NCBI GenBank assembly: GCA_030017475.1
Contig: JASEIO010000014.1
Location: forward strand, 1 to 34,852
Direction: 5' to 3'
Origin: a bacterium
GTDB lineage: Bacteria; UBA9089; JASEIO01
DNA length: 34,852 nt
Both the position numbers and the translations under genes were made by a program. The notes below the pieces were generated by a model. It was not told the origin of the DNA and made no database searches. It was given only the letters and a program-made list of their open reading frames with translations. Below, piece by piece: positions 1 to 34,852 of the stretch; the stretch's first letter is position 1, and the number at the start of each line of letters is the position of its first letter.

Positions 1-2
1 TT

Positions 3-287
3 TATTTAGATAGAGAATACCTTTCGGATACAATGTTTGAGGCAGCAACTATATTACGGATAATAATTCAATCTACGAATGAGGAAGAGATTGCAAAGAA
101 ACTTAAGGAATTAGGCATCACCCATATTCTAATCAATAGATATTATGCAAGCGAGAATCTATATCCCAATTTGGATGAAATGGAAAAGGAGAGAATGTTA
201 GAGTTTGAAAAAAGATATCTAAAAGAGATATGGGTAAAAGGGAATGTATACCTTTATAAGGTCTTGTCTAAAAAAGGTGCAAAATAA
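3..287 (+). CDS. C-terminal end of a probable GT39-like membrane glycosyltransferase (partial)
   Basis: The frame is open from the window edge to TAA at 285-287, so the first ATG at 33 is internal and the gene begins outside the window. The visible 94 residues show YLDREYLSD, a helix rich in Glu and Lys, then LGITHILIN and a final strand GNVYLYKVL. This layout matches the soluble C-terminal tail of dolichyl-phosphate-mannose-type (GT39/PMT-like) membrane glycosyltransferases, which often carry a 'lkelGIthilvn' segment after their last membrane helix. That is recognition of a pattern, not proof, and no catalytic part is visible. It lies 16 nt upstream of a lipoprotein gene and near a GT2 remnant, so it may belong to an old glycosylation cluster. 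Confidence 0.45.
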   Translation, partial: YLDREYLSDTMFEAATILRIIIQSTNEEEIAKKLKELGITHILINRYYASENLYPNLDEMEKERMLEFEKRYLKEIWVKGNVYLYKVLSKKGAK

Positions 288-303
288 AAAAAGGAAGTGG
301 TTT

Positions 304-798
304 ATGAATAAGGTACTGACAACATTTTTATTATCTTCTCTAATTATAATAGGATGTCGAAGGTTGCCTGGATTTGAAGGTAAGGTGTATGAAAACCAAA
401 GGTTCGGATTTTCTATCAAGATATACCTCGGGTATAAAAAGATTCGTGAACAGGAGGATAGGGCAGTTCTTTTTGAGCGTGATGGAGATAAGGTATGTAT
501 TGTATTTTGGAGGGGGGCAACAGAGGATCATAAATGGTTTAGAAAGGTCTTCTCTAATCCAACGACACGGAAGAATGAGTTACAACAATTTTGTAGAAAT
601 GAAGAGGTGGTTGAGGCTAAAAAGATGGATATAGGAAATTGTGATGCATTTTGTTATAAAACAAGAGGCAGAGGATACCGATCCCTCAGACTAGAGATCT
701 TCCCTTATAAAAAGACAATTCGAATCTCTCTCCTTTTTAGGTATAAAAATTCGGAGCATAAAATCCTAAATATGATAGATACCATAAGGATTGATTGA
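304..798 (+). CDS. small predicted lipoprotein of unknown function
   Basis: A 164-residue protein. The ATG at 304 is preferred over the upstream in-frame ATG at 244, because it is preceded by GGAAGTGG and opens directly on a lipoprotein signal: MNK, a hydrophobic stretch, then IIGC with the lipidated Cys at residue 18. After the signal the mature part starts RRLPGFEG and continues as a mixed, basic domain with no motif I recognise. It probably sits on a membrane facing the periplasm. It follows the glycosyltransferase-like gene by 16 nt on the same strand and is likely co-transcribed with it. The real-gene call rests on the signal peptide, the ribosome site and the length. No function can be assigned. 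Confidence 0.6.
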   Translation: MNKVLTTFLLSSLIIIGCRRLPGFEGKVYENQRFGFSIKIYLGYKKIREQEDRAVLFERDGDKVCIVFWRGATEDHKWFRKVFSNPTTRKNELQQFCRNEEVVEAKKMDIGNCDAFCYKTRGRGYRSLRLEIFPYKKTIRISLLFRYKNSEHKILNMIDTIRID

Positions 799-878
799 AT
801 GGACCATATGAGACCCTTTATCTTTCTATTCTTTCTGTTTATCTATTGACCTCTTTTTAATAGGGAGGGTCGAGGATT

Positions 879-977
879 ATGAAATTGTCAATAATCATCC
901 CTACGTTCAATGAGGTAGAGGTAACCTCTCGGATTTTAAAGAAGGGAATAAAGATATACGAAATTCCTATTCTATAG
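879..977 (+). pseudogene. internally deleted remnant of a family 2 glycosyltransferase
   Basis: A 32-codon frame with a good ribosome site (GGGAGGG at 863-869). Its first residues, MKLSIIIPTFNEVE, are the classic N terminus of a GT2 dolichol-phosphate-mannose-synthase-type enzyme. Its second half, VTSRILKKGIKIYEIPI, matches the part near the family's C-terminal end that usually reads like 'EvTakvlkrGikIyEvPIsYygR'. About 190 central residues, including the DXD region, are missing, and a stop follows EIPIL where the YxGR motif should be. The junction lies on a tandem GAGGTA-GAGGTA at about 910-921, which suggests deletion across a short repeat. It cannot encode an active enzyme. Confidence 0.6.
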
Positions 978-1006
978 ATCCCTGTAGTTTTAAGATTAAT
1001 AATTAT

Positions 1007-1041
1007 AAAAAAAGCTAGTTAGAGATATCTCTAACCAGCTT
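1007..1041 (-). terminator. rho-independent terminator of the pilin gene
   Basis: Positions 1012-1041 form a near-perfect palindrome: AAGCTAGTTAGAGAT faces ATCTCTAACCAGCTT, 14 of 15 pairs matching. Read on the minus strand it is followed by a run of seven T (1007-1013). It starts 26 nt after the pilin stop codon. On the plus strand no T-run follows, so it works for the minus strand only. Confidence 0.85.
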
Positions 1042-1066
1042 AAGATTACTAAATCAGATTGCCATT

Positions 1067-1672
1067 CTATTGTAGATAGTATTCCCAATATTCTACTTTC
1101 CCATCACCATCACCACCAACATCTTTGGAATCATATTGAGCTTTATACTCATCTTTTTGGTATCTATCCGTCATCATACCATCCCTCGGTTTTCCTCCTG
1201 CATCGTGCTTACAATTTACTGTAACCTCTCCAGTCAATACATGGTACAGCCAAACAACGCCATCAACCTCCTCTACATGACCTTCCACAATCTTATCATC
1301 ACTGACACTGCCAGGCCCGATATAACGAACTCCATTCCCTGGCCTCTGAGATAGTTGTCTCAGATTAATTGATGGGATTCTTGCTATGTAGGTTGGGCAT
1401 AGATCTGCAGTTAGTTCTGATGCATCCTCATCATTTTGTGTTGTAATAGGATGATCACCTGGGTTAGGATATTCACTGAGTGGCCATTTCCCATCATGGT
1501 CAGCATAATATGTTGTTATAGCTGTCTTCAATCCACCAATCTTCCCTGCGGTTGCACCTTCTTCTGAGCGTTCAATAAGATCAACAAATTTTGGTATGGC
1601 GATTGCTGCCAATATCCCAATTATGGCAATAACAATCATCAACTCAATCAATGTAAACCCTTTTTGTCTCAA
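1067..1672 (-). CDS. type IV pilin / GspG-like pseudopilin (distal copy)
   Basis: A prepilin-type protein. The leader ends in KG, followed by FTLIELMIVIAIIGILAAIAIP, the class III signal and N-terminal helix, with Glu5 of the mature chain present. The C-terminal two-thirds is soluble and ends GKVEYWEYYLQ. The chosen TTG start at 1672 follows AAAGGGGTG by 6 nt and gives the leader MRQKG. An in-frame ATG at 1690 would give an 11-residue leader but lacks a good ribosome site. It is the second of two related pilins (the other is at 1862-2371; both end YWEYYL), with its own promoter upstream and a terminator behind. A major or minor pilin of the adjacent pilB-pilT-pilC machine is likely, and a T2SS pseudopilin is the alternative. 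Confidence 0.85.
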   Translation of the reverse strand: MRQKGFTLIELMIVIAIIGILAAIAIPKFVDLIERSEEGATAGKIGGLKTAITTYYADHDGKWPLSEYPNPGDHPITTQNDEDASELTADLCPTYIARIPSINLRQLSQRPGNGVRYIGPGSVSDDKIVEGHVEEVDGVVWLYHVLTGEVTVNCKHDAGGKPRDGMMTDRYQKDEYKAQYDSKDVGGDGDGKVEYWEYYLQ

Positions 1673-1713
1673 TTTATTCACCCCTTTCATCTTAATCTAT
1701 TTATATATCTCCG

Positions 1714-1731
1714 CAACACCACCTGGTGTTG
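1714..1731 (-). promoter_or_regulatory. 5' leader hairpin of the distal pilin mRNA
   Basis: CAACACC (1714-1720) and GGTGTTG (1725-1731) form a 7-bp GC-rich stem with a 4-nt loop. It begins about 10 nt after the start expected from the promoter at 1747-1775, so it would sit at the very 5' end of the transcript. No T-run follows on the minus strand, so it is not a terminator. A stabilising 5' stem is the likeliest role. Confidence 0.5.
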
Positions 1732-1746
1732 ATTCCTTCTATCTTT

Positions 1747-1775
1747 AGTGTAGCATATAAGACAACCTTTGTCAA
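1747..1775 (-). promoter_or_regulatory. sigma-70-type promoter for the distal pilin gene
   Basis: On the minus strand, TTGACA (plus coordinates 1770-1775) and TACACT (1747-1752) are separated by exactly 17 nt. This is close to consensus and lies in the 171-nt gap between the two pilin genes, so the distal pilin can be made separately from the pilB-T-C transcript. Confidence 0.8.
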
Positions 1776-1861
1776 GTATTTCTTTTTGCACCAGTTTCTT
1801 TTTCCCTTCCTTATACCCCTTGAGCTAAATCCACTGTGTCTATTATTCCATCAGCAAGAGA

Positions 1862-2371
1862 TTACTTCAGGTAATACTCCCAATACTGAACTCTACCATC
1901 AGCGCCACCACCTTTTCCATCACCAATGTCATATTCAGCCACAAAATCTGGATCATGCTTACTTCTTGAATGTTCCTCATCACTATCTACTGATAGGTCA
2001 CCTGTCCTTGGATCATAAACCCACTTTCCAAGACCTTCAACAATGATAAAATTTGGACCTAACCTATTATCATCCCCTACATAAATTACCTCAGTTGTTG
2101 GCTCTTCATTTGGCAAGACCACTTGTGGTATCCTTTGGATATAGGTTGTACAAAGTTCCGCTTGTAAATTTATCCCTGGCCAAACCCCATGTTCAGCATA
2201 ATAGTTATTGATAGCTGTTTTTAAACTGCCTGCCATTCCTGCTGTTGATGCCTCTTTCGATCTATCAGTCAATACAATCATCTTTGTTATTACTACCCCA
2301 GCAATGATTCCAATGATAGCTATTACCAACATCAGTTCCACTAAGGTAAAACCTTCTTCTTTCCTCTGCAT
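1862..2371 (-). CDS. type IV pilin / GspG-like pseudopilin (proximal copy)
   Basis: A 169-residue prepilin. The leader MQRKEEG precedes FTLVELMLVIAIIGIIAG, the prepilin peptidase site and hydrophobic helix, with Glu5 present. The region after the helix (TDRSKEASTAGMAGSLKTAI, then a YYAEHG..WPG segment) and the C-terminal GRVQYWEYYLK align with the neighbouring pilin at 1067, so the two are diverged duplicates. The ATG at 2371 has GAGGGAGAG about 4 nt upstream. It lies 71 nt behind pilC on the same strand, separated by a heptamer array, and is probably read through from pilC. One of the two is likely the major pilin. Which one cannot be told from sequence. Confidence 0.87.
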   Translation of the reverse strand: MQRKEEGFTLVELMLVIAIIGIIAGVVITKMIVLTDRSKEASTAGMAGSLKTAINNYYAEHGVWPGINLQAELCTTYIQRIPQVVLPNEEPTTEVIYVGDDNRLGPNFIIVEGLGKWVYDPRTGDLSVDSDEEHSRSKHDPDFVAEYDIGDGKGGGADGRVQYWEYYLK

Positions 2372-2419
2372 AATCTCTCCCTCTATGAGATAACAGATGC
2401 CAAAAGAAGATCTAAAAGG

Positions 2420-2440
2420 TTTCTGACCTCTGATTTCTGA
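2420..2440. repeat. heptamer array 1 (three units)
   Basis: Three period-7 units TTTCTGA, CCTCTGA, TTTCTGA end 2 nt from the pilC stop codon (2443-2445). Units share the core CTGA. Confidence 0.6.
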
Positions 2441-2442
2441 TC

Positions 2443-3681
2443 TTACCCGCCTACAACAGATGCCATTGTAAATATCGGGAGATACATAGCGATTAATATG
2501 ATCCCTACAATTACTCCTAAAACAATGATCATGAGTGGCTCGAATACTGAAGCAAGAGCTGCCACTGCAGCATCAACCTCATGATCGTAAAAATCTGCAA
2601 TCTTTGATAACATACTATCTAATGCCCCTGTTTCCTCGCCAACCGCAATCATCTGAGTAACCATTGGAGGGAATACACCAGATACACGTAAGGGGTCCGT
2701 AATGCGTTCTCCTTCCCGAATGGATGTCCGAGCAGTCATAACTGCCTTCTCTACTACTCTATTTCCAGCTGTTTTAGATACAATGGATAATGCCTCCAAT
2801 ATTGGTACCCCTGACCGAACCAGCGTTCCTAAGGTACGCGAAAACTTAGCAATAGCTGCTTTTTTAAAAAGGACACCAAAGATAGGTAGTTTCAGCAACA
2901 ATGCATCATATCTATATCCATACCTTTCTGTCTTTGCAAGACGCCGATGAACAAAAAATAGAATTACAAGAATTATCAACATCCAAACCACGTTTGGTAA
3001 GATAAAATGGCTCCCCATTAAAAAGTCACTTATTCCAATAACAAATAATGTAAAACCAGGTAGTTTTGCCCCAAATGATTCAAAGACCTTTTTAAATGTA
3101 GGAACTATAAAGATGAGCATAAAAAACACCAATCCCATAGCTACAACAGAGATGCAAGCAGGATAAATCAATGCCCCCCTAATTTTTCTTTTTAATTCCT
3201 GTAATTTCTCCAAATAGATAGCTAATCTTTCTAATATAACATCCAATGCCCCCCCTGCCTCCCCTGCTTTTACCATCGATATATAAAGAATAGAGAAGGT
3301 ATCTGGATAGCTGGATAATGCCTCAGCAATAGACTTCCCTCTTTCAATATCATCTCTTATTCCAGTAATCTGTTTAATAAACCCCTTATGAGTTGCTTGC
3401 TCTATCAAGATATTTAACGATTGTAAGATTGGAACCCCTGCATTAACCAAGGTAGAAAGTTGCCTGGAAAAGATAACCACGTGCTTCAGCCCAACCTTTT
3501 TACCTCCAATTTGTACCCCTTTTAATATCTTAAGCCAAGCCTTTTTCTCTTTTACTACTGCAACTGGAAGTAGATTTTGGCGGCGCAATCCATGGCGCAC
3601 CGCACCTTCATCTTCTGCATCTATCTTACCTGTAACCATCTCCCCTGTAGCCGATCTTGCTTTATAACTAAAAATAGCCAT
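2443..3681 (-). CDS. pilC: type IV pilus / type II secretion inner-membrane platform protein PilC/GspF
   Basis: A 412-residue protein of the GspF family, the usual length. It begins MAIFSYKARSATGEMVTGKI and has two T2SSF domains, roughly residues 75-200 and 280-400. Each carries the FSRQLSTL or FSRTLGTL helix and the YP.. / GVFPPMVTQMIAVGEETG signature. Hydrophobic segments lie near residues 170-195, 220-245 and 380-405. In the pilus this membrane protein couples the PilB and PilT motors to pilin assembly. The ATG at 3681 follows GAGGTGAG, and pilT ends 12 nt upstream, so the two are one transcript. No secretin or PilM-Q genes are in the window. Confidence 0.95.
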   Translation of the reverse strand: MAIFSYKARSATGEMVTGKIDAEDEGAVRHGLRRQNLLPVAVVKEKKAWLKILKGVQIGGKKVGLKHVVIFSRQLSTLVNAGVPILQSLNILIEQATHKGFIKQITGIRDDIERGKSIAEALSSYPDTFSILYISMVKAGEAGGALDVILERLAIYLEKLQELKRKIRGALIYPACISVVAMGLVFFMLIFIVPTFKKVFESFGAKLPGFTLFVIGISDFLMGSHFILPNVVWMLIILVILFFVHRRLAKTERYGYRYDALLLKLPIFGVLFKKAAIAKFSRTLGTLVRSGVPILEALSIVSKTAGNRVVEKAVMTARTSIREGERITDPLRVSGVFPPMVTQMIAVGEETGALDSMLSKIADFYDHEVDAAVAALASVFEPLMIIVLGVIVGIILIAMYLPIFTMASVVGG

Positions 3682-3693
3682 TCTCTCACCTCA

Positions 3694-4776
3694 TTAGGCA
3701 AGTTCTAATACCCCTGCCCTCCTGGATAGTAGCTCTTTCAAATTCTCTGGATCTGGGGAATGACTTAATGCAACATCCCTCGTGATCTCCCCTCTATTAC
3801 AACGTGAAGCTAAAGACATATTCATCGTCTGCATTCCAAATTGTTTTCCTGCTTGAATCAATGTGTATGCCTGATGAATCTTCCCTTCCCTTATAAGATT
3901 TCTGATTCCAGGGGTTACAATCAACACCTCACAAGCTAACACCCTCCCTTTACCAGAAGCATGAGGTAAAAGCATCTGGCAAAATACAGCTTGTAACACT
4001 AAAGATAATTGAGCCTTTACCTGTTGCTGCTGATGAGGAGGGAAGACATCAATAATTCTATTAATTGTCTGAATTGCATCTGGGGTATGTAATGTAGCTA
4101 AACATAAATGACCTGTTTCGGCAATGGTTAAAGTAGCCGAAATGGTCTCTAAATCCCTCATCTCTCCAATCATGATTACATCTGGATCCTGTCTTAGGAT
4201 ATATCTTAAGGCATTTTTAAAGGATTTGGTATCAGTCCCCACTTCCCTTTGGGCAACAATACAATTTTTATGTCTATGTAGATATTCTATGGGATCTTCT
4301 ACTGTTATTATATGAGCCGATCGATGTTCATTTATATACTTAATCACAGAAGCCAAGGTGGTTGATTTTCCACATCCAGTTGGACCAGTAACCAAAACTA
4401 ACCCTTGGGGTAGATTAGCAGCATAATTTATTGCCTCTGGCAGACCTAACTCTTCAAAATTACCAACTTCATTAGGGATATTACGCAACGCTGCACCAAT
4501 TGTACCACGTTGTCGGAAAACGTTCATCCTTATCCTACCTACGTCCTTTACCCCAAAGGATAAATCTAACTCACCTAATTCTTCAAATCTTCTCTTTTGA
4601 TCCTCAGTTAATACAGAATAGATTAGTTCTTGACAGGTGTTTGGCATCAATTTATCCATTTTTAGAGGTTGTAGGACTCCATCTATTCTAAGTTGTGGAG
4701 GACTGCCAGCAAGTATATGTATATCCGATGCATTCCTCTCCACCATTACATGAATTAAGGCCTCCATACTAGGCAT
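3694..4776 (-). CDS. pilT: type IV pilus retraction ATPase PilT
   Basis: A 360-residue hexameric motor ATPase that drives pilus retraction at the cytoplasmic face. The Walker A motif GPTGCGKST is at residues 131-139. Walker B reads VIMIGEMRD, followed by the His box TGHLCLATLHT. The C-terminal PilT signature is GIRNLIREGK, close to the AIRNLIREGK that separates PilT from PilB. The ATG at 4776 is chosen because GGAGGTAGCT stands directly before it. A TTG at 4788 overlaps that ribosome site and is unlikely. It sits between pilB and pilC, so extension and retraction motors come from one operon and twitching or DNA uptake is plausible. Confidence 0.95.
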   Translation of the reverse strand: MPSMEALIHVMVERNASDIHILAGSPPQLRIDGVLQPLKMDKLMPNTCQELIYSVLTEDQKRRFEELGELDLSFGVKDVGRIRMNVFRQRGTIGAALRNIPNEVGNFEELGLPEAINYAANLPQGLVLVTGPTGCGKSTTLASVIKYINEHRSAHIITVEDPIEYLHRHKNCIVAQREVGTDTKSFKNALRYILRQDPDVIMIGEMRDLETISATLTIAETGHLCLATLHTPDAIQTINRIIDVFPPHQQQQVKAQLSLVLQAVFCQMLLPHASGKGRVLACEVLIVTPGIRNLIREGKIHQAYTLIQAGKQFGMQTMNMSLASRCNRGEITRDVALSHSPDPENLKELLSRRAGVLELA

Positions 4777-4832
4777 AGCTACCTCCAAAAATTAAGGTGT
4801 TAGACTAAGAGAACAAAATTCCTTTCCTTATT

Positions 4833-4867
4833 CTATAACCTAATATCTATTACCTATCACCTACCAT
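4833..4867. repeat. heptamer array 2 (five units)
   Basis: Five period-7 units: CTATAAC, CTAATAT, CTATTAC, CTATCAC, CTACCAT. The array ends 1 nt from the pilB stop (4869-4871). The rest of the 92-nt pilB-pilT gap (4777-4832) shows nothing else recognisable. Confidence 0.75.
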
Positions 4868-4868
4868 C

Positions 4869-6602
4869 TTATTCTGCTGCTTCTTCAAAGGTTACCCTTA
4901 ATAACTCTTCCACTGTAGTAATACCATTTAGAACCTTTCTGATAGCTGCATCTCGTAGAGTAACCATTCCTGCTTCTTTGGCTGCTTTTTTAACAATATG
5001 AGACGGCTTTCTGTTTAATACTAAATCACGAATAGTATCATCTATAGGCATAACTTCAAAAATAGCAGTTCTTCCACGATATCCAATATTGGTACAATTT
5101 TTACAACCTGTTCCACGATAAAGGGTAACCCTTTCCCTTCCTTTTTCTACCTGAATTCCTACATTCTCTAAGGTTTTACTGGATACCTCATATGGCTCCT
5201 TACACTTAGGACAGATGACCCGAACCAACCTCTGGGCGATACACATAACTACAGTGGAGGCAATTAAAAATGGTTCAATACCCATATTGATAAGACGTGT
5301 AACCGCACTTGGGGCATCATTTGTATGTAAGGTAGATAAAACCAAGTGTCCTGTTAAAGCTGCATTAATAGCCACTTCAGCTGTTTCTCTATCTCTTATT
5401 TCGCCAACTAAGATGATATCTGGATCCTGTCTTAAAAATGCACGCAGACCTGATGCAAAATCTAGACCAATATCTGGCTTTACATGAACCTGGTTGATTC
5501 CAGGCAGTACATATTCTATAGGGTCTTCAATAGTCATAATATTCTTATCTGGGGAGTTGAGACTTGATAAGGTGGAATAAAGGGTGGTTGATTTACCACA
5601 ACCTGTTGGGCCTGTATCAAGTATAATACCGTATGGTACCTGGATATTTTTTTGATAGATAGAAAGAACATCTGGTTCAAAGCCTAAGGCAGTCATATCT
5701 AAGCATAAGGTAGCTGGATCCAGAATCCTCATAACCACCTTTTCCCCAAAATTGGTAGGGACAATGGATACCCTTAAATCAACCTCCTTTCCTTCTAACC
5801 TTACCTTACACCTTCCATCCTGAGGAAGACGCCGCTCAGCAATATCAAGACGAGACATAATCTTTATTCTAGATACAACCGCTGCCTGAACATGTTTGGG
5901 AGGAGAGACAACTTCATACAATATTCCATCTATCCTATACCTTGTTCTTAATGACTTCTCATACGGCTCAATATGAATATCAGATGCTCCCGCCTTTATT
6001 GCCTCTGCTAAGATATGATTGACCAAATTAACAACTGGGGCCTCCCCTCCTTCTGAGATAAGTTTCCCAATATCAATCTCCTCTTCATTTTCATCCTCTT
6101 TTACCAATTCTACCTCTTTTTCCTCAATATTCCTTATTATATCCCCTAAGATATCTAATCTTCCATAATATCTCTCAATAGCCTTTCTTATCTCTGTCTC
6201 AGTAGCTACAACAACCTTTACTTGACACCCTGTAATCAAGGAAATGTCATCTATGGCTAAGACATTCAATGGATCAGCCATTGCTACAGTTAAGGTATTT
6301 CCGTCTTTTGATATTGGAAAAACAAATTGGCGCCTTACTAAGAATTCAGGAACCAATCTTCTCATATCAGGATCAACCTCGTCTAATTCGGATAAATTAA
6401 CATAGGGGATATTCAAATGACTGGCTAAGAATGCAACCATAACCTCTTCTGTAACAAAACCCAGTCTGGTTAAAACCCGACCTAATCTATCATTGGTCTT
6501 CCGCTGATCCTCTAAGGCATCTTGTAACTGTGCCTCAGATATCACCCCAGCATTTACCAGCAGATCACCAAGACGCTGTTCTTTAATTACAGTCTTTGCC
6601 AT
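4869..6602 (-). CDS. pilB: type IV pilus extension ATPase PilB (GspE family)
   Basis: A 577-residue assembly ATPase. The N-terminal MshEN domain (about residues 8-150) has the LGDLLVNAGVISEAQL repeat, a fold that binds cyclic-di-GMP in several PilB and MshE proteins. An acidic linker (about 160-180) leads to the motor core, with Walker A GPTGCGKST at 331-339, the Asp box, and Walker B PDIILVGEIRD. A four-Cys zinc motif follows (CPKC, then CKNC). The ATG at 6602 is preceded by AAGGAGT and a promoter. The MshEN domain matters here because a receiver-GGDEF gene lies 6 kb away. Whether this copy binds the nucleotide needs the motif residues to be checked. Confidence 0.95.
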   Translation of the reverse strand: MAKTVIKEQRLGDLLVNAGVISEAQLQDALEDQRKTNDRLGRVLTRLGFVTEEVMVAFLASHLNIPYVNLSELDEVDPDMRRLVPEFLVRRQFVFPISKDGNTLTVAMADPLNVLAIDDISLITGCQVKVVVATETEIRKAIERYYGRLDILGDIIRNIEEKEVELVKEDENEEEIDIGKLISEGGEAPVVNLVNHILAEAIKAGASDIHIEPYEKSLRTRYRIDGILYEVVSPPKHVQAAVVSRIKIMSRLDIAERRLPQDGRCKVRLEGKEVDLRVSIVPTNFGEKVVMRILDPATLCLDMTALGFEPDVLSIYQKNIQVPYGIILDTGPTGCGKSTTLYSTLSSLNSPDKNIMTIEDPIEYVLPGINQVHVKPDIGLDFASGLRAFLRQDPDIILVGEIRDRETAEVAINAALTGHLVLSTLHTNDAPSAVTRLINMGIEPFLIASTVVMCIAQRLVRVICPKCKEPYEVSSKTLENVGIQVEKGRERVTLYRGTGCKNCTNIGYRGRTAIFEVMPIDDTIRDLVLNRKPSHIVKKAAKEAGMVTLRDAAIRKVLNGITTVEELLRVTFEEAAE

Positions 6603-6620
6603 ACACTACTCCTTTTACAG

Positions 6621-6649
6621 TATATATAACAAATCACCTATAAAGTCAA
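6621..6649 (-). promoter_or_regulatory. sigma-70-type promoter of the pilB operon
   Basis: On the minus strand, TTGACT (6644-6649) and TATATA (6621-6626) are spaced by 17 nt. The predicted start is only about 12-14 nt before the pilB ATG, enough for the AAGGAGT ribosome site and little else. It should drive pilB, pilT and pilC. Confidence 0.75.
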
Positions 6650-6667
6650 GAGAAAAAACTTAATTGT

Positions 6668-7405
6668 TCAACCAAGTAAATTTAACTGGTATAGGATTAT
6701 GGTTAAGGCCGAGATACTTGCTACCTCAGATGAAAGTATTCTTTTACCTAAGGATACAGAAAGCACCCCCTTCTCATGCAACATACTTACTTCACTCTGA
6801 GTAAATCCTCCTTCTGGACCAACAAATACAAAGATCTTTTTGCAAGCTTTATATGGATTCAGAACATCCCTTAAGTTCCTGGTGTTTTCCTGTTCATATA
6901 ATATCAATCCTAAGTCATCATTTTTTAAATCAAGTAAAACATGCGATAGGTCACTAATATAGAAAATATCTGACAACCTCACTCTTCCTGATAAACAAGA
7001 GCCTTCCTTTATAATCCTCCTCCATCTTTTTTGGCGGGCTTCACTACATCCGGTAACGCATGACAGGGCAGTATTTACTACAATTATCCTTGACACTCCC
7101 AATTCAGTACTGTATTTTATAACCATATCCATCTTATTTACTTTCAATAAACCTTGCACCAAGGCTATTTCAATTTGAGGCTGAGGATGAAAAACTTGTC
7201 CTTCAATGAAACCCCTTATTTCATCCTTTTTAAATTCCCGCAAGATTACCTCATATTCAAATCCTTGATTATCTAAAACCACTACCTTATCATTTCTCCT
7301 CATCCTTAATACATGACTTATATGATGAACATCCTCCTTCTCTCTGATAATTACTTCGCTATTACAAATATCATTTGGGGATAGAAAGATTCTTGGTATA
7401 GTCAT
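6668..7405 (-). CDS. rsmE: 16S rRNA (uracil-1498-N3)-methyltransferase RsmE
   Basis: A 245-residue SPOUT-class enzyme that methylates U1498 of 16S rRNA in the 30S subunit. Visible family features are PRIFLSPND at the N terminus, HHISHVLRMRRND (the PUA-like part), KYSTELGVS, and the C-terminal knot FVFVGPEGGFTQSEV and LGKRILSSEVASISAL, which bind AdoMet. The ATG at 7405 is chosen because family members begin with PRIF. The GTG at 7429 would only add residues read from heptamer array 3. It follows dnaJ by 27 nt, a common pairing in bacteria. The ribosome site is weak (GTGGGTT), being supplied by the repeat itself. Confidence 0.93.
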   Translation of the reverse strand: MTIPRIFLSPNDICNSEVIIREKEDVHHISHVLRMRRNDKVVVLDNQGFEYEVILREFKKDEIRGFIEGQVFHPQPQIEIALVQGLLKVNKMDMVIKYSTELGVSRIIVVNTALSCVTGCSEARQKRWRRIIKEGSCLSGRVRLSDIFYISDLSHVLLDLKNDDLGLILYEQENTRNLRDVLNPYKACKKIFVFVGPEGGFTQSEVSMLHEKGVLSVSLGKRILSSEVASISALTIILYQLNLLG

Positions 7406-7437
7406 AACCCACAACCCATAACCTATCACCCATCACA
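7403..7437. repeat. heptamer array 3 (five units)
   Basis: Units CATAACC, CACAACC, CATAACC, TATCACC, CATCACA in perfect 7-nt phase. The array overlaps the dnaJ stop (7433-7435) and ends on the rsmE start codon (7403-7405), filling the whole gap and supplying the rsmE ribosome-binding region. Confidence 0.8.
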
Positions 7438-8536
7438 TAAACTTACGGAATTTACCCTCCTTTTCTCTGCGCAATGCAGCAAATTTGCGCAATAACTCTT
7501 TCTCCTTGGAGGATAAATTGGTGGGCGTCTCTGTTATTACTTGAACTAATTGATCCCCTCTACCAAAACCATGTAAAGATGGAAACCCTTTCCCTCTCAA
7601 TCTAAAAATCCTATGGGTCTGAGTACCTTCTGGTATCTTCATCCGTACCTTTCCATCTAAGGTTGGTACATCAATCTCTGCACCTAAACAGGCATCCACA
7701 AAACTTATAGGTACTTCACATAGGACATCATTTCCATCCCTTTTAAAGACTGGATCCTCTTTTACATAAATAACTACATATAGGTCTCCTGATACTCCTC
7801 CAGGAACCTGTTCTCCTTCCCCTTGAATCCTTAATTTACTCCCAGAATCAACCCCTGGGGGAATCTTCACTGTAATATTTCTAACCTTCCGGACTCTTCC
7901 TTCTCCTTTACATACGCGGCATGGGGTCTTTATCACTTGACCAGACCCTTTGCATTGAGGACAGGTCTGTGATACAGAGAAAAATCCCACGTTTTGTCTT
8001 GTCTGTCCACTTCCCTGGCATGCATAACAAGTCGTTTTTCCGGTTCCTACGGCTGCTCCGGAGCCACCACAGGCATTACACCTTTCTCTTCTTGGGATTG
8101 AAATCTCTTTTTCATATCCGAAATAGGCATCCTTCAACTCAATCTCTAAATTATACCTTAAATCAGCTCCTCTCTTTTCTCTTTTATGTCCTCCAAAGAA
8201 GCTCTCAAAGATTCCTCCACCTGAAAAGAAATCCCCAAAGACATCCTCCAAATCTACATCACCAAAATGGGTAAAATCAGCCCATGTGAATCCACCTGTA
8301 CCAAAGGATGACTTAACCCCTTCATGCCCAAATCGATCGTATTGAGCCCGCTTATTTGGATCTGATAGAACTTCATATGCCTCTGCAATCTCTTTAAACT
8401 TTTCACCTGCAGTCTTATCTCCTGGATTTTTATCAGGGTGATACTTTTTGGCCAACTTCCGATATGCACTCTTTATCTCATCTATCGATGCATCCCGAGA
8501 TACACCTAATAACTCATAATAATCTCGCTTAGCCAT
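7433..8536 (-). CDS. dnaJ: co-chaperone DnaJ (Hsp40)
   Basis: A 367-residue type I Hsp40. The J domain (residues 4-70) has HPD at 33-35. A Gly/Phe-rich linker follows, then four zinc repeats ([32 protein letters not shown]) and the two C-terminal beta domains ending [10 protein letters not shown]. It stimulates DnaK ATP hydrolysis and delivers unfolded substrates in the cytoplasm. The ATG at 8536 follows GGAG by 6 nt. The TTG at 8548 lies on that ribosome site. It is third in grpE-dnaK-dnaJ, separated from dnaK by a 64-nt gap containing a repeat remnant. Confidence 0.97.
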
Positions 8537-8555
8537 TAAAAACTCCAATACTGAA

Positions 8556-8600
8556 GTAAGTAAGGAAAAGGGGATTATTCCATTTTTCCTTTGTTACACC
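8556..8600. repeat. remnant of the GTGTAAATA repeat family in the dnaK-dnaJ gap
   Basis: GTAAGTAAGGAAAA at 8556-8569 faces the inverted TTTTCCTTTGTTACAC at 8584-8599, with 14 nt between. The left half resembles the inner end of the 215-bp element (GTAAATAAGGAAAAAG near 23530). The right half is the reverse of GTGTAACAAAGGAA at about 29620. It probably forms a hairpin between dnaK and dnaJ messages. Confidence 0.45.
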
Positions 8601-10520
8601 TCATTTATCCTCCGGCTCAACCTTAAATTCTGCATCTACCACATCCTCTCTCTTCCCCTTCTTTTCTTCTCCTCTTCTTTCTTTAGACTTCTCCTCCTGC
8701 TTTGCTGCCTGTTCCTCTGCTGCCTTTTTATATATAGCCTCTGCTAATCTATGAGAAGCATTAGTTAAGTCCTCCATCCGCCTTTTAATCAATTCAATAT
8801 CCTTTCCCTCTAAAGCTTTCTTGAGTTCGTCTTTTGCATGCGAAATATTCCGCTTCTCATCTTCTGATATCTTATCTCCATATTCTTTCAAACTCTTCTC
8901 AGTTGTATAGATCAATGTATCTGCTTGATTTCGCAGATCCACCTCTTCCCTCCGTCTCTTATCCTCTTCTGCATGGGCTTCTGCCTCTTTAACCATCCTT
9001 TCTATCTCTTCTTTTGACAAACCTGATGAGGATTTTATAACTATTGATTGCTCCCTTTTGGTTCCTAAATCCATAGCTTTAACGTGCATTATCCCATTTG
9101 CGTCAATATCGAATGTAACCTCAATCTGAGGAACTCCCCGAGGTGCTGGAGGTATACCAGTAAGCTCAAACCTACCCAATGTCTTCATTCCAGGATCATA
9201 GACAAATCCCCTTTCTCCTTGTAAGACATGGATCTCTACTGCTGTCTGATTGTCTGCTGCAGTTGAGAATATCTGCGTCTTTTTGGTAGGGATTGTTGTA
9301 TTTCTCTCGATTAATTTGGTAAACACCTGACCCAATGTCTCAATCCCAAGAGATAGAGGTGTAACATCCAATAAAAGTACATCCTTTACCTCCCCTTTCA
9401 ATACCCCTGCCTGAATAGTCGCACCAACGGCCACAACCTCATCTGGATTAACCCCTTTATGTGGCTCTTTACCAAAAAGTTCCCTCACCAATTCCTGAAC
9501 CTTTGGCATTCTGGTCTGTCCCCCTACTAATATTACCTCATCAATATCAGAGGGTTTTAGCTTTGCATCCTCTAATGCCAGATAACAGGGTTTTCGAGTC
9601 CGTTCTATCAAGTCATCCACAAGCTGCTCCAACTTTGCTCGGGTTAAGGTGATATTTAAATGCTTTGGACCACTCGAATCTGCGGTTATAAAGGGGAGAT
9701 TTATCTCTGTTGTAGTTGTAGTAGATAATTCACACTTCGCCCTTTCTGCTGCCTCTTTCAATCGCTGCAAAGCCATCAGATCCTTCGATAGATCAATCCC
9801 CTGGTCCTTCCGAAATTCCTCTATCAACCAATCGATTATTCTTTGGTCAAAATCATCCCCACCTAAATGGGTATCCCCATTAGTTGATTTTACCTCAAAA
9901 ACACCTTCCGCTATCTCTAAGATGGAAATATCAAATGTCCCGCCTCCTAAATCATAAACCGCTATCTTCTCCTCCTTTTTCTTATCCAATCCATAAGCCA
10001 AGCTTGCTGCTGTAGGCTCATTGATGATTCGTAATACCTCAAGTCCTGCAATCGTACCAGCATCCTTTGTAGCTTGACGTTGTGAATCATTGAAGTATGC
10101 AGGGACAGTAATAACAGCTTGGGTAACAGGTTCTCCCAAATATGCCTCAGCGTCCTCTTTCAATTTCCGCAAAATCATCGAAGATATCTCTGGTGGTGAA
10201 CAATCCTTCTCCGGGGTTCGGACCTTAACAATATTTCCAGATTCCACAACACGGTAAGGGACTTCAGAGATCTCTCGCGTTACTTCCCTGAAACTCCTAC
10301 CCATAAATCTCTTGATAGAATAAATTGTATTCTCTGGATTGGTAATTGCTTGACGCTTAGCGAGTTGTCCCACTAATCTCTCCCCTTGCTTAGTGAATGC
10401 AACAACAGATGGGGTTGTCCTTGAGCCCTCTTTATTAGGAATTACCTTTGGTTCCCCTCCTTCCATAACACCTATACAGGAATTTGTAGTTCCTAAATCA
10501 ATACCAACCGCCTTAGCCAT
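8601..10520 (-). CDS. dnaK: molecular chaperone DnaK (Hsp70)
   Basis: A 639-residue Hsp70 of normal length. The N-terminal ATPase opens [42 protein letters not shown] and [15 protein letters not shown] follow, then [13 protein letters not shown]. The substrate domain starts near residue 385 with [14 protein letters not shown] helical lid comes next, and the end [15 protein letters not shown] is the acidic EEVD-like bacterial tail after a Lys/Glu-rich stretch. The ATG at 10520 follows AGGAGG, 3 nt after the grpE stop, so the two are tightly coupled. I saw neither hrcA nor a CIRCE palindrome before this operon, so heat control here is unclear. Confidence 0.98.
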
Positions 10521-10523
10521 TTA

Positions 10524-11048
10524 TTAATCCTCCTTCCTTTTAGAGACGATTACCTTTGCAGGACGGATAACCTTTTCGTGTAACATATAACCCTTTTCTA
10601 CCTCCTCTAACACCACATCGTCTTCTTTGTCCTCCACCTCCTTCTGCATCACCGCCTCATGAAAAACTGGATTGAAATTGTCCCCAATTGAGTGTATCTC
10701 CTTTACACCTCTTTTTTCCAAAACAGATAAAAACTGCCGTTTTATTAACGAAATCCCATCAAAAAATACCGAAAAATCTACCTCTTTGTGATTAAGCGCC
10801 CGATTGAATCCATCCAAAACAGGTAATAGATCCCGTACCAATTCTTCATTGGCATATCTTAAAAGTTCTAATCTTTCCTTATCTGCACGCTTCCTGTAAT
10901 TTTCAAAATCTGCCTTAAGTCTTTTCAAATGGTCCAGATATTCCGATGCCTCCTTTTCCCTATCCTTTAACTCCTGCAATCTTTTCTTAGAAATAGTTGT
11001 CCTCTCCGCTTTCTTCTTGGACAAATCCTCTGCCTTTTCCTTAGACAA
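10524..11048 (-). CDS. grpE: nucleotide exchange factor GrpE
   Basis: A 174-residue exchange factor for DnaK. A long charged coiled coil (about residues 5-80, with YLDHLKRLKADFENYRKRA) leads to DLLPVLDGFNRAL. The C-terminal beta domain has the GrpE signature FNPVFHEAVMQ..V and GYMLHEKVIRPAKVIVSK. The start is TTG at 11048, preceded by AGGGGTG with 7 nt spacing. An in-frame stop lies just upstream, so no earlier start is possible. An out-of-frame ATG (MKFV then stop) sits between ribosome site and TTG and could lower initiation. It is first in the chaperone operon. Confidence 0.96.
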   Translation of the reverse strand: MSKEKAEDLSKKKAERTTISKKRLQELKDREKEASEYLDHLKRLKADFENYRKRADKERLELLRYANEELVRDLLPVLDGFNRALNHKEVDFSVFFDGISLIKRQFLSVLEKRGVKEIHSIGDNFNPVFHEAVMQKEVEDKEDDVVLEEVEKGYMLHEKVIRPAKVIVSKRKED

Positions 11049-11073
11049 ATTTCATCACCCCTTTATTAAAAAA

Positions 11074-11097
11074 AGTTATAAATTATAATAAGTTATA
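11074..11097. repeat. heptamer array 4 (three units, one irregular)
   Basis: AGTTATA, AATTATA, a 3-nt insert, then AGTTATA. It ends 10 nt from the stop codon of the GerMN gene. The insert breaks the 7-nt phase, so this is the weakest array. Confidence 0.45.
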
Positions 11098-11107
11098 AGC
11101 TTAATCC

Positions 11108-11671
11108 TTACTGCTTAATAAGGGATAGGTTTTGTGAAAATGGCCTGCTTAAACCAATATGTCCACATAATGTCTCTACTTCCTGCCCATTGATCATCAA
11201 CTTAACTTTTTTAATCTCTTTAAAGTTAAGGGTTAATGTATTGACTATAGAGAAAATGGTACAAAGTTCTCCATTTGAACCACCACAATGATTTTTTTGT
11301 AATTCCGGACTGAAATCAAGGTAAGCCGTTCCAGAATCGAAATATAGCGCCCGAAGCTTTGTACCTCCAGGAATAGTTCGGCATAGATTAGTTTTTGGGC
11401 CTTTAATCAATTCTTGGACTGCAAGTCTTGCCTGCGAAATTATATCCTCTTTCTTATCTATTTCCCTTACCTCTTTAACCAAATAACCCCCATCAATAGA
11501 TGAAAAATATAACGAAACATCTATCTTCTCCGGTTCTTTAATCAAAGGAATTTGAGAAGTTGGTTTTGTTTTAGGTCTATAATAATAGCCAAATCTATTA
11601 TAACCAAATATATAAAGTAAAAGACTTGCAGTCAAAAACCCTGAAATTACAAATAACCTTTTCCAAGACAT
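11108..11671 (-). CDS. membrane-anchored GerMN-domain protein
   Basis: A 187-residue protein with an N-terminal membrane anchor (about residues 4-24), a Pro/Lys linker, and one GerMN domain (about 50-175). The domain shows VSLYFSS, ELIKGPK, LRALYFDSGTAYLDFS, GGSNGELCTIFSIVNTLT and a final VKLMINGQEVETLCGH. GerMN domains occur in spore-germination GerM and in many envelope lipoproteins of non-sporeformers, where their role is poorly known. The ATG at 11671 is chosen because the longer frame runs into tmRNA. The ribosome site is weak, and the tmRNA terminator lies just in front, so expression probably depends on read-through or an unseen promoter. It precedes grpE by 59 nt. Confidence 0.85.
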   Translation of the reverse strand: MSWKRLFVISGFLTASLLLYIFGYNRFGYYYRPKTKPTSQIPLIKEPEKIDVSLYFSSIDGGYLVKEVREIDKKEDIISQARLAVQELIKGPKTNLCRTIPGGTKLRALYFDSGTAYLDFSPELQKNHCGGSNGELCTIFSIVNTLTLNFKEIKKVKLMINGQEVETLCGHIGLSRPFSQNLSLIKQ

Positions 11672-11678
11672 ATGATTT

Positions 11679-11712
11679 AAAAAAAGCCTTTTAGCAAATT
11701 GCTTAAGGCTTT
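11679..11712 (-). terminator. rho-independent terminator behind ssrA
   Basis: On the minus strand AAAGCCTT and AAGGCTTT enclose an inner AGCA-ATT-TGCT stem, and a run of seven T follows (plus coordinates 11679-11685). It begins 5 nt after the tmRNA 3' end. Confidence 0.85.
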
Positions 11713-11717
11713 GTTTA

Positions 11718-12074
11718 GGTGGAGGCGGTGGGAATTGAACCCACGTCCGAACGTGCAAACACAAAGGTTTCTACATACATAGCCTATATTTTGAGTTCGC
11801 TCCTTCGGTCTCCTATAGGCAGGATACCAATGAAGCTAGCTTATTTCATTCTCACTACCCTTTACCTAAGCATGTAAAGAACAGCCAGCCTGTAACCCGT
11901 CATCCTTATTAGTCCCACAGGCAAAGACTAACAGAATGTGCCGCTTGGCTTAAGCAGCAAGAGCCAATTGAGTGTTGGCAGTTATTTTAGTTGCTGTTTT
12001 TTTAACGAGATAAACAGCTTTCTCGGTATGCCACACAATGCATCTGTACACCCTCGTCGAAACCTATCGCCCCC
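11718..12074 (-). ncRNA. ssrA: transfer-messenger RNA (tmRNA)
   Basis: About 357 nt. The 5' end GGGGGCG pairs with the 3' CGCCTCC, followed by discriminator A and CC. The last A is not encoded and must be added. The T-arm reads GGTTCAATTCCC and the tRNA-like D region TTTCGACGAGGG. The reading frame starts at GCA (11994) and gives the tag ATKITANTQLALAA, then TAA at 11950-11952, with the usual ALAA degradation end. tmRNA rescues stalled ribosomes together with SmpB, whose gene lies 27 nt upstream on the same strand. A TATAAA stands 5' to it, but no clear -35 box, so co-transcription with smpB is likely. Confidence 0.95.
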
Positions 12075-12101
12075 CTTTTATAGAAATTGGAAATCTAATC
12101 T

Positions 12102-12560
12102 CTATCTTCCTAATTTCCAATCCTTTATTGCCTTTTTCATTTCACGTACAGCTTCTCTTCTCTTTAATTCCTCCCGTATATCTCGAACCTTTTTCCCTTT
12201 AGCCAAACTAATCTCAAGCTTTGCTTTTCCCTTCTTAAAGTATACCTTCAAAGGAATAATAGAAAGTCCTTTCTCTTTTACCTTTCCGTACAGTCTATTG
12301 ATCTCTCGCCTTGTCAGGAGTAATTTCTTTCTTCTTTTTGGAGGATGATTAAACTGATTACCAAATCTATAGGGAGAGATATGCCAATTATAAACAAAAA
12401 TCTCTCCCTCCTCCACTCGAGCAAAGCTATCTTTTAGATCAGTATTGCCATTCCTTAAGGATTTAACTTCAGTTCCTAACAAAGAAACCCCTGCTTCATA
12501 GGTTTCTATAATCTCATATTCATGATAGGCTTTTTTATTCAAACAGGCTATCTTCTCCAT
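12102..12560 (-). CDS. smpB: tmRNA-binding protein SmpB
   Basis: A 152-residue protein, the usual length. Family signatures are NKKAYHEYEIIETYEAGVSLLGTEVKSLR, ISPY, RRKKLLLTRREI, GLSIIPLKVYFKKGKAKLEI (each read as parts) and the basic C-terminal tail KKVRDIREELKRRE that enters the mRNA channel. It carries alanyl-tmRNA to stalled ribosomes. The gene lies directly upstream of ssrA, the usual partnership. The ATG at 12560 lacks a Shine-Dalgarno sequence, but a -10 box ends only 5 nt before it, so the transcript is probably leaderless. Confidence 0.96.
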   Translation of the reverse strand: MEKIACLNKKAYHEYEIIETYEAGVSLLGTEVKSLRNGNTDLKDSFARVEEGEIFVYNWHISPYRFGNQFNHPPKRRKKLLLTRREINRLYGKVKEKGLSIIPLKVYFKKGKAKLEISLAKGKKVRDIREELKRREAVREMKKAIKDWKLGR

Positions 12561-12565
12561 ATTTT

Positions 12566-12594
12566 ATTATATCAAATTTCAATTTAAAAAGCAA
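12566..12594 (-). promoter_or_regulatory. sigma-70-type promoter of smpB (leaderless transcript)
   Basis: On the minus strand, TTGCTT (12589-12594) and a perfect TATAAT (12566-12571) are 17 nt apart. Only AAAAT separates the -10 box from the smpB ATG, placing the transcription start on or next to the start codon. Confidence 0.75.
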
Positions 12595-12660
12595 GCAATT
12601 TTTATATCATTGGTGTTCTTCGTATCTTTTAAAAATACACTCTGACTTGTTTTTAAATCT

Positions 12661-12736
12661 TGGAGCGGAAGACGGGGATCGAACCCGCAACACTCGGCTT
12701 GGAAGGCCGATGCTCTTCCAATTGAGCTACTTCCGC
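12661..12736 (-). tRNA. tRNA-Gly (anticodon UCC)
   Basis: A 76-nt cloverleaf: acceptor GCGGAAG with CTTCCGC, D-stem GCTC/GAGC, anticodon loop CTTCCAA (TCC), T-loop TTCGATC, discriminator T and an encoded CCA. Its 5' end lies 1 nt from the stop codon of the receiver-GGDEF gene, so it is probably cut from the same transcript by RNase P. Confidence 0.97.
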
Positions 12737-12737
12737 T

Positions 12738-13667
12738 TCATTCCCTTCTTTCTTTTACATAAATACTTCCTTTATGTTGTTTGGCATATTTCTTTAATTC
12801 CGTAATAATCTCTGTTACTTGGGCATAATGGGTAAAATGCCTTTTCTCATTTGTAACACAGGAGATTGATATACTCATAATGGGAAATTTCTGAAGATTT
12901 CCCTGACGATCCAAGGATTCAATGTAGCCCCTTTTTCTATCCTTCTCATTATATCTTAAAGGGATTCTTTTATCAAACTCCGATATTATTTCACTACAAA
13001 TCTTATCTACCCTCGAGGGTGAAATAACTAAAATAAAATCATCTCCCCCGATATGACTTATGAAATCCCTTTTATCTCCGTACTCATCTAAGACCTTTAT
13101 AAGAACCTTGGCTATAAATCTTATAACCTCGTCTCCTTTATCATATCCATACTTATCATTATAGGCCTTGAAATTATCTACATCAAGTTGACATACAGCA
13201 AACCTTTCACCACTTGCCATCCTTTTTTTTATCTCCTCTTCTATCGACACATTTCCTGGTAATCCAGTTAATGGGGAGGTAGAGATCTTGTACCTCGTAC
13301 TTCTTAAAATACCCTCAATACGCGCCTCTAATTCTGCAAATATGAATGGCTTTGTTAAATAATCATCTGCCCCAACGCCTATTCCCGTAACCTTATCATT
13401 TACTTCATGTTTGGCTGTTATCATCACAATAGGTATTAAATGGGTTAATCTATTCTCTTTTAAACACTTACATACTTCATATCCAGAAATCCCTGGTAGC
13501 ATAACATCTAATAAGATTATATCTGGTCGCTCATCCATTGCCCTATCTATTGCCTCTCTACCTTCTCTAGCAACTATAACCTCATATCCCTTTGTATGCA
13601 AAACCTCTCTTAAAACAGTGGCTATATCCTCCTCATCATCAACCACTAAAATCTTTGTCTTTCCCAT
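12738..13667 (-). CDS. response regulator with GGDEF (diguanylate cyclase-like) output
   Basis: A 309-residue protein. The receiver domain (residues 3-122) has acidic residues D10, D11, phosphoacceptor D54, T84 and K106. The GGDEF domain (about 130-300) has LTGLPGN, LDVDNFKAYND (D162, N170), D179 and the signature GGDDF at 207-211. Asp replaces the catalytic Glu of GGDEF, so cyclic-di-GMP synthesis may be weak or lost. No RxxD inhibition site precedes the motif. It is the last gene of the module and the likely target of the kinase upstream. Its leader contains a GTGTAAATA-family repeat end that also supplies the purine-rich region before the ATG. The stop abuts tRNA-Gly. Confidence 0.9.
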   Translation of the reverse strand: MGKTKILVVDDEEDIATVLREVLHTKGYEVIVAREGREAIDRAMDERPDIILLDVMLPGISGYEVCKCLKENRLTHLIPIVMITAKHEVNDKVTGIGVGADDYLTKPFIFAELEARIEGILRSTRYKISTSPLTGLPGNVSIEEEIKKRMASGERFAVCQLDVDNFKAYNDKYGYDKGDEVIRFIAKVLIKVLDEYGDKRDFISHIGGDDFILVISPSRVDKICSEIISEFDKRIPLRYNEKDRKRGYIESLDRQGNLQKFPIMSISISCVTNEKRHFTHYAQVTEIITELKKYAKQHKGSIYVKERRE

Positions 13668-13669
13668 TT

Positions 13670-13717
13670 CCCTTTTTTCCTTTATTTACACCAAATTGTA
13701 GATTACCGAACAGTCTG
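13670..13717 (+). repeat. solitary end of the GTGTAAATA repeat family (copy A)
   Basis: It reads CCTTTATTTACACC, then AAATTGTAGATTACCGAACAG. This matches the right end of the 215-bp element near 23661-23708 and copy C at 29569-29614. It fills the 51-nt gap between kinase and GGDEF genes. No partner end is visible nearby. Confidence 0.65.
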
Positions 13718-13718
13718 T

Positions 13719-16700
13719 TTAGGCCCTACTAATTTGTTCCATAATCTTTTCAACCAATACATCTTGAGAAAAGGGTTTGGTTAGATATTCAGATGCCCCT
13801 AACTTTAAGGCAAGTGCCTTATCCTCTTCTAAGTCTCTTGCGGTTAAGGCAATAATTGGAATAGCGTTTGTTTCCTTATCTCTCTTTAGTTCCCTTATTA
13901 CCTTGAATCCGCTCATCTTTGGCATAATTAGATCTAAGAGGATTAATGCAGGCCTATTTCTTTTGGCTAATATAACTGCCTCTTCACCATCATAAGCAGA
14001 TACTACCATATAACCCTTTTTTGTCAATGCATCTTTTATAACCTCTACTACGCTAGGTTCATCATCCACTATTAAAATCCTCTTCTTGGTCTTGGCTTGA
14101 TCTAACCATGCCTCAATATTTCTTATTGATGAATAAAGGGCGTCAGAGGTTATTGGTTTCACTAAATAATCTGCTATTCCAAGACGTAGAACCTTCTCAT
14201 GATCCACATCCTCTACTATGGAAATAATTATGATAGGGATATCATGAGTTTCAGGATAGCCCTTAAGGGTTTCAATCACTTGAAATCCATCAACCTCTGG
14301 CATAAGTAGATCCAAGGTTATAATATCTGGTAGAAATTTAATTGCCTTTTCAATAGCCTCTTTCCCTGAATAGGCAGTAAACACCTCATAACCTTCTTTC
14401 TTTAGATAGGTCTCTATTACCTGGACCACATCCTGATCATTGTCAACCACCAGCACCTTTCTTATTTTATGCAATACCCTTCCCTCAGCCTCTACAGGTT
14501 CAATCTCTGTAATCCTTTTTTGTACTATCTCTTCTTCTTTTGTCTCCTTGGGTAATATAAAGCTAAACCTTGAACCCTTACCAATTTGAGATTCCTCTAC
14601 CCAAAGCTTCCCCTTGTGGGCTTCAACTATTGATCTACTTATGGATAAACCAAGCCCAATCGATTTACCAACAGAAGCCAATTCTTTATCTACTGGCTGG
14701 AACTTCTCAAATATCCGCTCAAAATTCTCAGGGGAAATACCAATCCCTGTATCCTTAACACTTACCTTTATATCTTTTTCTAAGGCTAATGCCTCAATAA
14801 AGATCTCTCCCTTTTCCTTTGTATATTTAATGGCGTTAGATAATAGATTTGCTATCACCTGTCTTATCCTATCTATATCCACTGAGATTTTTGGCAATTC
14901 ATGCGGCAAAGAGAGGTGTATTTTAATCCCCTTATCTTCCGCCAATCTCTTCATTTCTGTAATAGTTTCCTTAATAAAGGGGATTAAATCGACCTTCACT
15001 TTCCTCATTTCCACTCTACCTGCCTCTATCCTTGATAGATCTAATAGATCACTTATTAATCTAATCAACCTCTCTGTATTTGATTTAACAATCTCTAAAA
15101 ACCTTTTTTGCGATTGGGTCAACTCCCCTTCAACCCCAGCCAATAATAGGTCAACTGATCCCTTAATAGATGTTAATGGAGTGCGCAACTCATGAGAAAC
15201 ATTCGATACAAAATCTGACTTCATTTGTTCTATCTCCTTTATCCTCGAGATATCCCGAAAAATTGCCACCCCACCAATCACCTTTCCTTCTTCATTCTTT
15301 AATATGTTGGCAGAGACTGAAATAGGAATCCCTTTTCCATCCTTTCGAAAAATTCGCATCTCATAATTGGAGATTGGTTTATCAGTGCGCATGACTATCT
15401 CTAAAGGACACCCCTCTGTGCCTCTAAATACCTCACTGTGTGGCTTTCCTAACACCTCCGAACGACTGAAACCAGTCAATTCCTCTGCGGCATCATTAAA
15501 TAAGGTTATCTTTAAATCTCGATCTACTGTAAATACCGCATCATTCATACTGCGGACAATGGTATCGATCACACTATTTTTCTCTTGAGTTATGTGATTA
15601 ATCAGATAAGGTAGGCACATCTCAATCTCTGCCAGCCCCTGATAAACCGAGATAGCCTTCTCCCTACAGGTATTGTAACCACAAGCCCCGCAATCCAATT
15701 CATCTTCTGGACGGAGTTTATTAGTCTTTTTCAAGATGTCTCTAATCTCCTCCTCTGTAGGGGTGCGAAGAGGTATGAATCTATCCGAAAAATCTGTGGA
15801 TAGGTCTATTTTAACAGGCTCAATCACTTTTTTGTCACAAGACCTTACGTAGCTTAGCACCCTTTCCCTTCTGGCAAATAAGGATAAATCACTATCTACT
15901 CCTGGACCATCAATACATCCTTTACAAAAGGAGATTTCAAGAAACCGGGGGGATACCTTTTTGTTCACTAAATCATTCAAGACCTCTATACATTCTTCTC
16001 TTCCATTGATTACTACACATTCCTCTTCTTTTATCCATTTATTATTTGCCACAACCAACCGTGAGAGCCCCCCTTCTAAAGATATAAGAGAAGAGGTAGG
16101 GTCAAATGGGGGTGTATCAAATGAACCCTCATCTTGAGAATCAAAATCGATCTCCTTTTTCCTAAATAGTTCTTTTAATTCTTGAAATGTAAGCACTACA
16201 TCAGGATGTGTTTTAATTCCTTTCTCCCGTATCTCCTCCTTCTTTGCAACACAGGGTCCAATATAAACAATATGCGTTCCCTCCCCCACCCTTTTTTTAA
16301 TAGATAAGGTAGAGGCTATCATATGAGGGACCACTTTAAGTAAATATTTGATAAGTCCTGGATAGTACCTTTCGATTAGGCCGACAACCGCAGAGCAATT
16401 TGAGGCAATCATTATCCCCTCTTTTCTTTCTTCAATCAATCTTTTGTATTCATCAATCACTAAGTTTGCTCCATATCCTCCTTCTTCAACATAATCAAAC
16501 CCAAGAAGACGTAATGAAGTTACAAAAGAACCTACATTTCTGAAGGTGGCGACAAAAGAGGGAGAAAGGATTACTGCCTTCTTTCCCTTTTTCATCAATA
16601 ATTTTAAAACATGCCGAACATCATCCCTTACCCGCTTAGCCCCTTGCTTACACAATCTTACACAAACCCCACAGGATATACATCTCGTTGAAATGACCTG

Positions 16701-16799
16701 AGCCTGCCCCTCTTTTACCATAATTGCCTTAGCCGGACAATTCCTAACACAAACATAACACCTTTTACACTTCCCCCTTTCTGTCCATACAATTCCCAT
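13719..16799 (-). CDS. hydrogenase-like iron-sulfur sensor hybrid histidine kinase
   Basis: A 1026-residue fusion. Residues 11-50 bind two 4Fe-4S clusters (C11, C14, C17, C21 and C40, C43, C46, C50). Residues about 70-310 resemble the [FeFe]-hydrogenase large subunit: SNCSAVV replaces TSCCPAW (C135), GPCVAKK replaces MPCxxKK (C183), and FCKGCIDGPG holds C292 and C295. A further Fe-S domain uses C370, C373, C378 and C395. Then come PAS (about 410-520), HisKA with H536 in SHELRTP, an ATPase domain (N box NLLSNAIKYT, DTGIGIS, GLGLS), and two receivers (DLLMPEVDG, DLIMPKMSG). The layout resembles sensory [FeFe] hydrogenases (HydS type), but the proton-channel Cys is Asn and the last motif is one residue short, so H2 turnover is doubtful. 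It is likely a soluble redox or H2 sensor. Confidence 0.9.
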   Translation of the reverse strand: MGIVWTERGKCKRCYVCVRNCPAKAIMVKEGQAQVISTRCISCGVCVRLCKQGAKRVRDDVRHVLKLLMKKGKKAVILSPSFVATFRNVGSFVTSLRLLGFDYVEEGGYGANLVIDEYKRLIEERKEGIMIASNCSAVVGLIERYYPGLIKYLLKVVPHMIASTLSIKKRVGEGTHIVYIGPCVAKKEEIREKGIKTHPDVVLTFQELKELFRKKEIDFDSQDEGSFDTPPFDPTSSLISLEGGLSRLVVANNKWIKEEECVVINGREECIEVLNDLVNKKVSPRFLEISFCKGCIDGPGVDSDLSLFARRERVLSYVRSCDKKVIEPVKIDLSTDFSDRFIPLRTPTEEEIRDILKKTNKLRPEDELDCGACGYNTCREKAISVYQGLAEIEMCLPYLINHITQEKNSVIDTIVRSMNDAVFTVDRDLKITLFNDAAEELTGFSRSEVLGKPHSEVFRGTEGCPLEIVMRTDKPISNYEMRIFRKDGKGIPISVSANILKNEEGKVIGGVAIFRDISRIKEIEQMKSDFVSNVSHELRTPLTSIKGSVDLLLAGVEGELTQSQKRFLEIVKSNTERLIRLISDLLDLSRIEAGRVEMRKVKVDLIPFIKETITEMKRLAEDKGIKIHLSLPHELPKISVDIDRIRQVIANLLSNAIKYTKEKGEIFIEALALEKDIKVSVKDTGIGISPENFERIFEKFQPVDKELASVGKSIGLGLSISRSIVEAHKGKLWVEESQIGKGSRFSFILPKETKEEEIVQKRITEIEPVEAEGRVLHKIRKVLVVDNDQDVVQVIETYLKKEGYEVFTAYSGKEAIEKAIKFLPDIITLDLLMPEVDGFQVIETLKGYPETHDIPIIIISIVEDVDHEKVLRLGIADYLVKPITSDALYSSIRNIEAWLDQAKTKKRILIVDDEPSVVEVIKDALTKKGYMVVSAYDGEEAVILAKRNRPALILLDLIMPKMSGFKVIRELKRDKETNAIPIIALTARDLEEDKALALKLGASEYLTKPFSQDVLVEKIMEQISRA

Positions 16800-16814
16800 T
16801 TTTCAAATCACCTC

Positions 16815-17177
16815 TTAATACCTATCTAATCTATCTATCAATTGAAAGACATCAAATGGCTTGGTAACATACTCATCTGCTCCAGACCAAAATCCTTTTT
16901 TAACATCATCTTTTTGGGCCCTGGCTGACAGCATAACAACAGGTATATCTTTTGTAATTTTATCCCCTTTCAATCTTTTGCAGATCTCATACCCAGAGAT
17001 ACCTGGCATCATTACATCTAACAAAATAATATCTGGCAAGCTTGAGACTATCTTGTCAAATGCCTGATGGCTATCTTGGATTGTGATAACCTCATATCCT
17101 TTTGTCTCCAAAACCTCCTTTAATATCGTAATCACATCTTCTTCATCCTCTACAATCAATACCTTACCTTTCACCAT
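16815..17177 (-). CDS. single-domain response regulator (receiver only)
   Basis: A 120-residue receiver domain and nothing else. It has KVLIVEDEED, phosphoacceptor in IILLDVMMPGISGYEIC, VVMLSARAQ and the switch Lys in YVTKPFD. It closely resembles the receiver of the GGDEF protein in the same module (both DVM.PGISGYE.CK.LK), so one may derive from the other. Lone receivers act as CheY-like messengers or phosphate sinks. It is first in the three-gene module, 15 nt before the kinase, and its ATG lies 9 nt after the 3' end of tRNA-Tyr, so the message probably begins at the tRNA processing cut. The ribosome site is weak (AAAAGAA). Confidence 0.92.
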   Translation of the reverse strand: MVKGKVLIVEDEEDVITILKEVLETKGYEVITIQDSHQAFDKIVSSLPDIILLDVMMPGISGYEICKRLKGDKITKDIPVVMLSARAQKDDVKKGFWSGADEYVTKPFDVFQLIDRLDRY

Positions 17178-17186
17178 TTCTTTTGA

Positions 17187-17269
17187 TGGGGAGAGGAGGA
17201 TTCGAACCTCCGAAGCATTCTTGCAACAGATTTACAGTCTGCCCCCTTTGTCCACTTGGGTATCTCCCC
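17187..17269 (-). tRNA. tRNA-Tyr (anticodon GUA)
   Basis: A class II tRNA with a long variable arm. Acceptor GGGGAGA pairs with TCTCCCC, the anticodon loop contains CTGTAAA (GTA), the T-loop is TTCGAAT and the discriminator A. CCA is not encoded. It is the second of a Thr-Tyr pair. Confidence 0.96.
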
Positions 17270-17291
17270 CTATGAAAGGTTTCGTAGTTAC

Positions 17292-17364
17292 AGCTGGCGG
17301 AGGGATTTGAACCCCCGACCCAGTGATTACAAATCACTTGCTCTTCCGACTGAGCTACGCCAGC
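17292..17364 (-). tRNA. tRNA-Thr (anticodon UGU)
   Basis: A 73-nt cloverleaf: acceptor GCTGGCG/CGCCAGC, D-stem GCTC/GAGC, anticodon loop TTTGTAA (TGT), T-loop TTCAAAT, discriminator T. CCA is not encoded. It lies 22 nt before tRNA-Tyr and shares its transcript. Confidence 0.96.
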
Positions 17365-17380
17365 TCTTCTTCCTTCTTAC

Positions 17381-17539
17381 TTAATATCTTTTTGATCCAA
17401 ATGCCTCTAACACAAATCTCACAGCATTATCATTTGTCTCTTCGTATCCTCCACCAGGATCCTTGCAATTTCTGCACCTGATTTCACCTCTTATCTTATC
17501 TTTGTAACCTCCACTTTGTCCCCCGTGGCGTGTCTTCAA
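17381..17539 (-). other. unexplained 52-codon open frame overlapping the cysS end
   Basis: A frame from TTG at 17539 runs in +1 phase to the cysS end and on to TAA at 17381-17383. It would encode 52 residues including CRNC and a C-terminal NDNAVRFVLEAFGSKRY that looks protein-like. There is no clear ribosome site and no match I recognise. It may be chance or the remnant of a gene. It otherwise accounts for the 131-nt gap between cysS and tRNA-Thr, where I see no terminator or promoter. Confidence 0.2.
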
Positions 17540-18914
17540 GGATAACTCCCCGCTTCTTCAGCTCATTTCGAATTATATCAGATCTTGTCCAATCTTTGCA
17601 AGCCCTAGCTTCTTCTCTTTCTTTGATTAACCGATTAATTTCTTCCTGCTCTCCCTGTTCTTTAAGAGCAATCTTGATCTGCCCAAATAATCCTAACACA
17701 CTTCCCAATTCATAAAAAGCACCCTTGGTCGCTCTTAACAATTCTTTATCCTCAAAATTTTTATCTTTTTTAGAAATAATATTGTTCACCCAAGGGACTA
17801 ACTCATAAAGAGAAGCTAAAGCCAGAGCAGTATTAAAGTCATCATCCATTGCCTCTTCAAATCTTCTATAAATCTGGGCTATCTCTGGAGGAAATTCTTC
17901 GGAGGATCCCTCCATTCTCTCCTCCCTCAGTTCCCAGTTGATATTATCAAAAACATTATAGAACCGCTCAAGTCCTACCTTAGCCTGCTCTAATTTTTCC
18001 AATGTAAAGTCAATTGGACTACGATAATGGGTTCTCAAGAGGAAGAATCGAACTATCTCTGGAGAATACATATCCAATAGTTCCTTAAGTAAGAAAACAT
18101 TACCCAGGGATTTGGACATTTTCTCCTGATTAATCGTCACAAACCCATTATGAATCCAGTACCTGGCAAATTTCTCTCCTGTATAGGATTCAGACAGGGC
18201 AATCTCGTTCTCATGATGGGGAAAGATAAGATCAACTCCACCCCCGTGGATGTCAAAGGAGTCTCCTAAATACTCCATTGAGATCACCGAGCACTCTATA
18301 TGCCAACCGGGCCTTCCCCTGCCCCATGGGCTCTCCCATGATGGTTCTCCCTCCTTGGCCTCTTTCCAGATGGCAAAATCAGCCGGATTTCTTTTTCTTG
18401 GATCGACTTCTACCCTTGCCCCGGCTATCCTCGCCTCCTTACCTCGTCCACTCAACTTTCCATAATCAGAAAACCTCTCCACATCAAAGTAGACATCACC
18501 ATCTATCCTATAGGCATAATTCTTATTGATGAGTTCAGATATGACCTTGATAATCTTCTCGATATGCTCGGTAACCTTAGGATAGAATGAGGCCCGCTTG
18601 ATATTGAGTAAATCCATATACATGAGATACTCAGTGGTATATCTTGAGGCAATTGAGCTGGGATCTTCCCCCATTTCCTTAGCCCGATTTATTATCTTAT
18701 CATCGATGTCGGTAATGTTCTGAATATAGACTACCTTATAGCCCTTATACTCTAAATATCTGCGAACTACATCAAAAAAGACATAACACCTTGCATGTCC
18801 TAAATGACAGGAATCATATGGGGTTATTCCGCAGACATATATTTTAACCTGCTTTGGCGCAAGGGGCCGAAATTCCTCTTTTCTTCTCGACAAGGTGTTA
18901 TATATCCGTAGCAT
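17496..18914 (-). CDS. cysS: cysteinyl-tRNA synthetase
   Basis: A 472-residue class I synthetase. It begins MLRIYNTLSRRKEEF, then YVCGITPYDSCHLGHAR, with the zinc Cys and the HIGH-type motif HLGH. WHIECSVIS and FDIHGGGVDLIFPHHENE hold further zinc and substrate residues, and EKMSKSLGN is the KMSKS loop. The C-terminal DALR-type helices and a basic tail finish normally. The ATG at 18914 is chosen because it follows AAGGAT and gives the family N terminus, while the ATG at 18956 lies inside gltX. The gene starts 22 nt after the gltX stop, as in the Firmicute ispD-ispF-gltX-cysS order. There is no cysE between them. Confidence 0.97.
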   Translation of the reverse strand: MLRIYNTLSRRKEEFRPLAPKQVKIYVCGITPYDSCHLGHARCYVFFDVVRRYLEYKGYKVVYIQNITDIDDKIINRAKEMGEDPSSIASRYTTEYLMYMDLLNIKRASFYPKVTEHIEKIIKVISELINKNYAYRIDGDVYFDVERFSDYGKLSGRGKEARIAGARVEVDPRKRNPADFAIWKEAKEGEPSWESPWGRGRPGWHIECSVISMEYLGDSFDIHGGGVDLIFPHHENEIALSESYTGEKFARYWIHNGFVTINQEKMSKSLGNVFLLKELLDMYSPEIVRFFLLRTHYRSPIDFTLEKLEQAKVGLERFYNVFDNINWELREERMEGSSEEFPPEIAQIYRRFEEAMDDDFNTALALASLYELVPWVNNIISKKDKNFEDKELLRATKGAFYELGSVLGLFGQIKIALKEQGEQEEINRLIKEREEARACKDWTRSDIIRNELKKRGVILEDTPRGTKWRLQR

Positions 18915-18936
18915 TACATATATCCTTAATCCAAAG

Positions 18937-20385
18937 CTATTTAATCCATCTCTCAATCCTTTCGAGACATTCGTTCCTTCCTAAAATGGACATTATTTTA
19001 GTTAGTTCTGGACCATGGGTTTTTCCAGTTATAGAACAACGTATTGGCATATACAAGTCCTTGCCTTTAAGCGAAAGCTTATGACCTACCTTTTTTATTA
19101 AATCATGGGCTCCGCCTTCGGTAAGCTTAATCATTTTCCGAAGCCCCAAATGGATTAAACTTATAACCTTTATACTGCCTTCATCTTTCAATATCTCTTT
19201 AGCCTCTTTTTCTATCGTAAAGCGAGGGGTGAAGAAATAATCAACAAATTCTGTAATCTGAGACATGTTCGTTAGATAATCCCTAACCAACGAAACTACG
19301 GCCTTTACACCTTCAAGATTATATCCATCTTCAATAAAACCACTATCTTTAAGATATGGCATAGCAAGATGAGTTATTTTATCAATCTCTCCCTTTCTGA
19401 TATAAACTCCTCCCAACCAGTCTAACTTTTCTATGTCAAAGACCGCTGGGCATTTAGCCACCCTTTCCAGGCTAAATCCTTTAATCAACTCCTCGGGAGT
19501 GAAGATTTCCTTTCCTTCTTCTTCTGGCGACCAGCCAAGTAGAGCTAAATAGTTAAGTATGGCCTCTGGTAAATAGCCAAGATGTCGAAATTCCGAGATA
19601 GAGGTAGCACCCTGCCTTTTGGACAGCCTTGTCTTATCCTCACCAAGGATCATTGGTAGATGAGCAAATTTGGGAATTTCAAACCCTAAGGCTTGATATA
19701 TCAAAATTTGCCTTGGGGTATTTGATAGATGATCTTCTCCACGAATAACATGGGTAATCTGCATTAAATGGTCATCAATTACTACTGCAAAATTAAAAGA
19801 GGCTACACCATTAGATCGGATAATAACAAAGTCTCTAATCCCATGTCTTGAAAACTCCACCCTCCCTCTAATCTCATCCTCTACTGAAATCTTATCTATA
19901 TCATCTGGCACCTTGAATCTTATGGTAGGTTTCCGCGAAAGAGATTCAAGGCGCGCTCGTTCCGAGGGTGTCAAATTCCTACATCTTCCATCATATCCTG
20001 GAGGTTTTTCTCTTGCCAAGGCCTCCCTTCTCCTCCTCTCTAATTCTTCCTCTGTACAATAACAGTAATAGGCATACCCCTTTTCAAGCAACAAACGTGC
20101 ATACTTCTTATAGATATCTATCCTATCTCTTTGACGGTAAGGTCCAAAATCCCCACCCACATCTGGACCCTCATCCCAATCTAATCCTAACCAACTCAAG
20201 CTCTGAAGAATAGTCTCTTCTGAACCTTCAGTGACTCTTTCTAAATCGGTGTCCTCAATCCTTAAGATGAAACTTCCTCCAAAATGCTTGGCAAATAGCC
20301 AATTGAACAATGCAGTCCTTGCTCCACCAATATGTAGGAAACCAGTAGGGCTTGGTGCAAATCTCACCCTTACCTTCTTCACCAT
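18937..20385 (-). CDS. gltX: glutamyl-tRNA synthetase
   Basis: A 482-residue class I synthetase. RVRFAPSPTGFLHIGGARTA contains the HIGH motif, FILRIEDTDLER follows, CYCTEEEL is the Cys-rich insertion, and TRLSKRQGATS is the KMSKS-type loop. The C-terminal anticodon-binding helices end LERIERWIK. The ATG at 20385 is chosen over 20406 because GAGGTAAGT lies directly before it. Whether it also charges tRNA-Gln cannot be told here; no glnS or gatABC is in the window. It sits between ispF and cysS, with heptamer array 5 in its leader. Confidence 0.97.
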   Translation of the reverse strand: MVKKVRVRFAPSPTGFLHIGGARTALFNWLFAKHFGGSFILRIEDTDLERVTEGSEETILQSLSWLGLDWDEGPDVGGDFGPYRQRDRIDIYKKYARLLLEKGYAYYCYCTEEELERRRREALAREKPPGYDGRCRNLTPSERARLESLSRKPTIRFKVPDDIDKISVEDEIRGRVEFSRHGIRDFVIIRSNGVASFNFAVVIDDHLMQITHVIRGEDHLSNTPRQILIYQALGFEIPKFAHLPMILGEDKTRLSKRQGATSISEFRHLGYLPEAILNYLALLGWSPEEEGKEIFTPEELIKGFSLERVAKCPAVFDIEKLDWLGGVYIRKGEIDKITHLAMPYLKDSGFIEDGYNLEGVKAVVSLVRDYLTNMSQITEFVDYFFTPRFTIEKEAKEILKDEGSIKVISLIHLGLRKMIKLTEGGAHDLIKKVGHKLSLKGKDLYMPIRCSITGKTHGPELTKIMSILGRNECLERIERWIK

Positions 20386-20428
20386 ACTTACCTCGTAATT
20401 ACTCATAATTTTGGAAAACTACGAAATA

Positions 20429-20491
20429 GTCCACAGTCCATATGGTGTACATCCCTTTACTTTCCGTGGGCTGTGGACCGTGGACTGTGAA
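20429..20491. repeat. heptamer array 5, inverted pair overlapping the ispF end
   Basis: Left arm GTCCACA, GTCCATA (20429-20442). Right arm CCGTGGG, CTGTGGA, CCGTGGA, CTGTGAA (20464-20491). The arms are inverted relative to each other: GTCCACAGTCCA faces TGGACTGTGAAC with one mismatch, so a hairpin can form. The right arm lies inside the last codons of ispF. Confidence 0.8.
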
Positions 20492-20963
20492 CTAATCTAT
20501 TAACACTTACCACTGCATATGAAGCAATCCCTTCACACCTACCAATAACCCCTATCCCCTTTCCTGTAGTTGACTTAATGCTCACACGTTCTATCTCTAT
20601 ATTCAGTATTTTTGCTATGTTTTCCCTCATCTTATTGATGAAGGAAGCAAGCTTTGGTTTTTCAGCCACAACTGTTGAATCTACATTATTCACTTGAAAG
20701 CTCATCTTCCTAATTATCTCATACACCTTCTCCAACATAACTAAGCTTGAAATGTTTTTGTACTTAGGACTTTCAGTTCCAAACTGCGATCCAATGTCGC
20801 CTTCACCAATTGCCCCTAATAGTGCATCAATAATAGCATGCGTAAGTGCATCCCCATCAGAATGTCCCTGTAATCCTTTCGAAAAAGGGATTGTAACTCC
20901 TCCAAGACATAGCTTCCGTCCTTCAACCAATGGATGGATATCATATCCAATTCCTATTCTCAT
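20457..20963 (-). CDS. ispF: 2-C-methyl-D-erythritol 2,4-cyclodiphosphate synthase
   Basis: A 168-residue enzyme of the deoxyxylulose-phosphate isoprenoid pathway. It forms the cyclodiphosphate from the IspE product, using a zinc site of Asp and His in GYDIHPL and the later His of GHSDGDALTHA. GDIGSQFGT, VDSTVVAEKPKL and SIKSTTGKGIGVIGRCEGI are further signatures. The core ends at about VSVNRL. The last ten residues, HSPRSTAHGK, are encoded by heptamer array 5 and are absent from a typical member. The start ATGA overlaps the ispD stop by 4 nt, so the two are translationally coupled, and they catalyse nearby steps. Confidence 0.96.
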   Translation of the reverse strand: MRIGIGYDIHPLVEGRKLCLGGVTIPFSKGLQGHSDGDALTHAIIDALLGAIGEGDIGSQFGTESPKYKNISSLVMLEKVYEIIRKMSFQVNNVDSTVVAEKPKLASFINKMRENIAKILNIEIERVSIKSTTGKGIGVIGRCEGIASYAVVSVNRLVHSPRSTAHGK

Positions 20964-21658
20964 ATCAATTTGTCATCTGTCTTCTGTTCAGCCAAAATGA
21001 CCTTTGCTATAGCTAAGTCAAGTGGATAGGTAATTTTAATATTACTCAATGATCCTTCTACTATCTTAACTGGTCTACCTAATCTTTCAACAAGTGAGGC
21101 GGAATCAGTCCCATAGAAATTTTCTTTATAGGCATGCTTGAAACCTTCTATGATTAAATCTTTTCTAAAGGCTTGAGGGGTTTGGATAATTCGTATATTG
21201 GACCTATCCAATGTAGACTTAACAAATGTAGAATCCACCTCTTTAATCGTATCCCTCACCTTTAATACTGGAATACAGGCCCCATAATCTCGGGCTCCAT
21301 CAATTACTTCCTTAATCATTTTATGGGTTAAAAAAGGTCTTGCCCCATCATGAATAACTACAAAGCCCTCTCCTTCAGCATCTACTACCTTCAGCCCATT
21401 ATATACAGAATCTTGACGATGTGCCCCCCCTTTAACTATAGACTCGACTTTAGAAAATTTGTAAACTTCTATAATATGTCGTTTACAATACTCTAATCTT
21501 GAAGAATCGACTACCAAAATTATCTTATCAATCGTAGAACTTGTTTGAAAAACCTGTAAACTATAATAAAGGATGGGATATTTACCTAAAAAGGCATATA
21601 TTTTATCGAATCCCATCCTTTTCGATTTACCTGATGCTACAATTATTCCCCAAACCAT
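20960..21658 (-). CDS. ispD: 2-C-methyl-D-erythritol 4-phosphate cytidylyltransferase
   Basis: A 232-residue nucleotidyltransferase that joins CTP to methylerythritol phosphate. VASGKSKRMGFDK is the CTP-binding loop, a variant of the usual AAGxGxRM. Further motifs are GGAHRQDSVYNGL, VVIHDGARPF, RDTIKEV, IIQTPQAF and GTDSASLVERLG. The ATG at 21658 follows GGTGATT. The GTG at 21667 lies on that site. The stop overlaps ispF by 4 nt. Upstream is the LolA-like gene, and the order PIN-TRAM to ispD is otherwise that of Firmicutes. Confidence 0.96.
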   Translation of the reverse strand: MVWGIIVASGKSKRMGFDKIYAFLGKYPILYYSLQVFQTSSTIDKIILVVDSSRLEYCKRHIIEVYKFSKVESIVKGGAHRQDSVYNGLKVVDAEGEGFVVIHDGARPFLTHKMIKEVIDGARDYGACIPVLKVRDTIKEVDSTFVKSTLDRSNIRIIQTPQAFRKDLIIEGFKHAYKENFYGTDSASLVERLGRPVKIVEGSLSNIKITYPLDLAIAKVILAEQKTDDKLI

Positions 21659-21699
21659 AATCACCAAACTTTAGGACTTTAGGTATCTTTATTTACACC

Positions 21700-22368
21700 T
21701 CAAAACGGTATCCCAAATGCCTTATCAGAAATTCCCGAATTAAACTTTATGGTTTTAACCTCAATTTTAAAAACAACGACTCCATTTTCATCTTCGGTTA
21801 TTATCTTACAAGGATACCAAAACCCATTCCTTTCTCTATAATCAAGAAGCAAGGTCGTAAAATTTCTCTTTTTGTCTCGTAACTTTCGTAACAAGAGATC
21901 TTTCTTATCAATCCAACCCGTAATTCCAGGTTCAATATGTACTATATAAAAATCATTTGTCTCCTCCTCAATCTCCATCCGCCTCCTCTTCAAAATTCCA
22001 TAATAATAGGAAAAGAATCCTTCCTCCTGTTCCGAAGATAACGAAATCTCCTCAAACTCACCAAATGGAGAAGACATCCAAACATGATCTCCATTTTTAA
22101 TCACTATTGTCTCTAAATCCGTATCCATTATGCGAGTCACAATACGTACCTTGTCCTTCCCTTTCAACATAACTCTTACTTTTTGGAAGGGAGAAAGTCC
22201 CTTTTCCATAGTTACATACACTACCCCCACTATATCCATATCCCGAATCTTGTCCCATCTATACCTTTTCTCTAACATCTGAAAAAACTCCTCCCCTGTA
22301 AGACAAAATGCGTTATTTGCATACACAACAGATATTACACCCAAAGCAACAATCAAACCTTTATTCAT
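21700..22368 (-). CDS. LolA-like periplasmic protein (outer-membrane lipoprotein sorting fold)
   Basis: A 222-residue protein. A Sec-type signal (MNKGLIVALGVISVVYANNAFC, given here as two parts: MNKGLIVALG and VISVVYANNAFC) is followed by TGEEFFQMLEKRY. Alternating beta strands then suggest the half-barrel fold of LolA and related lipid carriers, including MEKGLSPFQKVRVMLKGKDKVRIV, NGDHVWMSSPFGEFEEI, GWIDKKDLLLRKL and the final IKFNSGISDKAFGIPF. I base this on strand pattern and the 'isdkaF' ending, not on a catalytic motif. The ATG at 22368 follows AGAGGTAAACCT. It sits between the PIN-TRAM gene and ispD, where Firmicutes have none. It may carry lipoproteins or lipids across the periplasm. 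Confidence 0.65.
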   Translation of the reverse strand: MNKGLIVALGVISVVYANNAFCLTGEEFFQMLEKRYRWDKIRDMDIVGVVYVTMEKGLSPFQKVRVMLKGKDKVRIVTRIMDTDLETIVIKNGDHVWMSSPFGEFEEISLSSEQEEGFFSYYYGILKRRRMEIEEETNDFYIVHIEPGITGWIDKKDLLLRKLRDKKRNFTTLLLDYRERNGFWYPCKIITEDENGVVVFKIEVKTIKFNSGISDKAFGIPF

Positions 22369-22372
22369 AGGT

Positions 22373-23380
22373 TTACCTCTTTACTCCATTTTGTAATTTG
22401 GTGAAAATCATCCTTCCGGCTGTAGTTTGTAAAACACTAGTTACTGATACTGTAACCTTCTGTCCAATATAACCCTTTCCATTATCTACCACCACCATTG
22501 TTCCATCGTCTAAGTAAGCAACTCCTTGACCAGGTTCTTTCCCTTCCTTAATAATATGGATAGCCATCTCTTCTCCTGGCAATACAACAGGTTTTAAGGC
22601 CTCTGCCAGTTCATTCACATTTAATACGGTTGCCCCTTCTAATTCTGCTATTTTATTTAAGTTATAGTCATTGGTTATTATTTTGGCTGAAACTTGCTTT
22701 GCCATTTGAACAAGTTTTCCGTCTACCTCTTTTATTTCAGGGAAATCGATATCTGTTATCTTTATTGTTAGACCAACCCTTTTCTGCATCCTATTTAAAA
22801 CCTCTAACCCCCTGCGACCTCGATTTCTCTTCAGCACATCAGGTGAATCAGCAATGTGTTGGAGCTCCCGCAGTACGAAACGGGGCACAAGTAAAATCCC
22901 TTCCATAAACCCAGCCTCACATATATCAGCTATCCTACCATCAATAACAACAGATGTATCCAAAATTTTATAGGAACTTTGCAACCCTTTTTCTCTCACC
23001 CTTAACTTAGAAGGAAGAGAAAAACTGGCCTTCATTATCTCTTCTCCCTTTGATACAGCAATAAGCACTCCTAAATATCCAAATACTAAATTTAGGATTA
23101 GGTAAAAATAGGGTGGTAAAGTGCTTTGAACCGAAGGAATAGAAAGGAATGATCGAAAAAGTAGGTTTGAAATTATTAAACCTGAAACCGCTCCTATTGC
23201 GCCAATGGCTAATGTTCTTCCTTGTACTGCCCTTAAGAAGATACTTAGAAAAAATAGAGCTACTCCCCCCAATGCACCATACAAAAAACCAAGGATTTGA
23301 TGATTTAACTTAAGGCCTATCAACCATCCAGTAGATATTGATAAAATGATAAATAAGCTACGAATTAAAATAATCTTCAA
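22373..23380 (-). CDS. PIN/TRAM-domain membrane nuclease-like protein (YacL family)
   Basis: A 335-residue protein. Four hydrophobic helices fill about residues 5-110. A PIN domain (about 138-265) has acidic residues in LDTSVVIDGRIADI, in the GLEVLNRM region and in IITNDYNLNKIAEL. A C-terminal TRAM domain (about 275-330) has GQGVAYLDDGTMVVVDNG and VTVSVTSVLQTTAGRMIF. Homologues are membrane-bound putative RNases next to ispD in many Gram-positive genomes. The start is TTG at 23380, with AAGGAGG 13 nt upstream and GAGGGA touching it. Neither spacing is ideal, so the start is uncertain. The gap upstream (23381-23733) is filled by repeats. Confidence 0.92.
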   Translation of the reverse strand: MKIILIRSLFIILSISTGWLIGLKLNHQILGFLYGALGGVALFFLSIFLRAVQGRTLAIGAIGAVSGLIISNLLFRSFLSIPSVQSTLPPYFYLILNLVFGYLGVLIAVSKGEEIMKASFSLPSKLRVREKGLQSSYKILDTSVVIDGRIADICEAGFMEGILLVPRFVLRELQHIADSPDVLKRNRGRRGLEVLNRMQKRVGLTIKITDIDFPEIKEVDGKLVQMAKQVSAKIITNDYNLNKIAELEGATVLNVNELAEALKPVVLPGEEMAIHIIKEGKEPGQGVAYLDDGTMVVVDNGKGYIGQKVTVSVTSVLQTTAGRMIFTKLQNGVKR

Positions 23381-23402
23381 TCCCTCTTCTTTACCTCCTT
23401 TC

Positions 23403-23471
23403 TAGTTGTTAGTTGTCAGTTATAAGACAAATTTGTTTTGCGTCTGACAACTGAAAACTAAAACCCGTAAC
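23403..23471. repeat. heptamer array 6, inverted pair
   Basis: Left units TAGTTGT, TAGTTGT, CAGTTAT (23403-23423). Right units CTGACAA, CTGAAAA, CTAAAAC, CCGTAAC (23444-23471). The arms are inverted repeats (about 17 of 20 pairs), giving a hairpin with a 20-nt loop. This is the one array that is not next to a stop codon. It lies between the PIN-TRAM start and the MITE-like element. Confidence 0.75.
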
Positions 23472-23493
23472 TAATCTCATTTTCTTAAATAGA

Positions 23494-23708
23494 GAACATT
23501 CGGCAATTTGCATCATTTGACAATATTGTGTAAATAAGGAAAAAGGGGAAATATGGAAAAAGAAGTAGTTGGGCTAAAGCGAAGCCGGTATGGAAGTTAG
23601 GTTAAGAAGTTGGTAAAGGTGAAGACCAGTTCTTAACCCCTATAACCTTAACCCTCTTTATTTTTTCTTTTTCTTTATTTACACTTCGTTATGAATTACC
23701 GAACGGTC
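23494..23708. mobile_element. 215-bp MITE-like element with degenerate inverted ends
   Basis: Outer ends GAACATTCGG (23494-23503) and CCGAACGGTC (23699-23708) are inverted. Inner ends GTGTAAATAAGGAAAAAG (23528-23545) and CTTTTTCTTTATTTACAC (23667-23684) are inverted with 17 of 18 matches. The interior is non-coding and holds a stem, GGTTAAGAA (23600-23608) with TTCTTAACC (23630-23638) plus TGGT/ACCA inside. The ends recall those of IS256/Mutator-type elements (a GTGTAAAT core), so it may be a non-autonomous relative. It fills most of the 353-nt gap between carD and the PIN-TRAM gene; I see no gene there. Confidence 0.6.
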
Positions 23709-23733
23709 TTATTTATATATCTTCAGAGACCTG

Positions 23734-24216
23734 TTATGGTACTCCTAATATCTTCTCAACCATGGAACTTGCTTCATCCGCAGATGTATTCTTGACATAA
23801 GCCAATTCTGATATAATTAATTGTTTGGCATTATCGAAAAGACGCCTCTCCACATTTGACAATCCTCTCTCTTTACTACGAAAAGCTAAATTTCTGGCTA
23901 CCTCTGCAACCTTGTAAATTGACCCACTTTTTATCTTTTCTAAATTTGTTGTATAACGCACCTTCCAATCAGAAATCGATTCCCCTTTTTTTCCGCTTAA
24001 AATATTAAGTACTTTCGGAATCTCCGATTCGTTAATTACCACTCTTAACCCTATCTTGGAAACACTTTCAACTGGAATCATAACCTTCATTTCAGTTACA
24101 AGTAGTTTCACTACATAATACTTTCTCCTCTCTCCAAGAACTTCATGCTCTTCAACTGCCTCAATTTCACCTGCCCCGTGCAAAGGATAAACTACCTTAT
24201 CCCCAACCCTAAACAC
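23734..24216 (-). CDS. carD: CarD-family RNA polymerase-binding transcription regulator
   Basis: A 160-residue protein. The N-terminal Tudor-like RNA polymerase-interacting domain (about 1-60) starts MFRVGDKVVYPLHGAGEIEAVEE and continues KYYVVKLLVTEMKVMIPVE. The helical C-terminal DNA-binding part contains DWKVRYTTNLEKIKSG and RSKERGLSNVERRLFDNAKQLIISEL. CarD stabilises the open promoter complex and controls ribosomal RNA and stress genes in several phyla. The start is GTG at 24216 behind TAGGAGGGG. It lies between radA and the ispD region, where CarD and ispD are often close. Confidence 0.94.
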   Translation of the reverse strand: MFRVGDKVVYPLHGAGEIEAVEEHEVLGERRKYYVVKLLVTEMKVMIPVESVSKIGLRVVINESEIPKVLNILSGKKGESISDWKVRYTTNLEKIKSGSIYKVAEVARNLAFRSKERGLSNVERRLFDNAKQLIISELAYVKNTSADEASSMVEKILGVP

Positions 24217-24251
24217 TTTCCCCTCCTACTCAAGAACATTTTCTCCCTATA

Positions 24252-24281
24252 TATATTTTCCTGAATGACCTAAAGAGTCAA
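24252..24281 (-). promoter_or_regulatory. probable promoter of carD
   Basis: On the minus strand TTGACT (24276-24281) is followed at 17-18 nt by an AAATATATA tract (-10, 24252-24258). The 12 nt AATTATCTTGAC covering the -35 box are identical to those at the hppA promoter. The -10 is less exact than in the other promoters here. Confidence 0.55.
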
Positions 24282-24307
24282 GATAATTCTGCTTTTGGGA
24301 AAATTAT

Positions 24308-25651
24308 CTATAATATGGATAGGCTTTCTAATGCCTCCTTTACAGTAGACACCCCTATCTTTTTAAAGGATTTATTGGAGTTTAATCCTTCCAAATTATT
24401 CTTGGGAATAACACAACCTCGGAATCCGAGCTTTTCTATTTCCCTGATTCTCTTATCTATATAACTTACTGAACGAACCTCTCCTAATAAGCCAACTTCC
24501 CCAAGTATGGCTAAATCTCCATCTACTATTTTGTCTTTGAAATTTGAGGAGATCGCAACCGTAATAGCTAAATCTATGTCGGGTTCTAAAACCCTGACCC
24601 CACCGGCAACATTAACAAATAGATCGCAAGAGGATAGGTGTAATCCTACCCTTTTTTCCAATACTGCTATAAGTAAGTTCACTCGATTATAATCTACTCC
24701 TACGGTTTCTCTTTTGGGGATACCAAAACGGGTCTCGGTAACTAACACCTGAATCTCCACTAATACAGGCCTTGTCCCTTGTAAACTAGCAGTAACCACA
24801 GACCCAGAAACATTTGTGGGACATTCCCGGAGGAAGAAAGACGATGGGTTCAAGACCTCCTCTAATCCAAAATCCCTCATCTCAAATATTCCAATCTCTC
24901 GCGTTTCTCCAAATCGATTCTTTACCGCACGCAAGAGTCGGAAAGAGGTATATTTCTCTCCCTCAAGATAAAGCACTGTATCAACCATATGTTCTAAGAT
25001 CTTTGGTCCAGCAATGGCTCCTTCTTTAGTTACATGCCCTATAATAAAGATTGGTATCCCTTTGCCTTTAGCTAAACTTACAAGCTTTGCGGTACACTCT
25101 CTTACCTGAGAGACTGATCCAGGAGAAGAGAGGATCTTTGGCATATATATTGTCTGGATAGAATCAATTATTAAAGCATGCGGTTCAATCTCCTCTATCG
25201 TAGAAATTATATACTGCATGTTGGTCTCTGGTAAGATATAAAAACAAGGAGATTCTATCCCCAATCTGTCTGCCCGTAGTTTCACCTGGGGGGCGGATTC
25301 CTCTCCAGATACATACAATACTTTACCAAGCGATTTACTTAAGGCGTCACCTACTTGAAGAAGTAAGGTTGATTTTCCTATTCCAGGATCTCCTCCAATT
25401 AATATTATGCTGCCTAAAACAACCCCTCCACCTAAAACCCTATCAAATTCACCTATCTTTGTTAACACCCTATCTTTTTCAGAAGAGGATATCTCTTGCA
25501 AAGGTACAGGATGCGATGAAGGTAAAGAAGGAAATCCGAAACTCGGTAATTCTACTTCTTCTATCAAACTATTCCACTCACCACACGTTGGACATTTGCC
25601 TAACCACCTAAGGGATTCGTATCCACAAACTTTACAATAATGCTTACCCAT
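24308..25651 (-). CDS. radA: DNA repair protein RadA/Sms
   Basis: A 447-residue recombination helicase of usual length. A four-Cys zinc finger (C6, C9, C20, C23) comes first, then the RecA-like ATPase with Walker A GGDPGIGKS at 86-94, VSGEES, ALIIDSIQT and the RadA-specific KNRFG loop. The C-terminal Lon-protease-like domain starts near residue 290 with VTASLQGTRPVLVEIQ. It promotes branch migration of recombination intermediates. The ATG at 25651 overlaps the mlaD stop as TAATG, so translation is coupled, though the ribosome site (AAAGAAA) is weak. It follows the Mla genes and precedes carD. Confidence 0.96.
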   Translation of the reverse strand: MGKHYCKVCGYESLRWLGKCPTCGEWNSLIEEVELPSFGFPSLPSSHPVPLQEISSSEKDRVLTKIGEFDRVLGGGVVLGSIILIGGDPGIGKSTLLLQVGDALSKSLGKVLYVSGEESAPQVKLRADRLGIESPCFYILPETNMQYIISTIEEIEPHALIIDSIQTIYMPKILSSPGSVSQVRECTAKLVSLAKGKGIPIFIIGHVTKEGAIAGPKILEHMVDTVLYLEGEKYTSFRLLRAVKNRFGETREIGIFEMRDFGLEEVLNPSSFFLRECPTNVSGSVVTASLQGTRPVLVEIQVLVTETRFGIPKRETVGVDYNRVNLLIAVLEKRVGLHLSSCDLFVNVAGGVRVLEPDIDLAITVAISSNFKDKIVDGDLAILGEVGLLGEVRSVSYIDKRIREIEKLGFRGCVIPKNNLEGLNSNKSFKKIGVSTVKEALESLSIL

Positions 25652-26679
25652 TATTTCTTTCTCAATAATTTCCAGGGATTCCTTTTTAAATCCGAAGTAA
25701 ACTCCTTCAAATCACTCACTACCAAACTTAAATCTTCACCTATCTTTTCATCATTTAATAACTTAGCAAGCGGACCTTTACCGTCTTCTATTCGCTTTGT
25801 AATAAGCTGTAAACCCTCTGATGCCTTTTTAAGATTAGAAATTGTAGTACTAACTGTTTGTTTATTTGTAACCACAATCTCTTGTAAATCATTTATAACC
25901 CCTCTTAAGTCCTTCGAGATTTCCTTTATCTCATGCTCTAAGCGCGAAGAGGCATCCCGCAGTTTATTACAGGTTGCCTTAATATCCTCTCTATTTTCAT
26001 CAAAGATTGTATCTACCCTTTTTCCTGTACCTTCTACAATCTTGGTTATCCGATCTACGTTATTCGAGACTGTAAGCAAGGTATTATTAAGGGTATTTAA
26101 TGTGCCTTTTAAGTTATTCCTGTTCTCAATCAAGATTTCATTTAGGTTATGGATAACCTTTGTAGTGTTCTCGATAATCAATGAAATTTTTTGTTTTGTT
26201 TCTTCTCCGCCAAGCATCGAATCGAGGGTGCCCATCGCCTTTTCCAATTTATGGGCAACACTTTCCCCTTTACTCAATATCTCTGCAACAGATACTGGAT
26301 CTTCCCCTAAGATCTTTGCCGATGGAGGAATCCTCTCCCCTTTTCCCATTGAAATCTCTATGTATTTTTCTCCAATTAAACCCAGTGTTCCAATAGTCAC
26401 CTTAGAATCTTTTCTTAAACAAACACCCTCTTCTATCCATAAAACTACTTCCACCTTCGAGTCCGTAATCGACATATCTTTCACCTTCCCTACCTCCATC
26501 CCTGCTAATCTTACCGGAGCACCCACTTTAAGTCCACTCACGTAACTAAAATAAACCCGGACTTCATATCCCTTTTTAAAAAGGCGAAAATCTCCTGCCA
26601 TAATAACTAAAAACCCAAGGATTAACAAGGAAATACTAACCATTAATCCAACGTGCACCTTTGCCCCTAAACGTATCAT
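25651..26679 (-). CDS. mlaD: MCE-domain lipid-binding protein MlaD
   Basis: A 342-residue protein. A single N-terminal membrane helix (about 10-30) is followed by an MCE domain (about 38-116): VRVYFSYVSGLKVGAPVRLAG, VGKVKDM, VTIGTLGLIGEKYIEIS. The rest (about 150-330) is long amphipathic helix and coiled coil rich in Asn, Lys and Glu, much longer than E. coli MlaD. That suggests a helical needle that spans the periplasm rather than a short ring. It forms the substrate-binding part of the MlaEFD complex, probably moving phospholipid between membranes. The mlaF stop lies 12 nt upstream and the end overlaps radA. No mlaA, mlaB or mlaC is present. Confidence 0.93.
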   Translation of the reverse strand: MIRLGAKVHVGLMVSISLLILGFLVIMAGDFRLFKKGYEVRVYFSYVSGLKVGAPVRLAGMEVGKVKDMSITDSKVEVVLWIEEGVCLRKDSKVTIGTLGLIGEKYIEISMGKGERIPPSAKILGEDPVSVAEILSKGESVAHKLEKAMGTLDSMLGGEETKQKISLIIENTTKVIHNLNEILIENRNNLKGTLNTLNNTLLTVSNNVDRITKIVEGTGKRVDTIFDENREDIKATCNKLRDASSRLEHEIKEISKDLRGVINDLQEIVVTNKQTVSTTISNLKKASEGLQLITKRIEDGKGPLAKLLNDEKIGEDLSLVVSDLKEFTSDLKRNPWKLLRKK

Positions 26680-26691
26680 CTCTTTACCTCT

Positions 26692-27441
26692 TTAAGAATC
26701 AGTGATTGGACCATGGACTGCCCCAGTAATAAATTGGTGAACAACTGGATTTTGGGTCGATTTTATCTCTTTAGGTGTTCCTACTTCAATAATCTTCCCA
26801 TCATAAAGCATAGCTAACCTATCTCCGATTTGATAAGCCGATTTCATGTCATGGGTAACTGCAATTGAGGTCAGGGACATGTGACTCTGTAACTCTCGAA
26901 TCAAATGATTAATGGATGCCCCCATAATGGGATCTATTCCAGTAGTTGGCTCATCATAAAGAATAATCTCAGGGGATGTGGCAATTGCCCGAGCTAAGGC
27001 AACCCTTTTTCTCATCCCACCAGATAATTGAGAAGGACTTAAGTCCTCCACGCCTTCTAAGCCTACTATCTTCAGTTTCTCTTTGACTATCTTGAAAATC
27101 TCATGTCTCGGTTTATTGGTATGCTCCAGAAGAAAAAAACCCACATTTTCTCCAACAGTCATGGAATCAAATAACGCTCCTTCTTGAAAAAGCATACTAA
27201 ATTTTAACCGAACCTTTTGCAATTCTACGTCACTCAATTTTGTAATATCACATCCAGAGATATTAATCTCTCCCCTATCTGGTTTCAATAATCCAATTAT
27301 AAGTTTCAGTAATACTGACTTCCCTGAACCTGATTGGCCAATTATGACCATTATCTCTCCTTTTTTTATAGAAAGATTTAATCCTTTCAAAACTTGATTT
27401 TCACCAAAGCCCTTCCATAGATTGGTAATAGTAATCATCAT
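26692..27441 (-). CDS. mlaF: ABC transporter ATPase MlaF
   Basis: A 249-residue ABC ATPase. Walker A GQSGSGKS is at residues 35-42, the Q-loop at FQEGALFDSMTV, the signature LSGGMRKRVALARA near 138-151, Walker B ILYDEPTTGIDP, and the switch VTHDM. The FDSMTVGENV and SGGMRKRV combination is typical of Mla/Ttg2A ATPases. It powers MlaE at the inner face of the cytoplasmic membrane. The ATG overlaps the mlaE stop by 4 nt (ATGA), so the two are coupled. A Met-Met start leaves the second ATG possible. Confidence 0.96.
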   Translation of the reverse strand: MMITITNLWKGFGENQVLKGLNLSIKKGEIMVIIGQSGSGKSVLLKLIIGLLKPDRGEINISGCDITKLSDVELQKVRLKFSMLFQEGALFDSMTVGENVGFFLLEHTNKPRHEIFKIVKEKLKIVGLEGVEDLSPSQLSGGMRKRVALARAIATSPEIILYDEPTTGIDPIMGASINHLIRELQSHMSLTSIAVTHDMKSAYQIGDRLAMLYDGKIIEVGTPKEIKSTQNPVVHQFITGAVHGPITDS

Positions 27442-28190
27442 TGATATAATAATACGGTTAGAAAATAGTTTGATACCAATATGAGTATGGATGATATTAC
27501 TACAGATGAAGTGGTCGCCTTCCCTACGCCTTTTGCCCCCCCAATTGTTGTAAAACCTTTATAACATCCAATGACAATTATAATCATTCCAAAGAAGAAT
27601 GCCTTTATCAAACCACTTAAGATGTCCCATGGCGAAACAAAACTTATTGAATTATCAACATAGATGCTGGAACAGATCGAAAATCTATATACCCCTACTG
27701 CATATCCTCCAAGAATTCCGATAAGATCTGTATAGATAGTTAGACAGGGAAGCATAATGAGAGATGCAATAAATCTTGGACAAGCCAACTGTTTGATTGG
27801 ATTGACCGCTAAAGTCTCTAAGGCATCAATCTGCTCGGTGACCTTCATGCTGCCAATCTCTGCAGTAGTCGAAGAACCAATTCTCCCAGCAACAATTATA
27901 GCTGTTAGCACTGGCCCAAGTTCCTTACACATAGAAGCAGCTACCACTCCCCCGACCACGGTCTCTGCATTAAACTCTCTTAATTTAATGTAGGTTTGGA
28001 CAGCTAAAACCATTCCAGTAAAAACAGCCATAATGGAGGCAATCGGTAAGGTGTTTACTCCAATCTCTAACATTTGAGAGATTATATATTTACCTTTAAA
28101 GGGAGGTCTTACTATATGTAATATTATCTGCCAAAAGAGTGAAGTTATCCCTCCTACCTCTTCCAAAAAATATGCAATCTTCCTGCCCAT
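27438..28190 (-). CDS. mlaE: lipid ABC transporter permease MlaE
   Basis: A 250-residue integral membrane protein of the MlaE/YrbE family. About five hydrophobic segments, with FTGMVLAVQTYIKLREF, KELGPVLTAIIVAGRIGSS and AEIGSMKVTEQIDALETLAVNP as signatures. It is the permease for phospholipid movement, acting with MlaF and MlaD, which follow in the same order. The ATG at 28190 lacks an obvious ribosome site (ACAAAAAGAT), the dnaB stop being 21 nt upstream, so translation may rely on dnaB coupling. A diderm envelope is implied, as MlaE is uncommon in monoderms apart from actinobacterial relatives. Confidence 0.96.
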   Translation of the reverse strand: MGRKIAYFLEEVGGITSLFWQIILHIVRPPFKGKYIISQMLEIGVNTLPIASIMAVFTGMVLAVQTYIKLREFNAETVVGGVVAASMCKELGPVLTAIIVAGRIGSSTTAEIGSMKVTEQIDALETLAVNPIKQLACPRFIASLIMLPCLTIYTDLIGILGGYAVGVYRFSICSSIYVDNSISFVSPWDILSGLIKAFFFGMIIIVIGCYKGFTTIGGAKGVGKATTSSVVISSILILVSNYFLTVLLYQ

Positions 28191-28211
28191 ATCTTTTTGT
28201 GAAAACGTTAT

Positions 28212-29555
28212 CTACTCCTCCATAGTAGATAAATTCTCAAACCTGGTATATTCTTTAAAGAACCTCAATTTTACTGTTCCAGTAGGACCATTTCTTTGCT
28301 TCCCAATGATTATTTCAGCAATCCCCTCATTTTCTTCTGTAGGATTATAGTACTCCTCCCTGTAAATAAAGGTCACTAAATCAGCATCTTGTTCAATTGC
28401 CCCTGATTCCCGCAAATCTGAAAGTTGTGGACGTTTGGATCCTCCTCTTACCTCAACTGCTCGAGAAAGCTGGGAGAGGGCAATTATAGGAATATCTAAT
28501 TCCTTGGCTAATGCCTTAAGAGATCTTGATATTTCAGATATCTCTTGCTGTCTGTTTTCAGCCCCTCCTCTTCCCTGCATCAGTTGCAAATAATCAATCA
28601 CAATCAAGCCTACATTTTCACGGGCCTTTATTCTTCGAGCCTTAGCCTTGAGTTCTACTATTTGAATAGCTGGGGTATCATCAATAAATATAGGTGCTTC
28701 TGACAAAATACCAGCGGCAGTGGTCAAGCGTGGCCAATCAGATTCTGATAAAAAACCTGTTCTCAGTTTATGGACCGAAACCCTTGCCTCTGAACATAAC
28801 ATCCTCTGCACAAGTTGCTCTTTGGACATCTCCAGTGAAAAGATTGCCACTGGCATGCGATTCCTTATCCCTGCATGCTGAACAATATTTAAACACAGGC
28901 TAGACTTTCCCATAGAAGGCCTTCCAGCAATGATGATTAAATCAGAAGATTGAAAACCTGATGTTTTAATATCAAGATCAATAAATCCTGAAGGTACACC
29001 TCTTACATATTCTTTATGGGCATAAAGTCTTTCAATCTCTTCAAATGAATCATGTATTATTGAGGAAATAGGAACAAAATCCCGGGAGACTTTGCGCTGC
29101 ACTACGTCAAAGATAAGACTTTCTGCTTTGTCAAGAATAGCAGATACCTCCCCTTCACCTTGATATCCCAGTTCTACAATCTCTGTAGCTGAACTAATCA
29201 ATTTACGTAAGACTCCTTTTTCAGCTACAATCCTGGCATAATGCTCTACATTGGCAGCTGTAGGAACAGAATTTAAGATTTGGGCTAAATAAGCTGCTCC
29301 TCCAACCTCATCTAAATTTCCCTCCTTTTTTAGCTGTTCTGTTAAGGTGATCAGATCCACTGGTTCATTTTTTTCATATAGATTTAATATAGCAGCCCAT
29401 ATCCTTTTATGGGCATCCCAATAAAAAAGATCTTCATTCAATATTTCCAAAACACGGGAGATCGCTTCTCTTTCCATCATCATTGCCCCTAAGGTAGAAA
29501 TTTCTGCTTCTAATGAATGAGGAGGAATCTTCTTATTATGGGATTGATTATTCAT
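28212..29555 (-). CDS. dnaB: replicative DNA helicase DnaB
   Basis: A 447-residue hexameric fork helicase. The N-terminal domain (about 10-110) has PHSLEAEISTLGAMM and WAAILNLYEKNEPVDLITL. The RecA-like motor has Walker A GRPSMGKSSL, VAIFSLEMSKEQLVQRM, VIDYLQLMQGRGG and the arginine finger region LRESGAIEQDADLV. No intein is present. The ATG at 29555 follows GAGGTTTATT. It is last in rpsF-ssb-rpsR-rplI-dnaB, a very common bacterial order, and is separated from rplI by 130 nt that contain repeat copy C. Confidence 0.97.
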   Translation of the reverse strand: MNNQSHNKKIPPHSLEAEISTLGAMMMEREAISRVLEILNEDLFYWDAHKRIWAAILNLYEKNEPVDLITLTEQLKKEGNLDEVGGAAYLAQILNSVPTAANVEHYARIVAEKGVLRKLISSATEIVELGYQGEGEVSAILDKAESLIFDVVQRKVSRDFVPISSIIHDSFEEIERLYAHKEYVRGVPSGFIDLDIKTSGFQSSDLIIIAGRPSMGKSSLCLNIVQHAGIRNRMPVAIFSLEMSKEQLVQRMLCSEARVSVHKLRTGFLSESDWPRLTTAAGILSEAPIFIDDTPAIQIVELKAKARRIKARENVGLIVIDYLQLMQGRGGAENRQQEISEISRSLKALAKELDIPIIALSQLSRAVEVRGGSKRPQLSDLRESGAIEQDADLVTFIYREEYYNPTEENEGIAEIIIGKQRNGPTGTVKLRFFKEYTRFENLSTMEE

Positions 29556-29568
29556 AATAAACCTCTTT

Positions 29569-29640
29569 GAGACTGTTCAGTAATTCATAACTTGGTGTAA
29601 ATAGAGAAAAAAGGAAAGGTGTAACAAAGGAAGAAAAAGG
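29569..29640 (-). repeat. solitary end of the GTGTAAATA repeat family (copy C)
   Basis: GAGACTGTTCAG, then TAATTCATAACTTGGTGTAAATA and GAGAAAAAAGG (29569-29614), is the reverse of copy A and of the right end of the 215-bp element. A second partial unit, GTGTAACAAAGGAAGAAAAAGG, follows at about 29619-29640. It occupies most of the rplI-dnaB gap. No matching opposite end is seen. Confidence 0.65.
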
Positions 29641-29685
29641 TTTTTGATTAATCTATGTAATATCTTTACTGCTTAAAGCCATTGC

Positions 29686-30129
29686 CTATTTCTTAATTAC
29701 CCAAACTTTAAGGCTTGCCTTTACCTCTTCGTGAAGTTTAACTGGTACAGTATAGATTCCTAAACCCTTTAATGGCTCTTCTAATTCAATCATTTGCCTA
29801 TCTACATCTATACCTTGTTCGATTAATGCCTCCGCTATATCTAAAGCCCTGACTACACCAAATAATCGCTCATCTGGTCCTGCTTCTCTTGAAATGGTTA
29901 CAGATAAACTTTCTATCTTCTGTTTAAGGCGTACTGCATCCCTTTTTCTCTTCTCCCTTTTTAGAATCGCAACACGCCGTTCTTCCTCTAAAATCCTAAG
30001 ATTCTTAGAGTTTTTTTCAACTGCCAATCCTTTAGGAATTAAAAAGTTCCGAGCAAACCCATCCGCTACTTGCTTTATTTCACTCTTTTTCCCTACTCCT
30101 TTAACATCCTCTCTAAGGATTACCTCCAT
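29686..30129 (-). CDS. rplI: ribosomal protein bL9
   Basis: A 147-residue large-subunit protein of typical length. The N-terminal rRNA-binding domain reads [36 protein letters not shown] in the family pattern (given here for position 1-36, key residues Gly13, Gly14-Lys15, Gly24, Arg26-Asn-Phe-Leu, Pro31). A long basic helix (about 45-75) links to the C-terminal domain with [14 protein letters not shown] and [13 protein letters not shown]. The ATG at 30129 is chosen because GGAGAAGG precedes it and bL9 begins M-x-VIL. The ATG at 30150 adds an unrelated stub. Confidence 0.96.
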
Positions 30130-30201
30130 TCCTTCTCCATAATTATTCATAATTTTGGGGAGGACTATACTTCCCCCACTATTTTGAGTAGATACCCTTC
30201 A

Positions 30202-30222
30202 CCTAACAACTAAAAACTAAAT
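30202..30222. repeat. heptamer array 7 (three units)
   Basis: CCTAACA, ACTAAAA, ACTAAAT end on the rpsR stop codon (30222-30224). It lies in the 92-nt rpsR-rplI gap, which shows nothing else recognisable. Confidence 0.55.
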
Positions 30223-30467
30223 TATGTTTCGCAAAAAGGTAATAGAGCTATATTTCTTGCCCGCTTAATCGCTTTGGCTACCATTCGTTGATGCTTGGTA
30301 CAATTCCTATTAACCCGTCTTGGCATTATCTTCCCACGATCAGATATGAATTTTCGTAATCTACCTACATCTTTATAATCAATCTCTTTCACTTTGTCAA
30401 CACAGAGTCTACATACCTTTCGCTTTTCATAACCCCATCCTTTTCCTTTCCCATCTCTCTTTTCCAT
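30222..30467 (-). CDS. rpsR: ribosomal protein bS18 (zinc-type)
   Basis: An 81-residue small-subunit protein that pairs with bS6 in the 30S platform. [55 protein letters not shown] are the family landmarks (quoted as pieces). Cys residues in CRLC, NCTKH and PFC indicate the zinc-binding form. The ATG at 30467 is chosen because GAGG stands 6 nt before it. The ATG at 30482 has no ribosome site. It lies 32 nt after ssb in the rpsF-ssb-rpsR-rplI-dnaB operon. Confidence 0.96.
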
Positions 30468-30499
30468 CTTCGTCCTCAACATCTACAAAGATTTGTGGC

Positions 30500-30910
30500 T
30501 TAAAATGGCACCTCATCTACCTCTTCTTTTTCATCAATTGGAGGTTCTTCAAATCTTTCTTGAGGTTCATAGAACTCTTCTCTTCTATCCAGAAATTGAA
30601 CCTGTTGAGCAACTACCTCCAAAATGCTTCTCTTATCTCCGGTTTCAGTCTCCCAGCTCCGAGATTGCAATCTCCCAGCTATAAGAACTGGTCTACCTTT
30701 GTGCAAATATTGATTACAAAACTCAGCTTGTTTTCCCCAGACAACTATGGGAATAAAAGAAACCTCCTCTTTTTTCTCCCCACTTTGTGTAACATAAGAC
30801 CTATTCACAGCAAGACCAAATTTGGCAACTGCCTTTCCTGAAGGTACATATCGCAATTCTGGATCCCGAGTTAAGTTCCCTGCCAAAACAACCTGATTAA
30901 AATTTACCAT
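30500..30910 (-). CDS. ssb: single-stranded DNA-binding protein SSB
   Basis: A 136-residue SSB. The OB fold (about 1-105) shows MVNFNQVVLAGNLTRDPELRYV, KFGLAVNRSY, FIPIVVWGKQAEFC, KGRPVLIAGRLQSRSWE and LEVVAQQVQFL. A short acidic linker leads to EVDEVPF, the C-terminal tip that recruits repair and replication partners. It coats single strands during replication and repair. The ATG at 30910 follows AAGGAGGG. It sits between rpsF and rpsR, the standard place. Confidence 0.97.
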   Translation of the reverse strand: MVNFNQVVLAGNLTRDPELRYVPSGKAVAKFGLAVNRSYVTQSGEKKEEVSFIPIVVWGKQAEFCNQYLHKGRPVLIAGRLQSRSWETETGDKRSILEVVAQQVQFLDRREEFYEPQERFEEPPIDEKEEVDEVPF

Positions 30911-30954
30911 TTAGCCCTCCTTGTCCTTTTTCTTTAAAAAAAGAAAAAGCGACA

Positions 30955-31236
30955 TTACTTCTTGGTTATGAGATATTTAAGGATAGAATCAGTCAATCTG
31001 AAACTCCGGGTTATATCCTCAAGTATTTTACTTTCAAGTTTGAAATTTAATAGGATGTAGAAACCCTCCCTACTCTTCTTTACTGGATAAGCCAACTTTC
31101 TCCTTCCCCATCTCGTAATACCTTCTATTTCTCCTTTACCTTCTTCAATTATCTCCTTAATCCTTTCCTCTAACTTACCCCTTTCTTCCTCTGTTAGTTC
31201 TGGATCAAATATTAGTATACCTTCATATTCACTCAA
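30955..31236 (-). CDS. rpsF: ribosomal protein bS6
   Basis: A 93-residue small-subunit protein. SEYEGILIFDPELTEEER, ITRWGRRKLAYPVKKSREGFY, and FKLESKILEDITRSFRLTDSILKYL match bS6 (shown in pieces). The TTG at 31236 is chosen: AGGAGG stands 7 nt before it and the chain then starts S-EYE, where bS6 normally starts M-x-YE. The ATG at 31242 touches the same Shine-Dalgarno and would need initiation with no spacing. It is first in the operon behind a strong promoter. Confidence 0.95.
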   Translation of the reverse strand: MSEYEGILIFDPELTEEERGKLEERIKEIIEEGKGEIEGITRWGRRKLAYPVKKSREGFYILLNFKLESKILEDITRSFRLTDSILKYLITKK

Positions 31237-31277
31237 AGGCATCCCTCCTTTTTCGTTCAAAACGTCATCTTATGTCA

Positions 31278-31306
31278 ATTATATCATACTAAAATTTTAT
31301 TTGCAA
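31278..31306 (-). promoter_or_regulatory. sigma-70-type promoter of the rpsF operon
   Basis: On the minus strand, TTGCAA (31301-31306) and TATAAT (31278-31283) are separated by 17 nt. The transcript would begin about 35 nt before the rpsF start. It lies directly behind the ychF stop (31320), with no terminator between. Confidence 0.8.
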
Positions 31307-31319
31307 GGAAAAACTATCC

Positions 31320-32399
31320 TTATACAGCAAATTTAAAGGTAATTATATCCCCGTCCTTTACTGTATAATCCTTTCCTTCTTGCCGAAGCAAACCCTTTTC
31401 CCGAGCCTTAGACACAGAGCCCGAAGAAACTAAATCGGTAAATGATATGACCTCACTTGAAATAAACCCCTTCTCCATATCGGTATGAACCTTCGAGGCT
31501 GCCTTCTTAACCTTAGTCCCCTTCTTAACTGTATGGGCAGATAACTTCCTTCTTTCTATAGTAAAAAAGGTGACTAAGGATAGGACCCGGAAGCCAGTTG
31601 TAACGAGTTTTTTCAAACCGGCCTCCTGTAACCCTAACTCCTTCCTGAATTGCGCAGCTTCTTCCTCTTCTAACTCCGCAAGCTCTTTTTCTAATTTAAC
31701 ATTTAAGGTTATTGCATCCTGTCCTGTGCTCCTTGCAAGATCTTCTACCTCTTTCCACAAATCACTTCCCTCTGAAATATTTGCTAAGTAAAACATGGGT
31801 TTTGTGGTCAAAAGGTTATATTCTGTTAAAAACTCTTGAAAAGTAGGAAATATCTCCATTAAACCTGAAAGGTCTCCCTTTTGCAAAAGGCCTTTTAAGG
31901 TATTCAAGCAATCTAATTCTTCTTGATATACATCTTTTCCTGATTTTGCAAGGCGTGTGACCTTCTCAAGTCTCCTTTCTACTGTCTCTAAGTCTTTCAA
32001 TATCAATTCCAAATTGACTATCTCCATATCCCTTTTTGGATCAAGTTCTTGCTCGATATAGGGAACTTGTGGATCATAAAAACATCTAATTACTTGCAAA
32101 ATGGCATCCACTTCTCGGATGTGGGAAAGGAATCGATTCCCTAACCCTTCCCCTTTATGGGACCCCTTAACCAGCCCAGCGATATCAATAAACTCTATAG
32201 TGGTTGGGACCACATCCCGGGCATCAATCAATCTTGCGAGTTCATCCAGTCTTTCATCAGGAACCGGGACTACACCTACATTTGGCGAAATAGTACAAAA
32301 GGGATAATTAGAGGTAGGGACAGAGGAATGGGTAAGCAGATTAAAAAGCATTGATTTCCCTACATTTGGCAAGCCAACAATTCCACAAGAAAAACCCAA
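31320..32399 (-). CDS. ychF: redox-regulated ATPase/GTPase YchF (OLA1)
   Basis: A 359-residue P-loop NTPase. The G1 loop GLPNVGKS is at 9-16, followed by NYPFCTISPNVG, DIAGLVKGSHKGEGLGNRFL (the DxAGL switch) and the degenerate G4 NISE in place of NKxD, which in YchF shifts specificity towards ATP. The helical coiled coil (about 130-200) and the C-terminal TGS domain, with ARSTG further in and DGDIITFKFAV at the end, are complete. It binds ribosomes and acts in stress control. The start is TTG at 32399 with GGGAG 7 nt upstream. An out-of-frame ATG lies between them. Confidence 0.96.
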   Translation of the reverse strand: MGFSCGIVGLPNVGKSMLFNLLTHSSVPTSNYPFCTISPNVGVVPVPDERLDELARLIDARDVVPTTIEFIDIAGLVKGSHKGEGLGNRFLSHIREVDAILQVIRCFYDPQVPYIEQELDPKRDMEIVNLELILKDLETVERRLEKVTRLAKSGKDVYQEELDCLNTLKGLLQKGDLSGLMEIFPTFQEFLTEYNLLTTKPMFYLANISEGSDLWKEVEDLARSTGQDAITLNVKLEKELAELEEEEAAQFRKELGLQEAGLKKLVTTGFRVLSLVTFFTIERRKLSAHTVKKGTKVKKAASKVHTDMEKGFISSEVISFTDLVSSGSVSKAREKGLLRQEGKDYTVKDGDIITFKFAV

Positions 32400-32438
32400 A
32401 ATCCATCTCCCAAGATAATTTCTAACTTTCCTCAGAGA

Positions 32439-34649
32439 TTATTTGATAAAAATTGGCTTTAATGGAAATAGGGAGGCAAAAAGGAGTGAGGTAACACACA
32501 TAAGTTTTACCAAGATATCCAAGGATGGACCTACTGTATCCTTCAATGGGTCACCAACCGTATCCCCTATCACCCCTGCTGCATGAGTCTCTGATCCTTT
32601 ACCTCCATAATGCCCTTGTTCAATGTACTTTTTGGCATTATCCATTGCTCCACCAGAATTTGCACATTGGATCGCTAACTGTATGCAAGACAATAAGGTC
32701 CCTACAAGGACACCTGCTAATGCCCATCTTCCAAAGATCAATCCAATAAGGAATGGGGTTATGATTGCCAAGATAGCAGGAAGAAACATCTTTTTCAGGC
32801 CTGCATGCGATGTTATACCGATACATCTTCGGTAATCGGGAACATCCTTCCCTTTCAAGATCCCTGGTTTTTCACGGAATTGCCTTCTTATCTCCACAAT
32901 CATCAAATCTGCAGTAGAGGATACTGCCCTTATCAATAAGGCAGAGAATACATAAGGTATCATAGCCCCTACAAAAAGCCCAGCTATAACAAATGCCCCA
33001 ACATCTACATTTAATAAGCCAATATTGGGCATCCTAACCTCTTCGGCACTACCTGCAGCTGACCAGATGTATGCAGCAAATAGACCTAAGGCAGCAAACG
33101 CAGCTGATCCAATAGCAAAGCCCTTACCAATTGCAGCTGTTGTATTTCCTACCGAATCAAGCCTATCTGTCCTTTCTCTTACATCCTGCCCCAATCCTGA
33201 CATCTCAGTAATCCCTGATGCATTATCGGCAATTGGTCCATAAGAATCGATTGATACGGTCATAACAACAAATGAGAGCATACCCATAGCAGAGAACGAA
33301 ACAGCAATTAAGCCACCTAATTGATAGGATATAATAGTAGCAGCGGATAAGATTAAAACTGGAAAAAGCGTTGATTCCATACCAACTGCTAAACCTGAAG
33401 TTACGGTTATTGCAGGTCCTGATTGACTGCCTTTAGCAATACGCTGAACAGGGGAGAAGTGATCTGATGTAAAGTATTCGGATAAAAACCCAATGGCAAT
33501 TCCAGATATGATCCCAAGTGCTGTAGCATAAAATGGAACCATATTGGTCGGAAAGAGGTAGGTAATTATACCTGCAAATAGAATGGTAAATCCTGCTGAT
33601 ACCCATTTCCCATTCATCAATATCCTTTGCGGATTCTGTCCTGGATTAAACCTTATAAATAGGATCCCTATTAAACAGGCAATTATCCCGCCTGCTGCAA
33701 TAAAGACTGATAAGAGTATTAGGTTCCATAGGTTAAAATCGGAGATGTTCGGTTCCGTTATATTTAGAATATCGAGACAACTAAGCAATTTAAGTATTTC
33801 ACTATCTGATAGATTACTTTCTATGGCATATCTTGCTCCAACCCATAGATAAAGAAGCATTACAATTATGGATATGATTGCCCCAACAAACGATTCCAAT
33901 AGGTCTGCACCAAGTCCCCCTACATCTCCTACATTATCCCCTACATTATCAGCAATTGTTGCTGGATTCCTTGGATCATCCTCTGGGATCTTTGCCTCAA
34001 CCTTTCCTACCAGGTCTGCGCCCATATCTGCTGCCTTTGTATATATTCCACCACCTACTCTATCAAATAAGGCTACAAGACTTGCCCCCATTGAATAGGC
34101 AGAGACAATCACTGCTCCTTTAATCAGGTTTACATTTCCAAGGAATGGAATTGGAATATTCGAAATAAAAACCTTATTTCCTGAACCACTAGTTGGTATA
34201 AAATAATCACGGAAGAAAAGTAGTACCAAGCAAAGCCCACCCAAAGCCAATCCACCAACTGCCAATCCCATAACACTTCCACCAGAGAATGCTACCTTAA
34301 GTGCCTTATTAAAACCACTCCTTGCTGCATTTGCTGTCCGAACATTTGCCTGTGTTGCAGCATCCATTCCAATGAATCCCGCAGTACCTGAGAATAATGC
34401 CCCAATCAAAAAGGCCACACCTACTTCCCAACCAAACAACCAAAGGAGAAAAAGTGATAATCCAAGCATAACAAATAGGAAAACCTTTGCCTCCTCTATC
34501 ATAAAGGCATAAGCCCCTTCCCGGATGTAGGTATGAATTTCAACCATCCTTTCAGTACCCATCGGTTCTCTCATGACCAATCTTCTAAATAGGAAAGCCG
34601 CACCAAGCGCTACTGCACATATAATAAGAGGATAAACAATCGAATACAT
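32439..34649 (-). CDS. hppA: membrane-bound ion-pumping pyrophosphatase, K+-dependent type
   Basis: A 736-residue protein with about 16 membrane helices, which hydrolyses pyrophosphate while pumping H+ or Na+ out of the cytoplasm. The acidic active site shows GADLVGKVEAKIPEDDPRNPATIADNVGDNVGD in pieces (DDPRN, DNVGDNVGD), and later DNASGITEMSG and the C-terminal HAAGVIGDTVGDPLKDT. GNTTAAIGKG has Ala where K+-independent forms have Lys, so it is the K+-dependent type. Whether it moves Na+ or H+ depends on a Glu I did not place. The ATG at 34649 follows AAGGAGG. It is first in a unit with ychF, 39 nt downstream. Confidence 0.96.
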   Translation of the reverse strand: MYSIVYPLIICAVALGAAFLFRRLVMREPMGTERMVEIHTYIREGAYAFMIEEAKVFLFVMLGLSLFLLWLFGWEVGVAFLIGALFSGTAGFIGMDAATQANVRTANAARSGFNKALKVAFSGGSVMGLAVGGLALGGLCLVLLFFRDYFIPTSGSGNKVFISNIPIPFLGNVNLIKGAVIVSAYSMGASLVALFDRVGGGIYTKAADMGADLVGKVEAKIPEDDPRNPATIADNVGDNVGDVGGLGADLLESFVGAIISIIVMLLYLWVGARYAIESNLSDSEILKLLSCLDILNITEPNISDFNLWNLILLSVFIAAGGIIACLIGILFIRFNPGQNPQRILMNGKWVSAGFTILFAGIITYLFPTNMVPFYATALGIISGIAIGFLSEYFTSDHFSPVQRIAKGSQSGPAITVTSGLAVGMESTLFPVLILSAATIISYQLGGLIAVSFSAMGMLSFVVMTVSIDSYGPIADNASGITEMSGLGQDVRERTDRLDSVGNTTAAIGKGFAIGSAAFAALGLFAAYIWSAAGSAEEVRMPNIGLLNVDVGAFVIAGLFVGAMIPYVFSALLIRAVSSTADLMIVEIRRQFREKPGILKGKDVPDYRRCIGITSHAGLKKMFLPAILAIITPFLIGLIFGRWALAGVLVGTLLSCIQLAIQCANSGGAMDNAKKYIEQGHYGGKGSETHAAGVIGDTVGDPLKDTVGPSLDILVKLMCVTSLLFASLFPLKPIFIK

Positions 34650-34689
34650 ATCTTAAAACCTCCTTATTTCCACATTCATTTTGATGGAT

Positions 34690-34718
34690 ATGTTACATAA
34701 TCTTTAAGAATTTGTCAA
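34690..34718 (-). promoter_or_regulatory. sigma-70-type promoter of hppA
   Basis: On the minus strand, TTGACA (34713-34718) and TAACAT (34690-34695) are 17 nt apart. The leader of about 35 nt carries AAGGAGG before the ATG. The -35 box overlaps the stop codon of the upstream fragment (34715-34717). Confidence 0.78.
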
Positions 34719-34852
34719 GATAATTTTCTGAAACTTACCCACATCTTTGTAGCTATCGTTCCTGAATGAATGCATTTTTCGAGGCAGGTAATTAAGTCTG
34801 TAGCCCTTTTAACGAGCCTTACCATTAATCGATATACAGTACTTTTCCCTAT
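34715..34852 (-). CDS. C-terminal end of an unidentified gene (partial at window edge)
   Basis: On the minus strand the frame is open from the edge to TGA at 34717-34715, giving 45 residues. It begins IGKSTVYRLMVRLVKRA, which looks like a helix-turn-helix recognition helix, then a Cys-containing stretch, HSGTIATKMWVSF and RKLS. A transposase or a DNA-binding protein would fit, but I do not recognise a family. Most of the gene lies outside the window, so truncation cannot be judged. Its stop codon sits in the hppA -35 box. Confidence 0.35.
   Translation of the reverse strand: MGKSTVYRLMVRLVKRATDLITCLEKCIHSGTIATKMWVSFRKLS

Follow-up and report, generated by a model that had tools for sequence, protein, structure and literature searches.

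The hybrid histidine kinase encoded in the window, as we call the whole 34,852-nucleotide stretch of bacterial DNA analysed here, appears to be a group C homologue without the [2Fe] half of the H-cluster, that is, a pseudo-hydrogenase that probably acts as a redox sensor through its [4Fe-4S] clusters, and we hold this explanation with fair rather than strong confidence. Loss of the cofactor is pointed to by the combination of undetected HydE, HydF and HydG, the lack of any other [FeFe]-type protein in the genome, and altered residues at A230 and the relay position (CpI numbering), in a protein whose cluster ligands, domain order and kinase boxes are retained.

Domain architecture of the window kinase

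The kinase is encoded on the minus strand, which the preliminary description had not stated, by a single reading frame that starts with ATG and runs without an internal stop (Table 1). Pfam assigned the H-domain with 146.6 bits (Fe_hyd_lg_C, E 1.3e-42) and resolved the kinase core into HisKA (aa 526-594) and HATPase (aa 641-752) domains. The H-box, the N, G1, F and G2 boxes and the receiver Asp and Lys residues together identify it as a hybrid histidine kinase. In a 43-row alignment, 16/16 cluster cysteines were conserved. The preliminary description had listed four H-cluster cysteines, three further [4Fe-4S] sites and two receivers, all of which were recovered. An AlphaFold2 model of residues 1-403, built with 42 relatives, had a mean pLDDT of 93.1 and a pTM of 0.91, and every one of its top PDB matches was an [FeFe] hydrogenase, at about 19-24% identity and a TM-score, taken by query length, of about 0.65-0.73.

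Table 1. Features of the window around the hybrid kinase gene
Feature	Residues or signature	Positions	Strand	Basis or remark
tmRNA gene	tag ANTQLALAA	11718-12074		directly beside smpB (region 11718-12560)
tRNA-Gly		12661-12736		
Receiver-GGDEF protein, downstream of kinase	309 aa; signature GGDDF	12738..13667	(-)	homologous neighbour in G004
Hybrid sensor kinase	1026 aa; 2x[4Fe-4S] - H-domain - C-terminal FeS - PAS - HisKA - HATPase - REC - REC	13719..16799	(-)	ORF + Pfam
Two receiver domains	phosphoacceptors D830, D956; conserved Lys 881, 1008	13743..14454	(-)	Pfam
Histidine kinase core	aa 526-752; H536 in VSHELRTPL; N, G1, F, G2 boxes intact	14544..15224	(-)	Pfam
PAS domain	aa 412-518	15246..15566	(-)	Pfam
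C-terminal FeS module PF04060	aa 368-397; C370-x2-C373-x4-C378-x16-C395	15609..15698	(-)	Pfam
[FeFe]-hydrogenase H-domain	aa 76-299; cubane ligands C135, C183, C292, C295	15903..16574	(-)	Pfam Fe_hyd_lg_C
N-terminal two-cluster ferredoxin module	aa 5-54; C11, C14, C17, C21, C40, C43, C46, C50	16638..16787	(-)	Pfam Fer4_10/Fer4_7; cysteines invariant
CheY-like single receiver, 15 bp upstream of kinase	120 aa	16815..17177	(-)	neighbour also in G003, G008

Aligned to CpI, the window kinase has A132 at T297, S133 at S298, N134 at C299, C135 at C300, G181 at M353 and S290 at M497, and its last motif reads C292-K-G-C295, a C-x2-C. This bears out the loss of the relay cysteine, the change of MPC to GPC and the shortened last motif to which attention had been drawn.

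Placement in the kinase-linked group C family

On its sequence features, the window kinase is a homologue of the kinase-linked group C (HydS) sensory [FeFe]-hydrogenase family; we claim this homology for it and not the status of an H-cluster-bearing hydrogenase. It combines an H-domain holding the four cubane cysteines, two N-terminal [4Fe-4S] motifs, a C-terminal Cx2Cx4Cx16C motif and a fused signalling output (PAS, HisKA, HATPase and two receivers). Since Cx2Cx4Cx16C is the signature of group C and D sensory hydrogenases (PMC8163306), its presence supports a group C/D-type placement. Relatives matching all 395 N-terminal residues came from at least 80 named genome loci and several further genomes, and motifs were counted in 91 aligned relatives, the window kinase included, 90 of which could be scored at A230. 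In the tree, whose rows did not include TmHydS, the window kinase grouped with the FeS-kinase/PAS family and was separate from both the group A-type HydA and the group D-like rows. The proposed reading as a HydS-like sensory domain in a hybrid kinase is thus borne out by the domains, and in this tree the protein appears to sit inside the sensory family and not in a non-sensory group. Kinase-linked group C forms have been reported as C1 or C3.

TmHydS of Thermotoga maritima (group C/M2f), compared by its published residues alone, likewise has two N-terminal [4Fe-4S] motifs, the H-domain, a C-terminal Cx2Cx4Cx16C cluster and a PAS domain, and in both proteins the relay cysteine is lost, M353 is replaced by Gly and M497 by Ser; the relay residue, however, is Ala in TmHydS and Asn in the window kinase. 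The window kinase further differs from TmHydS and HydS in having Ser at A230, a C-x2-C last motif and a fused hybrid kinase with two receivers, and its genome differs from HydS systems in lacking HydEFG and another [FeFe] hydrogenase. TamHydS (group D, M2e), a putative sensor, shares the C-terminal four-cysteine cluster but has neither PAS nor kinase and carries Ser at M353 and Leu at M497, and the group D-like rows form a separate branch; group D identity was rejected because the window kinase has a PAS domain and G181 and S290 at these positions. Catalytic group A identity was rejected on N134, Y118, L154 and L121 at the CpI relay positions C299, E279, S319 and E282, on the lack of TSCCP, MPC and C-x3-C, and on an NCBIfam group A score of 97 bits against a cut-off of 406. 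Membership of group B1 was rejected as well.

Nar1/IOP1 of the CIA pathway has the H-domain fold and keeps the [4Fe-4S] site while [2Fe]H is absent (PMC12621388). It is a eukaryotic Fe-S trafficking factor without a kinase or a C-terminal FeS-PAS region, and serves here as a mechanistic analogy only; identity with it was rejected, as the window kinase is a kinase fusion in a bacterial genome and Nar1/IOP1 has a eukaryotic architecture with a CIA-pathway partner. Group C1 [FeFe] proteins with HATPase domains in Hydrogenedentota (PMC11406978) resemble the window kinase in their kinase-type output. Canonical H-cluster motifs were hardly found in them, and the authors questioned H2 sensing; the text makes no mention of HydEFG or HydG (PMC11406978). 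Many of these genes adjoin group A3 hydrogenases (PMC11406978), which the window gene does not.

The flagged motifs are mostly family traits

Counted across the 91 aligned relatives, the motif set is largely what kinase-linked group C proteins ordinarily show. GPC was found in 82 and C-x2-C in 63, against C-x3-C in 28, and the relay cysteine was kept in nine, the position being otherwise occupied by Thr (16), Ala (14), Ser (14), Asp (11), Pro (10), His (10), Asn (3), Phe (2) or Tyr (1); one further relative, uncovered there in the first alignment, proved to have His. The four cubane cysteines were invariant wherever covered. TmHydS, with Ala at the relay, Gly at M353 and Ser at M497, is still active (PMC10055695; PMC8163306), and the family counts together with this precedent (PMC10055695) led us to reject GPC or relay-cysteine loss as unusual. 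C-x2-C was likewise rejected as a sign of H-cluster loss, since 39 of the 63 proteins bearing it sit in HydG-positive genomes. The form of the last motif varies even inside the window's phylum, as the G004 relative (L020/L122) has FCQAGCPIDGP, with two extra residues amounting to C-x3-C plus an inserted Pro. The earlier suggestion that turnover has been lost therefore remains likely, but not for the motif reasons first given, these motifs being ordinary in the family; its basis is instead the genomic and pocket evidence set out below.

Maturases and other hydrogenases

A complete H-cluster requires HydE, HydF and HydG. The search for their genes that had been proposed detected none in the window genome, which is 98.5% complete: HydG was not found at E<=1e-3, HydE was not found at 1e-20, and HydF gave only sub-cut-off matches to its GTPase domain (104.8 bits against a cut-off of 325.6). 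Across a panel of 20 genomes, the three maturases were co-present in the same ten and co-absent from the other ten, showing that detection works. The window kinase is the sole Fe_hyd_lg_C protein of its genome, in which no [NiFe] large subunit was found either. The three other phylum members with the kinase (G003, G004, G008) gave the same picture, with no HydEFG and the kinase as sole Fe_hyd_lg_C protein, the four kinase-bearing genomes being 84-99% complete. Phylum members with HydG (G010, G013, G018) lack the kinase and have only ferredoxin-level matches to it. Beyond the phylum, the relative L041, with Asn at the relay, lies on a whole-chromosome Dehalococcoidales record (CP070842; G099) that has no HydG and no second [FeFe]-type protein; a simple assembly gap is thus unlikely to explain its missing HydG.

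The absence of HydEFG was nevertheless rejected as sole proof of cofactor loss. Genome G096 (99% complete) encodes a canonical HydABC with TSCCP and IMPC, yet HydE, HydF and HydG were undetected in it, and the same holds for G097 with its canonical HydA; G031, whose HydA lies on a 5.9-kb contig, is a weaker case. HydG was also undetected for 27/75 relatives with an intact pocket. On contig C2 of G096 (L123, 6321-10665), the canonical-looking HydABC adjoins a group C protein and a SpoIIE phosphatase.

Changes in the [2Fe] pocket across relatives

Pocket positions were read from the family alignment to CpI, with numbering from the PDB alignment; in the CpI structure these residues are known to line the CO/CN/adt pocket of the [2Fe] site. 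The window kinase has S79 at A230 and N134 at C299, as well as H159 at P324 and G107 at I268, and it keeps P231, S232, GPC and K358. On these residues, its alteration is at the mild end of the altered set, which counts against loss of the [2Fe] subsite in this protein.

A230 was replaced by Ser, Asp or Gly in exactly those 15 of the 90 scorable relatives that have Asn, His or Phe at C299, so that the two changes occur only together, and A230, P231, G353, P354 and K358 were invariant in the other 75. The cubane cysteines were kept in 15/15 altered relatives. A truncated G004 protein with His at the relay, in which A230 is not covered, is a sixteenth relative with Asn, His or Phe, outside the 90. 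Pockets were far more altered in a Desulfuromonadia-type set (L059, L078, L080, L082, L087, L092, L115, L116), which has Gly at 230, Cys or Thr at 231, a His relay, Ser at M353 with no Pro after it, Arg at M497, and no K358.

HydG was absent from 14/15 altered against 27/75 intact genomes (Fisher p 7e-5, not corrected for relatedness). The exception, L097, comes from a genome with other [FeFe] hydrogenases for HydG to serve. Replacements differ by clade (N/S, H/Y, H/R, F/L), and the best tree needs three or four changes for the altered set. However, a single altered clade was not rejected (AU test, p 0.455), so that the correlation between pocket and HydG may reflect one event, and an independent-pairs test of the two found just 2-3 pairs.

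A probable [4Fe-4S] sensor and its alternatives

With no maturases, the H-domain most likely holds only a cubane at the former H-cluster site. Apo-TamHydS made without HydEFG holds only this cubane (PMC8163306), and Nar1, without [2Fe]H, likewise keeps only the cubane at that site in eukaryotes (PMC12621388). In the mechanism we propose, the cubane of the H-domain would stand beside the three other [4Fe-4S] clusters, whose redox state would be set by low-potential carriers such as ferredoxin, or which would be damaged by oxidant. The change would travel by way of the C-terminal cluster and then the PAS domain to H536, which would hand it on to the kinase's own two receivers and probably also to the receiver and receiver-GGDEF proteins encoded on either side. 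That the C-terminal cluster is unresponsive to H2 in TamHydS (PMC13104023) weakens the idea of a simple redox wire running through it.

Alternatively, the kinase could truly sense H2, as a group C HydS that carries the full H-cluster; its maturases would then be absent from the assembly, too diverged to be detected, or replaced by another route. We regard this as rather unlikely, though it is consistent with the retention of all H-cluster cysteines, GPC and K358, with the activity of TmHydS despite Ala, Gly and Ser at the same three positions, and with G096 and G097. It is opposed by the lack of all three maturases in four related genomes and of HydG in a whole-chromosome record, by the lack in the window genome of another [FeFe] or detected [NiFe] hydrogenase to regulate, and by the fact that the A230 and relay changes are only found together.

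The pocket might also have been re-used, the cavity holding another cofactor or ligand that is sensed, such as a [2Fe-2S] cluster, or NO, CO or O2 at a site-differentiated cubane. Yeast Nar1 binds an extra [2Fe-2S] cluster that has been proposed to fill this cavity (PMC12621388), and N134, or the His, Tyr or Arg at pocket positions of relatives, are possible ligands. No conserved extra cysteine was found at the pocket positions examined, however, and the clade-specific replacements suggest relaxed constraint rather than a single new site, which makes re-use improbable in our view. That the protein is a decaying, non-functional fusion without a sensing role would fit the mild drift of the pocket, but is hardly credible given that no cluster cysteine and no kinase or receiver motif has been lost and that the gene and its receiver partner have kept their place in three genomes from two families.

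A possible wider [4Fe-4S]-only lineage

Returning to the pseudo-hydrogenase explanation, it may extend beyond the window: we see an even chance that the [2Fe] subsite was lost in a lineage of group C H-domains, which turned into a [4Fe-4S]-only sensor module feeding different outputs. In the window's phylum these outputs would be hybrid kinases, in Dehalococcoidia and two further bacteria simple kinases, and in Desulfuromonadia/Geobacteraceae sigma-54 activators. The relative L078 (8001-10298), from the cultured Oryzomonas japonica, has a strongly altered H-domain joined directly to a sigma-54 activator that carries a Fis-type HTH (HTH_8), with no kinase, in a genome without HydG. Present family definitions would class the proteins of such a lineage as H2-sensing hydrogenases, but what they sense may be the redox state of the cell. 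Genome surveys, PMC11406978 and PMC8542988 among them, read group C proteins as H2 sensors. Should an identifiable part of the family be unable to hold the H-cluster, that assignment would be mistaken in many genomes, and these proteins would illustrate how a catalytic metallo-domain turned into a plain Fe-S sensor in bacteria, in parallel to eukaryotic Nar1. The infrared signature expected of the H-cluster is all-or-none.

Gene neighbourhood and outputs

The CheY-like receiver, the kinase and the receiver-GGDEF protein likely form one operon, and the last of these, with its GGDDF signature, may be inactive as a diguanylate cyclase. In G003 and G008, where neighbour names come from reading their sequences, the receiver and kinase genes are followed by smpB, with grpE-dnaK-dnaJ nearby, as in the window. 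Three genomes from two families thus share the arrangement in which the kinase and its receiver partner lie upstream of smpB and grpE-dnaK-dnaJ, and the order kept in G003 and G008 argues for vertical inheritance and continued use of the kinase. None of the window gene's neighbours points to the signal. Redox flavoproteins are encoded near two altered relatives: the simple kinase of L041 (Dehalococcoidia) lies ahead of genes for an NtrC-type regulator and NuoE/NuoF-like proteins, and in L097 the order is kinase, receiver, regulator and NfnAB-like genes. In the window, genes for tRNA-Tyr and tRNA-Thr precede the receiver and kinase genes.
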